Below, one piece after another: positions 1 through 56,452 of a stretch of DNA of 56,452 bases; within the stretch, counting starts at the first letter, position 1; every line of letters starts with the position of its first letter. The stretch comes from Muribaculaceae bacterium (lineage in GTDB: Bacteria > Bacteroidota > Bacteroidia > Bacteroidales > Muribaculaceae). A program made the translations under genes and the position numbers. Location of the stretch: contig JAFZSO010000018.1 of the NCBI GenBank assembly GCA_017619355.1, forward strand, positions 1-56,452, written 5' to 3'. The notes under the pieces were generated by a model that was given only the letters and a program-made list of their open reading frames with translations, was not told where the DNA came from and did no database searches.

Positions 1-3000
1 AGAGGCCATCAACCATCAGTCTTCATCCACTCCCCAACACCAGTCCCCCGTAGGTGAAATTACGGTAGCGCCGCTTTCTTTCTCCCAAACTGGTGTTTAT
101 ATCGACTGTATTAACAATCCTGAAGACACTCAGTACAACATTCCATGGGTATTCGGTTTCCCTGCCGATATGGACGCTGAGCGGCTGCGCAAAGCCGCAT
201 TGACAGTTTTAGAGGCGCACAAGCATATCTTTGTTCGCTTTGAGGCCGATGGCGATGACATTGTACAACGTTATGCACCCGTTGATATCGATATTCCAAT
301 ATTATCGCTTTCGGACGTACAGCTCGCAGAGCACAAAAAGGCTTTTGTACGCCCGTTTGATTTGGCCAAGGACGTGCTATGCCGAATGGAAATTGCCAAG
401 ACAGAAAGTGGTGTATTCCTGCTTTTAGACATACATCATTTGGTATTCGACGGCAGTTCGCTGGATTTGTTTATCATCCAACTTTGTGATGTTTTGGAAG
501 GCAAGGGCGTAGAGAAGGAGACCTATACTCATCTAAATCACGCAGCCGACGAACAAAAAGATTCGGTAGAGGCTCACAAGGCTTACTATGATAATTTGTT
601 GGGGGCGTGCGAAGGGGCTACCGAGTTGCCAGCAGACCTAACAACACCTCATGAATGCGAGAAATCATCGGAATTGTATCGCCCAATCGACTTAGATGCC
701 ATTGAGCGCTTCTGCCGTGAGCACCCAGTAACCCCAGCACACCTGACACTGGCGGCTACACTATTGACATTTGCCCGCTTTACTGGCAACGACGACCTGT
801 ATATAAGCACCGTTTCCAGTGGACGTTCCAATATCCGTATTCAAAACACCTTCGGTATGTTTGTCAATACACTTCCGTTTGCTGCGAAACTTGGTGGCGG
901 GAGTGTGATGGACTTCATCAAGGATGTGAGCAAACGCTTCGCCGAGGCCATGCGCCATGAGCAGTATCCTTTTGCCCGTATTGCCGCCGACTATGGTTAT
1001 ACTCCTGAACTGGCATTTGCCTATCAGTTAGGAATGGTTACGCGCTATATGCAGAACGGGCACGAGGTGAGTGTTGAAAGTTTAGAGGCAGGTGCTCCTA
1101 AGTTCAAGTTGATAGTACGCTTGGAGATTCATAACGGACAGCCGAGCATCGTGTCGGAATATGACAACGGCCAGTACAGCGAATCATTAGTGTCGCAACT
1201 CACCGAGTCGATTGCCAATGTGCTTAAGACTTTCATCAACCAGCCACAGACACCACTTGCCGATGTATCGCTACTCTCGGCAGAACAGGTTCAGTTGCTG
1301 GATTCCTTCAACCAAAACGAAGTGCCTTACGACGACACTCAAACCGTTGTCTCGTTGTTCCGCCGTCAGGCAAAAGAGACTCCCGACAACGTTGCTGTGG
1401 TTTATAAAGACACAAGGCTGACTTACCGTGATATTGACGAGTTGAGTGACCGAATCGCCAGTTATATTGCCTCGAAGGGCTTAGGAACCGAAGATGTGGT
1501 CTCGGTGTTGATTCCGCGTTGCGAATTGATGCCTATTGCGTCATTAGGCGTTATTAAGGCCGGTTGTGCCTATCAACCATTAGACCCCACCTACCCGAAA
1601 GAGCGTCTGAACTTCATGATGCAGGATGCTGATGCCAAACTGCTTATTGCCGACGAAGAATTGCGGCCCATCGTAGACGAATATCAAGGCGATGTGCTGC
1701 TGACAAAAGACATTAAAAACATCGAAATAGCGGACCATCGACAGGCCGAGGTTTCACCCGATGACTTATTTATACTCCTCTACACTTCAGGCTCGACGGG
1801 AACGCCTAAGGGTTGTCAGTTGACGCATAGAAATCTCGTGGCCTTTATCCATTGGTATCATCGCTATTTCGACCTGAAGGAGACAGATAAAGTTACTGCT
1901 TATGCATCGTATGGTTTCGACGCTAACATGTTTGACACATATCCAGCACTGACGCGTGGTGCCGCGGTTTATATCATTCCTGAGGAACTTCGTTTGGATT
2001 TGATAGCCCTGAACGAGTATTTCGAGCATGAACACATCACCAATGCCTTTATGACGACACAGGTGGCATATCAGTTTGCGACAACCATCGAAAATCATTC
2101 GTTAAAACACTTCACAACAGGTGGTGAGAAACTGGCTTCGCTTGAGCCTACTAAGGGCTATAAGTTGCATAACGCCTATGGACCTACCGAAACCACGATT
2201 CTCGAAACCTGCTATCAAGTGGACCAGAAGATGAAGAACATTCCCATTGGCAAAGCAATCGATAACATGCACTTGTATGTTGTAGATTCACAAGGTCACC
2301 GCTTGCCTGCAGGTGCTGTGGGTGAGTTGTGGGCCAGTGGACCGCAAGTGGGCCGAGGCTATCTGAACCGACCAGAGAAAACGGCCGAAGTGTTTATCGA
2401 GAATCCTTTCTCAAAAGAAGCCAAGTATGCGCGAATTTACAGAACAGGCGATATCGTTCGCTATCTGGAAGATGGCAGTATCCAGTTTGTAGGTCGAAGC
2501 GACGGACAGGTGAAGATTCGCGGCTTCCGCATCGAACTCAAGGAAGTAGAGGCCGTTATCCGCGACTTCCCTGGCATCAAGGATGCCACTGTCCAGGCTT
2601 TTGATGAGCAAGGCGGAGGAAAATTCATTGCTGCCTATATCGTTAGCGACGAGCAGATAGACATCGAGGCTTTGAACAGCTTCATCCTTGACCAGAAACC
2701 GCCGTATATGGTGCCTGCCGTGACGATGCAGATTGACAGCATCCCATTAAACCAGAACCAGAAGGTGAACAAGAAGGCACTTCCAAAGCCAGAGAAGAAG
2801 GCCTCACAAGCAGAAACCGTGAATGCGCCATTAAATGTACTGGAAGAGGAACTGCACGAACTGATTGCCAGCATCATCAACAATACCGACTTTGGCATCA
2901 CTACCATTCTGGGCTATGCCGGATTAACCTCTATTTCAGCCATCAAACTCGCCGTTCAGGTGAACAAGCGCTACGGAGTCACCCTCGATTCGAAATCGCT

Positions 3001-6000
3001 GGTCAAGAGCGGCACGCTACAGGGCATTGAGAACGAGATTCTAACACACTGCTTGAGTGGAGATGCGCAGTCAAAGACTCCAGAAGTCAAACCATCACAC
3101 AATATCGCATCACCCGTACCGCTCTCCTACCCGCAACAGGGAATCTATGTGGAGTGCATGAAGAATCCCATGGCCATTGTCTATAATGTTCCCTTCTCAC
3201 TGACCTTCCCTGCAGGAGTATCAGCCGATGAACTGACAAAAGCAGTTGCCGAGGTAGTGCGCCTGCACCCGTTGCTCGCTTGCCATTTCGAGCTTCAGGG
3301 CAACGAGACTGTACAGGTATGGAACAAGGATCATGAGGCTCTCGTGGGTCGGCAAAAAATGAGCGATGCTGAATATGAGCAGCATAAGCACGAGTTCGTC
3401 ATGCCGTTCCGTTTGAACGAAGGTCCGCTCTACCGATTGGAGGTCGTAGAGACCGATACTGCTCTTCACCTGTTGGCTGACTTCCATCATCTCATCTTCG
3501 ACGGTGCCTCTTTCGACATATTCTTCTCGCAAGTGGCAGCGCGTCTTAATGGAGAATCTATAGAAGCCGAACAATTCACTTATGCTGATTATGTGAAGAG
3601 TACAGAAGAGAACCCTGAAGCCAAGGATTTCTTCAACAAGGTTCTGGCAAACTGCGAAGATGCTACAGAGATACCTGCCGATTTACAGGGAACAAAAAAC
3701 CAAAGCCATACCGGTGAGGCTGCATTCCCCATTGACATGGAACGCATTGAGCAGTTCTGTCACACACAGGGCATCACGCCCGCCAATCTGCTGTTAGGAG
3801 CAGTCTATTACACCATTTCCCGCTATGCTGCCACTCGCGATGTGTATATGTCGACCATTAGCAATGGCCGTTCTGATGTGCGTTTGTCTGATACCGTAGG
3901 CATGTTTGTAAACACATTGGCTCTACATGGTCATATCGGCGAAGGCATGGTGAAGGATTTCCTGAAGACTGTCAGCACTGACTTCGACGAGACCATGCGA
4001 CATGAGCAGTATCCATTTGCTCGCGTTGCTGCCGACTATGGTTTCTATTCGAAGATCAACTTCGTATATCAGATGGGGGTTATCAACGAATACAAGATAG
4101 GCGAAACACCTCTGGATATTGAGACGATGGAGCTCGACATCCCGAAGTTCAAAGCATGTGTTCTCATCAGTCCTCATCAAGGTCAGCCCTCGGTGGTCGT
4201 GCAGTATGACGATTCCTTCTATAGTCAGCAAATGATGGCAGGTCTTGCCGAGAGCATTGCCGCTGTAGCAAATCATTTCATCGACACACCTGATGCGTCG
4301 TTGCGCAGCATCTCCATCATGAGTGAGCGGCAGCGCCAGATGGTTGCACCCATGCATGAAGAAGGCCGTGGCGATATTCCGGTGCTCTTCCTGCATCAAG
4401 GCATGGAGCAGCAGGCTGCCCAGCATCCCGACCGTCTGGCATTGGTGGCCAGCGATGCAACCTTCACCTACGCTGAGTTCAACTCAGCTGCCAATCGCAT
4501 CGCAAATGCCTTGATACAGCGGGGCGTGAAGCCACGCGACAGGGTCGCCATGTTGTTGCCGCGTACCAGCAGGGTGATGCTCTCGATGTATGGCATTCTG
4601 AAGACGGGAGCAGCCTTTATTCCTTGTGACCCGCACTACCCTGCCGACCGCATCCAGCTGATACTCGATGACTCCGATGCCCGTTATATCATCACCGACG
4701 CAGAGCATGCCAATCTGGTACCAGCCGACAAGATGCTTGATGTTGAGGAACTGCTCAACTGTCAGTTGTCAACTCTCAACTGTCAGCCCGACATTACTCC
4801 CGATGACTTGGCCTACCTGATTTACACCAGCGGTTCTACGGGTCGTCCTAAGGGCGTGATGCTGCATCACCGCGGCATCTGTAACGAGTTGACAGCCCAC
4901 CCTGTGAACAAACGCAACTATATTGCCAAGAATGAAGGGCATGCTGCGCTCGGACTCACATCGCTTTCATTCGATGGCTCATTCGTAGAACACGGTCTGG
5001 CACTCTTCAACGGACTCACCTTCGTGCTTGTACACGACGACTATGTGAACGATCCGCTCGAGGTAACCCGCTTAATGGACGATAACCATGTTGACATCAT
5101 CTGTTCTGCACAGTCGCGTTTGGTTTCGTTCATGGCCAGCGATGGTTTCATGGAAGCCCTGCGCCGTTGCATCATTGTGATGTGTGGTGGTGAGAAATTC
5201 CCCGACGGCCTGATGCGCCGCCTGCAGGAACAAACGCCTCAAGCTCACATCTTCAATTGCTACGGACCTACGGAAACAACCGTAGAGAGTAACTGCCATG
5301 AGTTGACTCACGAGGAGCAAGTTACCGTTGGCCGTCCGTTGCTGAACATGCAGGAGTGCATTGTAGATCAGGATCTCAACGAACTGCCAGTTGGTGTGAT
5401 GGGCGAGCTGCTTATAGGTGGCGTACAGGTGGCTCACGGCTACAACAAACTGCCTGATAAGACCGATGCAGCCTTTATTACCTGGCAAGGACAACGCTTC
5501 TATCGTTCGGGCGACTTTGCCCGTTGGGACGAGAAGGGCCGTGTTCATATCCTCGGCCGTACCGACAATCAGGTAAAACTGCGTGGTCAACGCATCGAGC
5601 TGGGTGAGATAGAAAGTGTGATGATGAAGGTTGAGGGCGTTAACAATGTCACAGTACTCATCCGTAAGCTGAACGGAAAGGATCATCTCTGTGCCTATTT
5701 CGTGGCCGACCGCGAGATTCCCATCGACCAGATGAAGGCACAAATCAGCAAGAGCCTTACTACCTATATGGTGCCTACGGCCTATCTGCAACTGCCCGAA
5801 ATGCCTGTCACACCTAACGGAAAGATCAATACGAAAGTGCTGCCTGAACCTCAAATGGTTGCTGTTGGTGACTATGTGGCCCCGCAGAACGATACTGAAC
5901 AGACCTTCTGCGATATCTTCGCTGAAGTACTGCAGATTGAGAGAGTGGGTGCTACCGATAATTTCTTCGATCTGGGCGGTACTTCGCTGAATGTGACACG

Positions 6001-7339
6001 CGTCATCATCGAGGCCGACAAACACGAGGTGCATGTGGCCTATGGCGATGTGTTTACCAATCCAACCCCCAGGCAGCTTGCGGCTCTGATTTCAGGCTCT
6101 GATGCTTCTTCATCTGAAGGCGGCGATGCTACAGCCGATCGCAATTTCGACTACGCACCGCTCGACGCCCTTTTGAAGCAGAACACGCTTGACGCTTTCC
6201 GTGAAGGCAACCTGCAGAAGATTGGCAATGTGCTGCTTACGGGCTCAACAGGTTTTCTGGGCATTCACATTCTCAAGGAACTGATTGAACGCAACGATGT
6301 GCCTGTCATCTGGTGCATGGTGCGCGCTGAGTCTGAAGAGAAGGCACAGAACCGCCTGAAGACGATGCTGTACTTCTATTTCGCAAACAACTACAAAGAA
6401 CTGTTCGGCACACGCATCCGTGTTGTCTTGGGCGATGTTACCAAGGACTTCACCAGCCTCCCGACTCTCATCTCCGACTTCTCTGTCGACACCGTGTTCA
6501 ACTGCGCTGCAGTAGTGAAGCACTTCTCCAGTGGCACTGATATTGAAGATGTGAATATAGGCGGTGCTGTGAACTGCATGAATTTCTGCCTGAAGACAGG
6601 TGCCCGCCTCATACATACATCTACTTACAGTATTGGAGGCATGTCGGTAGAAGGGCGTCTGCCTGCTGATACGGTGCTCTCGGAACGCGACCTCTACTTC
6701 GGACCGTATCTCGACAACCAGTACATCCACTCCAAGTTTGTGTCGGAGCGTACGGTGCTCGACGGCATTGTGAATCACGGACTGAAGGCGAAGATTATGC
6801 GTTTGGGCAATCTGGCACCCCGCAGCACTGATGGTGAGTTCCAGATTAACTTCCAGACCAACAGCTCGATGGGGCGTATCCGTGTATTCAAGATGTTAGG
6901 GTGCTATCCCTACGATATAAGTGACGATGCAATGGAGTTCTCGCCCATCAATGAGGTGGCACAGGCTATCGTACTGCTCTCGCAAACGCCCGACAGCTGC
7001 TGTGTATTCCATCCTTACAACAACCATCCCGTGCTCTTTGGCGATGTGCTGGCTGGCCTGGCAAAGGTTGGTGGTGCTCCTGTTCAGGTTGAGACTGAGG
7101 AGTTCGCTCGCAAGATGGACGAGGCCAAAGCCGATTCGGTGCGCGCGAAGTTGTTGCAGAGCTTAATGGCATATCAGGATATGGCTCATGGTCAGCAAGT
7201 CACAACCATTGAGCCCGTCAACCAATACACCTCTCAGGTGCTTTACCGATTGGGCTTCAAGTGGTCAGCCACTTCGTGGGATTATATTGAACGCTTCTTG
7301 ATAGCCATTAACGGCTTCGGATACTTTGATGTGGAGTAA
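1..7339 (+). CDS. Multimodular nonribosomal peptide synthetase, C-A-T-C-A-T-R, 5' truncated by window edge
   Basis: The frame is open from base 2, so the gene starts left of the window. Domains by position: condensation 1 (about 71-1300, HHLVFDG at 434-454, FGMFVNT), adenylation 1 (about 1350-2790, core YTSGSTGTPKG), carrier 1 (Ser codon 2930 in GLTS), condensation 2 (about 3115-4330, HHLIFDG from 3485), adenylation 2 (about 4370-5840, YTSGSTGRPKG), carrier 2 (Ser codon 5984 in LGGTS) and a thioester reductase (about 6220-7336) with the NADPH motif GSTGFLG and a YIHSK active-site motif. There is no thioesterase or epimerase. By family knowledge such enzymes load amino acids on phosphopantetheine arms, join them, and release the chain by NADPH reduction as an aldehyde or alcohol; aldehydes often cyclise to pyrazinones. 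The linker before condensation 1 resembles the one between carrier 1 and condensation 2, so I infer at least one more upstream module. The product is unknown. No MbtH, phosphopantetheinyl transferase or exporter is nearby. Confidence 0.96.
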   Translation, partial: EAINHQSSSTPQHQSPVGEITVAPLSFSQTGVYIDCINNPEDTQYNIPWVFGFPADMDAERLRKAALTVLEAHKHIFVRFEADGDDIVQRYAPVDIDIPILSLSDVQLAEHKKAFVRPFDLAKDVLCRMEIAKTESGVFLLLDIHHLVFDGSSLDLFIIQLCDVLEGKGVEKETYTHLNHAADEQKDSVEAHKAYYDNLLGACEGATELPADLTTPHECEKSSELYRPIDLDAIERFCREHPVTPAHLTLAATLLTFARFTGNDDLYISTVSSGRSNIRIQNTFGMFVNTLPFAAKLGGGSVMDFIKDVSKRFAEAMRHEQYPFARIAADYGYTPELAFAYQLGMVTRYMQNGHEVSVESLEAGAPKFKLIVRLEIHNGQPSIVSEYDNGQYSESLVSQLTESIANVLKTFINQPQTPLADVSLLSAEQVQLLDSFNQNEVPYDDTQTVVSLFRRQAKETPDNVAVVYKDTRLTYRDIDELSDRIASYIASKGLGTEDVVSVLIPRCELMPIASLGVIKAGCAYQPLDPTYPKERLNFMMQDADAKLLIADEELRPIVDEYQGDVLLTKDIKNIEIADHRQAEVSPDDLFILLYTSGSTGTPKGCQLTHRNLVAFIHWYHRYFDLKETDKVTAYASYGFDANMFDTYPALTRGAAVYIIPEELRLDLIALNEYFEHEHITNAFMTTQVAYQFATTIENHSLKHFTTGGEKLASLEPTKGYKLHNAYGPTETTILETCYQVDQKMKNIPIGKAIDNMHLYVVDSQGHRLPAGAVGELWASGPQVGRGYLNRPEKTAEVFIENPFSKEAKYARIYRTGDIVRYLEDGSIQFVGRSDGQVKIRGFRIELKEVEAVIRDFPGIKDATVQAFDEQGGGKFIAAYIVSDEQIDIEALNSFILDQKPPYMVPAVTMQIDSIPLNQNQKVNKKALPKPEKKASQAETVNAPLNVLEEELHELIASIINNTDFGITTILGYAGLTSISAIKLAVQVNKRYGVTLDSKSLVKSGTLQGIENEILTHCLSGDAQSKTPEVKPSHNIASPVPLSYPQQGIYVECMKNPMAIVYNVPFSLTFPAGVSADELTKAVAEVVRLHPLLACHFELQGNETVQVWNKDHEALVGRQKMSDAEYEQHKHEFVMPFRLNEGPLYRLEVVETDTALHLLADFHHLIFDGASFDIFFSQVAARLNGESIEAEQFTYADYVKSTEENPEAKDFFNKVLANCEDATEIPADLQGTKNQSHTGEAAFPIDMERIEQFCHTQGITPANLLLGAVYYTISRYAATRDVYMSTISNGRSDVRLSDTVGMFVNTLALHGHIGEGMVKDFLKTVSTDFDETMRHEQYPFARVAADYGFYSKINFVYQMGVINEYKIGETPLDIETMELDIPKFKACVLISPHQGQPSVVVQYDDSFYSQQMMAGLAESIAAVANHFIDTPDASLRSISIMSERQRQMVAPMHEEGRGDIPVLFLHQGMEQQAAQHPDRLALVASDATFTYAEFNSAANRIANALIQRGVKPRDRVAMLLPRTSRVMLSMYGILKTGAAFIPCDPHYPADRIQLILDDSDARYIITDAEHANLVPADKMLDVEELLNCQLSTLNCQPDITPDDLAYLIYTSGSTGRPKGVMLHHRGICNELTAHPVNKRNYIAKNEGHAALGLTSLSFDGSFVEHGLALFNGLTFVLVHDDYVNDPLEVTRLMDDNHVDIICSAQSRLVSFMASDGFMEALRRCIIVMCGGEKFPDGLMRRLQEQTPQAHIFNCYGPTETTVESNCHELTHEEQVTVGRPLLNMQECIVDQDLNELPVGVMGELLIGGVQVAHGYNKLPDKTDAAFITWQGQRFYRSGDFARWDEKGRVHILGRTDNQVKLRGQRIELGEIESVMMKVEGVNNVTVLIRKLNGKDHLCAYFVADREIPIDQMKAQISKSLTTYMVPTAYLQLPEMPVTPNGKINTKVLPEPQMVAVGDYVAPQNDTEQTFCDIFAEVLQIERVGATDNFFDLGGTSLNVTRVIIEADKHEVHVAYGDVFTNPTPRQLAALISGSDASSSEGGDATADRNFDYAPLDALLKQNTLDAFREGNLQKIGNVLLTGSTGFLGIHILKELIERNDVPVIWCMVRAESEEKAQNRLKTMLYFYFANNYKELFGTRIRVVLGDVTKDFTSLPTLISDFSVDTVFNCAAVVKHFSSGTDIEDVNIGGAVNCMNFCLKTGARLIHTSTYSIGGMSVEGRLPADTVLSERDLYFGPYLDNQYIHSKFVSERTVLDGIVNHGLKAKIMRLGNLAPRSTDGEFQINFQTNSSMGRIRVFKMLGCYPYDISDDAMEFSPINEVAQAIVLLSQTPDSCCVFHPYNNHPVLFGDVLAGLAKVGGAPVQVETEEFARKMDEAKADSVRAKLLQSLMAYQDMAHGQQVTTIEPVNQYTSQVLYRLGFKWSATSWDYIERFLIAINGFGYFDVE

Positions 7340-7374
7340 CAATTTTAAAAATATTGGAAAAATTGGGGGAAATG

Positions 7375-7405
7375 TTGCGAGAACGAAAGATTTGATATAA
7401 ATTTG
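7375..7405 (+). promoter_or_regulatory. Bacteroidota-type promoter for the tRNA
   Basis: TAAATTTG at 7398-7405 matches the TAnnTTTG -7 element. A TTG at 7375-7377 sits about 20 bases upstream as a possible -33 element. It lies 45 bases before the tRNA and after the NRPS stop, so the tRNA probably has its own promoter. Confidence 0.5.
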
Positions 7406-7449
7406 CACTCGCTTTTGAGATGAGCATCGATGAAGATGGCATCCAAAGC

Positions 7450-7523
7450 GGTCCCATAGCTCAGTTGGTTAGAGCACCTGACTCATAATCAGGGAGTCCT
7501 TGGTTCAAGCCCAAGTGGGACCA
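7450..7523 (+). tRNA. tRNA with CAT anticodon (elongator Met or lysidine-type Ile2)
   Basis: The cloverleaf is complete: acceptor GGTCCCA pairs with TGGGACC, D-stem GCTC/GAGC, anticodon stem CCTGA/TCAGG around loop CTCATAA, T-stem CTTGG/CCAAG around TTCAAGC, discriminator A at 7523. The CCA end is not encoded. A fully paired first acceptor position and the absence of three G:C pairs in the anticodon stem argue against the initiator tRNA. Elongator Met and Ile2 (C34 modified to lysidine) cannot be separated by eye. Confidence 0.93.
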
Positions 7524-7524
7524 C

Positions 7525-7557
7525 AAAAAACCGCCTCAAACAAGGCGGTTTTTTTGT
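7525..7557. terminator. Bidirectional intrinsic terminator
   Basis: Stem CCGCCT (7531-7536) and AGGCGG (7543-7548) with a six-base loop, flanked by A-run and T-run (7525-7530 and 7549-7555). It can end the tRNA transcript on the plus strand and the three-gene operon arriving on the minus strand. Confidence 0.85.
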
Positions 7558-7604
7558 TTGTCTCCGGCACATGAGATTTCTACAGCCGTCAACACGAAAT
7601 CATC

Positions 7605-7632
7605 ATCTTGGGAATCACATAATTCCCAAGAT
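7605..7632. repeat. Perfect 11-bp inverted repeat spanning a stop codon
   Basis: ATCTTGGGAAT (7605-7615) and ATTCCCAAGAT (7622-7632) enclose a six-base loop. The hairpin covers the stop codon of the minus-strand gene ending at 7615. It has no T-run, so it may protect the mRNA 3' end or slow ribosomes rather than terminate. Confidence 0.6.
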
Positions 7633-10600
7633 AATATTAATGATGGCTGTGACATCGTTCACATTGATGGAGTCGTCGCCGTTCGCATTGGCGTTGTTGA
7701 AGTTGAACGGGCTGGGGTTCTTGCCCAGGATGTGGTTGATAACCGTGGTAACATCATTCACATCTACTTTGCCGTCTTCGTTGGCATCGCCAGGCAGGGG
7801 TTTCTCAGCAGTGAAATAACCCGTTACGGGGTTGGCCATTACGCCATCGACCTGATTGCTGTCATAGGCCACAGCACCTACTAGTTTTGTAGACCACAAG
7901 AACATGTCGTTGGTGGTTGCATTGGTCAAATCCCACGAGTTCTTGCAATAGATGGTGGTCATATCCTTGCACCAGGCTAACATCATTGTGGCATCTTCAA
8001 CCTTGCTCACATCGAAAGTGTTCAAATCAAGTTCCTTAAGGCTTTCGCAACTCCTGAACATCGAGTTCATATTGGTAGCCTCGCTGGTGTTCAGATACTC
8101 AAGACCTTCTATTTTGCTGAGATACTTCATATTTGCAAACCACTTGTAGAAACTGGTAGGTTTAAATCTGGCGAAACTTTCGTCGATAACCACCTTGGTG
8201 CAGTAACGAGCAATCATCGAGGAGAAAGTGTCGTTGTACCAACCAGGATAGTTCGTGCCCATATTAAGCAGATACATGCCTCTCCACACTTGGTTTACGG
8301 TCTGGCCTTCCCAAGTGCCTTCTGCCACAGGAGGTTCATCGGTGCAAGTCATGAACATCGTGAGCACATTGGTTCCATTAACATTCTGGCGGCAATAAAT
8401 CACTGTGGGCAGCATGTTGGTCTTGAAGTAGCCAGTAACGGGATTGGCCATCGTACCATCTGTTTTATTGGAGTCATAAGGTACGGCTCCCACGAGTTGG
8501 GTGGATCCTGCGAACATGCCAACCGTGGTGGGGATGTCCCAAGAATTGTCGCAATAGATGGTGGTAAGATTAGAGCAAGCACGGAACATGGCAGAGGCAT
8601 TTGTCACTTTGCTCACATCAAAACTGTTGACATCAATCGACACGAGAGAATGGCAACTCAGGAACATTGAGTTCATGTTGGTCACCTGGCTGGTGTTCAA
8701 GTACTCAAGTCCCGTGATATTGGTGAGATTCCCGAATCCATTGAACCAAGTATAGCAGCTCGTGGGTTCTACTAAGGCAAAACTGCTGTCGAACACCACA
8801 GTTGTGACTTCTGCTTTCACTTCGTTCCATCCAGGTGTTCCCCATCCGGTATTGAGGATTCTGTCGAGCCATACCTTAGTTATGGTGTGTCCGTCCCAAG
8901 TGCCGCTACTCAAAACACTGACTGGCTGCCTGACGAAGTAAAGGGTCGAATTGTCCTCGGTCCACAGCACGGCGTCAATGGAATCAGGGGTGAAGAAGGT
9001 GACGGTGACAGTCACCGATTCACCGGGCATGGTGAAGGTGTAGTTGCTGCCATCAGCGGTCACATTGATTTCGTTGCCTGAGGCATTGCCTGTGACAGTG
9101 ACGCTGCTTAAAGTGCTGAACTGGCCTGGTGCTGGAATGATGGTGATTGTTGTGCCAGGGAAACCTATTTCAGGAACCTGGACAGTACCGTCGCCATTAA
9201 CGACAAGTGTCACAGGATTAGACGAAGTGAAGTAGCCTGTTACAGGGTTAGCCATCGAACCATCGCTCACTCCACTCTCCCAATAAGATACAGCACCTAC
9301 AAGTTCAGTGTCGTAGGAGAACATAGCGTTACTCGTTTCGACATTCCATGTGTTATCGCACCAGATAGTGGTTAATGTGAAGCAATCGAAGAACATTCTG
9401 GTGGTAGAGGTGACCTTGCTCATGTCGAAGTTGTTGACATTGATAGTTGTCAACGACCAGCAGTTTTCAAACATTGAAGTCATGTCAGTGACCTCAGAAG
9501 TGTTCAAGTATTCCAATCCCTCAATATTTTCCAAATTGCGGAAAGAATAGAACCAGTGATAACAAGTGGCTGGCCGTGCGTTGGCAAAGCTGGGTGTAAA
9601 CACCACATTTTCAGCCACCCTGCTTTCGGTACTGTTCCAGAACGGCATTCCGAATGTCGGCAGAGCCATTCGGCCAATCCACAAGGCGGTGATAGTCTGG
9701 CCGTCGTAGGTGTCGCCAACCTGCGGTTCGCTTTTTGGGGCAACATCGTAGTCGAAGTAGAGCGTGCTGTTGCCTTCACACCAGATGACGCGAGCACCCA
9801 CGTCTTTAAATGTGGCACTAACGCGGAACTTGGTGCTCTCAAGATAGTTGGGGGCAATGTCGTCGTAGAAGTCATCGGGTAGTGTGAAACTGAAGTGTGT
9901 ATCATCGATGCTGGACACATATATTTCCTCTTGAGGGTACCACAAATTCTGTGATCTGATGGGAGCATGTGGCGTGCCGCCACCTTGAATTTCATATCCG
10001 GCCAAGACGGTGATGCCAGTTAACATGCAACCCATGTCGGGGGTAATGGTGAGTGTGACGGTGTCGCCCACACGAGCTTCCGACACATCGGAAGTGACGG
10101 TGCCATGCTCGCTGTCGAGAATCTCGATTTGGTAAACCGTGTGACGGAATGTGGCGTGGACCGTAACGTCGCCATAAGGCATGTTGAATGTGAGCAATTC
10201 GCCCATGGTTACCCAGGTGTACTCCAAATCGTTTCCATCTTCATCGGTGATTGAGAGGTGGTTAAGGGCATAGTCTTCATCAGGGGTGACTGTCAGAGTC
10301 ACCAGGTCGCCATGGTGGTGGGCTTGGCCCGATATGGTTTCACTCACAGAACCGTGTTGCATGTTTTCGTCGAAGAACACATAGTAGTCGGCCAGCTTGA
10401 ATGTGGCATTAACGGTTACTTGGCGGCAGTCAGGCATGATAAATGAGAAACTGTTCTCGCCTACTGTCGTGAAATCTACCGGAATAGACGAGGAGTTATC
10501 GGTCTCGGCCACTACTGTTACCACATCGGTGTCATATCCTTGGTCGGGTTCCGTGTAGAAATATATCACATCTCCTTCATAGCCAGAATTTTCTGTGAGT

Positions 10601-11217
10601 AATGTGCCGTGTTCGGTTTCTCCTATTGATATGGGGATTATGTCTCTTGCTTCAAACAAAGGAGTGACGGTCACATCGTCGGTGCCGATAGTGAATGAGT
10701 ACTGGTTTTGGTCAATGGCATTTGCATTGATAGGGTTGCCCGTGTTGTCCTCCACCACCTGCACTCCAGTGGTTTGGAAGCCATCGTTGGGGTAGATGGT
10801 GACGGTAATCTCAGTGCCTGGAGCGGCGTGGTCTACATTCACTGATGCCATCCCTTCTTCGGCTGGTTCACTGACCGTTACTGCATAATACGAGCGCGTA
10901 AAAATGGCCGTAATGTTTACATCTGATGGGGGCATAGTGAAGCTGTAAGCCTCATAGTTGGGGTCATAATACGGGTCAAACTGAATGGCTTCTTCAGTGT
11001 CTTGTCGTGTAATGGACATTTGATGTAAAGTCCATAAGTCACTCTCGGGGTGAATAAACACCTTGATCAATTCTCCCGCATTGGCGGTGCCCGACAACTT
11101 GTTGACCGTGAGGCTACCTCCATTGTTGTTGAAGATGTTGATATGATAGTTGCGAGCCATGGTCACGGGAGCAACGGCAAACATGACTATCAATGTATAT
11201 AATAATTTTTTCATCAT
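7615..11217 (-). CDS. Secreted surface protein with InlB-type beta repeats, three DUF285 modules and a dockerin-like C terminus
   Basis: 1200 residues. A signal peptide covers about residues 1-21 (MMKKLLYTLIVMFAVAP). Residues about 25-470 hold a series of beta-rich repeats like the divergent InlB B-repeat (for example EHGTVTSD, GDTVTLTITPDMG). Three DUF285/BspA-like leucine-rich modules follow at about 475-663, 748-931 and 938-1138; each has the pattern GLEYLNTS..T.M.SMF.. and ends in a near-constant DG.MANPVTGYF. The last about 60 residues carry two EF-hand-like dockerin repeats (DANEDGKVDVNDV and DDSINVNDV). The family is linked to surface adhesion; dockerin-type repeats bind calcium. It is the last gene of an operon, 20 bases after the BspA-like gene. 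Ligand and the role of the dockerin end are unknown; no cohesin is visible in the window. Confidence 0.85.
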   Translation of the reverse strand: MMKKLLYTLIVMFAVAPVTMARNYHINIFNNNGGSLTVNKLSGTANAGELIKVFIHPESDLWTLHQMSITRQDTEEAIQFDPYYDPNYEAYSFTMPPSDVNITAIFTRSYYAVTVSEPAEEGMASVNVDHAAPGTEITVTIYPNDGFQTTGVQVVEDNTGNPINANAIDQNQYSFTIGTDDVTVTPLFEARDIIPISIGETEHGTLLTENSGYEGDVIYFYTEPDQGYDTDVVTVVAETDNSSSIPVDFTTVGENSFSFIMPDCRQVTVNATFKLADYYVFFDENMQHGSVSETISGQAHHHGDLVTLTVTPDEDYALNHLSITDEDGNDLEYTWVTMGELLTFNMPYGDVTVHATFRHTVYQIEILDSEHGTVTSDVSEARVGDTVTLTITPDMGCMLTGITVLAGYEIQGGGTPHAPIRSQNLWYPQEEIYVSSIDDTHFSFTLPDDFYDDIAPNYLESTKFRVSATFKDVGARVIWCEGNSTLYFDYDVAPKSEPQVGDTYDGQTITALWIGRMALPTFGMPFWNSTESRVAENVVFTPSFANARPATCYHWFYSFRNLENIEGLEYLNTSEVTDMTSMFENCWSLTTINVNNFDMSKVTSTTRMFFDCFTLTTIWCDNTWNVETSNAMFSYDTELVGAVSYWESGVSDGSMANPVTGYFTSSNPVTLVVNGDGTVQVPEIGFPGTTITIIPAPGQFSTLSSVTVTGNASGNEINVTADGSNYTFTMPGESVTVTVTFFTPDSIDAVLWTEDNSTLYFVRQPVSVLSSGTWDGHTITKVWLDRILNTGWGTPGWNEVKAEVTTVVFDSSFALVEPTSCYTWFNGFGNLTNITGLEYLNTSQVTNMNSMFLSCHSLVSIDVNSFDVSKVTNASAMFRACSNLTTIYCDNSWDIPTTVGMFAGSTQLVGAVPYDSNKTDGTMANPVTGYFKTNMLPTVIYCRQNVNGTNVLTMFMTCTDEPPVAEGTWEGQTVNQVWRGMYLLNMGTNYPGWYNDTFSSMIARYCTKVVIDESFARFKPTSFYKWFANMKYLSKIEGLEYLNTSEATNMNSMFRSCESLKELDLNTFDVSKVEDATMMLAWCKDMTTIYCKNSWDLTNATTNDMFLWSTKLVGAVAYDSNQVDGVMANPVTGYFTAEKPLPGDANEDGKVDVNDVTTVINHILGKNPSPFNFNNANANGDDSINVNDVTAIINIILGIM

Positions 11218-11237
11218 CGTTGTGGGAAGTTAGTGAA

Positions 11238-14200
11238 TTACTTGATTAAGATTTTCTTGCCATTGTGAATGTATATGCCTGCAGCGGTGGGTTTGTCGCG
11301 CAGCACGCGTCCATCAATAGTGTACCAGTTGGGGTCGGTGTTCTGGTTCACATTCAGGTCTTCGACAGGAGTAAGAATAATGCTGTCGTAATCGATCACG
11401 ACACGAGTCACACCCAAGGTGCTGTTGACTATTGTGTTGCTTAGCATGAAGAACCCGCGGAACGCATTGATTTGAGTGGGAGACTCGGGATAGAACAACT
11501 GGTTGTCGTCACCTATATAAAGAACCTGCTTGTTGCCTTCGGGCAGCATTACGGGAGAGTAGGTGCCGGCGAATGCTACAGGACCAGCTCTTTTAATTTC
11601 GGGTTGTACACTCTTGATTGAAACACTTTCGAAAATGGGATCATCGATACGAGGTGCCTGATTCCACTTGATGATATAGGGCCTGCCGGCTTCAATGCTG
11701 CTGGCGTACATGAAGTGGAGTCGTAGTGTACCGTCTTCATCATTATATTCAGAACCGGAGAGGTAACGAACTGTGGCCTGGTCCAGAGGTGTGCCATGGA
11801 ACGACTCGACATCGAATGGCAAGCACAATGTGTACCATGTGTCATCCTTGTAGAAGGTGCGTCCGTCAAGTACTACGTCTACGACAGTGCCATTGTAGGC
11901 AGCGATGCGGTCTTCGTTCTCGCCCGAATCACTTAACGGAAGTTGTATGATGGCGTTGAAGTGGTCGACCGTCTCGCCGCTCTGGTTGATGAGATAGCAG
12001 GTGAAGGGCGGAATTGTTGATTGGTCAACGCGCCATGTGTCATCTTCTTGTAGCCTGTAGGGGGTTATATCAGCACCTGGAGTGAATTTGCCTGGGGAAC
12101 CGTACATGCGGTAGTTATCGTCAGTAAAGGACTGGTACAAAATACCTTTTTCGCGAGGTTCAATCACAATTTCGTGGTCCACACCGAGTTTGATGGGAGC
12201 GTCGTTAACCATAATATAATAAGGGAACCACGGTTTGATGATACCGTCGTCGACGACTCTCATCTCGACAACGACATGATCGTCGTCTTGGCGAGTGCCT
12301 ACAGGCTCATAGATGCTTGCGCCGCCATTCACATTAAGCGAATAAGGCAGATAAAGGGTGTAATCGGTTGCCTTGTAGACATTGTATTCATAGAGCGACA
12401 TTTCGCCATCGGTTATGATAAAGCCATCTTCGTCTTGTATGGGATTGCCCTGACCGTCAAGCACAGCGATAGGCACGGTATAGGAAGCGGTGCCGTTGTG
12501 GGTCACATCGAGGGTGCGGTTATATTCGATGCCATTGGTTGCGGTGATTTTTGCAGTACCAATAGGCAGCATGGGGTTGTGAATCGATAATGGCATTGAC
12601 TCAGGTTTGTTGGGACTGAAGTTGTCATTAATCCACAATCGCGAAGCAACATAACTGTAACTGAGGTAACCATTGGGTGTCATATCGTACCAATCCTCGT
12701 TGGGAATATACCATTCGGGACTGAGGCTGTTGATGCGTGGGTTCTCGCTCTGAAGCTCCAACGGGCAATAGGAAGCTCGGTTAGCTTGTGGTGCAGGGAG
12801 CAGATGAGCCATTTCGGCTGGCACCGGATACTCCCCTTCTTGGTATATCCAGTGTTGCAATCCCAGTTCTGGTATCATGAACAATGTTCTGAAGTAGGCG
12901 TTCTTTATTGGATCCCAGATTGACATGGAAAAATCAGCAGTTGCCTGGTTTCCATCGGAGTTGATGTAGTTGACTGTGCGATTCTTATCCAAAACCACCT
13001 GTGAGTATTTCACATTTTCGGCAGGTTGATAATCGTTAGAGCTGATAGCCAAATCAGTGTTTGGGTCACGGCTGAACATTTGTCGTGTGTTGTAACAACG
13101 AGTCACATAAAAATCATAGTTGGCGGCACATTTGGCGACAAATGGGAAAGGCATCCAACCTGACATGGTGTGGTGTTCATTGTTATATATGCCACAGTCG
13201 GTAGCGCTGCCGCCGAAACATTCGCCCACCAGGAATCCATTGTAGCTGGGTGATTGTGAGAAAAGGAACCTGCAGTCTTTGACGACGCAATTGAAGAAAT
13301 CGGCACCACCACTGGTCAAGCATCGGCCCATCAAGAATCCGTTGGTCTTGAAATCGGATACTATTTCACAATTGTCAAGACACACATTTCTCATAGTGAG
13401 TGCACCACATTCACCCACCACGCAACCCAGCGTGCCGTTAGGATACTGTGTGAGGTCGGCACGGTCGCATTTGAAGGTGCAGTTCTTGAAAGTGACATCG
13501 CTGAAGTAATGTCCACCGTAGTGAGCGAAAAAGCCACCATAATTCTCGGTGTCGATGGTGAGGTTACTGATTGTGTGGCCGTTGCCATAGAAAGAACCTT
13601 CGAAGGCTTCTTCCTCACTGATGCCCATGCCACAGTCCCAGGGATAGTTACTCATGTCGATATCGGCATCAAGATAGACAGCGCCGATTTGCCCATACAT
13701 GTGTCCTACGTTGACAATCTCGTGAAGCACTTGAAGTTTGAATGGAGAATCGATATGGAAGGTTGCCTGGCCTACATGTATATAACTGAACGAACCCCAT
13801 CCGTCAGGGGTGGTCCAGCCTAATGACGGATTGCTGAAGTTGGCGGCCTGATATGTGGCTTCGTTAGGGACAAAAAGTTTGGTGGCCGCAGTTATGACTC
13901 CGGCTGCATTATCACCAATGCCTTTTTCATGGAAAACAAAAACATCGTTGTATTCCCATTTTGGGGGAATGGTTCCTTTACAGGTAACCGATTTCAAGGA
14001 ATTGAGGCAGCTTTGAAAGGCACCTGATCCAAGCGACTGCATGCTCTCGGGCAGGGTGATTTCGGTGATAGCAGGACAACCGATGAAGGCAAATGCGCCC
14101 ACACGGGTGACACCTTCTTCAAATTCCACGCCAGTAATGCCTTCGCACAGACGGAAGGCAAGGTCGGAGACCTCGGTTACGGTATATTGGTTGCCATTAA

Positions 14201-14429
14201 TCTGCACTGACCCCGGAACTGAGAGGAAACCTTCGACATAATGTGATACACAAGTATTGTGCCCATTGCCAAGAGCCACGGTGTTGCTGCTTAGTTGACG
14301 GTAAACGGCAGGAACTGATTCCCCATTTATCGTCACAGTGCCCTTGAGTTCGGCTGCATGGAGGGGCAACAGGTTAGCCAGCATCGCAGCCATTATGGTA
14401 AAGAATATCTTTTTCATTTTCGTGAACAT
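11238..14429 (-). CDS. Secreted BspA-like leucine-rich repeat protein with C-terminal sorting-like tail
   Basis: 1063 residues. A signal peptide is present (KKIFFTIMAAMLANLLPLHA). About residues 70-190 are BspA-type LRR_5 repeats (YTVTEVSDLAFRLCEGITGV, VGAFAFIGCPAITEITLPES). About 220-420 look like a right-handed beta-helix of GLUG type (FEGSFYGNGHTISNLTID then many short NCxF repeats). The rest is beta-rich and unassigned. The end, WYTIDGRVLRDKP and GIYIHNGKKILIK, matches the short tail common on Bacteroidales exported proteins. A start at residue 5 (14417, MKKIFF) is equally possible; I kept the first Met, which lies 10 bases after the preceding stop. The gene is co-transcribed with its neighbours. 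An adhesin or matrix-binding role is inferred from family only. Confidence 0.82.
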   Translation of the reverse strand: MFTKMKKIFFTIMAAMLANLLPLHAAELKGTVTINGESVPAVYRQLSSNTVALGNGHNTCVSHYVEGFLSVPGSVQINGNQYTVTEVSDLAFRLCEGITGVEFEEGVTRVGAFAFIGCPAITEITLPESMQSLGSGAFQSCLNSLKSVTCKGTIPPKWEYNDVFVFHEKGIGDNAAGVITAATKLFVPNEATYQAANFSNPSLGWTTPDGWGSFSYIHVGQATFHIDSPFKLQVLHEIVNVGHMYGQIGAVYLDADIDMSNYPWDCGMGISEEEAFEGSFYGNGHTISNLTIDTENYGGFFAHYGGHYFSDVTFKNCTFKCDRADLTQYPNGTLGCVVGECGALTMRNVCLDNCEIVSDFKTNGFLMGRCLTSGGADFFNCVVKDCRFLFSQSPSYNGFLVGECFGGSATDCGIYNNEHHTMSGWMPFPFVAKCAANYDFYVTRCYNTRQMFSRDPNTDLAISSNDYQPAENVKYSQVVLDKNRTVNYINSDGNQATADFSMSIWDPIKNAYFRTLFMIPELGLQHWIYQEGEYPVPAEMAHLLPAPQANRASYCPLELQSENPRINSLSPEWYIPNEDWYDMTPNGYLSYSYVASRLWINDNFSPNKPESMPLSIHNPMLPIGTAKITATNGIEYNRTLDVTHNGTASYTVPIAVLDGQGNPIQDEDGFIITDGEMSLYEYNVYKATDYTLYLPYSLNVNGGASIYEPVGTRQDDDHVVVEMRVVDDGIIKPWFPYYIMVNDAPIKLGVDHEIVIEPREKGILYQSFTDDNYRMYGSPGKFTPGADITPYRLQEDDTWRVDQSTIPPFTCYLINQSGETVDHFNAIIQLPLSDSGENEDRIAAYNGTVVDVVLDGRTFYKDDTWYTLCLPFDVESFHGTPLDQATVRYLSGSEYNDEDGTLRLHFMYASSIEAGRPYIIKWNQAPRIDDPIFESVSIKSVQPEIKRAGPVAFAGTYSPVMLPEGNKQVLYIGDDNQLFYPESPTQINAFRGFFMLSNTIVNSTLGVTRVVIDYDSIILTPVEDLNVNQNTDPNWYTIDGRVLRDKPTAAGIYIHNGKKILIK

Positions 14430-14439
14430 TTAAAAGTTA

Positions 14440-16182
14440 TTACCAACTGGAAGGAATATTACTGGTGGTTTGCCCGTTCCAGTGCAGGTCACAGAGTTTT
14501 TTCTTGGCTATATAGGCACGGATGCTGATTTCTTTAAGCACATCGGAGGTGGCATCGGCCTTGAAGAAGTCGGTTCCGGCATCTACATGATCATGACCTA
14601 ATGTTGAAGTGTGCAGCACCGCCCATGCGCCTAAATTAGCCTTGGCGCGTTGTGCGTTGACATAAGGCACTACATTGTCGGAGGTTGAATGGAAGAGCAG
14701 TATCGCATGCTGTGGAGTCCACCCCTCAGTCATGTCGTTGCTTGCCAAAGCAAGATGCAGATCCTCGAAGACTCCCCGATGTGTGGGCAAAGGTATGCCA
14801 CTTGCTGTCATGTAGGTGTCAGGGTTTTGCTCGTAAAGATTCTTGAAATAGTTGTAGCACTCTGGCTTCATGATGTTGCGCATCATGGCATGGCCATTGG
14901 AGTCAAAGACTGTGGTTTGACCATTTTGAGCCATCTGTTTCCATTTGTTGTCGATGTCGTCGGTGGTATAATTCTTGCTTGCAATCCAATCCATCACGCC
15001 AGTGTCGAGGAACTCTTGGGTGAAATAGTCTTCGGCTTTGTGCGCACGCATGTAGGGGTTGCTGTCGAGCATGCCCTTGATGATGAGCGGCAGCACGACG
15101 GGCATGCTCATGTAATCGCCATTCAGGTCCTTCTTCATGTAAAACATGAGTGTTGCTATAGGATCGTAGGGACCATCGCCGCATAACGAACCCGCAAAGT
15201 GCAGCTCATTGGTAAGACCGTTCTGCTCAATATAACGATGTGTTGCCAAAGCTACCGAGCCGCCTTGAGAGTAACCGCAAGAGATAGAGCGGAAGTCGGA
15301 GCGGATGGGGTGGCGGAAGTCCTTGGTCTTGGATGAGTTTTCATAGAGCGCCTTGCCGTAACGCACAGCATCAACCACCTGTCGAGCGGTCAATTCCTGA
15401 TATAGGTATGGGTGTGCATGGTCTCTTGTTTTGCCATATCCCTCATAATCTGGCATAATCACAAGGTTGAAGTTGTTGCTGGGTTCAGCACTCTTCACTT
15501 CGGTGGTAATGCCTATGATGGCCCATGCAACAAGTACTGGCGTGAGTACTGACCCTATGAGGGCCATTGAAACATTGGTGTCGGCTCCGAGTTTAAACTT
15601 CTTGCCTCCGGCAAGTGAGAACAGAATGCCCCAGTCGCTCTCTTCATAATTGTTTGTGCAGTTGGTGGGACATTCGTCATTTGAGCAGATGGTAATGTGC
15701 GTTCCGATGACGATGTCGCGCACCTCTGAGCAGGCACCCTTTTCGGGGCATGCCGCAATCGACGACAAAATCACCGTGTTGCCATTTGCATCTACCGAGG
15801 GGTATTCGTAGGTGAAAACTCGATAGTAGAAGTACGCGAGGTAATCACTCATCAGATTGCCTTTTTGGTTTTTGTCGGTAATGACTCCAGGAGCCTTCAT
15901 CACTTGTAGGCCCATTGCACGCCGTTCTTCGGCTTGTTGTTCAAGGTCACCATCACTCTCCCATAGGATGTAAGGATCGGCTTGATAAACAGTGTCGATT
16001 TTGTGGGTTTCAGGGTCCTCAACCGTCCAGTGGTAGATGTCGGCTGCAACAACGCCTACATCAGTGATTCGGGCGTCGCGGTAATCCACTTTTTTAGGAA
16101 TTGGGCCTAATGCCCCTTGCGCCAACACATTCTGCGTCAGCGCAACCATGGCAATTATAGCCAGAATTGAAAGTTTCTTCAT
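14440..16182 (-). CDS. Secreted alpha/beta hydrolase (secretory lipase or esterase-like)
   Basis: 580 residues. A signal peptide ends near residue 21 (ALTQNVLAQG). The hydrolase fold shows the nucleophile elbow G-Y-S305-Q-G-G, a likely acid at Asp502 (HSTSDNVVPY) and a likely base at His530 or His532 (LGHDHVD). The arrangement recalls secretory lipases and prolyl-type esterases, but the substrate cannot be told from sequence. Six Cys between residues 145 and 174 (ACPEKGACSE, ICSNDECPTNC) may form disulphides. A hydrophobic stretch at about 204-226 is unusual for a soluble hydrolase and may be a lid or membrane contact. It is the first gene of the three-gene secreted-protein operon, with a promoter match 72 bases upstream. 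Confidence 0.85.
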   Translation of the reverse strand: MKKLSILAIIAMVALTQNVLAQGALGPIPKKVDYRDARITDVGVVAADIYHWTVEDPETHKIDTVYQADPYILWESDGDLEQQAEERRAMGLQVMKAPGVITDKNQKGNLMSDYLAYFYYRVFTYEYPSVDANGNTVILSSIAACPEKGACSEVRDIVIGTHITICSNDECPTNCTNNYEESDWGILFSLAGGKKFKLGADTNVSMALIGSVLTPVLVAWAIIGITTEVKSAEPSNNFNLVIMPDYEGYGKTRDHAHPYLYQELTARQVVDAVRYGKALYENSSKTKDFRHPIRSDFRSISCGYSQGGSVALATHRYIEQNGLTNELHFAGSLCGDGPYDPIATLMFYMKKDLNGDYMSMPVVLPLIIKGMLDSNPYMRAHKAEDYFTQEFLDTGVMDWIASKNYTTDDIDNKWKQMAQNGQTTVFDSNGHAMMRNIMKPECYNYFKNLYEQNPDTYMTASGIPLPTHRGVFEDLHLALASNDMTEGWTPQHAILLFHSTSDNVVPYVNAQRAKANLGAWAVLHTSTLGHDHVDAGTDFFKADATSDVLKEISIRAYIAKKKLCDLHWNGQTTSNIPSSW

Positions 16183-16253
16183 CGGATAGAAATATTTAGT
16201 TTTTTTACTATTAGCTTCGATAGTTTCTCGTTGTAACTCAACGGATTAAAATG

Positions 16254-16261
16254 CAAAAATA
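16254..16261 (-). promoter_or_regulatory. TAnnTTTG promoter element for the secreted-protein operon
   Basis: The minus strand reads TATTTTTG here, 72 bases upstream of the hydrolase start, leaving a leader of about 65 bases. No other convincing promoter is seen between the three genes, whose gaps are only 10 and 20 bases. Confidence 0.45.
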
Positions 16262-16624
16262 ATGGAATTTCTTGAAATTCAATTCATAATTAACAAAAAA
16301 ATTGCATTTGACACGTTATAGGAGTGGCTACGCAAGCGCGGATAATTTGGGATGTGTGGGAACGTGTGGAAACTTGAATCAGTTGGGAAAAATGGGAAAA
16401 ATGCGTATAAAGATTTGTTTAATTAATTGATTTTTAGGCACAACAACTGGTTTTAAATAGTTCTGCATCTGTTTGGTATTGTACTGCTTTCGTGGTTTAT
16501 TGTACTGCTTTCGTGGTTTATTGTACTTTTGGGTCGAGTGGCGCTGCCTATGGCACTGCACACAGCTCTTGCGTGGGTAAAAGTAAAGATTGATGGCAGT
16601 GGTTACAATGGTGAAAACAAAATA
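16262..16624. other. Gene-free spacer between two minus-strand operons
   Basis: AT-rich at first. It holds the 21-bp tandem repeat at 16478-16528 and otherwise no coding pattern: the one short minus-strand reading frame merely translates the repeat into a lysine/asparagine-rich peptide. Confidence 0.6.
16478..16528. repeat. 21-bp tandem repeat, about 2.4 copies
   Basis: Two identical 21-base units (16478-16498 and 16499-16519), each beginning ATTGTACTGC and ending TTCGTGGTTT, are followed by a third copy that breaks after ATTGTACT (16520-16527). It lies in the spacer between operons. Copy number may vary between strains. Confidence 0.85.
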
Positions 16625-16651
16625 GGGAGGGCTGAGATTTGCAGTCCTCCC
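16625..16651 (-). terminator. Probable terminator of the nfeD-qmcA operon
   Basis: GGGAGGGCTG (16625-16634) pairs with CAGTCCTCCC (16642-16651) over ten positions with one G:T pair. On the minus strand the stem is followed by TATTTTGTTTTC. A second hairpin, GGGGAG/CTCCCC at 16673-16688, lies between it and the qmcA stop. Confidence 0.65.
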
Positions 16652-16708
16652 CTACTCTGTTGGTTTCTTGGCGGGGAGTGCGCTCCCCTGCCCTATTGCT
16701 TGACGATT

Positions 16709-17662
16709 CTATTCGCTCTTGAAGAGGTCCTTGATGCCGCCTATGCTGCCCATCATGTTGCTTGCCTCGAAGGGCAGATAGACCGTCTTGGTAGCGGGGC
16801 CTGAAGCCACTTCCTGCATCATGGCGATGTACTTCTGTGCCAGCAGATAGTTGGCTGGATTGGTGCTCTTGCCCACAGCCTCGGTAATCTTGTCGATGGC
16901 GATAGCCTCGGCCTCGGCTTTGCGGATGCGTGCCTGCGCCTCACCTTCGGCCTCCAGAATCTTAGTCTGGCGATCGGCCTCAGCCTGATTGATGCGAGCG
17001 GTCTTCTGACCCTCAGACTGCAGGATGGCGGCAGCCTTCTGACCCTCGCTGGTGAGGATGGTGGCGCGTTTGTTACGCTCAGCCTGCATCTGCTTCTCCA
17101 TGGCCTGGAGCACGCTCTCGGGCGGTGTGATGTCCTGCAGCTCTACCCTATTCACCTTGATGCCCCACTTGTTGGTGGCATCGTCGAGCACGGCACGCAG
17201 CTTGGTGTTGATGGTGTCGCGGCTGGTGAGTGTCTCGTCGAGTTCCAGTTCGCCAATGATGTTACGCAGAGTGGTCTGCGTGAGTTTCTCAATAGCGTTG
17301 GGCAGGTTATTAATCTCATACACAGCCTTGAAGGGGTCAACAATCTGGAAATAAAGCAGGGCATTGATTTGCGTCTGCACATTATCCTTGGTAATCACAT
17401 TCTGCTTGTCGAAGTCATAGACCTGTTCGCGCAAGTCGATGTCGGTGGTGTAGAAGTAACGGCCGCTGCGGTAAGCGACAACGCTCTTGGCCTTATCAAT
17501 AAACGGGATGATGATGTTGATGCCCGGACGCAGAGTTGCATGATACTTACCAAGGCGCTCAATAATCTTGGTTTCGCTCTGTGAAATGATCACGAGGCTC
17601 TTTTTCACGAGAATCAGCACTAATAAAATGAGTGCTATCAACACATAAGTTGCTACTGTCAT
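16709..17662 (-). CDS. qmcA: SPFH/band-7 membrane protein (paraslipin, QmcA-like)
   Basis: 317 residues, normal for the family. One N-terminal membrane segment (about residues 5-18, VLIALILLVLILV) is followed by the SPFH/band-7 domain (IERLGKYHATLRPGINIIIPF) and a long charged, Ala/Glu-rich coiled coil (about 185-265, ILQSEGQKTARINQAEAD). Family knowledge: SPFH proteins form membrane-bound oligomeric cages that organise membrane microdomains and often modulate FtsH-type proteolysis. The neighbour 35 bases upstream encodes an NfeD-family protein; paraslipin and NfeD are standard operon partners and probably physically associate. No missing core element was seen. Confidence 0.92.
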   Translation of the reverse strand: MTVATYVLIALILLVLILVKKSLVIISQSETKIIERLGKYHATLRPGINIIIPFIDKAKSVVAYRSGRYFYTTDIDLREQVYDFDKQNVITKDNVQTQINALLYFQIVDPFKAVYEINNLPNAIEKLTQTTLRNIIGELELDETLTSRDTINTKLRAVLDDATNKWGIKVNRVELQDITPPESVLQAMEKQMQAERNKRATILTSEGQKAAAILQSEGQKTARINQAEADRQTKILEAEGEAQARIRKAEAEAIAIDKITEAVGKSTNPANYLLAQKYIAMMQEVASGPATKTVYLPFEASNMMGSIGGIKDLFKSE

Positions 17663-17697
17663 AGTCGTATATTTTTAAAGAGTTAATAATTCGGTTG

Positions 17698-18147
17698 TCA
17701 GTCGGCACGCTCCACGGTGACAATGATGCTGTCGAGCTTGACGATGCGCACGCGCGCCCCCTCTTCAATGGTTTCGGGAGTGGCACACTGTGCCTTCCAG
17801 TCATCGCCATCTACAGCCACACGGCCAAAACCACCGGCCTCGATGGTTTGGGTCACCCTACCCTCTCGGCCAATGAGTGCCTCGGCATTGCTCACGCGTT
17901 CGTCGTGCTTGTGCAGGTATTTGAGTGCGATGGGGCGCACAAAGAAGATGCACAGAGCCGAGCAAACGGCAAAGATGATGATTTGTGCAGTGAATGATGC
18001 ACCAGCCAGGTCGGCAATCAAAGCGGGAATGGCACCAAGTGAAAAACACATGATGAAGAAATCGCCCGAGGTGAGTTCGAGGATGAGGCACAAAATGCTA
18101 ATGAGTGCCCAAAGTTGCCAAAGGTTGGCTTGAAAATATTCTATCAT
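17698..18147 (-). CDS. nfeD: NfeD-family membrane protein (short NfeD1b type)
   Basis: 149 residues. Three or four hydrophobic segments fill about residues 8-75 (ALISILCLILELTSGDFFIM, ALIADLAGASFTAQIIIFAV), followed by a soluble OB-fold domain (about 88-147) starting with ALIGREGRVTQTI, the typical NfeD C-terminal pattern. There is no N-terminal ClpP-like protease domain, so this is the short form. It is first in an operon with the SPFH protein and presumably acts with it in membrane organisation. The minus strand reads TAACTTTA at 18173-18180, one base off the promoter element, which could drive the pair. Confidence 0.88.
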   Translation of the reverse strand: MIEYFQANLWQLWALISILCLILELTSGDFFIMCFSLGAIPALIADLAGASFTAQIIIFAVCSALCIFFVRPIALKYLHKHDERVSNAEALIGREGRVTQTIEAGGFGRVAVDGDDWKAQCATPETIEEGARVRIVKLDSIIVTVERAD

Positions 18148-18494
18148 AGTCGTAATGGTTTTAAGTGTTGCGTAAAGTTAGTCATTTTCTATCAGAAAAA
18201 CAATTTTTATGCCAAAAAGCGTTTATTTTGCTTCAGCTGCACAAAAATCGGTCATCGGCGATTTGTTTTGTGCCGTGAGTCCGAAAGAGTCAATTTTGAG
18301 GCTTTGAGAGACAAAAATAGCCGTGAGATTTATGGGAAAAACGGGAATTTTCAATTCTCAGGCGGGTAAAAAGGGGTTATTTTGCACACAATCAGCACGA
18401 AACGCGTTTTGAGGCTTTTGAACAGAAAAATCAAAAAAATGGCGATATCCCGAAAAATGTGCAGTTGTTTCGCTCATTAGTCAAAAATTAGAAT
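18148..18494. other. Gene-free divergent spacer
   Basis: AT-rich DNA between the divergent nfeD and ybeY genes. Apart from the promoter-like sites named in the neighbouring entries I see no open frame with coding character and no strong hairpin. Confidence 0.6.
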
Positions 18495-18502
18495 TAACTT
18501 TG
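18495..18502 (+). promoter_or_regulatory. TAnnTTTG promoter element for the ybeY-mnmG-apt-uvrC-dtd run
   Basis: TAACTTTG lies 24 bases before the ybeY start, and GTTGTTT at 18464-18470 is a possible -33 region. It is the only good promoter match before a run of five same-strand genes that overlap or are separated by at most about 50 bases. Confidence 0.55.
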
Positions 18503-18525
18503 TAATCAGAATCAATTTGCCGCCT

Positions 18526-18975
18526 ATGACACAAATCAACTTCATGACCGAGAATGCTACCCTCCCTGAATTTAATAGGGAGGCCGCAAAAGGGTGGATT
18601 GTGCAGGTTGCCGAACGACTCGGGAAAAAAGTGGGCACCCTCACCTATGTGTTTTGTGACGACGAATACATCCTGAAGGTGAACCGCGAATTTTTGAAGC
18701 ACGATTACTATACCGACATCATCACTTTTGACTACAGCACGCGGCAACGCATCAGCGGCGATATGGTAATCTCGCTCGACACGGTGCGCACCAATGCCGA
18801 GCAACTCGGTGCAAAATACGAAACCGAACTGATGCGCGTGGTGATACACGGCGTGCTGCACCTGTGCGGCATTAACGACAAGGGGCCTGGCGAACGCGAA
18901 ATCATGGAACAGCATGAAAACGATGCGCTCGCCATATTGCCCGAAAACATTTTTGAAGAAAACGATGAATCTTGA
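18526..18975 (+). CDS. ybeY: Endoribonuclease YbeY (rRNA maturation factor)
   Basis: 149 residues from ATG 18526; a TTG at 18517 is in frame but needs a rarer start and adds nothing conserved. YbeY is a metal-dependent endoribonuclease for 16S rRNA 3' maturation and ribosome quality control. Family signatures are NREFLKHDYYTDIITFDY and the metal-site helix IHGVLHLCGINDKGPGE. The canonical site is HGxLHLxGxDH, with three His; here the third His position reads Asp-Lys. My recollection is that Bacteroidota YbeY proteins commonly carry this variant, so it is probably lineage-typical rather than inactivating. The 3' end overlaps mnmG by 11 bases, implying translational coupling. Confidence 0.93.
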   Translation: MTQINFMTENATLPEFNREAAKGWIVQVAERLGKKVGTLTYVFCDDEYILKVNREFLKHDYYTDIITFDYSTRQRISGDMVISLDTVRTNAEQLGAKYETELMRVVIHGVLHLCGINDKGPGEREIMEQHENDALAILPENIFEENDES

Positions 18976-20842
18976 CTACGATGTAATAGTGATAGGAGCC
19001 GGTCATGCCGGATGCGAGGCTGCGTGTGCCGCTGCCAACTTAGGATCGCGCACCCTGCTCATCACTATCGACATGAACAAAATTGCCCAGATGAGCTGCA
19101 ATCCCGCGGTGGGAGGCATCGCCAAAGGCCAGATTGTGCGAGAAATTGATGCAATGGGCGGGCAAATGGGTATTGTTACCGACCGCGCCTCGATCCAATT
19201 TCGCATGCTCAACCGCTCGAAAGGTCCTGCCATGTGGAGCCCGCGTGCCCAGGCCGACCGCATGCGGTTTATCGAACTATGGCGTTACACACTTGAGAAC
19301 ACACCTAATTTATATATGTGGCAAGATGTGGCCACCGGACTCACATTTGAGGGTGGGGCGGTAACCGGTGTGAAAACCGCCTTCGGCGTCACTTTTAATG
19401 CTAAAACCGTGATTCTCACAGCCGGCACCTTCCTGAACGGGCTGATGCATGTGGGACGCGTGCAGCAAGAGGGCGGGCGAGTGGCCGAACCCGCTTCGCA
19501 TGGCATCACCGAGCAACTGGTAGAACTTGGTTTCCGTGCCGACCGCATGAAGACCGGCACGCCCGTGCGTCTTGACGAACGCAGTGTAGACTTTACAAAA
19601 GCCGAGCGACAAGACGGTGATGACGATTTCCACCACTTCTCGTTCCTTCCACAAGTGAAACGCGAACTCAAACAGCGCCCCTGCTGGATAGTTTATACCA
19701 ACGAAGAAGTGCATGAAACACTTCAGAAAGGACTGCCTGATTCGCCACTTTACAATGGCCAGATACAGAGTATAGGTCCGCGTTATTGCCCCAGCATTGA
19801 AACCAAACTGATTACATTCCCCGATAAAGACTCACACCAATTGTTCCTCGAACCCGAGGGCGAAACCACCCATGAGATGTACCTGAACGGGTTCTCGTCG
19901 TCGATGCCGTGGGATGTGCAACTCAAGGCTATCTCGCACATTCCTGCGCTCGAGCATGCACACGCATTCCGTCCTGGTTATGCTATTGAATACGACTTTT
20001 TCGACCCCACGCAACTCAACCACACCCTCGAGACCAAACTCGTCAAAAATCTGTATTTTGCCGGTCAGGTGAACGGCACCACAGGCTATGAAGAAGCAGC
20101 AGGGCAGGGGTTGATAGCTGGCATTAATGCCCACTTGCGCACCCATGGCGGAGACGAATTCACCCTTGCGCGCGACGAGGCTTACATAGGTGTGCTTATC
20201 GACGACCTCGTGACCAAAGGTGTGGATGAGCCTTACAGGATGTTCACCTCGCGTGCCGAACATCGCATCCTGCTGCGTCAGGACGATGCCGACCGCCGCC
20301 TGACCGAGAAGGCTTACAAATTAGGACTTGCTACTGAAGAGCGCTACCAACTCATGTGCAGCAAGTGGCAACAGGTGGATGCCCTCATTGATTTCACACG
20401 GAACTACTCGGTGCGCACTGCCTACATCAATCCCGGACTCGAGCAGATGGGATTCGAACCGTTGCGCCAGGGTTGCAAACTCTTCGACCTCGTGCTGCGG
20501 CCTCAGTTCAACTTCAAGACTCTTGCCTCGGTGATTCCCGACCTCAACGAGCAAATTATGGCGATAGAAGAGGGCAGGAGAGACGAGATTGTAGAGGCAG
20601 CCGAAATCAAAATCAAGTATCACGGCTATATAGAACGCGAAGAACTTATCGCCAACAAAATCGGGCGTCTCGAGGATGTGAAAATCAAGGGCAAGTTTGA
20701 CTACGAGCAAATCCTGCAACTCTCAACTGAGGCACGGCAGAAGTTGGCGAAAATCGACCCCGAAACCCTGGGTCAGGCATCCCGCATTCCTGGCATCTCG
20801 CCCAGCGATGTGAACATATTGCTACTGCTTTTAGGACGATGA
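18965..20842 (+). CDS. mnmG: tRNA uridine-34 carboxymethylaminomethyl modification enzyme MnmG (GidA)
   Basis: 625 residues from ATG 18965 (MNLDYDVIVIGAGHAGCEAA), the family's usual length; an upstream in-frame ATG at 18914 lies inside ybeY and adds non-conserved residues. With MnmE it installs the cmnm5 group on wobble uridine of several tRNAs. Visible signatures: the FAD-binding GAGHAGCE at about 11-18, CNPAVGGIAKGQIVREIDA, GTFLNGLMHVG, KTGTPVRLD, PGYAIEYDFFDP and FAGQVNGTTGYEEAAGQGL, plus a helical C-terminal domain ending ISPSDVNILLLLLGR. Nothing is missing. The stop codon is followed 9 bases later by a parS-type site. Confidence 0.97.
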   Translation: MNLDYDVIVIGAGHAGCEAACAAANLGSRTLLITIDMNKIAQMSCNPAVGGIAKGQIVREIDAMGGQMGIVTDRASIQFRMLNRSKGPAMWSPRAQADRMRFIELWRYTLENTPNLYMWQDVATGLTFEGGAVTGVKTAFGVTFNAKTVILTAGTFLNGLMHVGRVQQEGGRVAEPASHGITEQLVELGFRADRMKTGTPVRLDERSVDFTKAERQDGDDDFHHFSFLPQVKRELKQRPCWIVYTNEEVHETLQKGLPDSPLYNGQIQSIGPRYCPSIETKLITFPDKDSHQLFLEPEGETTHEMYLNGFSSSMPWDVQLKAISHIPALEHAHAFRPGYAIEYDFFDPTQLNHTLETKLVKNLYFAGQVNGTTGYEEAAGQGLIAGINAHLRTHGGDEFTLARDEAYIGVLIDDLVTKGVDEPYRMFTSRAEHRILLRQDDADRRLTEKAYKLGLATEERYQLMCSKWQQVDALIDFTRNYSVRTAYINPGLEQMGFEPLRQGCKLFDLVLRPQFNFKTLASVIPDLNEQIMAIEEGRRDEIVEAAEIKIKYHGYIEREELIANKIGRLEDVKIKGKFDYEQILQLSTEARQKLAKIDPETLGQASRIPGISPSDVNILLLLLGR

Positions 20843-20851
20843 CCAACAAAA

Positions 20852-20867
20852 TGTTTCACGTGGAACA
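20852..20867. other. parS: parS-type ParB binding site
   Basis: TGTTTCACGTGGAACA is the exact reverse complement of the classical Bacillus subtilis parS sequence TGTTCCACGTGAAACA. It is a near-perfect 16-bp palindrome centred on CACGTG. It sits between the mnmG stop and the likely apt start. parS marks the origin-proximal region for ParB spreading and SMC loading in many bacteria; the parA and parB genes are not in the window. Confidence 0.75.
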
Positions 20868-20889
20868 ATCCATAAATAACTCAATGATA

Positions 20890-21423
20890 ATGAACAAGAA
20901 AGAACTTGAAGAAGTGAAAAAAGTGGTGCGAAATGTGCCCGATTTTCCCGCAAAAGGGATTCAATTCAAAGACCTGACGACCCTGTTCAAGGACGCCAAA
21001 GCCCTGCGTACAGTGGCCGATGCCCTCGTGGACCTGTATCGCGACAAGGGCGTGACCAAGGTGGTGGGCATTGAGGCCCGTGGCTTTATTGGCGGGTCGA
21101 TACTTGCCACCGAACTGGGAGCCGGTTTCGTGCCTCTGCGCAAACCCGGAAAACTGCCTGCCATCACCATCAAGAAGAGCTACACCAAAGAGTATGGTGT
21201 GGATGTGATCGAGATACACCAGGACGCCATCACACCCGACGATGTGGTGGTGATTCACGACGACCTGCTCGCTACTGGCGGCACTATGATGGCTGCCTAT
21301 GAACTGGTGAAAACCATGAATCCCAAGAAGATTTACATCAGCTTCATTTGCGGTCTGAAATTCCTGGGCGGGCTGGAGAAATTCCCGCCCGAAGTGGAGG
21401 TGACCACACTCTTCGATTACTAA
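20890..21423 (+). CDS. apt: Adenine phosphoribosyltransferase
   Basis: 177 residues from ATG 20890, the usual size of the enzyme, which makes AMP from adenine and PRPP in purine salvage. Signatures: FPAKGIQFKDLTTLF at the N terminus, GIEARGFIGGSILATELG, RKPGKLP, and the PRPP-binding motif VVVIHDDLLATGGTM. In-frame ATGs exist at 20839 (overlapping the mnmG stop), 20851 and 20884. The longest would add 17 residues whose codons contain the parS-type site and have no counterpart in the family, so I place the start at 20890 or 20884. The stop lies 12 bases before uvrC. Confidence 0.93.
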   Translation: MNKKELEEVKKVVRNVPDFPAKGIQFKDLTTLFKDAKALRTVADALVDLYRDKGVTKVVGIEARGFIGGSILATELGAGFVPLRKPGKLPAITIKKSYTKEYGVDVIEIHQDAITPDDVVVIHDDLLATGGTMMAAYELVKTMNPKKIYISFICGLKFLGGLEKFPPEVEVTTLFDY

Positions 21424-21435
21424 AAATACCACCTT

Positions 21436-23259
21436 TTGACCGAGGAACTCAAACTCAAGGTTAGCCTGCTGCCCGAAAGTCCAGGCGTGTATCTCTATCT
21501 TAACAAAGAGGGGACGGTGATCTATGTGGGCAAGGCGAAAAAACTCAAACGCAGGGTGAGTTCCTACTTCAACCGCGTGCATCCCGTGCTGCGCACCAAT
21601 ATGCTGGTGCGCCACATCCACGACATGCGCTACATTGTGGTGAACACCGAGGAGGAGGCACTCGACCTCGAGAACAGCCTGATTAAGGAGTATCAGCCAC
21701 ACTACAATGTGCTGCTCAAGGATGACAAATCCTATCCTTGGATTTGCGTAACTAAGGAACTGTATCCCAGAGTGTTCATTACACGCGATACACAACCCAA
21801 GGGGGCGCGGATGTTCGGTCCGTATCCCCGTGCCGAGGTGGCAAAGGCACTCATTGAGACCATCAGGCAGATATATCCCATTCGCACTTGCCGACACACG
21901 CTCACGACCGACAATGTGGAGGCACGCAAACACCGGTTGTGCCTGCAGTACCACATCAAGAACTGTGAGGGCTGCTGCCAAGGTTTCGTCACGCCCGAGC
22001 ACTATGGGCAGCACATTGCGCAAATCAAACAGATACTGAACGGCGACACCAAACAGGTGAGCGACTACCTGATGGAGCAAATGCAGAGCCTGGCTGAGGC
22101 TATGAAGTTTGAGGAGGCCGAGTTGCTGAAACGCAAGTATCTGCTCATTGAGAAATATCGCGCCAAGTCGGTGATTGTGAATCCCGCCATACACAACATC
22201 GACGTGTTTGCGCTGCTGCGTGACGACAGCAACGCCTATGTCAACTACATGCACATGCGGGGTGGGGCGGTGGTGCAGAGCATGACGCTCGAATATCGCT
22301 TTATTGACACCGACACGGGTGAGACCGACCCCGAACTCATGTCGACCGCAATCCATGAAATCAGGGAGCGTTTCAAGGAAACCTACGCCACCGAACGGGT
22401 GCGCGAAACGCTGGTGAATGTGCTACCCGAATTCCCCATAGAGGGGGTTGAATTCATCGTTCCGCAACGCGGCGACAAGCGCAAACTGCTCGCCATCTCG
22501 CTCAAGAATGCGCAGCAATACATGACCGAAAAAGAGAAGCGCAGCGAGAAACTCAACCCCGAGCAACGCACCACACGCTTGCTTACCACCCTGCAGCGCG
22601 ACCTGCACCTGAACCAGCTGCCGCGTCACATCGAGTGCTTCGACAACTCCAACATCAGCGGCACAAGTGCCGTGGCCTCGTGCGTGGTGTTCCTGAATGC
22701 CAAACCCTCGAAGAAAGACTACCGACACTTCAATATCAAGACGGTGGAAGGCCCCGACGACTATGCCTCGATGCGCGAAGTACTCACACGGCGCTACGGG
22801 CGCATGCTTGAAGAGGGGAGTGCATTGCCTCAACTGGTGGTGCTCGACGGCGGCAAAGGGCAACTGAGTGCCGCCATGGAAGCCATTGATGCGCTTGACT
22901 TGCGCGGGAAAGTGGCGGTCATCAGCATCGCCAAGCGGCTCAACGAGGTGTATTTCCCTGGTGACTCGGTGCCACTCTTCATCGACAAGAACAGCGAGAC
23001 GCTCAAGGTTATCCAGCGGCTGCGCGACGAGGCGCACCGCTTTGGCATCAAGCATCACCGCAACAAGCGCAGCAAATCGCAAACGCACTCTCAACTTGAT
23101 GATATTCAAGGAATTGGAGAAAAAACCAAACAACTGCTACTCAAGCATTTCAAGAGTGTGAAACGGCTGAGAGAAGCACCTGCCGAAGACATCATTGCAC
23201 TGATAGGGCAGAGTAGGGGAGAGAAAGTAATTAACGCACTAAAACAGAAAGAAACATGA
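21436..23259 (+). CDS. uvrC: Excinuclease ABC subunit C (UvrC)
   Basis: 607 residues. UvrC makes the two incisions in nucleotide excision repair with UvrA and UvrB. Domains: GIY-YIG nuclease at about 12-95 (SPGVYLYLNKEGTVIYVGKA), a Cys-rich stretch (CLQYHIKNCEGCC), the UVR motif (about 205-240, MEQMQSLAEAMKFEEAELL), an RNase H-like C-terminal nuclease (IECFDNSNISGT, VLDGGKGQLSAA) and a helix-hairpin-helix pair at the end (DDIQGIGEKTKQLLLKHF). The start must be TTG 21436: the apt stop lies in the same frame at 21421-21423 and the next in-frame ATG would delete most of the first nuclease domain. The stop overlaps dtd by four bases. Confidence 0.96.
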   Translation: MTEELKLKVSLLPESPGVYLYLNKEGTVIYVGKAKKLKRRVSSYFNRVHPVLRTNMLVRHIHDMRYIVVNTEEEALDLENSLIKEYQPHYNVLLKDDKSYPWICVTKELYPRVFITRDTQPKGARMFGPYPRAEVAKALIETIRQIYPIRTCRHTLTTDNVEARKHRLCLQYHIKNCEGCCQGFVTPEHYGQHIAQIKQILNGDTKQVSDYLMEQMQSLAEAMKFEEAELLKRKYLLIEKYRAKSVIVNPAIHNIDVFALLRDDSNAYVNYMHMRGGAVVQSMTLEYRFIDTDTGETDPELMSTAIHEIRERFKETYATERVRETLVNVLPEFPIEGVEFIVPQRGDKRKLLAISLKNAQQYMTEKEKRSEKLNPEQRTTRLLTTLQRDLHLNQLPRHIECFDNSNISGTSAVASCVVFLNAKPSKKDYRHFNIKTVEGPDDYASMREVLTRRYGRMLEEGSALPQLVVLDGGKGQLSAAMEAIDALDLRGKVAVISIAKRLNEVYFPGDSVPLFIDKNSETLKVIQRLRDEAHRFGIKHHRNKRSKSQTHSQLDDIQGIGEKTKQLLLKHFKSVKRLREAPAEDIIALIGQSRGEKVINALKQKET

Positions 23260-23708
23260 GAATCGTGATCCAGCGCGTGAAAAACGCTTCAGTTACCATC
23301 GATAACGAATTACACAGCGCCATAGGGCAGGGGTTGCTGGTGCTTGTGGGTATCACCCAGACCGACACCGAGGCCGATGTGAAATGGTTGGCACAGAAAA
23401 CCGTGAATCTGCGCATCTTTGACGACGAGAATGGCGTGATGAACCGTAGCGTAGTAGATGTTAGTGGCGAGGTGCTCGCAGTGAGTCAGTTCACACTTCA
23501 TGCTAGCACCAAGAAGGGCAATCGCCCCAGTTACATTCATGCGGCTGGCCACGACCTGGCCGTGCCTCTCTATGAAGCCTATTGTGCCGAGGTAGGGCAG
23601 TTGTTGGGCAAGGAAGTAAAACAGGGCGTGTTTGGCGCCGAGATGCAGGTAGCGCTGGTAAACGATGGCCCAGTGACCATCATCATCGACTCACAACTCA
23701 AAGAATAG
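23256..23708 (+). CDS. dtd: D-aminoacyl-tRNA deacylase
   Basis: 150 residues, the normal length. It hydrolyses D-amino acids (and glycine) mischarged on tRNA. Visible motifs: MRIVIQRVKNASVTIDN at the N terminus, the active-site SQFTLHAS, KKGNRPSY, and the chirality-selecting NDGPVTI near the C terminus. The ATG overlaps the uvrC stop (ATGA), so translation is coupled. This is the last gene of the plus-strand run; no convincing T-run terminator follows before the convergent transposase gene. Confidence 0.95.
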   Translation: MRIVIQRVKNASVTIDNELHSAIGQGLLVLVGITQTDTEADVKWLAQKTVNLRIFDDENGVMNRSVVDVSGEVLAVSQFTLHASTKKGNRPSYIHAAGHDLAVPLYEAYCAEVGQLLGKEVKQGVFGAEMQVALVNDGPVTIIIDSQLKE

Positions 23709-23802
23709 CAAGGAAGCAGAGAGGTAAACGGAATAAGCATATTCATTTTGAAATAAATCGGGAGATCGTCTTGAATAGCATCTTGCGCACACGGTGGTTG
23801 CC

Positions 23803-23820
23803 TTGCCGCCCAAGCGGCAA
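23803..23820. repeat. Palindrome downstream of the RAYT gene
   Basis: TTGCCGC (23803-23809) and GCGGCAA (23814-23820) form a perfect seven-pair stem with a CCAA loop and no T-run. It lies 112 bases past the RAYT stop, in the 223-base gap between two convergent genes, the usual place for a REP-type hairpin. Confidence 0.45.
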
Positions 23821-23931
23821 ATGCGTGCAAATGAAACTAGTTCCGAGGGTCCTTGTTTCTTGTTCTTCCTGCCGCGCCTTTCCTTCACAATGTGGCTGCC
23901 TCTTGCCATCCCCGTGGGTTTGAGAAAAAGG

Positions 23932-25011
23932 TCAAGTGCAAATGCTTCGAGCCATTTCATTGAGAGAAAGACATTGACCTCGACTGATGTTGATTTGCTC
24001 GTTATGATGCCCCCACGGAGCAAGCAAGAGTAACTGACCTCGTGAACAAGCAAGCATACACGCGCCACTTGGTTTAGCCAAATCAGAGAATCCGTTTTCT
24101 TGCAGGTAAATCAAAGGCATTCCCATATCGAAAGCCGCACGCATTATAGCTTTCTCTCCTGGGGAGATAGCGGGGGACACAAGCACGGCACCTTGCTGCG
24201 CTGCTTTTAGATATTCAGCTATCTTTATCTGGATTTCCTGCTCGGTGAGTTTGCGAGAACATTGCACTTGAAGACGGAAAGGACGATTGAGCAAGAACTG
24301 GTTGCCAATAGCAGTGAAAGTCAATCCTGCCGCTATCACATTTCGCTGAACGCGGAATAAATCGGGGTGCTCTCGTTTCATTAAAAGTCGGCGGGGATTG
24401 TCGGCCAGATATTGCCGCCATGTCTCTAACTGCCCCGCACGAAGCAAAAGTTTATCATTATAGCCTCGGGCAAAGAGCAGACCATGTGTCCGGTCCTCTC
24501 CGTGACGATCTTTTTGAGGGTGTCCTGCTTGTTGTGTTTGTTGCGTTGCCAACGCAACAGACTGAACGGTGGAAGGGCAAGAAGAGGACAAATGTGGCTG
24601 GCCAAGAACCAATTCCCTATAATGACGATTGCAACTCTGTTTGAAACCTCGGAGTGCCATGCCAAGCGGTTTTTCCATCTTTTCCTTGACAAAAAGGATG
24701 CCATGCAGGTGATCGGGCATCATCTGAAGCGAGATAACCTCAATTTCTGGATGGTGCTGTGAAGCAAGCCACCATTCATCAGAAACTCTTTTCCCCAAAT
24801 CTGACAGTTCAATGTGAGGTTCCTCTGGACTACCTTGATGTGCAGAACTTTTGCCCACTACTTTCCCGAAGAGAGGACGCCGCCCTTCAGTAACCATAGT
24901 AATCATATAGATTTGGCGAGCAGTATAGTCATGACCAACACAGCGGCGAAGCATTGAGGGTTTCTTCTCGCCTGCAAAGTTTTTTTGCGCTTCATAGGTT
25001 TCTTTCTTCAT
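23932..25011 (-). CDS. REP-associated tyrosine transposase-like protein (RAYT, Y1 family) with extra C-terminal domain
   Basis: 359 residues. Residues about 30-215 are a Y1 transposase-like (HUH) domain: the metal-binding His pair is in MPDHLHGIL (His101, His103), the candidate catalytic Tyr184 is in FARGYNDKLLL, and YLADNPRRLLMKREHPDLF is a RAYT-typical helix. Such enzymes cut single-stranded palindromes and are linked to dispersal of REP sequences. Residues about 245-359 form a second domain (AVLVSPAISPGEKAIMRAA, GMPLIYLQENGFSDLAKPSG) that reads like a Rossmann-type DprA/LOG-related fold; this is inference. The gene starts 26 bases after mutS on the same strand. No terminal inverted repeats of a classic insertion sequence are visible, in line with a domesticated single-copy gene. 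Confidence 0.82.
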   Translation of the reverse strand: MKKETYEAQKNFAGEKKPSMLRRCVGHDYTARQIYMITMVTEGRRPLFGKVVGKSSAHQGSPEEPHIELSDLGKRVSDEWWLASQHHPEIEVISLQMMPDHLHGILFVKEKMEKPLGMALRGFKQSCNRHYRELVLGQPHLSSSCPSTVQSVALATQQTQQAGHPQKDRHGEDRTHGLLFARGYNDKLLLRAGQLETWRQYLADNPRRLLMKREHPDLFRVQRNVIAAGLTFTAIGNQFLLNRPFRLQVQCSRKLTEQEIQIKIAEYLKAAQQGAVLVSPAISPGEKAIMRAAFDMGMPLIYLQENGFSDLAKPSGACMLACSRGQLLLLAPWGHHNEQINISRGQCLSLNEMARSICT

Positions 25012-25037
25012 ACTGCGAATCTCTGTTTCGACATCAT

Positions 25038-27665
25038 TTATTTTTTGCCGGTGATGATGCCTTTGATGTCGTTGAGTTTGTTGAGGGCCTCCATGGGGGT
25101 GAGGTTGTTGATGTCGGTGTTGAGGATTTCGTCGCGAATCTGGCTCAGCACGGGGTCGTCGAGTTGGAAGAACGAGAGTTGGTAGCCGCTGCGGGTCGAG
25201 CCCACATCGGCAAGGTCCTTGGTGATAGCAGAAGCGTCGCCACGGTTGTTGTCCTCGAGCTGGCGCAGTACCTCGGTGGCACGGTTCACGATAGAGGGCG
25301 GCATACCGGCAATCTTCGCCACATGAATACCGAAACTGTGTTCGCTGCCGCCCTTCACGAGTTTGCGCAGGAACACCACCTTTCCGTCGATTTCCTTCAC
25401 GCTCACATTGTAGTTGCGAATGCGCTTGAACGACTTCGCCATCTCGTTCAATTCGTGGTAGTGTGTGGCAAAGAGCGTCTTGGCGCGGGTGCGTGACTCG
25501 TGAATGTGCTCCACGATGGACCAGGCTATGGAAATGCCGTCGTAGGTGCTGGTGCCGCGTCCCAATTCGTCAAAGAGCACCAGACTGCGTTCGCTCAGGT
25601 TGTTGAGGATGCTGGCGGCCTCGGTCATCTCTACCATAAAAGTAGATTCGCCCAGCGAAATGTTGTCGCTTGCACCCACGCGTGTAAACACCTTGTCGAC
25701 TAGGCCTATGCACGCCTTGCGTGCCGGCACAAAGCAGCCCATCTGTGCCATGAGCACAATGAGGGCGGTCTGACGTAGCAAGGCACTCTTACCCGCCATG
25801 TTAGGGCCGGTGATAATCATGATTTGCTGCTCGTCGTTGCTGAGCATAATGTCGTTAGGCACATAAGATTCGCCTGGGGGCAGCTGACACTCGATGACGG
25901 GATGACGACCCTCGGCAATGTCGATGTCGAGACTGTCGTTCAGTTCCGGACGGCAGTAACGGTTCTCGATAGAGACACGCGTGAAGGCGCTGAGGCAGTC
26001 GAGCTGCGCAATGAGGGTTGAATCGTTCTGAATGGCGGGGATGTACTCGGTCACGGCCTGCACCAGTTCGGTGAAGAGCCGGTTCTCAATCATGAGAATC
26101 TTTTCCTCTGCACCCAGAATCTTCTCTTCATATTCCTTGAGTTCCTGAGTCACATAGCGTTCGGCATTGACCAGCGTCTGCTTCCTGATCCACTCTTCTG
26201 GCACCTTGTCCTTGTGCGTGTTGCGCACCTCAATGTAGTAGCCAAACACATTGTTGTATCCTATCTTGAGGCTGGGAATACCGGTAATCTCGCTCTCGCG
26301 TTGCTGCAATTTCAGGAGGTAGTCCTTGCTGCTGCTCGAGATGAGACGCAGTTCGTCTAGTTGCTCATCAACCCCATTGTTAATCACATTACCTCGATTG
26401 AGCTGGTTGGGCGCTTCGGGGTTTATTTCACGCTCGATGCGTTCTCTGATGAGTTGGCACAGGTTGATCTGTTCGCCAAAGGCCTGGAGCACATCGCTGT
26501 GGCTGTCGAGACACATCTGCTTAATGGGACCGATAGCCACCAGTGCGTTCTTGAGCTGAACCAGCTCGCGTGGGGTGATGCGACCCACCGCCACCTTCGA
26601 GATCAGACGCTCGATATCACCCACCAGTTCCAGTTGCTCCTTGAGCAGCTGGCGGGCATCCACATCCTTGAAGAAGTATTCCACCACATCGAGGCGGCGG
26701 TTGATGCTTTTCACCTCCTTCAGCGGGAAGAGCACCCAGCGGTGCATCATGCGGCCTCCCATGGGGGTAATGGTCTTGTCGAGCACATCGAGCAGACTCT
26801 TGCCGCCCTCGCCCATGGTGGCGACGAGCTCAAGGTTGCGCACGGTGAATTTGTCGAGCCTGACGAATCGGTCGGCCTCGATGCGCGATAGGGTGGTGAT
26901 GTGCTTGATTTGGGTGTGTTGCGTGAGGTCGAGATAGTGCAGAATAGCTCCTGCGGCAATGATGGCGCAAGGCATGGCATCGACGCCGAAACCTTTCAGG
27001 TTGTGCGTGCCGAAGTGCTTGAGCAGCCGTTCGTTGGCAGCCTCAGGTCCAAAGGCCCATTCCTCAAGTTCAAAGGTGAGGTATTTGCTTGAAAACGACT
27101 CGGCAAAGCTGCTGCGGTTGCTCCGTTCGATAAGCACCTCCTTTGGCGCAAAGTTGCCCAGCAGCTTGTCGGTATAGTCAAGCGAGCCCTCTGCGACAAG
27201 GAATTCACCCGTAGAGATGTCGAGAAAGGCTATTCCGCACGTTTTCTTGCCAAAGTGAACCGCCGCGAGAAAGTTGTTCTGCTTGCGGTCCAGGATGTTG
27301 CTACCCACCACCACACCCGGGGTGACCAGTTCGGTAATGCCGCGCTTCACCAGTTTCTTGGTGAGCTTGGGATCTTCGAGCTGGTCGCAGATGGCCACAC
27401 GCTTGCCTGCCCGCACCAGTTTGGGCAGATAGGTGTCGAGCGCATGATGCGGGAATCCCGCCATCTCCAGATTCTTGGCAGCAGCGCTGGCGCCGTTGGA
27501 GCGGCGTGTGAGCGTGATGCCCAGGATTTCGCTGGCAATGACGGCATCCTTGCCGTAGGTCTCATAGAAGTCACCTACGCGAAAGAGCAGAATGGCGTCG
27601 GGGTGCTTCGCCTTCATCGCCACAAACTGCTGCATCATGGGTGTATTTTGGGGGTCTTTGGCCAT
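25038..27665 (-). CDS. mutS: DNA mismatch repair protein MutS
   Basis: 875 residues, normal for bacterial MutS. It recognises mismatches and starts repair with MutL. Domains in order: mismatch-binding domain with the GDFYE motif (residues 31-35; Phe33 and Glu35 contact the mismatch), connector, core levers and clamp, and an ABC-type ATPase with Walker [14 protein letters not shown] (about 618-630), [12 protein letters not shown], the Walker [14 protein letters not shown] and ATHYHEL. The tail ends in a short helical region ([15 protein letters not shown]), as in family members with the dimerisation tail. A promoter element lies 29 bases upstream. mutL is not in the window. Confidence 0.97.
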
Positions 27666-27693
27666 TGACGTGCATGAATGAATAACAAAAACA

Positions 27694-27701
27694 CAAAAGT
27701 A
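27694..27701 (-). promoter_or_regulatory. TAnnTTTG promoter element for mutS
   Basis: The minus strand reads TACTTTTG, 29 bases upstream of the mutS start, the expected position for a short leader. Confidence 0.5.
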
Positions 27702-27783
27702 ATGATTTTTCTTGGAATGGACAAAAAAACGTGCGCAGGCAAAAAAAGTGTATTAAAAAATAGACAAATCAAAAATAAATGAT

Positions 27784-27791
27784 TAAATTTG
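27784..27791 (+). promoter_or_regulatory. Possible promoter element for the TonB receptor operon
   Basis: TAAATTTG occurs 99 bases before the receptor start in very AT-rich DNA. In such DNA chance matches are likely and no clear -33 element is seen, so this is a weak call. Confidence 0.3.
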
Positions 27792-27889
27792 AACTTTTGA
27801 TAAGTATTTTTACTATCAAATTATAAAAATTAACTTAATTTTCCATATTACCGCAACAAAATAAACTAATTATAAAACTAATAACTTTT

Positions 27890-30643
27890 ATGAAACGTAA
27901 ACTGCTTTTATTACTATCTCTGCTGGTGAGTTTGAGTGTGTTTGCTCAAACGGGCCTGAAAGGTGTAGTAATTGATTCCAAGACGGGTTTGCCCATCGTC
28001 GGAGCGACTGTGATGCTCGACGATCAGGGCATTTCGGCCACGACTGGACCCGACGGCGACTTCTTGCTCATTGGTGCCGAACCAGGCAAGGACTTGCTCC
28101 TGGTGTTCGGCTATGGCTTCAAGGACTGGTCGCAAGGCGTTGAAATCTACGATGGCGTAGTCGACAACGTGGGCACCATCAAGGTATCGGCAACCGACTT
28201 CAGTTCGAGCGACAGCTATAACGAGCTGAACCAGGAGATGCAGATAACCGAGTCACAATTGGAAGATGAGGAAGGCAACTCGCAGTCCATCGGCACATTG
28301 ACCGGAGCCAGCGACAACCCCTTCTACCAGGCTTCCAACTTCAACTTCAGCATTATGCGATTCCGCCAGAGAGGTTACAACAGCGAGTACAACCAGACCT
28401 TCATCAACGGCGTGAACTTTAACGACGCCATGCGCGGCCGCTTCAACTACTCGATGACGGGTGGTCTGAATCAGGCATTCCGCAACAAGGCCATCGGTAT
28501 GGGACTTGACCTGGTGAACTACTCGTTCAGCGATGTGGGCGGTTCGACCAACATCCGCACCTATGCCAAGGACTTTGCTCCAGGCTTCCGCGGCAGCGTG
28601 GCCTACACTAATGGCAACTACAAGTGGCGCGGTATGGTTACCTACAGCACCGGTATGAACCCGAATGGATGGGCTCTGACACTGAGCGCGGTGGGCCGAT
28701 ATGCCGACGAAGGTGTGATTCCCGGTTCGTTCTATAACAGCTGGGGCTACTTCGTGAGTGCCATGAAGGAGTTCAATCCGCGTCACAGCCTGTCAATCAC
28801 AACATTTGGCGCTCCCACCAAGCGTGCCAGCAACACCGCCACCTTCGAGGAGGCCTACGAACTGGCTGGAAGCAACCTGTATAATCCCAACTGGGGCTGG
28901 CAGGAAGGCAAGAAGCGCAATGCCAAGGTGGTTGAAGCATTCGACCCCACCGTGATACTCAACTGGATATGGAAACCCAAGACCGGCACCTCGCTCAACA
29001 CGGGTGTGGCATTCCGCAAATCGTTCTATGCCTCGAGCGCGCTCAACTGGTATAACGCCCGCGACCCGCGACCCGACTACTACCGCTATCTGCCCTCGTA
29101 TTTCGAGAACGATGCCGAGACCTTCGGCCGCTACTATACCCAGTGGACCGAGAACGAAGAATTCCGTCAGATTAATTGGACAGAACTCTATAGAACGAAT
29201 TACCTGAACAACTACATCGCTGACAAGACTGGCGAGGAGAAGGGGTCTACATTCATCCTTGAAAAACGTCACAGCAATCAGGCCAGCTGGCAGTTGAACT
29301 CCACCTTGAACACGCGCCTCACCGACAAGGTGACGCTGCAAGGCGGCATCGGAGCCAACTACACAAGGGCTTCTTACTACAAGACGATGAAAGACCTGCT
29401 CGGCGGCCGCTACTGGAGCGACGTTGACCAGTTTGCCGAGCGCGACTTCCCTGCCGACGCCAACCTGGCGCAGAACGACTTGAACAATCCTAACCGCCGC
29501 ATCTTTGAAGGCGACCGTTTCGGTTACGACTATGACATTAACAGTTATAGCGCCAACATCTGGAAACAGATTGTCATCAACCTGCACAAGTGGGACCTCT
29601 TCTATGATGTGATGGCAAGCTACACTGCCTATCAGCGCGACGGCAAGATGCGCAACGGCCGCGCTCCCGAAAACTCTTACGGCAAGGGAAAGACCCATGA
29701 ATTTGTGAATGCCGGCTTTAAGGCTGGTGCCACCTATAAGCTCGACGGCCGCAACAACTTCCAGGCCCACATTTACTACGGCACGCGTGCTCCGCTGCCC
29801 AACAATGCCTATGTGTCGCCACGCATCAAAGATGATGTGATCAGCGATCTGCGCAGCGAGGTCATCTACTCGGGCGATGTGAGCTACAACTGGAATTACC
29901 GCAACTTCAAGGGTGTGGTCACCGCTTTCTACACCGACATGCAGCACGGCACCGAGCGCACCTCGTTCTACGACGACCTGAACAGCACCTTTATGAACTA
30001 TGCTCTCACCAATGTGCACAAGGTGTTCAAGGGCGTAGAACTCGGACTCTCGTTCAATCTCACCTCTTCACTCACCGTGAGTGGTGCCATGAACCTCGCC
30101 CGCTACCAGTACAAGAACCGCCCCATCGGCACACGCAGCTATGAAAACGGCTCGCAACCCGATGTGACGCAAATGGTTTACCTGAAGAACTTCTATGTGA
30201 GCGGAACGCCCCAGGAGGCTTACTGCATCGCATTCAACTATGCGGCTCCCCACCAGTGGTTCTTTGAAGTGAATGGTACCTGGCTCAATCGTGCTTATGT
30301 GGACCTGTCGCCCATCCGTCACGAAGCCATGGACAACTTGTGGACACAGGCCAATTCAGAGCAAGAACTCATTGCCAGAATCCAAGACATCGCAAATCAG
30401 GAGAAACTGAATGAGGCGCTTGTCATCAACATGAGCATCGGCAAACTGATTTACCTGAACCGCCAGGCTTCTCTGAACATCAACCTGAACCTCAACAACC
30501 TGCTGAACAACACCAACATCCAGACTGGCGGTTACCAGCAAGGCCGTTTCGACTACAAGAACTTCACTACCGACAAATATCCTAACAAATACTACTACGC
30601 ACAGGGCTTCAAACTATTCTTGAATCTGGGCGTGAGATTCTAA
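27890..30643 (+). CDS. TonB-dependent receptor with N-terminal carboxypeptidase-regulatory-like domain
   Basis: 917 residues. A signal peptide ends at VSLSVFA|QTG. Residues about 22-100 are a CarboxypepD_reg-like beta-sandwich (LKGVVIDSKTGLPIVGATV, TTGPDGDFLLIG), then a plug-like region (FSIMRFRQRGYNSEYNQTFI, NGVNFNDAMRG) and a beta-barrel ending in an aromatic C terminus (KLFLNLGVRF), as required for outer-membrane insertion. It acts as a gated outer-membrane importer driven by TonB. The next gene, 43 bases on, is a DUF5689 lipoprotein, not a classical SusD, so the substrate may not be a glycan. The same pair layout with a large receptor and a lipoprotein suggests a joint uptake complex (inference). 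Substrate unknown. Confidence 0.9.
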   Translation: MKRKLLLLLSLLVSLSVFAQTGLKGVVIDSKTGLPIVGATVMLDDQGISATTGPDGDFLLIGAEPGKDLLLVFGYGFKDWSQGVEIYDGVVDNVGTIKVSATDFSSSDSYNELNQEMQITESQLEDEEGNSQSIGTLTGASDNPFYQASNFNFSIMRFRQRGYNSEYNQTFINGVNFNDAMRGRFNYSMTGGLNQAFRNKAIGMGLDLVNYSFSDVGGSTNIRTYAKDFAPGFRGSVAYTNGNYKWRGMVTYSTGMNPNGWALTLSAVGRYADEGVIPGSFYNSWGYFVSAMKEFNPRHSLSITTFGAPTKRASNTATFEEAYELAGSNLYNPNWGWQEGKKRNAKVVEAFDPTVILNWIWKPKTGTSLNTGVAFRKSFYASSALNWYNARDPRPDYYRYLPSYFENDAETFGRYYTQWTENEEFRQINWTELYRTNYLNNYIADKTGEEKGSTFILEKRHSNQASWQLNSTLNTRLTDKVTLQGGIGANYTRASYYKTMKDLLGGRYWSDVDQFAERDFPADANLAQNDLNNPNRRIFEGDRFGYDYDINSYSANIWKQIVINLHKWDLFYDVMASYTAYQRDGKMRNGRAPENSYGKGKTHEFVNAGFKAGATYKLDGRNNFQAHIYYGTRAPLPNNAYVSPRIKDDVISDLRSEVIYSGDVSYNWNYRNFKGVVTAFYTDMQHGTERTSFYDDLNSTFMNYALTNVHKVFKGVELGLSFNLTSSLTVSGAMNLARYQYKNRPIGTRSYENGSQPDVTQMVYLKNFYVSGTPQEAYCIAFNYAAPHQWFFEVNGTWLNRAYVDLSPIRHEAMDNLWTQANSEQELIARIQDIANQEKLNEALVINMSIGKLIYLNRQASLNINLNLNNLLNNTNIQTGGYQQGRFDYKNFTTDKYPNKYYYAQGFKLFLNLGVRF

Positions 30644-30686
30644 ACACCACATTCTTAATAGATTATAATAAAAACAATATATCATT

Positions 30687-32975
30687 ATGAAACGCATTAA
30701 TTTATATCTCAGCATGTTGCTCCTCATGGTCATTGCCGTGGGGTGCAGCGACGAGTTCGACACTCCTCCCATGGTGGTGCCCACGGCTAAAGACAAGCCT
30801 AACACCACCGTCGCCGAGTTCAAGGAGAAATACTGGCAGGATGTGAACAACTACATCGACACGGTGAAAGAAGACATCGTGATTCATGGTTTCGTGACCA
30901 GTAGTGATGCCTCGGGCAACATCTACAAGTCGCTCTATATTCAGGACGAGACCGGCGGTCTTGCCATCTCGGTGAATGGCAACAGCCTCTACAACACTTA
31001 TCGTGTGGGTCAGGAGATTGTGATTCCTATGAAAGACCTGTTCATTGGCAAGTACAATGGCCAGCAACAGATTGGTTACCCGCAATGGTATGCCGCACGC
31101 AGCATCTGGGAAGCTACCTTCCTGCCACTTGAGCTCTTCCAGAGCGTGGTTGAAATCAATGGCTTGCCCGACCCCTCATCTATCGACACCATTCCCTGTA
31201 CCATCGACCAGCTCAAGACCGATGCCGAGAGCCTGAAGAAATGGCAGGGCCAGCTCGTGAAATTCAGCGATGTGAAATTTGAGGATGCCGATGGCACCGT
31301 GACCTATGCCGAGGCCACCGCCACCACCAACCGCAACATTGTGGATGCCAATGGCAACACCCTGGTGATGCGCAACAGCAACTATGCCGACTTCCGCTCA
31401 TCGATTCTCCCCATGGGCACAGGCGATGTGGTGGGTCTGCTGAGCTACTACAACACCAGCGCCACCTCGTTAAGCGGCGGCACCTGGCAGCTCTACATCC
31501 GCAATCCTAACGACTGCATTGGCTTCACTACCTCTACCAAGGGTCTGATGAAAGATCCTTACACCGTGACTGAGGCTATCGATGCTCAGAATCAGGACAA
31601 GAACGGCTGGGTATTCGGTTACATTGTGGGCGCTGTAGCACCTGAGGTGACTAACGTGACCAGCAACCAGGATATCCAGTGGGGTGCTCCCACCACGCTC
31701 GACAACACCATTGTGATTGCCGATGATCCCGCTGAGAACGACTACACCAAGTGCATCGTGGTACCGCTGCCACAAGGAACTCCATTCCGTGCCGAGGCCA
31801 ACCTGAAAGACAACGAGGCTGCCTACAAGACTGGCATCTACATCAAGGGTGACCTTGACAGCTACATGGGAACTTCGGGCATCACAGGCAACAGCGGTAG
31901 TCGCGAAGAGTACAAGATGACCATCGTGACCGGCGGCATCACCGAACTCGATGAGGGCTTCGACAGCTCTCTGCCCGAAACCTGGGCCAACGTACTCGTC
32001 AGCGGTGACAAGAAGTGGTATCAGACGTCGTTCCAGGACAACGGCTATGCGGCTATGACCGGCTACAAGGGAACCAAACCGCCCTTCGATGCTTGGCTCA
32101 TCACTCCGGCACTCGACATCAAGAACGCCAAGAGCAAGATTCTCACCTTCCGCACACAGGTGAACGGTTATGGCAGCACCACCAGCCACTTCGAGGTGTA
32201 TGTGCTCAACAGCCTTGACCCGACCACTGCCAGCAAGCGCGTGCAGCTCAATCCCGCTATTGCAGTAGCACCTGCCAGCGGTTACAGTAGCTGGGTAGAA
32301 TCGGGTGACATCGACCTGAGCGAATTTGCCGATGGCTGCTACTACATTGGCTTCCGCTTCGAGGCCAAGCAGGATGCTAACTACGCAACCTGGTGCGTCG
32401 ACGACGTGAAGTTCGGCCTTGGTCCCGCCGCTGCTCCCAATTGCGACGACTTCATCACCATGAACAACGGCACACCTACCGCCACATTCGGCACCTATAC
32501 ATCGAAGAACGGCTGGGTAGCAACCAACTGCAGTCTGTCGATGGGTGGTGAGACTGATGCCAACCCTGTCTTCAAGTACATTGGCTACAAGACCGACACG
32601 CAGGAATATGCAATGGCCGTGAACATGAACGGCAAGACCTCGGCCGTGGGCAATATCAAGTCGCCCACTATACAAGAGGGCATCTTGGACCTCACCTTTA
32701 ACTATGGCTACTCCATGACCGAGAGCAATGGCATCGCCTTCAAGGTAATTGTCACGGGTGGCGGGCAGACGAAGACCTTTGAGGTGGTCGACACCGCTTC
32801 GCGCTACACGGCCTACACCTTCAATCAGGAGGTAAACATATCGGGGCCCTGCACCATCGAGTTCCAGAATCTTTCGCCCTCGCAGTCCAACAGCAACAAG
32901 GACCGCTACTGCATCTGGAATGTGCACTGGACTACTATTGATGCCAACGCTCCCCGCAGGGCTCGTCGCCGCTGA
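30687..32975 (+). CDS. DUF5689-type surface lipoprotein with choice-of-anchor-J-like domain
   Basis: 762 residues. A lipoprotein signal is clear: MLLLMVIAVGC with lipidated Cys20, followed by SDEF. Residues about 40-265 match the DUF5689 pattern (VHGFVTSSD-like IVIHGFVTSSDASGN, LYIQDETGGLAISVNG, YRVGQEIVI). Residues about 290-405 repeat a related OB-like fold. Residues about 415-575 look like a choice-of-anchor J jelly roll (LDEGFDSSLPETWANV, DAWLITPALDIKNAKSK, CVDDVKFG). A further beta domain follows to an Arg-rich end. It is co-transcribed with the receptor upstream and probably forms the surface lid or capture partner of that receptor, as SusD does for SusC (inference). Ligand unknown. Confidence 0.82.
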   Translation: MKRINLYLSMLLLMVIAVGCSDEFDTPPMVVPTAKDKPNTTVAEFKEKYWQDVNNYIDTVKEDIVIHGFVTSSDASGNIYKSLYIQDETGGLAISVNGNSLYNTYRVGQEIVIPMKDLFIGKYNGQQQIGYPQWYAARSIWEATFLPLELFQSVVEINGLPDPSSIDTIPCTIDQLKTDAESLKKWQGQLVKFSDVKFEDADGTVTYAEATATTNRNIVDANGNTLVMRNSNYADFRSSILPMGTGDVVGLLSYYNTSATSLSGGTWQLYIRNPNDCIGFTTSTKGLMKDPYTVTEAIDAQNQDKNGWVFGYIVGAVAPEVTNVTSNQDIQWGAPTTLDNTIVIADDPAENDYTKCIVVPLPQGTPFRAEANLKDNEAAYKTGIYIKGDLDSYMGTSGITGNSGSREEYKMTIVTGGITELDEGFDSSLPETWANVLVSGDKKWYQTSFQDNGYAAMTGYKGTKPPFDAWLITPALDIKNAKSKILTFRTQVNGYGSTTSHFEVYVLNSLDPTTASKRVQLNPAIAVAPASGYSSWVESGDIDLSEFADGCYYIGFRFEAKQDANYATWCVDDVKFGLGPAAAPNCDDFITMNNGTPTATFGTYTSKNGWVATNCSLSMGGETDANPVFKYIGYKTDTQEYAMAVNMNGKTSAVGNIKSPTIQEGILDLTFNYGYSMTESNGIAFKVIVTGGGQTKTFEVVDTASRYTAYTFNQEVNISGPCTIEFQNLSPSQSNSNKDRYCIWNVHWTTIDANAPRRARRR

Positions 32976-33009
32976 TGGCATAGCCACTTAAGGCTATAGG
33001 CTTAACACA

Positions 33010-33049
33010 GGCAGACATCCTCACCATGCAGGGTGTCTGCCTTGCTTTT
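33010..33049 (+). terminator. Intrinsic terminator after the receptor-lipoprotein operon
   Basis: GGCAGACA (33010-33017) pairs with TGTCTGCC (33034-33041), with extra pairs inside, followed by TTGCTTTT. It lies 35 bases past the lipoprotein stop. Confidence 0.8.
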
Positions 33050-33107
33050 GAGTCAATTGGTGCAGTTTTCCTGAAAAAACGCTTTGGATTTTATTATAAT
33101 CTTTCCC

Positions 33108-35162
33108 TCATCGGCTTATGATTCCATTGTCAGTATCTCTTAAATTGATAGTTTTATCTGCCGACTGATGTTTTCGACCTCTGCTGAATCGCCATGATAT
33201 GTTAAGTGATACACTGTTGCCGCTGTCCCTATTGTATTGGGCGAAGTGCTTGTGAAGATTCCGATTTAGAATCTCGCTTTCAGCAGACTTGTAGTTGTTG
33301 ATGAAAGGATTTGACCATGTGAGTGAGAATTGCCAGTTCTTATAGTTGTATGAACATTGCAAAGTTGTATAAGCTCCACTATATCCCTTTGTCTCACCCT
33401 CTAAGAAGCGAAAGCCATTGTTCGCGTAAGCTAACAGAGTGAATTTTCCGAGATATGCTGTAATGCCTGCTGAATAGAACCACGATGTATAGCAATGCGT
33501 ATAGTCAAAGCCATAGTTGAAGCAACGCATCATACCTCCGTTTGCATATATTTGCAGTTTCTCGGGTGTAATCCAATAACTTGCATATGCCATTGCATTC
33601 AACACATTAATGGCTTTCTGATTGATCTGTGTATAGATGAACTTGTCTTCAGCTGTACGCTCGTAGTGTGCCATATTAGGTTTGTTGCAATGCCTGTAGA
33701 ATCCTTCTGCAAATGTGCTCCATCGATCATCGTTATACGAAAGGCGTAATGTGTGTTCCGTGTCACGAGCTGGCTTGAGATCGGGGTTGCCGACAGTATA
33801 TTCCATGCTGTTTGTCTGAATTGTTGCATCGCTGATCATGGCAATACGCGATGCACGGTCTTTCATCTCGAAGGTATAACTTAGTTGCATCCCATTCATG
33901 ATATTATAAGCCAATGTTGCCTTGGGACGAAATGTCCAAAAGTCATAGTTGTGCTCATTTTGATTGTAGTGTATGTAACTTACCCCCAAACCGATTGAAT
34001 AGCGTAAGTCCTTGAATGAGCCCCTTAACTCGCTGAAGGCATAGACATTATTTTGATTCAGCTCTGTAAGGGCGAACGCATCGCCCGTATAATCATTTTT
34101 CGTGTATTTGTAGCGATAGTTTACTCCGGCAGATAATGTGAAGGGATTCTGTCGGTTTTCGTAAACTATTTCAGATAAAGCAGAAACCGTCTTGCCATCT
34201 ACATCATATTGATAAGGTGCACCCTCATCATAGTAATTGCTGCTCCTCGTGGCGATGTATGTGCCAACAGCATTTGCCGTGATTGACTGCCGCGGAGTGA
34301 GTTGGCGGAAGAAGTACAAGTCGAGAATGGGTGAATTGGATTTGCCGTTCTCTCTGTTAGTTGAACTATATCGCTTTGTGCCATCAATGATGTCTTTGAT
34401 TGAATAATTGCCTGGATTCTTATTCAGACTTTCACTCAAGGATGCCTGAAAGACATATGCTGTAGAATCTGCCAGATTGTAGGTTAGCTTCAAATCATGG
34501 CTATGTGCTTTTCTGAGAGTCTCAACATCATCACGCTCTATAGTATAGATGTCACCATTATTCAAGGTATATTCGGCCAATTCAGCTACCTTCGTTCCAT
34601 TCAATTTATATCCACTATAATTGTAGGAAACAGTAAACTCGCTCTTCTTATGGTTCCATTTACCGTATATTGTACCATCACCTTGCCAAGAAGTGAGTGT
34701 GGGAGTAATGTCTGCACCTAATGTATAACCAGAGTCCTCGTGCTTGGTCATTATATTGATGACATAGGCCACATCTTCTCCATAACGAACACCAGGTTTG
34801 TCAATAAAGTCAATTTTGTTGATGAGTTTGGGATCAAGTGCTAACATTTCCTCTTTGCCGACGATGATACCATTGATTCTAAGTTGCACATTGCCTCTAC
34901 CATCTATTGCAGTTATAGAATGTGCTGCACCATCAATACGCAGGTTGGGCAACGAGAGCTTCTGAAGAAGGCTATAACCGTTGTTTGAGCCATTCTTCTG
35001 GGTAACAGTAGGATAAAGCATCTGTCCGTCAGCCTTGCTGATGACCTTGGCACCTTTGACTATGACTTCATCCAGAGTAACTGTCTTGTCTTCGTTCTGA
35101 GCAAAAGCAGTGAATGAAGATAAGCAAAGGAGAACGAGTAAAAAGAATTGTTTCATTTGCAT
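33108..35162 (-). CDS. Outer-membrane beta-barrel receptor (TonB-dependent-like, OMP_b-brl_3 type)
   Basis: 684 residues from ATG 35162 (or 682 from 35156). Signal peptide MKQFFLLVLLCLSSFTAFAQ. A TonB-box-like segment follows (TVTLDEVIVKGAKVI), then a short plug (LLQKLSLPNLRID, GNVQLRINGI, VRYGEDVAYVINIMT) and a long barrel rich in alternating aromatic strands. The N-terminal regulatory sandwich of SusC proteins is absent. The frame extends upstream to 35231, but a promoter element at 35185-35192 lies inside that extension, so the true start is after it. Receptors of this class import small ligands or peptides in Bacteroidota. The gene just upstream encodes a membrane-anchored DNA-binding regulator on the same strand, which likely controls it. 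Confidence 0.85.
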   Translation of the reverse strand: MQMKQFFLLVLLCLSSFTAFAQNEDKTVTLDEVIVKGAKVISKADGQMLYPTVTQKNGSNNGYSLLQKLSLPNLRIDGAAHSITAIDGRGNVQLRINGIIVGKEEMLALDPKLINKIDFIDKPGVRYGEDVAYVINIMTKHEDSGYTLGADITPTLTSWQGDGTIYGKWNHKKSEFTVSYNYSGYKLNGTKVAELAEYTLNNGDIYTIERDDVETLRKAHSHDLKLTYNLADSTAYVFQASLSESLNKNPGNYSIKDIIDGTKRYSSTNRENGKSNSPILDLYFFRQLTPRQSITANAVGTYIATRSSNYYDEGAPYQYDVDGKTVSALSEIVYENRQNPFTLSAGVNYRYKYTKNDYTGDAFALTELNQNNVYAFSELRGSFKDLRYSIGLGVSYIHYNQNEHNYDFWTFRPKATLAYNIMNGMQLSYTFEMKDRASRIAMISDATIQTNSMEYTVGNPDLKPARDTEHTLRLSYNDDRWSTFAEGFYRHCNKPNMAHYERTAEDKFIYTQINQKAINVLNAMAYASYWITPEKLQIYANGGMMRCFNYGFDYTHCYTSWFYSAGITAYLGKFTLLAYANNGFRFLEGETKGYSGAYTTLQCSYNYKNWQFSLTWSNPFINNYKSAESEILNRNLHKHFAQYNRDSGNSVSLNISWRFSRGRKHQSADKTINLRDTDNGIISR

Positions 35163-35184
35163 CGAACTTTTTTGATTTTCGATG

Positions 35185-35192
35185 CAAAGGTA
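35185..35192 (-). promoter_or_regulatory. TAnnTTTG promoter element for the receptor gene
   Basis: The minus strand reads TACCTTTG, 23 bases before ATG 35162, with a T-run about 19 bases upstream of it as a possible -33 region. It separates the receptor gene from the regulator and fixes its start downstream of 35185. Confidence 0.6.
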
Positions 35193-35261
35193 TTGAGGTA
35201 TTAGAAAAAAGCCAGATATATTACCTGACATCTTTCTGACATTTTCCTGACACCGGCCTAA

Positions 35262-35960
35262 CTATTTAAGTTCCAGTGTGTAGCATTTGCCTCTGTCAGA
35301 CTCGATTTTCAGGTTACTATTGGCTTCTAAGATGGGTTTTACTCGTTTGATAAGAGTGTAAAGTGTGTCGCTGGCATCGGGCTTCTTTGGCCACAGGCGG
35401 TCACAGATTTCTTGCTTGGATAGTGAATGAGATTCTGTCTTCATAAACATCTCCATAAGGGAATGCTGCATCGGGGTGAAATGAATCGGTTTGCCTTTTG
35501 CCGTAATAAATTTGTCATTGGCAAATACAATGCCACCAAAGCTTAGACCTTTTGCAAACATCTCAGGCTTAAACCTGCGTATATACCACAGACTGCACAT
35601 CATCCATAGAATGCCCGCAAACAATAATGCCCCGGATGCTCGTTGGTCTGAAAGCATCAATATGGTCATAAAGTCGCAATTAGCTTGTGCCACCATCTGC
35701 GTCTCCTGACGGCCAGCTTTTATTACGGATGTCATGGCAATGCATGCTGTGTCTTTCAGTTCGGCTATGGTAAGATGACTACGATAACATCGGATGGTAT
35801 CGGCATTGACCACATTAGTCGGCATTTCGGCAAGAGTAAGCTTCAGCGCATTGTTTACATCTCGTGTTATCCTGTTTTCGGTACTTTTATAGCTACCTAC
35901 GCTTGAACAGAGTGCACTGAGCATTATGAAAACGAATATGACGAAAGGAAGCTTTTTCAT
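35262..35960 (-). CDS. Membrane-anchored winged-helix transcription regulator
   Basis: 232 residues. An N-terminal hydrophobic segment (about 4-22, LPFVIFVFIMLSALCSS) and a second one (about 108-127, GALLFAGILWMMCSLWYI) bracket a roughly 85-residue part that should face the periplasm. The C-terminal domain (about 150-232) is an OmpR/PhoB-type winged helix: FTPMQHSLMEMFMK, SLSKQEICDRLWP, DTLYTLIKRVKPILE, and the wing SDRGKCYTLEL. There is no receiver or kinase domain. Logic like that of ToxR or CadC is inferred: the periplasmic part senses a signal and the cytoplasmic domain acts on DNA from the membrane. Its neighbour downstream is an outer-membrane receptor, the probable target. Confidence 0.82.
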   Translation of the reverse strand: MKKLPFVIFVFIMLSALCSSVGSYKSTENRITRDVNNALKLTLAEMPTNVVNADTIRCYRSHLTIAELKDTACIAMTSVIKAGRQETQMVAQANCDFMTILMLSDQRASGALLFAGILWMMCSLWYIRRFKPEMFAKGLSFGGIVFANDKFITAKGKPIHFTPMQHSLMEMFMKTESHSLSKQEICDRLWPKKPDASDTLYTLIKRVKPILEANSNLKIESDRGKCYTLELK

Positions 35961-35972
35961 CGGTCTGAATTC

Positions 35973-36143
35973 TTATTTAGTATTTAACATTTCAATCATT
36001 TTCTTTACATCTGGCAATGCACGGCGGAAGTCCTCTGGCATATCATCAAGAGTCTTGTGGAATCCACAATCGCGATTGTAGAATTATTTTTCGGCGGCCG
36101 TAACCCATTTATCAAATTCATGATAATCATGCAAAGTTAACGA
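35973..36143 (-). pseudogene. Degraded coding fragment in the regulator leader
   Basis: The frame ending at 35973 reads like real protein (GFHKTLDDMPEDFRRALPD, VKKMIEMLNTK) and continues upstream, past one in-frame TAA at 36084-36086, into HDYHEFDKWVTAAEK. No start codon suits the whole. It may be the relic of a small gene once placed before the regulator, or a chance leader. I cannot assign a family. Confidence 0.4.
36132..36139 (-). promoter_or_regulatory. TAnnTTTG promoter element upstream of the regulator
   Basis: The minus strand reads TAACTTTG, 172 bases before the regulator start. Transcription from here would give a leader of about 165 bases containing the degraded fragment. Confidence 0.45.
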
Positions 36144-36245
36144 TTATTTCTGTCACCACAAATGTGAAGCAACGAAAAATCCTTAGGTTCACACGATTGC
36201 GGACACGATGATGGGGAAAAGGGTGCTGGATAGCAGAATTTTTAG

Positions 36246-36253
36246 TAACTTTG
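36246..36253 (+). promoter_or_regulatory. TAnnTTTG promoter element for the EptA-like gene
   Basis: TAACTTTG lies 28 bases before ATG 36282, the expected spacing for a short leader. Confidence 0.55.
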
Positions 36254-36281
36254 CAGCGTTTTTTAATAATGATGTGGTGAA

Positions 36282-38114
36282 ATGAACGCATTTTTCAAAA
36301 AGATAGGTAGGGTGGCGGCTGCCATTGCAAGGCCGGTGGTGAAACAGCCGGTGTTCTTCTTTGTGACCATTGCGCTGCTGGCGCAGTCTAACATCGAGTG
36401 GCTCTGCTACAACGACCCGTTCTGGTATCAAATCAAGTTTTTCACCAAGGCTTTCCTGATGAACATAGCCGTGGCTTACCTTGCCACGCTCATCGTTTAC
36501 ATCACGGGCAAGGAGTGGGTGAAATGGCTGTTCTATGCGTTCAACATCACGCTACTGAGCATTGTTGTGTTCCTCAAGCTCAACTTCGACATGACCATCT
36601 CGCCGCAGACCATACTGGTGACGATGGAAACCAACCCCAGCGAGAGCAGCGAGTTCATCACCACCTATGCCCTGGGCGTGAAGAGTCTCATGAGCTATGC
36701 CATTGTGCTGGCAGTGATTGCCCTGGTTGTGCTGCTCGAGCTTTACAGGAAACCCATTGCCAGATTCTTCAAACGCCTGCTGAACCGCACGTTCTTTAAC
36801 ATTACGGCATCGCTGCTCATTGTGGCAGGACTCGCTTTCCTCGCCACCTCCTATACCACCTTGTTTCTGTGTCACGACCAGCAGGATGTGGACCAGTGGG
36901 ACGAGTGCACCCCCTACCTGTCGATTGACTTGTTCTCTAAAACCGTGTACTCGATCAACTCGCTGCGCACCTCGCACAACGAGATTGAGAGTGCCATCGA
37001 GCAGTCGGTAATTTTGGCCCAGTCAAAGCCAAAGCCCACTGTGACCGAGCCAGATTCTCTCAATGTGATATATGTGCTGGGCGAATCCTACATTCGCGAC
37101 CATGCCTCGCTCTATGGTTATCCCCTCAAGACCACACCCTGTATGGATGCCGAGCGTGACCGCGGCAACCTGTTTGCCTTCACCGATGTGGTGTCGCCTG
37201 CCAATGCCACCAGCATTGTGATGCGCAACACCTTCAGCTGCAACAGCATTGGCGACGGTGAGCGCTGGTACCGTTTCCCCTGCTTCACCACCATATTCAA
37301 GCAGGCGGGCTACAACGTGTATATGTGGGACAACCAGCGCGACTTCTTCCAGCACCAGGTGTTCACCATCACCGTCAACTCGTTCCTTTACGACGAGGTG
37401 ATGACCCGCAACTCCTACACGCAGAGCAATGCCCGCTGTTATGGCGCCGACGAGGACATTGTGCGCAACTTTGCCGACACCGTCAAGACTGTGGGCAGGC
37501 ACAACCTCATCTTCTTCCACCTCATGGGCCAGCATGTAAACCCCGACCAGCGCTATCCCAAGAGCTGGGCACGCTTCACCGGCGACAGCGTCACCTGGCG
37601 CACCGAGAAGTGGATGACCAAGGAAAAGCTCCAGAACATAGCCGAGTATGACAACGCCACGCTCTACAACGACTATGTGCTCAAGCTCATCTTCGACCTG
37701 TATCGCGACAAGAACACCGTGGTGGTGTACTTCGGCGACCACGGCGACGAAATGTATGACTACCGCGACGGTAAGGGCCGTGTGGGCACTGGCCAACATC
37801 CCAAGCCCGAGATGCTCAAGTGCGAAAACCTGGTGCCCTTCGTCATCTGGTGTTCCGACACCTTCAAGCAGCGGCATCCCGATATGGTACAACGCATAGC
37901 TGCTGCCACCAGCCGCAAGTTCATGGTCGATAATGTGTGCCAGCTGCTCTTTGAATTGGGCGGAGTGAACACCACCTACTACAAACCCGAGCGCAACCCC
38001 ATCGCCGACCAATATAAGACCCGCCCCCGCATCGTTTACGGCAAATTCGACTACGATGCCATCGTCAAGGACACCGAGGCTCCCAAACCTGCAACTTCGG
38101 TCAAGAATCCTTGA
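36282..38114 (+). CDS. EptA-like phosphoethanolamine transferase (sulfatase-fold membrane enzyme)
   Basis: 610 residues. The N-terminal half has about five membrane segments (near 24-36, 55-74, 82-99, 135-153 and 172-190). From about 255 the periplasmic alkaline-phosphatase-like catalytic domain shows the metal-ligand Glu268 (VIYVLGESY), the nucleophile Thr310 in SPANATSIVMRN, FHLMGQHVNPDQRYP, and the metal site VVYFGDHGDEMYDY. Family members transfer phosphoethanolamine to lipid A or other envelope glycans and can alter susceptibility to cationic peptides. Whether the target here is lipid A, core sugar or another glycan cannot be told. It is a single-gene unit with its own promoter, followed by tRNA genes. 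Confidence 0.9.
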   Translation: MNAFFKKIGRVAAAIARPVVKQPVFFFVTIALLAQSNIEWLCYNDPFWYQIKFFTKAFLMNIAVAYLATLIVYITGKEWVKWLFYAFNITLLSIVVFLKLNFDMTISPQTILVTMETNPSESSEFITTYALGVKSLMSYAIVLAVIALVVLLELYRKPIARFFKRLLNRTFFNITASLLIVAGLAFLATSYTTLFLCHDQQDVDQWDECTPYLSIDLFSKTVYSINSLRTSHNEIESAIEQSVILAQSKPKPTVTEPDSLNVIYVLGESYIRDHASLYGYPLKTTPCMDAERDRGNLFAFTDVVSPANATSIVMRNTFSCNSIGDGERWYRFPCFTTIFKQAGYNVYMWDNQRDFFQHQVFTITVNSFLYDEVMTRNSYTQSNARCYGADEDIVRNFADTVKTVGRHNLIFFHLMGQHVNPDQRYPKSWARFTGDSVTWRTEKWMTKEKLQNIAEYDNATLYNDYVLKLIFDLYRDKNTVVVYFGDHGDEMYDYRDGKGRVGTGQHPKPEMLKCENLVPFVIWCSDTFKQRHPDMVQRIAAATSRKFMVDNVCQLLFELGGVNTTYYKPERNPIADQYKTRPRIVYGKFDYDAIVKDTEAPKPATSVKNP

Positions 38115-38209
38115 TGAACCCAGTATTCAAGATGTTCAGTTTGAGACATGCACAAATGCCTCGACTGCCAATTTTTGAAAAAAGATTTGCACATTTAAGA
38201 AATCAGTAT

Positions 38210-38217
38210 TAACTTTG
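38210..38217 (+). promoter_or_regulatory. TAnnTTTG promoter element for the tRNA pair
   Basis: TAACTTTG, 39 bases before the tRNA-Gln 5' end. No second promoter fits between the two tRNA genes. Confidence 0.55.
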
Positions 38218-38255
38218 CACCGCAATTGAGGCGAGGAGTCCAATTTGCACAGGAT

Positions 38256-38329
38256 TGGCCTATAGTGTAACGGTAACACAACGGTTTTTGGTGCCGCATT
38301 TCCTGGTTCGAATCCGGGTAGGCCAACCA
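38256..38329 (+). tRNA. tRNA-Gln (TTG)
   Basis: Acceptor TGGCCTA pairs with TAGGCCA; the D-stem is GTGT/ACAC; the anticodon loop TTTTGGT gives TTG; T-loop TTCGAAT. U at position 1 paired with A is typical for tRNA-Gln. Discriminator A at 38326 is followed by an encoded CCA (38327-38329), unlike the other two tRNAs in the window. Confidence 0.93.
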
Positions 38330-38336
38330 ATCACAT

Positions 38337-38366
38337 AAAAAGGGGCTGACACACGCAGCCCTTTTT
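38337..38366 (+). terminator. Terminator-like hairpin between two tRNA genes
   Basis: AAAAAGGGGCTG (38337-38348) pairs with CAGCCC and the T-run (38356-38366). It has the form of a full intrinsic terminator, yet tRNA-Leu begins two bases after the T-run. Confidence 0.65.
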
Positions 38367-38368
38367 AG

Positions 38369-38450
38369 GCCCAGATGGCGGAATCGGTAGACGCGCTGGT
38401 CTCAAACACCAGTGGGGCAACCCGTGCCGGTTCGACCCCGGCTCTGGGTA
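38369..38450 (+). tRNA. tRNA-Leu (CAA)
   Basis: Acceptor GCCCAGA pairs with TCTGGGT; anticodon stem CTGGT/ACCAG around CTCAAAC gives CAA; a long class II variable arm (TGGGGCAACCCGT) and T-loop TTCGACC are present. Discriminator A at 38450. CCA is not encoded. Confidence 0.94.
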
Positions 38451-38453
38451 CAA

Positions 38454-38494
38454 AAAAATCACTGCTAATGAATCCATTAGCAGTGATTTTGTTT
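38454..38494 (+). terminator. Strong intrinsic terminator after tRNA-Leu
   Basis: A long stem, AATCACTGCTAATG pairing with CATTAGCAGTGATT across a four-base loop, flanked by A-run and TTTTGTTTTG. It may also serve the minus-strand gene ending at 38525. Confidence 0.85.
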
Positions 38495-38524
38495 TGTAGT
38501 GAGCCAAGAAGCGGCGCCCTTTGG

Positions 38525-39709
38525 TTACTTCACAACTTTCACGGCCTTGCGGCTGCCGTCCTGATAAGTAACCACCATAATGTTGATACCGCTTGATGGT
38601 GTGTCGCTCATCACACCGGTCATGTTCACATACTTCACCGATGCTACGCTCTTTTCGGCAAACAAAGAGTTAACAGCTGTGGCAGGGAAACCAAAAACGG
38701 TGAGCACACCGCCCTCGATGGCAAGTGTGTAGTCGCTTTCCTGAGCAAGAACAAGGTTGCCACCATCTACCAACGTAACGCTTGGATTCTCAGAGGTAAG
38801 GGTAACACCACCGCCCCACCAGTTGCCGTTCTCGTCTTTAATCTTGAACTCACCGCCGAAGGTATAATTCAAAGTGAAAGCGCCTTCATCTTCGACAAAC
38901 GGAATCATCGCAGACTCGTTCCAACCGTTAAAATCGCCAATCAGGTAATAAGCCTTGTCGGGAACTGTTCCCCCGGTGTACGAAATGTTGAGTGTGCAGC
39001 TATTCTCCGTAACATCGCTGATGGTGAGAGTAACATTGCCATTGACGGGAAATTGCATGTTGCCGGTACCAAAGGACGACGAGAGCGAGTTGTCGCCCTC
39101 TGCGAGGTTGCTTGCCCCCATTACACCTGCATCAAACATGCTCCAACTGGAGGTGAAATCTTCGTTAATGTCAATGTTTGAGAGTTTGAACCCGCTGGCT
39201 GTTGCGCCCTCAAATTCCATTGTGTAGGTGCCATCGCCATTGTTAGAAAACATTTGTGCGCCACTTGGAGGCATGTTCCATCCGCCAAAGGCATCACCGG
39301 TAACAGCAAACCTGCGACGAGTGGGGTTGAAAACAGGTTCTTCAGTAAGTGCAATCTTTGCTTGATCGGTATTGTAGTTATACTGAATGAGATAGGAACC
39401 AGATGTGGTCAATGTCCAAGCACCCATCGACGTGGTCTCTTCCCAATCACCCGTAGGAGCCGAACCATCGCCTCTGGCAGGACCACGCTGTGAGCCCCAA
39501 TTCTCAGTGTCCCTGAAGAATGCAAACGACGAACCGGCAGTCAAAGTGCCAGACCATGAGTAGATGCCTTCTCCGTCATCAGTCATCACGGTGCTACCCG
39601 TGGTAACCCATCCGTTGAATCCTTCGCCCACCAGATACATGGCGGCTTGCGATTTCAGTCCAAGCATTGCTAACAGAGCAACAAAAGTCAGAGTAATAAT
39701 TTTCTTCAT
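38525..39709 (-). CDS. Secreted SusE/SusF-like protein with C-terminal sorting-like tail
   Basis: 394 residues. Signal peptide MKKIITLTFVALLAMLG to SQAA. Three beta-sandwich modules share a YLVGEGFNGW-type opening (MYLVGEGFNGW near 24, FAVTGDAFGGW near 133, YYLIGDFNGW near 252), the pattern of SusE/SusF starch-binding and related carbohydrate-binding modules. The last about 40 residues (KYVNMTGVMSDTPSSG, VVTYQDGSRKAVKVVK) resemble the tail of the large protein at 45443-49858 and look like a secretion or anchoring tag. A polysaccharide-binding role is inferred from the modules. No glycan-degradation genes flank it; it has its own promoter. Confidence 0.78.
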   Translation of the reverse strand: MKKIITLTFVALLAMLGLKSQAAMYLVGEGFNGWVTTGSTVMTDDGEGIYSWSGTLTAGSSFAFFRDTENWGSQRGPARGDGSAPTGDWEETTSMGAWTLTTSGSYLIQYNYNTDQAKIALTEEPVFNPTRRRFAVTGDAFGGWNMPPSGAQMFSNNGDGTYTMEFEGATASGFKLSNIDINEDFTSSWSMFDAGVMGASNLAEGDNSLSSSFGTGNMQFPVNGNVTLTISDVTENSCTLNISYTGGTVPDKAYYLIGDFNGWNESAMIPFVEDEGAFTLNYTFGGEFKIKDENGNWWGGGVTLTSENPSVTLVDGGNLVLAQESDYTLAIEGGVLTVFGFPATAVNSLFAEKSVASVKYVNMTGVMSDTPSSGINIMVVTYQDGSRKAVKVVK

Positions 39710-39746
39710 AAGTCGTTATATTTATAGTTAATAATAAGATTTTTTA

Positions 39747-39754
39747 CAAAAATA
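39747..39754 (-). promoter_or_regulatory. TAnnTTTG promoter element for the SusE/F-like gene
   Basis: The minus strand reads TATTTTTG, 38 bases before ATG 39709. Confidence 0.5.
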
Positions 39755-39851
39755 CTCCTTATTTTTTACATATCAGCAATTTTTCGACAAAAAAACACGC
39801 CCCACAAAAACAGGTTCGGGTTGTCTTTGTTTGTGAAAGGAGAGTAGGGGA

Positions 39852-40829
39852 TTACTTGTTGCGGTCGATGATGAAGCGGAAGATGCGCTTGAAGTCGGTG
39901 ATGGTGTCGTTGGGTTCGTAGGGTGCCATGATGGCTTCGGCCTGCTGACGCAGGTTTTCCATAACCGTTTGGGCATACTCAATGCCACCGTTGTCCTTGG
40001 CAAAATTGACAAGGCGCATGATGTTGTCGTCGGTGAGCTCGGACTTGTGCACCAGGCTGATCATCTCATCGTGTTCGGGCAACTGTTCCTGGCTGAGTGC
40101 GTAGATAAGGGGCAGGGTAATTTTGCCTTCGCGCAGGTCGTTGCCTGTGGGTTTGCCCACCGCTGAGTCGTTGAAGTAGTCGAAGGTGTCGTCCTTGATC
40201 TGGAAGCAGAGTCCCAGCAGTTGAGCGAATCGCTTGAGGTCGTCGAGGGCCTGCTGGGGCGCATCGGCGGCGAGTCCACCTAATTCCACACAGCTGGTGA
40301 ACAGCGATGCCGTCTTGCGGCCTATGACGCGCATATAGAGCTGTTCGTCGATGTCGCGGTGCTGGGCATATTCAATCTGGTCGATTTCGCCAATGGAAAG
40401 GTCGGTTCCAAGCCTCGACAGCGCATTGAGAATGCGCACATCGCCCGTGTTGACAGCACATTTCAGCGCTCCGCCCACAAAGTAGTCGCCCACAAGCACG
40501 GCAATGTGATTGTCCCAGATGCTGTTGATGGTGGGAGAACCGCGGCGCTCCTTGCTGCGGTCGATCACATCGTCGTGAATGAGCGAGGCATTGTGCAGCA
40601 TCTCGATGGCGGCGGCGGCATCGAGCACCTTGCGGGTGATTCCGCCAAAGAATTTGCCGCTGAGCAGCACCAGTATGGGCCTGATTTGCTTGCCCTTGGT
40701 GTGCAGGTATTGGGTGACGATGGTATTGGTCAACGAGCTGTAACTGTTGAGCAGCACATCGGCGATGAGCTGGTTCAGTTCATCGATTTGTGGGCGTATG
40801 GAGTCTTGTATGTGGTCTAACGTCGTCAT
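39852..40829 (-). CDS. Long-chain all-trans polyprenyl diphosphate synthase
   Basis: 325 residues, usual for the family. It condenses isopentenyl diphosphate units into the side chain of respiratory quinones (menaquinone in Bacteroidales). Motifs: GKQIRPILVLLSGKFFGG, first Asp-rich motif LIHDDVID (Asp86, Asp87, Asp90), RRGSPT, the GRKTASLF helix, second Asp-rich motif QIKDDTFDYF (Asp213, Asp214, Asp217), and GKPTGNDLREGKITLP. The residue five before the first motif is Ala81; a small residue there is known to permit long chains rather than farnesyl-length products. Octaprenyl-type product is likely, but the exact length is not readable. Symbol ispB would be a reasonable label. Confidence 0.92.
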   Translation of the reverse strand: MTTLDHIQDSIRPQIDELNQLIADVLLNSYSSLTNTIVTQYLHTKGKQIRPILVLLSGKFFGGITRKVLDAAAAIEMLHNASLIHDDVIDRSKERRGSPTINSIWDNHIAVLVGDYFVGGALKCAVNTGDVRILNALSRLGTDLSIGEIDQIEYAQHRDIDEQLYMRVIGRKTASLFTSCVELGGLAADAPQQALDDLKRFAQLLGLCFQIKDDTFDYFNDSAVGKPTGNDLREGKITLPLIYALSQEQLPEHDEMISLVHKSELTDDNIMRLVNFAKDNGGIEYAQTVMENLRQQAEAIMAPYEPNDTITDFKRIFRFIIDRNK

Positions 40830-40845
40830 ACCTGCAAAATCTCTG

Positions 40846-40853
40846 CAAAATTA
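40846..40853 (-). promoter_or_regulatory. TAnnTTTG promoter element for the prenyl synthase
   Basis: The minus strand reads TAATTTTG, only 17 bases before the start codon, giving a leader of about 10 bases. Confidence 0.45.
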
Positions 40854-40953
40854 TGGAAAATATATGGCATAATCAAACTTTTCTTGATTTTGCCTTGGCG
40901 AGTGCCGTTTTTTCAACATGAAAAAAACTATCGGAAAGGGTGATGAGCGTTTT

Positions 40954-41985
40954 TTATCGCAGTTGCATGGTGTCGCCCGGGTGCAGTGTGCTGTTGCGGG
41001 AGAGGCCATTGAGCTTGAGCAGGCCCGACAGCTTGATGCCAAAGTTCTGTGCGATGCTCCAAGGCGTGTCGCCTTCGCGAATGGTGTAGATGTCGAAGCC
41101 TTCGGGCGCTTTAGAGGCCTTCTTCTCTACATAGATGATGGTGCCCGGAGCGGGTTGTGTGCGAGCGTCTTCAATATCGTTAAAGTCAAGCAGTTTGCTG
41201 GTCTTGAGATTGAACTCGGCAGCAATGGCTTCGTAGGTGTCTCCTGGTACGGTCACCACATAGTGCAGCTTCCACTTGCGCTTCACCGAGTGCAGCGAGG
41301 TAACCTTGGTGAGTACTTCCTTGTCTTTGCTGTTGCTGCTCTTCAGGTCATGGTCGATGCCTCGGCGCTCCTTCTTGTCGGGTTTTGCCCGCTTGTGGGT
41401 GCTGGCTGTCATGGGTTGACCAGAGTCGTAGTTATAGAGTTCGTATTGCTCAATAATAGTAACGAGCTTTTGAGGGTAGGCAGTATCCTCGGCATAGCCG
41501 CACTCACGCAGTCCAGCCGCCCAGCCGCGGTAGTCGGTCACCTCCAGGTCATAGAGCTTGCTGTAGCGCCTGCCTTGCAGAAACAGGGAGTGATCCTTAA
41601 ACGAGTCGGCGGCCGAACCATACTGCCGGTAGCACACACGCTTGGCCGAGTCGCCCACCTCCAGCACCTCGCCGTGCCACTGGCGGTGACACTTGATGCC
41701 GAAGTGGTTGTTGCCCTCTCGTGCCAGATAACTCTTGCCTGCCGCACTCTCGAGCAACCCCTGCGCCAGCGTGATGCTTGCCGGAATGCCGTACTCCTGT
41801 TGCTGAGCAATGGCGATGTCCTTATATTGCTCGATATAGTTGAGATAGGAGGCCATTTGCCGCTGTGCTGCCGCCGAAAAGCCACTTAACAGCACGAAAA
41901 ATGCGCAAAAAACGGCAAATAGATGGTTTTTTGAAAAATTATAAATATATTTGCAGTTGCAAAAACTAATCATCTTCATTATCAT
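40954..41985 (-). CDS. GH73-type glucosaminidase with two LysM domains
   Basis: 343 residues from ATG 41985. The frame reaches 42006, but the promoter element at 42006-42013 overlaps that position, so a start at 41985, 41979 or 41973 is more likely. A hydrophobic segment (HLFAVFCAFFVLLSGFSAAA) serves as signal peptide. The catalytic domain (about 50-190) shows GIPASITLAQGLLESAAGKS with a likely catalytic Glu, NNHFGIKCHRQW, YRQYGSAADSFKDHSLFL and GLRECGYAED. Two LysM repeats follow near 240-285 (YVVTVPGDTYEAIAAEFN) and 295-343 (YTIREGDTPWSIAQNFGIK). It should cleave peptidoglycan between GlcNAc and MurNAc, with LysM holding the wall, in the periplasm. The gene is divergent from cdd. Confidence 0.9.
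   Translation of the reverse strand: MIMKMISFCNCKYIYNFSKNHLFAVFCAFFVLLSGFSAAAQRQMASYLNYIEQYKDIAIAQQQEYGIPASITLAQGLLESAAGKSYLAREGNNHFGIKCHRQWHGEVLEVGDSAKRVCYRQYGSAADSFKDHSLFLQGRRYSKLYDLEVTDYRGWAAGLRECGYAEDTAYPQKLVTIIEQYELYNYDSGQPMTASTHKRAKPDKKERRGIDHDLKSSNSKDKEVLTKVTSLHSVKRKWKLHYVVTVPGDTYEAIAAEFNLKTSKLLDFNDIEDARTQPAPGTIIYVEKKASKAPEGFDIYTIREGDTPWSIAQNFGIKLSGLLKLNGLSRNSTLHPGDTMQLR
41946..41953 (+). promoter_or_regulatory. TAnnTTTG promoter element for cdd
   Basis: TATATTTG lies 31 bases before the cdd ATG at 41984. It sits inside the coding region of the divergent glucosaminidase gene. Confidence 0.55.
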
Positions 41986-42454
41986 GAAAGAAAAAAATGT
42001 AGTCACAAAGATACAAGTTTATTCTTATACAGAACTAACCGACGACGATAAAAAACTCGTCGACCTCGCAAAAGAGGCAACAAATGCATCTTATGCACCC
42101 TATAGCCACTTTCATGTGGGGGCGGCGCTGAAGCTGGAAAACGGTGTGATGATCAAGGGTGCCAATCAGGAGAATGCCGCTTTCCCTGCAGGTCTTTGCG
42201 CTGAGCGTAGCGCCTGCTTCAACGCTGGTTCCAACTATCCCGATGTGGCGATAGAGAAAATCGCTATCATTGCGGTGCAGAATGGCGAGGTGGTCGAGGA
42301 CCCCTGCTCACCCTGTGGCGTGTGCCGCCAGGCACTGCTCGAGTTCGAGACCCGCTCGGGCAAACCCATGCAGGTGCTCCTTGCAGGCCGCAACAAGATA
42401 TACTGGCTTGAGAGCATGAAGAGCCTGCTCCCCCTCTCCTTCACCGAGTTCTAA
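41984..42454 (+). CDS. cdd: Cytidine deaminase
   Basis: 156 residues from ATG 41984; the frame is open to 41951 but the promoter element overlaps that extension. The enzyme deaminates cytidine and deoxycytidine in pyrimidine salvage. Zinc and catalytic residues are visible: Cys72-Ala-Glu74 (PAGLCAERSACF) and PCSPCGVCRQ with Cys108 and Cys111. FHVGAALKLENG and GANQENAAFP form the substrate pocket, where Asn and Glu bind ribose. Length fits the homotetrameric small form plus a slightly long N terminus. A single-gene unit with its own promoter and terminator. Confidence 0.95.
   Translation: MKEKNVVTKIQVYSYTELTDDDKKLVDLAKEATNASYAPYSHFHVGAALKLENGVMIKGANQENAAFPAGLCAERSACFNAGSNYPDVAIEKIAIIAVQNGEVVEDPCSPCGVCRQALLEFETRSGKPMQVLLAGRNKIYWLESMKSLLPLSFTEF
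42006..42013 (-). promoter_or_regulatory. TAnnTTTG promoter element for the glucosaminidase
   Basis: The minus strand reads TATCTTTG, 21 bases before ATG 41985. It lies within the 5' end of cdd, so the two divergent transcripts overlap by roughly 40-50 bases. Confidence 0.5.
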
Positions 42455-42475
42455 CGAAGAGTAATCACATAAAGC

Positions 42476-42512
42476 AAAGAGCAATCACTTCATCTGGGTG
42501 GTTGCTCTTTGT
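42476..42512. terminator. Terminator between cdd and the response-regulator gene
   Basis: AAAGAGCAA (42476-42484) pairs with TTGCTCTTT (42502-42510), with further pairs TCAC/GGTGG near the loop. It lies between convergent genes and can act for both strands. Confidence 0.75.
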
Positions 42513-42534
42513 TATAGGGTCTCCTTAAACAAAG

Positions 42535-43257
42535 TTACTTGGAGAGGAATTTAGAGGCGATGTAGGCATTGAAGGCGTCTTTATAGAGGTCGCCCACGGG
42601 GATGTCGGCATCGTTTGTCAAGAAGATGTGGTTTCGGCTCACTTCTCGAATCTTCTTGAGATTGATGATGTAGGAGCGATGCACACGCATAAAGGTCGAC
42701 GAGGGGAGCCGCTCTTCCATCTTCTTCATGCTGAGCAGCACCACAATGGGGCGAGTCTTGCCGTCAAGGAAGATGCGCAAATACTCGCTCATGGCCTCGA
42801 TATGACTGATTTCGCTGAGGCTGATGCGTATGATCTTGTACTCAGTCTTGAGGAAGATGGTGTCGTCGGCATCGGCGGTAGAAACTGAAGCCGTCTTGAT
42901 AAGGTCGTACTGATTCTTCACTTTCTCGGCCACCTCCTTGAACTCTTCGAGACTGAAGGGCTTGAGCAGATAGCCTATGGCATTCACCTTGTAGCCCTCA
43001 ACGGCATACTCGCTATAGGCGGTGGTGAAAACCACAATGGGCGGATCTTGAAGCGTCTTGACAAACTCCAGGCCGTTGAGGTCGGGCATATTGATGTCGA
43101 CAAAGATAGCATCGACCATGTTGTTGTTGATGGGTTCGAGTGCTTCTTGAGCGCTTTGGCAGGTGTCAGCCAGTTCAAGAAAAGGGATTTTCTTGATGTA
43201 GGTTGCGAGTTTCTTCAGAGCCAGAGGCTCGTCGTCGATAGCAAGGCATCGTATCAT
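42535..43257 (-). CDS. LytTR-family response regulator
   Basis: 240 residues. The receiver domain (about 1-120) has the acidic pair Asp8-Asp9, phosphoacceptor Asp54 (IFVDINMPDLNG), VVFTTAYSEYAVEGY and the conserved Lys in GYLLKPFSLEEF. The LytTR DNA-binding domain covers about 140-238 (YKIIRISLSEISHIEAMSEY, RVHRSYIINLKKI). It is encoded four bases overlapping the downstream end of a LytS-like kinase gene, so kinase and regulator are a pair. LytTR regulators bind imperfect direct repeats, often controlling envelope or surface genes. Targets here are not evident. Confidence 0.94.
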   Translation of the reverse strand: MIRCLAIDDEPLALKKLATYIKKIPFLELADTCQSAQEALEPINNNMVDAIFVDINMPDLNGLEFVKTLQDPPIVVFTTAYSEYAVEGYKVNAIGYLLKPFSLEEFKEVAEKVKNQYDLIKTASVSTADADDTIFLKTEYKIIRISLSEISHIEAMSEYLRIFLDGKTRPIVVLLSMKKMEERLPSSTFMRVHRSYIINLKKIREVSRNHIFLTNDADIPVGDLYKDAFNAYIASKFLSK

Positions 43258-44426
43258 GATGGTTCGGTTTTAATACGTTCAATGGGTATAATTAGTTCAA
43301 TCTCGTAGGTATCGGTGTTGTCATGAATGGTCATTTGTGCTTCATTGCCATAAATGAGTGCCATTCGTTTTTTCACATTCTTGAGTCCCACGCCCCCTTC
43401 TTCGACATTGGTCGAAGGTTTCGAGTCGCATTTGCTGTTCTTGCAGGTGAACCTGACGAAGGTGTCTTCAAGTACGGCTTCCACATCGATAAATGAGCTG
43501 TTCTTGTACGACACACCATGCTTAAAGGCATTCTCGATGATGGGCACCAGCAGCAGCGGTGCAATATAGACATCAGGAGCCATAGGCTGTGGTGTGGCGC
43601 GCAGATTGATGGTCACCTTCTCGCTGTAGCGTAACCTCATGAGCGCTACATAATTCTTGATGAACGCCATCTCCTTGGCAAGCGGGATGCGCTGGTTCTC
43701 GCTGTCGTAGAGCAGGTAGCGCATCATCTTCGACAGCTCAACAATGGTGGTCTTGGCCTGCTCGGGGTCTATATCCACCAATGCATGAATATTGTTGAGC
43801 GTGTTCATGAAGAAGTGCGGGTTAATCTGGTAGCGCAGATAGGCCAACTCTTGCGAGAGATTCTCTTTCTCAAGTTCCTCGCGCTCTTCCTGTTCCACAC
43901 GCGACCTGTGGTAGAGTTTGAGTCCCACATTAGAACCTATTGCGAAGATGAGGATGGCCAGCGCCGAAATGTTGCGCATGTCGATAAGAGGCCGTTGGGC
44001 TGCCTCAATCAAGTTGGTTTCTTCCTTCACCATCTCATCTTCTTCTTGAGGGGTGAGAGGTTGATATTGTTGGTCTTCATCTGTAATATGCTTCTCGATA
44101 AGCGGTTTGATGGGCGGTCGCGGATCTTCGCTGCATTTATAAAAGATGAAAGCTGAGACAAAGATGAGTTCGGCTATATAGAACCGAACCTTATTCTTCT
44201 TATACACCAAGATAGGAGCAATCAGGCTGTTGTGAATGAGAAAAGCAACCAGATAGCCCAAAATGATGCCCCAGAAACGAAACACCTCATCCCAATTGAA
44301 GATAATCGTGTGGTCGGTAATAGAACGAAACCACATGCTGAGGATGGGAATCAAGAAAATGATTACCCATGTTATGAGGTAAACCAGATTCTCTTTGGTG
44401 TTTAGTTTCTTGATTTGAAGAGTCAT
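43254..44426 (-). CDS. LytS/YehU-type sensor histidine kinase
   Basis: 390 residues. Four membrane segments: about 16-33, 50-72, 82-96 and 152-170, without a recognised sensor fold; an acidic loop (EDQQYQPLTPQEEDEM) lies between the third and fourth. A coiled stretch (EQEEREELEKENLSQELAYL) leads to the His_kinase box QINPHFFMNTLNNIH with His204, then ELSKMMRYLLYDSE and the ATPase domain (N-box IIENAFKHGV, GGVGLKNVKKRM). It is the first gene of the two-component operon and has a promoter match 41 bases upstream. Signal unknown. Confidence 0.93.
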   Translation of the reverse strand: MTLQIKKLNTKENLVYLITWVIIFLIPILSMWFRSITDHTIIFNWDEVFRFWGIILGYLVAFLIHNSLIAPILVYKKNKVRFYIAELIFVSAFIFYKCSEDPRPPIKPLIEKHITDEDQQYQPLTPQEEDEMVKEETNLIEAAQRPLIDMRNISALAILIFAIGSNVGLKLYHRSRVEQEEREELEKENLSQELAYLRYQINPHFFMNTLNNIHALVDIDPEQAKTTIVELSKMMRYLLYDSENQRIPLAKEMAFIKNYVALMRLRYSEKVTINLRATPQPMAPDVYIAPLLLVPIIENAFKHGVSYKNSSFIDVEAVLEDTFVRFTCKNSKCDSKPSTNVEEGGVGLKNVKKRMALIYGNEAQMTIHDNTDTYEIELIIPIERIKTEPS

Positions 44427-44466
44427 GCTTATTATGTTGTATCCTGACGATAACGATTGATTGACG

Positions 44467-44474
44467 CAAAAGTA
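44467..44474 (-). promoter_or_regulatory. TAnnTTTG promoter element for the two-component operon
   Basis: The minus strand reads TACTTTTG, 41 bases before the kinase start. Confidence 0.5.
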
Positions 44475-44580
44475 CTAAAAGCCGATTGAAAAATGAAAAA
44501 AAATCAGTCATTCGCTGAATATTTCAAGTGAATCTCGAATTTTTGACATCATATCTCGTTTTTCTTTAAACGACCCATCT

Positions 44581-44666
44581 TCAAAAAGCCTGCTTCGCAG
44601 GAACACATGCGATAAAATCCCCGGCGGGAGCCGGCTTTTCGACGCCGGGAGGCGCAGCTTTTTGAA
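44581..44666. repeat. Composite palindromic repeat element, full copy
   Basis: TCAAAAAGC (44581-44589) and GCTTTTTGA (44657-44665) are perfect inverted ends. Inside are hairpin CCTGCTTCGCAGG (44589-44601) and a second hairpin CCCGGCG/CGCCGGG (44619-44649 region). Its right part (44612-44666, 55 bases) recurs exactly at 45285-45339, and its left part (44581-44603) at 44724-44746. The structure resembles REP/BIME or a miniature mobile element. Confidence 0.8.
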
Positions 44667-44723
44667 AATATCATAACCATGACGGGGACAGGATAATAAT
44701 CAAAAAGGTGCGAACAAAGTTCG

Positions 44724-44746
44724 TCAAAAAGCCTGCTTCGCAGGAA
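44724..44746. repeat. Left half copy of the palindromic repeat
   Basis: Begins TCAAAAAGCCTGCTTC and repeats the first 23 bases of the element at 44581, including hairpin CCTGCTTCGCAGG (44732-44744). The right half is absent here. It lies just downstream of the GxxExxY gene. Confidence 0.8.
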
Positions 44747-44763
44747 ATTAGGAATTGAAAGCT

Positions 44764-45228
44764 TTATGAAAAAGCAATAGAACCAATTTTGTCATCAAAA
44801 TCACCTTCGGTATTGGCGATCACATCAAAGTCGGTCAACAGCATTGCCTTCATTCCATATTTGGATATATACGAAACACCAAAGTTGATAATCAGTCCAT
44901 AGTGCTTCCGCATTAGTTTCATATAGGTCAACAACTGTCTAATGTGAGATTTTTCCATTCGGGGAGTTGCCTTCAATTCAACTATTAAGTCACTCTCTAT
45001 CACCAAATCGGCATATAGGTGAAGATCTAAAGGATGCCCTTTATAAAAAGTGGGAATGAGTACTTGATTCTCTACCGATAACCCCAGAGAGTTCAACTCA
45101 AACATTAGGGCTTTCTCATAAAATTTTTCAACCATATATGGACCTAATTGTTTTTCCACATTAATGGCGGCACCCCTTATTTTATAATACAATGCCAATC
45201 TCTGTTTTTCGTCTGTTATATCAATCAT
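44764..45228 (-). CDS. GxxExxY-family protein (PD-(D/E)XK nuclease-like)
   Basis: 154 residues from ATG 45228. A longer frame to 45369 merely translates the palindromic repeat into a basic peptide, so I reject it. The family signature is GPYMVEKFYEKAL (Gly29, Glu34, Tyr37). A nuclease-like core follows: YADLVIESDLIVELKA with Asp74, Glu84 and Lys86 in PD-(D/E)XK order, then HIRQLLTYMKLM and GLIINFG. Biochemical function of the family is not established; a DNA- or RNA-related nuclease role is inference. The gene is flanked on both sides by copies of the palindromic repeat, which hints at insertion as a cassette. Confidence 0.85.
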   Translation of the reverse strand: MIDITDEKQRLALYYKIRGAAINVEKQLGPYMVEKFYEKALMFELNSLGLSVENQVLIPTFYKGHPLDLHLYADLVIESDLIVELKATPRMEKSHIRQLLTYMKLMRKHYGLIINFGVSYISKYGMKAMLLTDFDVIANTEGDFDDKIGSIAFS

Positions 45229-45284
45229 ATTCTCGTTTTTAGGCAAAATTAAGAATAAACTCTTGATAAGGCAAATAGTTCTCA

Positions 45285-45339
45285 ATAAAATCCCCGGCGG
45301 GAGCCGGCTTTTCGACGCCGGGAGGCGCAGCTTTTTGAA
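45285..45339. repeat. Right half copy of the palindromic repeat (55 bp, exact)
   Basis: Identical to 44612-44666 and in the same orientation, 673 bases apart. It holds the CCCGGCG/CGCCGGG hairpin and ends in GCTTTTTGAA. It lies 57 bases upstream of the GxxExxY start, so the two copies form direct repeats around that gene. Confidence 0.85.
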
Positions 45340-45384
45340 TGAATTCCCCATGCAGTCTAAACCCCTCATCGCTGGGCAAAAGAA

Positions 45385-45416
45385 ATGAGGGGCGACCTCA
45401 AGAAAGGCCGCCCCTC
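45385..45416 (-). terminator. Terminator after the 1471-residue protein gene
   Basis: GAGGGGCG (45387-45394) pairs with CGCCCCTC (45409-45416); on the minus strand the stem is followed by ATTTCTTTTG. An alternative pairing, CCCCTCAT at 45362 with ATGAGGGG at 45385, competes with it. Confidence 0.7.
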
Positions 45417-45442
45417 GTCATTGAAAAGAATTATGAAATTTA

Positions 45443-48400
45443 TTATTTCATCATCTTGCTGGTAGCCACGCTACCATCGCTGTAGCGAGTCACAACTACA
45501 TTCACACCCTGCCATGGTGTGCTCGACACCTGACCGATAGTGTTCACATAGCTCACACCCACAACCTGCTTAGCAGCACCGATGTTATTGACTGCGGTGA
45601 TGACATTATCTGGTTTAATGGTGTAGTTAGATTCAGCCTGCACCATATAGTAATCAGCGTCACTCAAACCACGAGTGCTACGTCCAAAGTTAGCCTGGCT
45701 CGTGAAGTAGATGCGTACAAAGAAACCAATGTCAAAGGAGCTGATTTCACCCTGCTTATCACCCACCTTGCGAGCACCAAATGTGCCGAGGTTGAAGTTA
45801 ACAGTCTTTTGACCCTCTGGACCAATCACTGTGGCAGTAGCCTCATCAACACCAAACTTGAATCCTGATGTAGTACTATTGAATCGACCAATTTTATCGG
45901 TTTCAGTGTAACTGATTTCCTCAAATTTATAGACCGAACTTGCACGGTCAGCAAATTCTTCATACTCTTCACCAAGAACATCCTCGTCAGCCTCACGCCA
46001 AACGCGAATCTTATAGATATCATAATTTTGGGGAAGATCCCAGGCTTGAACACTCAGCGTAGCGTTGTAGTAAGCATACTTGTCGCCATCATCATTTGTC
46101 CAAGTGTAGTCGCTCATAATAGGCTTATCAACAGAGAGCGTCAGCTTACCAATAGATGTCCCCTTCAATGGACCACCATAGGTGTTGTAGTCGGTGCGGT
46201 CTTTATTCGCATCATTCGATGTCTTGCCCGTAGAGAAGGTCTCAACAACAGGAGCATAGATATAGGCTTTAGCTTCTGACTCTTTTTCAGGAACATCGTC
46301 AAAGAATGAAGCCCACTTGTCGGTAGAACCATAAGGTACAGAGACATCTTCACCTGGTATAGTATTCATCTTGGTTGTGTACGAACCGTCTTGGTTATCG
46401 GCCTGACCATCGGGCGACAAGTCTTCTTCCTCGTTGTCTTTACCGGTTACTTTATCAACGATAAAGCGATTCTCGGCTTCTTCCCAACGGTAAACGTCAT
46501 AGCGCAGAATGGTTTTCTTGGAGCTGTACTGAAGTTTCTCCTCAAATGTGAGATTATCATTCTCAAATTCGTCACCAGTTGCTGCTTCCTTTTCAGAATC
46601 AACCTGTGTTTGGGTATAAACATTGTTGATCTTCGAGTCAGTCTTGAATACAGGAACACGGAAGGTGTTACTATGGGCATATTCGGAAATTACTTCAGAT
46701 GACCAATCACCGACAAAATTGTATGGGTCATCTGACCAAACATAGTAAGTCTTTCCTAGATTACCTGAAATAGTCTTATCTCCTGACTGATTCCATCTGT
46801 AATCCCAACTGGGTTCATTACCCTCATTCTCACAAGCAGGATTCATACGGCAGAAAATGAAATTATCCTTTAACAGAGCAAACCTGAACAGAGTATTATC
46901 CGAGTTCATGGACTCACCTTTAACCCATTTTTGGGGCTGACCGTTATTCCATGTACAAGCATAAAATACAGCACCTTCGGCTTGGAGGGTTGATGCAGCA
47001 TAACCAATATTCAGATATATCGAAGATGGAGTGCCTGCATAGTTAGAAGTCATCTGATAGGTATAATTGTTGGGATGTGCATTATCAGCAACACTAACCA
47101 CAAAGTTGTCGTAAATGCTGAGGCTTCCAAAGTTAATGTATCCACCACTTACTGTGTAACTCTGTTGCCAGTTTCCGTTGCCCTCAATATTACGAGAGGG
47201 TCCATTTGCATGGTAACCAGCACCCGTGCCACTAGTCTTGCCGTTAGGATACTCGCTCTTGGCACTTTGGTTAGCCATAGTTACAGTATACTTACTGCTG
47301 GTCTTATCGAAAGTGATATATGCGATAGGTTCGCTAATGGTAGTTTCACCCTCAGTATGACTGCGGACAATAGTTAACTTAGTTCCATTTTCGCCGCCAG
47401 TAATATCATTATTAACGAGACCCATGGCGGTATTGGCGATAGCAATCTTGTTAGAGTAGCAGTTCTTCACTGTCTGCGGGTTGAAGCGGCTGTAGTGAGT
47501 AGCATCGGTAAGCTCTACCAACTCATTGGGATCGAGTCCAGGAATCACAAAGTCTCGTGTATTTGATGTCTTCAGATCCAAGAAATGAGTGGCATCCTGT
47601 CCGCGCACAGCAAAGGTAACCTGCTGGCTCGACTCCTGCATAGGAATATAAACCTCAGTGTAAGTCTTAGAGTCAGTAGGATTAAGAGTTATAACTACTG
47701 GGACTGGAGTAGAAACAACAGAGCCATTCGGTCCGCTCAGGTATTGACCATCACTGTTCATGTAATAGACAGGAACATATTGTTCGGTACCATCCTCATC
47801 AAGCACAACCTGGAACAACTGATATTCCTGCTGATCACTTGGCAAGAACTTGTCAAGATTGCTGTTCCATTTGAGAGTAAGTTGGTACATGTCTTTACCC
47901 GTCACCCGCTCGCCAGTAATAGGATCCTGATCGATCACATAGAGGCCCATTGTGGGCGCGTGTTCAGTGTTATAGTTAAAATAATCACGACTACTATTAC
48001 CACCTGTACGATTACTATGATACATCATGCGATAGTCGGGCACAAAGAACATCATATCGCGCACGTCGGCACAGTCACCACTGTAATCACTGTTGTACAT
48101 ACTGAAGCCATGTCCTGTTCCAAAGCAGTAAGGGATACAGGGGCATTCGTGAACTATAGGGAATGAGTCACCGTTAATCAATTGCTGATAGATATCAATA
48201 GCCTGTCCTGTTGAAGTTGTTTGGGCAGGACTTAACTGCTCAAACATGTGACAGAATAATGCTGGTTCTTTATCAAGATAAGAACTAGCTAAACCATTAT
48301 CGTAATATGTACCACCATTCGAGTTTGGATAATAGTAACTTCCTCCATTATTAGAGAAACCACACAATTGGCCTTTGGCAAGGAAGAAGAAGTTGTTCAT

Positions 48401-49858
48401 CTTGTCGCAGTCAATCTTGAACAAAGTGCCTGACGAGTAATCAGATTTATTGCCAGTGCGCTTGGCTTCAGTGACTACGCGAACCGATTTGATAGATTCT
48501 TTGAAAATTTGTCTTAATTTGGCGTAGTCGTGTGTTGGATTATTATTAAATTGAGTAGCAGTTTGAGAATTTGAAGGATCAAATTTATCAACCTGCTCCA
48601 GCAACAATAAGGTCACACCTTCTTCAGTTGGTTGATACTCATCAATTTTGAAATGTGCATTTTCACCGCTATTGGTGGTTTCGATAGTGCCATCAATACC
48701 CCAGCCATAAGAGTCTTCATAGTTGAAAGAGTAAGTGTAACCACTCCACCAACTTCCAGATTGAGTTCTGTTTATCTTTCCAACAGCAGTATAAAGAACA
48801 TCATTGTAATTATCATTGCTGCCTTTGGCGTTTGAACGATAAAGATTGCCAGGGATAGACCGATCAGTATAAACCTTCTTGAGCATAGCAATCATCTGGT
48901 CAGGGTCTGTAGCAGTCTCACTCAGGTTACTGGTGTGGGTAGTACCTTCACTATCGGTCCAAGTATATGTAATGTTCTTGAAGAAGGCCTCGTCGCGAGT
49001 AGCAACCGGGCCATCATTAGTGCCACCGGTTCCGATACCAGTTACCCTAACCTTGGTATTCTTTCCATTAATATTCACAACAAGATAGTCGGTGTAGCTT
49101 GCAGCGTCTCTTGGAGCGAATTTAATAGTGAATGTGTCACCATCGCGGCTCTCAACCGAGAAAGGCGCCTTTAGTGGCTCCACAGTTGCATTTGCTGAGT
49201 TCTCGACGGTAACAGTTGCGGTGTAGCTAACATTTTCACCCATAGCCCTCTTACCAAAATCAAGAACCTGCTCATGGTATTCAGAATAAGTAATTGTCAT
49301 TTGAGGGAGGAAAAGCTCTCCACCATTTTTGTTATTCCAGGCTGTTGTGTCTTCTGCCACTACTCCCTTCCAATAGCAGTGGTCGCAATCCTCAGAGGGC
49401 ACCGCAGTATAGATGTCAATCATGAGGTTGTTACCCTGATAAGGATAGGGTGTTTGGAACTCGATTGTCATTTTAGTCGAGTCGGTTTGATCAATTTTCA
49501 AATGACCCTGATAAACAACATCCATTTTGTTACGGTTGTTGACCATTTCACTACGGGTAAGGATTTTAGTGCTATAGGTCTCACCCATGCGAACGATCAC
49601 CGTTGCCCCTTCAAGGGCAGTAGATACTTTTGCGGTACTGTGAAAGGTAACCGCATCAATTTGATAAGTGTTGCCACCTGTAAGGTTCAGTTTTGATGAT
49701 GGATATATCACCTGCGACTCAACGTCTTTGGTGTCAATCCAATAACCATAAACAGGCACAAATTCGCTACTTGCGCTTCCTTCACAAACCGTTTTGGTCT
49801 CGGCCCAAACGGGTAGTGCAAGGATTGCGAGTAGCATAAACTTGATAATTCTTTTCAT
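45443..49858 (-). CDS. Very large secreted protein of unknown function with C-terminal sorting-like tail
   Basis: 1471 residues. Signal peptide MKRIIKFMLLAILALPVWA. Residues about 30-195 form a beta-rich domain (GYWIDTKDVESQVIYPSSKL, GGNTYQIDAVTFHS). About 195-275 resemble an ASH/HYDIN-like Ig fold (LDFGKRAMGENVSYTATV, FTIKFAPRDAASYTDYLVV). The long middle is rich in Asn, Ser, Thr, Tyr and Asp without a motif I recognise; CDHCYW and ECPCIPYCFGTGHGF are Cys-rich spots. The last about 40 residues (SYVNTIGQVSSTPWQG, VVTRYSDGSVATSKMMK) match the tail of the protein at 38525-39709. An exported adhesin or matrix protein is possible. It stands alone; no good promoter element was seen upstream. Confidence 0.8.
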   Translation of the reverse strand: MKRIIKFMLLAILALPVWAETKTVCEGSASSEFVPVYGYWIDTKDVESQVIYPSSKLNLTGGNTYQIDAVTFHSTAKVSTALEGATVIVRMGETYSTKILTRSEMVNNRNKMDVVYQGHLKIDQTDSTKMTIEFQTPYPYQGNNLMIDIYTAVPSEDCDHCYWKGVVAEDTTAWNNKNGGELFLPQMTITYSEYHEQVLDFGKRAMGENVSYTATVTVENSANATVEPLKAPFSVESRDGDTFTIKFAPRDAASYTDYLVVNINGKNTKVRVTGIGTGGTNDGPVATRDEAFFKNITYTWTDSEGTTHTSNLSETATDPDQMIAMLKKVYTDRSIPGNLYRSNAKGSNDNYNDVLYTAVGKINRTQSGSWWSGYTYSFNYEDSYGWGIDGTIETTNSGENAHFKIDEYQPTEEGVTLLLLEQVDKFDPSNSQTATQFNNNPTHDYAKLRQIFKESIKSVRVVTEAKRTGNKSDYSSGTLFKIDCDKMNNFFFLAKGQLCGFSNNGGSYYYPNSNGGTYYDNGLASSYLDKEPALFCHMFEQLSPAQTTSTGQAIDIYQQLINGDSFPIVHECPCIPYCFGTGHGFSMYNSDYSGDCADVRDMMFFVPDYRMMYHSNRTGGNSSRDYFNYNTEHAPTMGLYVIDQDPITGERVTGKDMYQLTLKWNSNLDKFLPSDQQEYQLFQVVLDEDGTEQYVPVYYMNSDGQYLSGPNGSVVSTPVPVVITLNPTDSKTYTEVYIPMQESSQQVTFAVRGQDATHFLDLKTSNTRDFVIPGLDPNELVELTDATHYSRFNPQTVKNCYSNKIAIANTAMGLVNNDITGGENGTKLTIVRSHTEGETTISEPIAYITFDKTSSKYTVTMANQSAKSEYPNGKTSGTGAGYHANGPSRNIEGNGNWQQSYTVSGGYINFGSLSIYDNFVVSVADNAHPNNYTYQMTSNYAGTPSSIYLNIGYAASTLQAEGAVFYACTWNNGQPQKWVKGESMNSDNTLFRFALLKDNFIFCRMNPACENEGNEPSWDYRWNQSGDKTISGNLGKTYYVWSDDPYNFVGDWSSEVISEYAHSNTFRVPVFKTDSKINNVYTQTQVDSEKEAATGDEFENDNLTFEEKLQYSSKKTILRYDVYRWEEAENRFIVDKVTGKDNEEEDLSPDGQADNQDGSYTTKMNTIPGEDVSVPYGSTDKWASFFDDVPEKESEAKAYIYAPVVETFSTGKTSNDANKDRTDYNTYGGPLKGTSIGKLTLSVDKPIMSDYTWTNDDGDKYAYYNATLSVQAWDLPQNYDIYKIRVWREADEDVLGEEYEEFADRASSVYKFEEISYTETDKIGRFNSTTSGFKFGVDEATATVIGPEGQKTVNFNLGTFGARKVGDKQGEISSFDIGFFVRIYFTSQANFGRSTRGLSDADYYMVQAESNYTIKPDNVITAVNNIGAAKQVVGVSYVNTIGQVSSTPWQGVNVVVTRYSDGSVATSKMMK

Positions 49859-50399
49859 AGTTGAATAACAGTTAGATAATTAATAAAATATTTAATTAAA
49901 AAATGTGTTTTCTTTGTTCTGTTACAAGTGCTGCGGCGCGGTGGCTCGGCAGTGGTGGGCTCCCACATGTGGGGAGAGGCTCGTTGCACTCAAGCATTAA
50001 CTTAACCTATACCTCTTGTTAGTATTGCTCCTTTTGCATAAATGACACAACTAAAATTCATAGGCCACAACGATTCTGATTTTGGTCAGCTTCGATAAAT
50101 GCTATCTTTTCAGCTTGCAAAAATAATGCTAATTTTTTGAATACGAAAATGGCCAACTGCCGAAATAGTTGTTTTACTGAGAAAAAGGGGCAATTTGTAG
50201 CATATTTTTAATCATTTGTTGAAAAAAATAACATTTTTTCACATCTGTATTCAGATTTTTTGACAGCAAAACCCACCCACCTCAAAAGTTTCACGCTCTC
50301 CCTCTACCTCCCCCTTTAATATTATAATAATGTGCTCGCACTACTCGCAGCAGTAACTTTCGCATGTACAGCAGTAAAATTCAAACCAGTTTGACGGTG
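49859..50399. other. Long gene-free divergent spacer
   Basis: Holds an imperfect palindrome around CTCCCACATGTGGGGAG (near 49959-49976) and AT-rich DNA with weak inverted repeats near 50238-50262. No open frame with coding character was seen. The G-run tract and promoter of the rubredoxin operon follow. Confidence 0.55.
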
Positions 50400-50457
50400 G
50401 GGAGATGGTGGGGGTGTTGTGGGGGATTTGAGGGGAAATTTTTGGGGTTTTTGGGGA
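50400..50457 (+). other. G-run tract, possible G-quadruplex
   Basis: Six runs of four or five G (50400-50403, 50411-50415, 50422-50426, 50433-50436, 50445-50448, 50454-50457) are separated by loops of 5-8 bases. It ends 29 bases before the rubredoxin promoter element. The pattern fits a four-tier G-quadruplex on the coding strand. Confidence 0.6.
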
Positions 50458-50485
50458 AATATTTGCACGGGTGGAAATTAATGAC

Positions 50486-50493
50486 TAATTTTG
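50486..50493 (+). promoter_or_regulatory. TAnnTTTG promoter element for the rubredoxin-rubrerythrin operon
   Basis: TAATTTTG lies 43 bases before the rubredoxin ATG. No further promoter match was seen between the three genes. Confidence 0.5.
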
Positions 50494-50535
50494 TGAAAAT
50501 GACCAATATTATTAACTTTCAAAAAATTAACGATT

Positions 50536-50649
50536 ATGAAAAAATGGAAATGCGTAGTGTGCGGATACATCCACGAAGGTGAAACTCCGCCTGAAGAATG
50601 TCCGTTGTGCGGCGTAGGCCCCGACCAGTTCGAGGAAGTTGAGGAGTAA
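50536..50649 (+). CDS. Minimal stand-alone rubredoxin-like protein
   Basis: 37 residues from ATG 50536. Two CxxC knuckles ([20 protein letters not shown] and CPLCGV) supply the four Cys that bind one iron in a rubredoxin. It is shorter than a classical rubredoxin of about 52-54 residues, lacking part of the central loop, and matches the compact rubredoxin domain that opens the next protein ([18 protein letters not shown]). It is likely an electron carrier for the downstream rubrerythrins, which reduce peroxide in anaerobes. The gene spacing is 43 bases. It could be a truncated duplicate of the next gene's N terminus, but codons are intact and the reading frame is clean. Confidence 0.85.
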
Positions 50650-50692
50650 ACAAATTTTATTTATAAACCTAAAAAACTGATATTTTACTATT

Positions 50693-51244
50693 ATGGCTAA
50701 AAAATGGATATGCACCGTTTGCGGTTATGTGCACGAAGGAGATACCCCTCCCGCACAGTGTCCGCAGTGCAAACAACCTGCTGAGAAATTTAAAGAAGTA
50801 CAGGAAGATGAGAAACTCAACTTCGTTGCCGAGCATGTGCTGGGCGTTGCCAAGGGCGTTGACCCCGAGATTCTGGCTGGTCTGAAGGCTCACTTCGAGG
50901 GCGAATGCAGCGAGGTGGGCATGTATCTGGCTATGAGCCGCCAAGCCGACCGCGAGGGATACCCCGAAGTGGCAGAGGCGTTCAAACGCTATGCTTGGGA
51001 AGAGGCTGAACACGCAGCCAAGTTTGCCGAGCTGCTGGGCGAAGTGGTTTGGGATACCAAGACCAACCTCGAGAAACGCATGATGGCCGAAGCTGGCGCT
51101 TGCGAAGACAAGTTCCGCATTGCCAAGCTGGCTAAGCAGCAGAATCTCGACGCCATCCACGATACCGTGCACGAGATGGCTCGCGACGAGGCTCGTCACG
51201 GACAGGGCTTTGAGGGTCTTTATAACCGTTTCTTCAAAAAATAA
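50693..51244 (+). CDS. Reverse rubrerythrin (N-terminal rubredoxin, C-terminal di-iron domain)
   Basis: 183 residues. The rubredoxin domain comes first (residues 4-33, [15 protein letters not shown] and CPQCKQP), then a linker and a ferritin-like four-helix domain with di-iron ligands in [23 protein letters not shown] and [11 protein letters not shown]. This order is the reverse of classical rubrerythrin, hence the family name. It reduces hydrogen peroxide, and in some relatives oxygen, to water with electrons from NAD(P)H via rubredoxin. The middle gene of an oxidative-stress operon, nine bases before the rubrerythrin start. Confidence 0.92.
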
Positions 51245-51252
51245 TTGCTGTC

Positions 51253-51795
51253 ATGAAGGATTTAAAAGGAACCAAGACCGAGAAGAATCTGCTCGAGGCT
51301 TTTGCCGGCGAGTCGATGGCAAGAAACAAGTACTCCTACTGGGCTTCGAAAGCCAAGAAGGATGGTTACCAGCAGATCGCAGCCATCTTTGAAGAGACTG
51401 CCGATAACGAGAAGGAGCATGCCAAGATGTGGTTCAAGTTGCTTGAAGGCGGTGGCATCAAATCCACTCCCGAGAACCTGGAAGCTGCTGCTGGTGGCGA
51501 GAACTTCGAGTGGACCGACATGTATGCCCGTATGGCCCGCGAGGCCCGCGAGGAGGGTTTCATCGAGATTGCCGAGAAGTTTGAGGGCGTGGCCGAGGTA
51601 GAGCGTCGTCACGAGGAGCGCTACCGCAAGCTGCTCAAGAACATTGAGGATAAGGTGGTGTTCTCGCGCGATGAGGACGCCATCTGGCAATGCCGCAACT
51701 GCGGTCACATCGTGGTGGGCAAGCAGGCTCCCGAGGTGTGCCCCGTGTGCGACCACCCGCGCGCTTTCTTCCAGCTGAAACCTGAAAACTATTAA
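51253..51795 (+). CDS. rbr: Rubrerythrin
   Basis: 180 residues, classical order: di-iron domain first ([47 protein letters not shown]), rubredoxin domain last ([26 protein letters not shown]). It is a cytosolic peroxidase in strict and microaerotolerant anaerobes, taking electrons through its rubredoxin iron. The gene follows reverse rubrerythrin after 8 bases and ends the operon; a terminator lies about 100 bases on. Alone, it could work as a complete enzyme; the extra small rubredoxin upstream would widen the electron supply (inference). Confidence 0.96.
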
Positions 51796-51796
51796 T

Positions 51797-51809
51797 CCTG
51801 CTTCGCAGG
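51797..51809. repeat. Third copy of the small palindrome
   Basis: CCTGCTTCGCAGG, the same 13-bp hairpin as at 44589-44601 and 44732-44744, here starting 2 bases after the rubrerythrin stop. It is followed by short GATTAGG direct repeats. Confidence 0.75.
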
Positions 51810-51895
51810 GGATTAGGGATTAGAGATTAGGGTTGAGAGAGAACTCGGAGGACTCGGAGTCATCGAGAGCTCGGAAACCCCTAAATGAGATTAAG

Positions 51896-51933
51896 AACCG
51901 GCTATGCAGACTGCACAGCCGGTTTTCTCTTTT
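51896..51933 (+). terminator. Terminator of the rubrerythrin operon
   Basis: AACCGGCTATGC (51896-51907) pairs with GCACAGCCGGTT (51913-51924), one mismatch, followed by TTCTCTTTT. Confidence 0.75.
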
Positions 51934-51984
51934 AATAATCTCGGAGAACTCAGAGAACTCGGGCCTCCTCTAAACCCTAAACCC

Positions 51985-54162
51985 TCATTTCAGATAGTCG
52001 TCGAAATAGCGGGTGATGCGCTCGTGCAGGTGCACGCTCTGGTGCCCGCGCATGTTGTGGCCTTGGCCAGGATAGACATAGAAGTCGGGTTGCGTGCCAG
52101 CGGCGATGCACGCCTTCAGGAAGGAGTAAGCGTGTTGCGGCACTACCGTCGGGTCGTTGAGACCGATGATGATCTGGAGCCGCCCCTTCAGGTCCTTGGC
52201 CTTGGGGATGAGGCTGGTGAGAGCATAACCCTCTGGGTTAGTCTGCGGCGTGTCCATATAGCGCTCGCCGTACATCACCTCGTACCACTTCCAGTCGATC
52301 ACGGGTCCGCCAGCTACGCCCACCTTGAACACATCGGGGTAGTTGGTCATCAGGCTGATGGTCATGAAGCCGCCAAAGCTCCAGCCATGCACGCCCAGGC
52401 GCGTGGTGTCGACATAAGGCAGCGACTTCAAGTAGTTCACGCCCTGCATCTGGTCGGCCATCTCAATCTGACCCAACTGGCGGAAGGTGGCCTGTTCGAA
52501 GTCGCGTCCGCGATTCTCACTGCCGCGGTTGTCGAGGATGAAGAGAATGTAGCCACGCTGCGCCATATAGGTCTCCCAGCTGCGGCTGCGGTAGTGCCAG
52601 CCTGCATCCACATTGTGGGCATGAGGTCCGCCATAGACATAGACCACCGTGGGGTACTTCTTCGACGGGTCGAAGTCGGCAGGTTTCACCATGCGGTAGT
52701 AGAGCGGCGTGGTGCCGTCGGCAGCGGTGAGGGTGCCGCACTCGTAGGTGGGTACGGTGTAGCCCTGCCAGGGGTCGGGGGCGGTGAAGTAACGGGTGGT
52801 CTTACCCGTGCGGGTGTCGGCAAAGGCGATGTTGCGCGGCACATCGGGTTCCTGATACTTGTCGACGAGCATCGTGCCGCTTGCGTTGAGCGAGCCATCG
52901 TGCCAGCCACGGCCGCCCTCATCGATGCGATGTCGCTGGCCGTTGTCGATGTTCACGCTATAGAGATTGCGGCCTATGGGGTTCGCCTCGTTGCTTGCAA
53001 TGATGGCGGTGTGCGACTTGGCATCAAAGCCCAGCAGATCCATCACCACCCAGTTGCCGCTGGTCACTTGCTTGAGCATGTTGCCTTGCACATCAAAGAG
53101 ATAGAGGTGGTCGTAGCCGTCGCGCTCGCTGCGCAGCAGGAACTTGGTGTCGTCCCACGGCAGGAACACGATGGGATGCTGCGGCTCCACATATTTGGGG
53201 TGTGTCTCGCGGTAGAGTTCCTTGAGGCGCTTGCCCGTGGTGGCATCGTAGCTCACCAGACGGCAATCGTTCTGATCGCGGTTCAACTCCTGCATATAGA
53301 TGGTGTTGCCGTCGGGACTCCAGGCTATGTTGGTGAAATAGCGGTCGGTGGGATCGCCGGCGTCGAGGTAGACGGTGCGCTTGGTGGCACAGTCATACAC
53401 CCCCACCGTCACCAGATGCGAGGTGCGACCCGCCATGGGGTATTTTTCGGGAGCTGCCGTGGCCTCCACGCGGGTGGAGTCGTCGAGTTCGGGGATGTTG
53501 ACCAGCGGGTAGTCGGCCACCATGCTCTGGTCCATGCGGTAGAAGGCGAGGCGGGTGCCCCGAGGGTTCCAGAAGAGGCCTCCCTCGATGCCAAACTCGT
53601 TGCGGTGCACAGCCTGACCATAGACGATGTCACGGCTGCCGTCGGTCGTGAGGCGTTCCAGTTCAACGAGAAAATCGAATTTTGAGCTGCTGCGAGGGTC
53701 AGAATGTGCCACATAGAGGTCATTGTCCTTGACATAGGCCATGTTATGACTCGCGGGATGCCACTCGCACACATCGAAGTCGTTGTTCATTTGCAGGGTC
53801 CTTAGCCGTTTTTTGAAGTCGATGAGCACCAGGTCGTTGTCATCGTCGTTAAGTTGCACAATGGGCTTGTCGGCATAGGGGAATCGGGCACTCGTGAGCG
53901 CGCTCAGTTTACCGTGGTTAGACAGCGATTTGCGCGTGAAAAGCAATTTTTCGGCACCGTTGTTAGGATCGATGGTCCAGGCGCTGTCGGCGCTCAGTCG
54001 CACAGGTGTGTCGCCCCACCACACGATGGTGCGGTTTTGGGGAATCATGTTGCGGTAGTTGTTGCCGCCGAAGTTCAGATCCTCAAGGGTGAACTCCTTC
54101 TGTGCTGTCGCCACAAGGCCAAGGGCGAGTGCGAAGACGATGAATGTGAGTTTGCGTGTCAT
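51985..54162 (-). CDS. dpp4: Dipeptidyl peptidase IV (S9 family), exported
   Basis: 725 residues, normal for bacterial DPP IV. Signal peptide MTRKLTFIVFALALGLVATA. The N-terminal half is the beta-propeller of the family (DPP4_N; WHPASHNMAYVKDNDLYVAH, FWNPRGTRLAFYRMDQS). The C-terminal hydrolase domain carries the nucleophile in HGWSFGGFMT (near residue 595), the acid in IIGLNDPTVVPQ and the base His in YPGQGHNMRG. It removes X-Pro or X-Ala dipeptides from peptides in the periplasm or on the surface, feeding amino-acid fermentation. It lies 86 bases after tnaA, with a terminator-like hairpin between them that ends just 11 bases before this start codon. Confidence 0.95.
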   Translation of the reverse strand: MTRKLTFIVFALALGLVATAQKEFTLEDLNFGGNNYRNMIPQNRTIVWWGDTPVRLSADSAWTIDPNNGAEKLLFTRKSLSNHGKLSALTSARFPYADKPIVQLNDDDNDLVLIDFKKRLRTLQMNNDFDVCEWHPASHNMAYVKDNDLYVAHSDPRSSSKFDFLVELERLTTDGSRDIVYGQAVHRNEFGIEGGLFWNPRGTRLAFYRMDQSMVADYPLVNIPELDDSTRVEATAAPEKYPMAGRTSHLVTVGVYDCATKRTVYLDAGDPTDRYFTNIAWSPDGNTIYMQELNRDQNDCRLVSYDATTGKRLKELYRETHPKYVEPQHPIVFLPWDDTKFLLRSERDGYDHLYLFDVQGNMLKQVTSGNWVVMDLLGFDAKSHTAIIASNEANPIGRNLYSVNIDNGQRHRIDEGGRGWHDGSLNASGTMLVDKYQEPDVPRNIAFADTRTGKTTRYFTAPDPWQGYTVPTYECGTLTAADGTTPLYYRMVKPADFDPSKKYPTVVYVYGGPHAHNVDAGWHYRSRSWETYMAQRGYILFILDNRGSENRGRDFEQATFRQLGQIEMADQMQGVNYLKSLPYVDTTRLGVHGWSFGGFMTISLMTNYPDVFKVGVAGGPVIDWKWYEVMYGERYMDTPQTNPEGYALTSLIPKAKDLKGRLQIIIGLNDPTVVPQHAYSFLKACIAAGTQPDFYVYPGQGHNMRGHQSVHLHERITRYFDDYLK

Positions 54163-54173
54163 AGTTGAAGTTT

Positions 54174-54211
54174 AAAAAAGGGCCACAGTATGGAGAATCC
54201 ACTTATGGCCC
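54174..54211 (-). terminator. Terminator-like hairpin between tnaA and the peptidase gene
   Basis: On the minus strand GGGCCA (54211-54206) pairs with TGGCCC (54185-54180), followed by six T (54179-54174). The peptidase ATG begins 11 bases after the T-run, leaving no room for a separate promoter. Confidence 0.65.
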
Positions 54212-54248
54212 ATGGCGAAATATTATGAAAACAAAAAATCTGTAGCTA

Positions 54249-55625
54249 TTATTGGAGTCGCTTGAGCTGCACGGTGAAGTGGCGCATGAGGGGAGCTTCC
54301 CACTCGATGGCGACGCCGCGGGTGATCTCGTTGCGACGGTCATAAACATTCTTGAGCGCAGCGGCAATCACCTTCATGTGGTTGTCGGTATACACACGGC
54401 GCGGGATGCAGAGGCGCAGCAGGTCGAGTCCGCCAAAGCGGTTCTCGCGGGTCACAGGGTCGCGGTCGGCCAGAATGTAGCCAATCTCGCAGCCACGGAT
54501 GCCAGCCTCGAGATAGAGCTCGCAGGTGAGCGTCTGAGCGGGGAATTCCTCCTTGGGCACATTACACAGCACCTTGTCGGCGTCGATAAACAGTGCGTGG
54601 CCGCCTACGGGGCGCTGATAGGGGATGCCGTATTCGTCGAGCAGACTGGCGAGGTACTGCACCTGGTGGATGCGGGTCTCGAGCATATCGAACTCGGTGT
54701 TCTCGTCAAGGCCCTGAGCCAGTGCATTCAGGTCACGGCCATTCAAGCCGCCGTAAGTGATGAAGCCCTCGAAGGGGATGCAATAGAGTTTGGCTCCCTC
54801 GTACCAGTCCTGGTTGTTGGTGGCGATGAAACCGCCCATGTTCACCACGCCGTCTTTTTTGGCCGACATGGTCATGCAGTCGACGTAGCTATACATCTCG
54901 CGGGCAATCTCCTTGATGGTTTTGCCGGCATAGCCCTCTTCGCGGGTTTTGATGAAGTAAGCATTCTCGGCAAAGCGGGCTGAGTCCATGACCACGGGCA
55001 CGCCATACTTGTGGCACAGTTCGGCGGTTTCGCGAATGTTCTTCATCGATACGGGCTGGCCACCTACGGTGTTGTTGGTGATGGTGAGCACCATGAAGGG
55101 CACGTTGCCCTTGTTCTCCTCAAGCACACGCTCCAGTTTCTCGAGCGATACGTTGCCTTTGAAGGGAACTTCGAGCTGGGTGTCGCGGGCTTCGTCGCAG
55201 GTCACGTCAATGGCCTTGGCTTTGCGGCTCTCGATGTGGCCCTTGGTGGTGTCGAAGTGTGCGTTCCCAGGAATCACGTTACCTTCTTTCACGAGGTAAG
55301 AGAAGAGCACATTCTCGGCAGCGCGGCCCTGATGGGTGGGAATGACATATTTGAAACCGAAAATCTTCTGCACCATGGCCTCGAACTTGTAGAACGAGGT
55401 GGCACCGGCATAACTCTCGTCGCCCAGCATGAGTTCGGCCCACTGGCGGTCGCTCATGGCGCCTGTGCCCGAGTCGGTGAGGCAGTCGATATATACTTGT
55501 TCTGCTTTCAGCATGAATACGTTGTAGTGAGCTTCCTTGAGCCATTGTTCGCGTTGCTCGCGAGTGCTTTTCTTCAGTGGCTCAATCATTTTGATCTTCC
55601 AAGATTCGGCAAATGGGATTTCCAT
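54249..55625 (-). CDS. tnaA: Tryptophanase (indole-forming)
   Basis: 458 residues, the usual length. A PLP enzyme that splits L-tryptophan into indole, pyruvate and ammonia. Signatures: LTDSGTGAMSDRQWAELM, IPTHQGRAAENVLFS, NNTVGGQPVSM, the PLP-binding SAKKDGVVNMGG with Lys257, and GRDLNALAQGL. Tyrosine phenol-lyase is the close relative; the C-terminal MRHFTVQL places His449 where E. coli TnaA has His463, while tyrosine phenol-lyases have Phe, so tryptophanase is favoured. A 200-base leader with two hairpins precedes it. No tnaB permease is adjacent. Confidence 0.92.
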   Translation of the reverse strand: MEIPFAESWKIKMIEPLKKSTREQREQWLKEAHYNVFMLKAEQVYIDCLTDSGTGAMSDRQWAELMLGDESYAGATSFYKFEAMVQKIFGFKYVIPTHQGRAAENVLFSYLVKEGNVIPGNAHFDTTKGHIESRKAKAIDVTCDEARDTQLEVPFKGNVSLEKLERVLEENKGNVPFMVLTITNNTVGGQPVSMKNIRETAELCHKYGVPVVMDSARFAENAYFIKTREEGYAGKTIKEIAREMYSYVDCMTMSAKKDGVVNMGGFIATNNQDWYEGAKLYCIPFEGFITYGGLNGRDLNALAQGLDENTEFDMLETRIHQVQYLASLLDEYGIPYQRPVGGHALFIDADKVLCNVPKEEFPAQTLTCELYLEAGIRGCEIGYILADRDPVTRENRFGGLDLLRLCIPRRVYTDNHMKVIAAALKNVYDRRNEITRGVAIEWEAPLMRHFTVQLKRLQ

Positions 55626-55838
55626 AAAAATATAGTAAGTGTATAGTGATTTTTAAAAAGAGTTGTAGATGTGTTTTTGTAAGATGTGTTGCCCGCTATG
55701 GTAGAGAAGCGGTTGCAGCCTGGGCATTAAAGAGTGTGGTGGTCGGGCTCTTTAATGTTGATGAATCTATGCGATATTTTAGGAGTTGTGATGCTGAGCA
55801 TAATTCAATCAAAGGGTAGTGAATGCGTTTTGCGACCA
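55626..55838 (-). promoter_or_regulatory. Long structured leader of tnaA
   Basis: About 200 bases lie between the promoter element and ATG 55625. The leader can form an 8-bp perfect hairpin (TTAAAGAG/CTCTTTAA, 55727-55755) and a 5-bp one (CCGCT/AGCGG, 55693-55712), followed by two near-copies of ACACATCTACAA within 55660-55690. Two minute frames of 24 codons exist but neither encodes Trp, so a TnaC-like peptide of E. coli type is not supported. Regulation by leader structure is inferred only. Confidence 0.4.
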
Positions 55839-55846
55839 CAAAGTTA
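55839..55846 (-). promoter_or_regulatory. TAnnTTTG promoter element for tnaA
   Basis: The minus strand reads TAACTTTG, 214 bases before the tnaA start. No better match lies closer. Confidence 0.5.
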
Positions 55847-55973
55847 GGAAAAAAAGTTGTCACCATAAAAAGAAAATATACAAAAAAATATAAAAGTGCA
55901 TAAATGCCGATTTTGGTGTCAAATGTCAAGCAGACTGGCTGGTTTGAACTGGTTTTATGGTTTGGTTTGGTGT

Positions 55974-56013
55974 CAAAAAGAAACCTTGGGTCTCCCGACG
56001 GGGAAACCCAAGG
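55974..56013 (-). terminator. Terminator after gapA
   Basis: On the minus strand CCTTGGGT (56013-56006) pairs with ACCCAAGG (55991-55984), extended by TTCCC/GGGAG inside, followed by TTTCTTTTT. It lies 36 bases past the gapA stop. Confidence 0.85.
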
Positions 56014-56048
56014 CGATGAGATTTACACGATTAATTCCTAACGGGAAA

Positions 56049-56452
<404 letters not shown>

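Follow-up and report, generated by a model that had tools for sequence, protein, structure and literature searches.

A truncated reductase-terminated nonribosomal peptide synthetase gene, most likely at least trimodular and apparently acquired horizontally, in a rumen Prevotella-like bacterium

The stretch of 56,452 nucleotides analysed here (the window) begins within the 3′ part of a nonribosomal peptide synthetase (NRPS) gene that ends in a reductase (R) domain. In the reading preferred here, which is given a probability of about 75%, the complete gene would have the domain order A-T-C-A-T-C-A-T-R (A, adenylation; T, carrier; C, condensation), would have been transferred from a lineage similar to the relative G026 and would direct the synthesis of a reactive peptide of at least three residues. 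The host is a rumen Prevotella-like bacterium, and NRPSs of this kind are already known to be widespread among microbes of the rumen and gut. The window spans contig C29 of a draft genome from end to end (G000; 74 contigs totalling 2,628,495 bases, completeness 89%, contamination 2.36%). The NRPS frame reaches base 2 at the contig edge and, since the window starts at base 1 of C29, the gene is truncated on its 5′ side.

The assembled part of the gene encodes 2445 amino acids in a frame that is open at the contig start and free of internal stop codons and frameshifts, so that a broken gene is ruled out for this part (table 1). Pfam identified two Condensation, two AMP-binding and two PP-binding domains and one NAD_binding_4 domain (108 bits); a thioesterase was absent from the families listed for the protein, and profiles built from the family returned the order C-A-T-C-A-T-R. 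Two C-A-T modules followed by a terminal reductase without a thioesterase, in a Bacteroidales genome, had been described in an earlier note made from the letters alone, and that description was borne out. The description of two complete modules holds for the assembled part but not for the gene as a whole, because C29 starts inside it. The HH and D columns of the HHxxxDG motif are invariant in all 118 aligned C domains, those of the window included (the G is present in 117 of 118), and the carrier serines of both T domains are present in the translation. Among solved R domains the best match was 6vtj (208 bits), an R domain from Methanobrevibacter ruminantium, followed by the R domain of AusA (4f6c, 123 bits); the alignment with both spans the NADP-binding and Y-x-x-x-K regions with the Y and K aligned. 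At the level of sequence, the gene is confirmed as a reductase-terminated NRPS with intact C, A and T motifs and a predicted SDR-type R domain in place of a thioesterase. A phosphopantetheinyl transferase (PPTase), whose absence from the genome would have counted against a functional enzyme in the earlier note, is present as the sole PF01648 match (contig C48, 54.8 bits). In agreement with the same note, no tailoring gene was noticed on the 3′ side in a Pfam scan of 24 other open reading frames of the window, which are part of all its frames.

Table 1. Positions of the NRPS gene part, its domains and the adjoining insertion edge in the window
Feature	Position	Strand	Basis
NRPS gene, 3′ part, C-A-T-C-A-T-R	2..7339	+	ORF, Pfam, family profiles
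Condensation domain, internal type	56..1312	+	Family profiles, C-domain alignment
Adenylation domain, pocket code DAFFFTAIL; among solved structures closest to the first A domain of LgrA	1346..2806	+	
Carrier (T) domain, core GLTSI	2834..3052	+	Translation, profiles, alignment
Condensation domain, second in the window	3107..4357	+	Profiles, C-domain alignment
Last adenylation domain, predicted to set the C-terminal residue; pocket code DGVCVCCVE	4391..5866	+	
Carrier (T) domain, core GGTSL	5888..6103	+	Translation, profiles, alignment
Predicted terminal NADPH-dependent reductase (R)	6206..7330	+	NAD_binding_4; solved R domains
Right insertion edge: 204-column match (89%) to G063:C3:50284-50082, much of it tRNA-Met	7358..7560	.	
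tRNA-Met (CAT) beside the NRPS gene	7450..7524	+	

The number of modules in the complete gene was approached through the rest of the genome and through relatives. Condensation domains were matched three times in G000, on C29 and C37 only, and a search with the whole window protein recovered both contigs again, together with two weak, partial matches (further along C37 and on C65). The NRPS frame on C37 starts with an ATG at 4040 (− strand), which aligns with the start codon of the G026 NRPS, and runs off the contig end as A-T-C-A(part). The NRPSs of G026 (3010 amino acids from the ATG, 91% protein identity to the window) and G028 (a frame of 3018 amino acids, 87%) are both A-T-C-A-T-C-A-T-R, and intact trimodular frames were also found at loci L050, L051, L063, L064 and L086. 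Overall, among the loci examined and with duplicates removed, 8 trimodular frames (the R domain of L088 is cut by the locus end) stand against 42 C-A-T-C-A-T-R frames, the truncated one of the window included, and no frame with four A domains was found among the family frames profiled for domains. The first C domain of the window is 82–85% identical to the second C domain (C2) of trimodular genes outside its own clade, with the next best match at 46%. Compared with dimodular genes, the C2 class has a mean identity of 43% to second C domains and 25% to N-terminal ones. An assignment of these N-terminal C domains as starter type from solved relatives was set aside; a starter type is suggested by their position and their distance from other C domains. 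The window frame opens in a T-C linker that resembles that of G026, and the four relatives (83–91%) whose frames reach that far (L040, L042, L050 and L053) all begin with A-T. Because the close intact relatives are trimodular with an A-T start, the first C domain is of the internal type and the frame starts in a T-C linker, the gene is most likely at least trimodular.

The two NRPS contigs appear to border one site, since their flanks align 51 bp apart in the sister genome G063, where the site is empty. The left flank (C37:4521-7369) aligns to G063 C3:50335-53170 (78%); on the right, the empty site is matched by a short stretch that contains the conserved tRNA, and C29:16679-23708 continues in order on G063 at 85%, with no alignment of C29 to G063 between 7560 and 16679. 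Three large genes on the − strand (window 7615-16182) sit between the tRNA-Met and an SPFH gene, where G063 has about 1.5 kb; they encode a DUF285/InlB-repeat protein with a dockerin-like end, a BspA-type LRR protein and a protein with a weak LIP match. The 480-bp stretch upstream of the NRPS start on C37 (locus L004) has no match in G063, and a 57-base imperfect inverted repeat lies within it (4314-4370). In a further genome, G092, the blocks matching C29 and C37 adjoin but the C29 block is inverted, so that G092 does not show the same junction. Among the matches listed, G063 carries a single NRPS of its own, which is dimodular, 54% identical and located on another contig.

The overlap between C37 and C29 measures 2303 bp, with a DNA identity of 86.9%. 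Their third-position identity in the overlap (71.7%) is close to that of either copy to G026 (70.2% for C29 and 70.4% for C37), and the longest exact match between the C37 end and C29 in a comparison of shared k-mers is 45 bp. Since the two copies are as diverged from each other as each is from G026, a mixture of strains or species explains the overlap better than a duplication within this lineage. The somewhat favoured explanation is that the bin combines two strains or species of the sample, one represented by C37 and the other by C29, which both carry a trimodular gene at this site. The bin contamination of 2.36% is compatible with such a mixture, as is the different distance to G063 (78–85% identity for C37 segments, mostly 85–91% for C29 segments), but the bin contains no second strong copy of the flanking core genes and the flanks of the two contigs are complementary and without overlap. 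An alternative is a single G000 gene of four or more modules, with an assembly gap within a repeated C-A-T module, or two tandem NRPS genes; the contigs are oriented such that the gene would run from C37 into C29 across the 51-bp site in G063, the C37 core genes have one strong copy in G000 (four matches, three of them weak), and both contigs end inside the NRPS gene. Such an arrangement is nevertheless rather improbable: an in-lineage duplication should be closer than the distance of either copy to G026, no profiled frame has four A domains, and an exact match of 45 bp should not by itself break an assembly.

Comparisons with G026 suggest that the gene was acquired by horizontal transfer. The DNA identity to G026 is 86.5% both for C29 (over 7339 bases) and for C37 (over 4058 bases), and the similarity covers the coding frame and ends within a few bases of it on both sides. 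Core stretches compared are 72–74% identical to G026, 70–75% to G028 (one short match of 67%) and 83–88% to G063. At third codon positions, the NRPS (70.2% for C29, 70.4% for C37) far exceeds mutS (45.0%) and a ligase gene on C37 (49.5%) in identity to G026, a contrast that is based on these two core genes and would be weaker if the NRPS were unusually constrained at synonymous sites; mutS of G000 and G063 shows 70.1%. The contrast is smaller with G028 (81% DNA identity in the NRPS), where third-position identities are 58.2% and 59.3% for the NRPS and 50.9% for mutS. Because the third-position identity of the NRPS to G026 is far above that of the core genes, the gene looks horizontally acquired from a G026-like lineage.

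Relatives also show exchanges within the gene. The trimodular NRPSs of L050, L051 and L063 share 89–96% protein identity over A1, C2 and A2 but only 39–47% over C3 and 53–58% over R. Compared in 150-base intervals, the DNA of L051 and L063 is 57–84% identical over the first 600 bases and 91–97% identical from about 600 to 4350, except for two intervals (85% and 70%) near 3300-3600; beyond about 4350 a single interval of 84% is followed by a drop to 38–71%. The dimodular gene of L072 shares 91% identity with the back of the L063 gene (6366-9111) and 81% with its 4192-6339 part. This is direct evidence that L063 is chimeric and that its terminal T-C-A-T-R block was exchanged near the Asub/T boundary. 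The parts of PMC8097286 that treat mosaic NRPS genes formed by recombination across species describe mainly swaps of Acore, with the Asub-T interface kept, and a few larger exchanges, whereas between L051 and L063 the whole T-C-A-T-R block changes at the Asub/T region.

Several further variants were observed within the family. At locus L088 (9977-27156), a dimodular and a trimodular R-type NRPS gene lie in tandem. The trimodular gene is truncated within its R domain at the locus end, and its first A domain, with the code VPQILVVGM, is highly divergent. L047 (genome G062) contains a separate one-module C-A-T-R gene (1436 amino acids) with the pocket code DAEGTGVDD, the acidic residues of which presumably resemble those of codes for basic substrates; partial matches like this gene were found in 13 other genomes of the genus, 12 of them in frames of 1436–1483 amino acids and one in a frame of 790. 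A first A domain shortened by about 40–50 residues occurs in 14 loci (L069, L071, L072, L076, L080, L087, L088, L090-L093 and L095-L097); its match to the A model is split in two, the break lying about 97 residues in.

The gene neighbourhood was compared across 63 relative loci (own genome and duplicate contigs removed), and since these combine one scan for close relatives (59 loci) with chosen stretches from a genus search and are partly hand-chosen, the proportions are not a census. The most frequent partner in the examined flanks is a dCache-SpoIIE-HATPase phosphatase (42 loci), followed by an Alginate_exp-like outer membrane protein (OMP; 23 loci), a MATE exporter (16), a PPTase (14) and an SNF symporter (13). 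Many of the relatives are fragmentary MAGs; among the 45 loci with wide flanks (at least 4 kb upstream and 2 kb downstream) the phosphatase is present in 35, and five (L047, L064, L067, L068 and L102) have none of the five partner families. At least 64 of the 101 genomes covered by the genus search had a 52–56% match over 2000 or more query residues, and a few of these matches carry stops. A second gene directly downstream of the trimodular NRPS in L064 (19123-22260, 1046 amino acids) and L086 (19063-22308, 1082 amino acids) encodes AMP-binding, carrier and thioesterase domains, so that these loci may couple R release with a thioesterase enzyme. The MATE exporter of L050 (6813-8615) is a longer form fused to an anti-sigma-like HATPase_c_2 domain, and that of L053 resembles it by length only (585 amino acids).

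None of the five partner families occurs in the window or on C37, and the NRPS gene of G000 stands alone, apart from the operon in which relatives often keep it. The pathway had been proposed to consist of a single large gene, which agrees with the assembled part of G000 but not with relatives, where a sensor phosphatase is often, and a porin-like protein, exporter or PPTase less often, found nearby. The only phosphatase-like match in the 2.6 Mb of G000 is on C51 and adjoins an OMP; this contig (L117:10974-14543) carries the porin-like OMP and the dCache-SpoIIE phosphatase with NRPS and MATE genes absent, and the best MATE match in G000 is 22%. The flanks on C51 are 88–89% identical to the NRPS locus of G063, the phosphatase and OMP there only 67–70% in DNA. 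Separation from the operon could mean that the NRPS gene is silent in G000.

In the recurrent partner phosphatase, the PP2C residues V-G-G-D, G-D..G-K-G and T-D-G are invariant in 38 of 38 sequences (a further Asp in 33), and the HATPase motif residues are kept in 37, the remaining row being a gap. Divergence is greatest in the sensor domain (mean identity 35%, against 56–57%), which co-varies with the pocket of the last A domain (rank correlation 0.40, 0 of 999 permutations, 30 loci), also when R and the remainder of the phosphatase are controlled for (0.26, 1 of 1999 permutations). A sensor tuned to the C-terminal residue was nevertheless rejected, as the specificity for the pocket was lost in a control over all domains of the terminal module: the correlation with the sensor was 0.30 for the last C domain and 0.45 for Asub, and 0.40–0.50 for all terminal parts in 25 dimodular loci. 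A dCache domain of the amino-acid or AI-2 type was also rejected because the R and W positions are not kept. By the receptor criteria given in the relevant part of PMC9540692 (R126 and W128 of PctA), and with positions placed by eye rather than from an aligned PctA, the equivalents are E/D in 30 of 38 and F/Y in 31 of 38 sequences; in the Y-x-D of the sensor, likewise placed by eye, the Y is present in 38 and the D in 28, and a later D in 38.

Conservation of the PP2C residues, divergence and co-variation of the sensor, and the presence of the phosphatase at 42 of the 63 loci, or 35 of the 45 that have wide flanks, together with MATE in 16 and OMP in 23 are what might be expected if the product were a cell–cell signal that is exported by MATE and sensed by the dCache phosphatase, which would set a sigma/anti-sigma switch. 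This reading is unlikely, given that the co-variation is not specific to the A pocket, that the phosphatases of G026 and G028 are only 45% alike although their NRPSs are similar and both near to that of the window, that the G000 phosphatase is on another contig and that 21 of 63 loci lack it in the examined flanks; the phosphatase may simply regulate the operon. A broader proposal, which is more speculative still, is that rumen Bacteroidales and perhaps methanogens share a mobile peptide-aldehyde signalling system with swapped terminal blocks, a phosphatase as reader and export by MATE, and that G000 captured a foreign synthetase at tRNA-Met. If true, recombination at Asub/T would swap the reactive C-terminal residue as the synthetase gene passes between genomes, and G000 would have kept the phosphatase–porin pair where its sister keeps the whole operon.

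Returning to the preferred reading of a transferred gene with at least three modules, the likely chemistry can be outlined. Each A domain would activate an amino acid and load it onto the next T domain, the C domains would join the loaded amino acids into a chain, and the R domain would release this chain with NADPH as a peptide aldehyde, or as an alcohol on double reduction. A chain started at an A-T module instead of a lone N-terminal C domain should have at least three residues and a free N-terminus, and the product is probably a short, reactive peptide built from three amino acids or more. While the domain order and motifs are seen directly, we infer the aldehyde or alcohol of three or more residues with a free N-terminus. 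With positions placed by GrsA numbering, the pocket codes are DAMFLVGIF for the first A domain of C37, DAFFFTAIL for the second of C37 and the first of C29, and DGVCVCCVE for the last of C29. The code DAMFLGCTYK is named in the Leu/Ile/Val section of PMC12283262 (section 9), which together with LgrA as the nearest solved A domain to the first of C29 points to an aliphatic lean for the first two A domains. The codes are unusual and the calls weak, but they suggest aliphatic substrates, and thus the first two residues would probably be aliphatic. Prediction beyond this lean was set aside, as no substrate could be assigned to DGVCVCCVE; DGVC was not found in the main text of PMC12283262. Trimodular frames differ in their last code, which occurs in five unrelated versions (DGVCVCCVE, DAEQILSVE, DAMFLVGIF, DVALLIGCG and DAEGTGVDD); L064, L086 and L088 differ in the second code as well, and the first code varies little outside L088. 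The peptide would probably be secreted and might inhibit proteases or act as a signal. The earlier note had proposed a two-module enzyme whose dipeptide aldehyde cyclises to a pyrazinone, and although the window shows an R domain after two C-A-T modules, dimodular genes prevail among relatives (41 C-A-T-C-A-T-R frames besides that of the window versus 8 trimodular) and human-gut R-NRPSs described in the relevant part of PMC12327764 yield dipeptide aldehydes isolated as pyrazinones, such a product is very unlikely because the first C domain of the window is internal (82–85% to C2, a class with a mean of 25% to N-terminal C domains), the frame is open into a G026-like T-C linker and L040, L042, L050 and L053 all begin with A-T.

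Among known systems, the aureusimine synthetase AusA has two modules (A-T-C-A-T-R). It resembles the window gene in the A-T start (in relatives of the latter) and the R end and provides the best NCBIfam match (equivalog NF047350), with an R domain scoring 123 bits, but the window type has three modules and its score of 1140.6 bits, a lower bound because the gene is truncated, is below the cut-off of 2500 bits. Enzymes of the rup type begin with an N-terminal C domain (N-acylation), and the domain order of rup is that of the dimodular rumen relatives, C-A-T-C-A-T-R. Neither of the two rup-type traits tested, an N-terminal C domain as the first domain and exactly two modules, was found for the window gene, which by its relatives starts with A-T, has at least three modules and resides in a rumen Bacteroidales host. 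What it would have in common with the human-gut R-NRPSs (rup of Ruminococcus bromii and the dipeptide-aldehyde/pyrazinone family), as far as the relevant part of PMC12327764 describes them, is the kind of product and setting, NRPS-made peptide aldehydes from intestinal anaerobes; the same part summarises the gut dipeptide aldehydes and ruminopeptin. A human-gut framing of the gene is loose, as close relatives with a stated source come from water-buffalo rumen or omasum. In the passages of PMC10039858 on cultured gut genomes, the dipeptide-aldehyde clan comes entirely from Blautia. The dimodular NRPS mru0068 of M. ruminantium, reported in 2010, lies amid two serine phosphatases, an anti-sigma factor antagonist and MatE, and a thioester reductase domain is named for it in the legend of Figure S8 but a thioesterase in the main text (passages of PMC2812497 on the locus). 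It differs in being archaeal and in that those passages mention no OMP, while the window gene is trimodular in relatives and lacks such neighbours; a phosphatase plus MATE beside the NRPS was found neither in the window nor on C37.

The sections of PMC8241843 on rumen genomes count 5,346 NRPS clusters in 8,160 genomes, 934 of them in Bacteroidaceae, and report higher expression of some Prevotella clusters in steers of lower feed efficiency; for dimodular NRPSs, part of PMC9540692 gives 13 of 981 rumen genomes, and the available part of a Bacteroidetes survey (PMC9248904) has no passage on the rumen or Bacteroidales. Since gut, rumen and methanogen R-NRPSs are in print, the kind is already known. 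A search of openly accessible papers found none that brings NRPS, Bacteroidales and SpoIIE together, and in the texts consulted there the trimodular form with an A-T start, its transfer and its isolation from the operon were not found described.

Among the biosynthetic genes found in the rumen, NRPS clusters are some of the most frequent. The mosaic formed by L051, L063 and L072 is a natural example of a terminal-block change near the A-T boundary of a peptide synthetase, and the locus described here combines a concrete architecture and an empty insertion site with a transfer between lineages that can be measured and a sensor–exporter partnership that recurs and can be tested.
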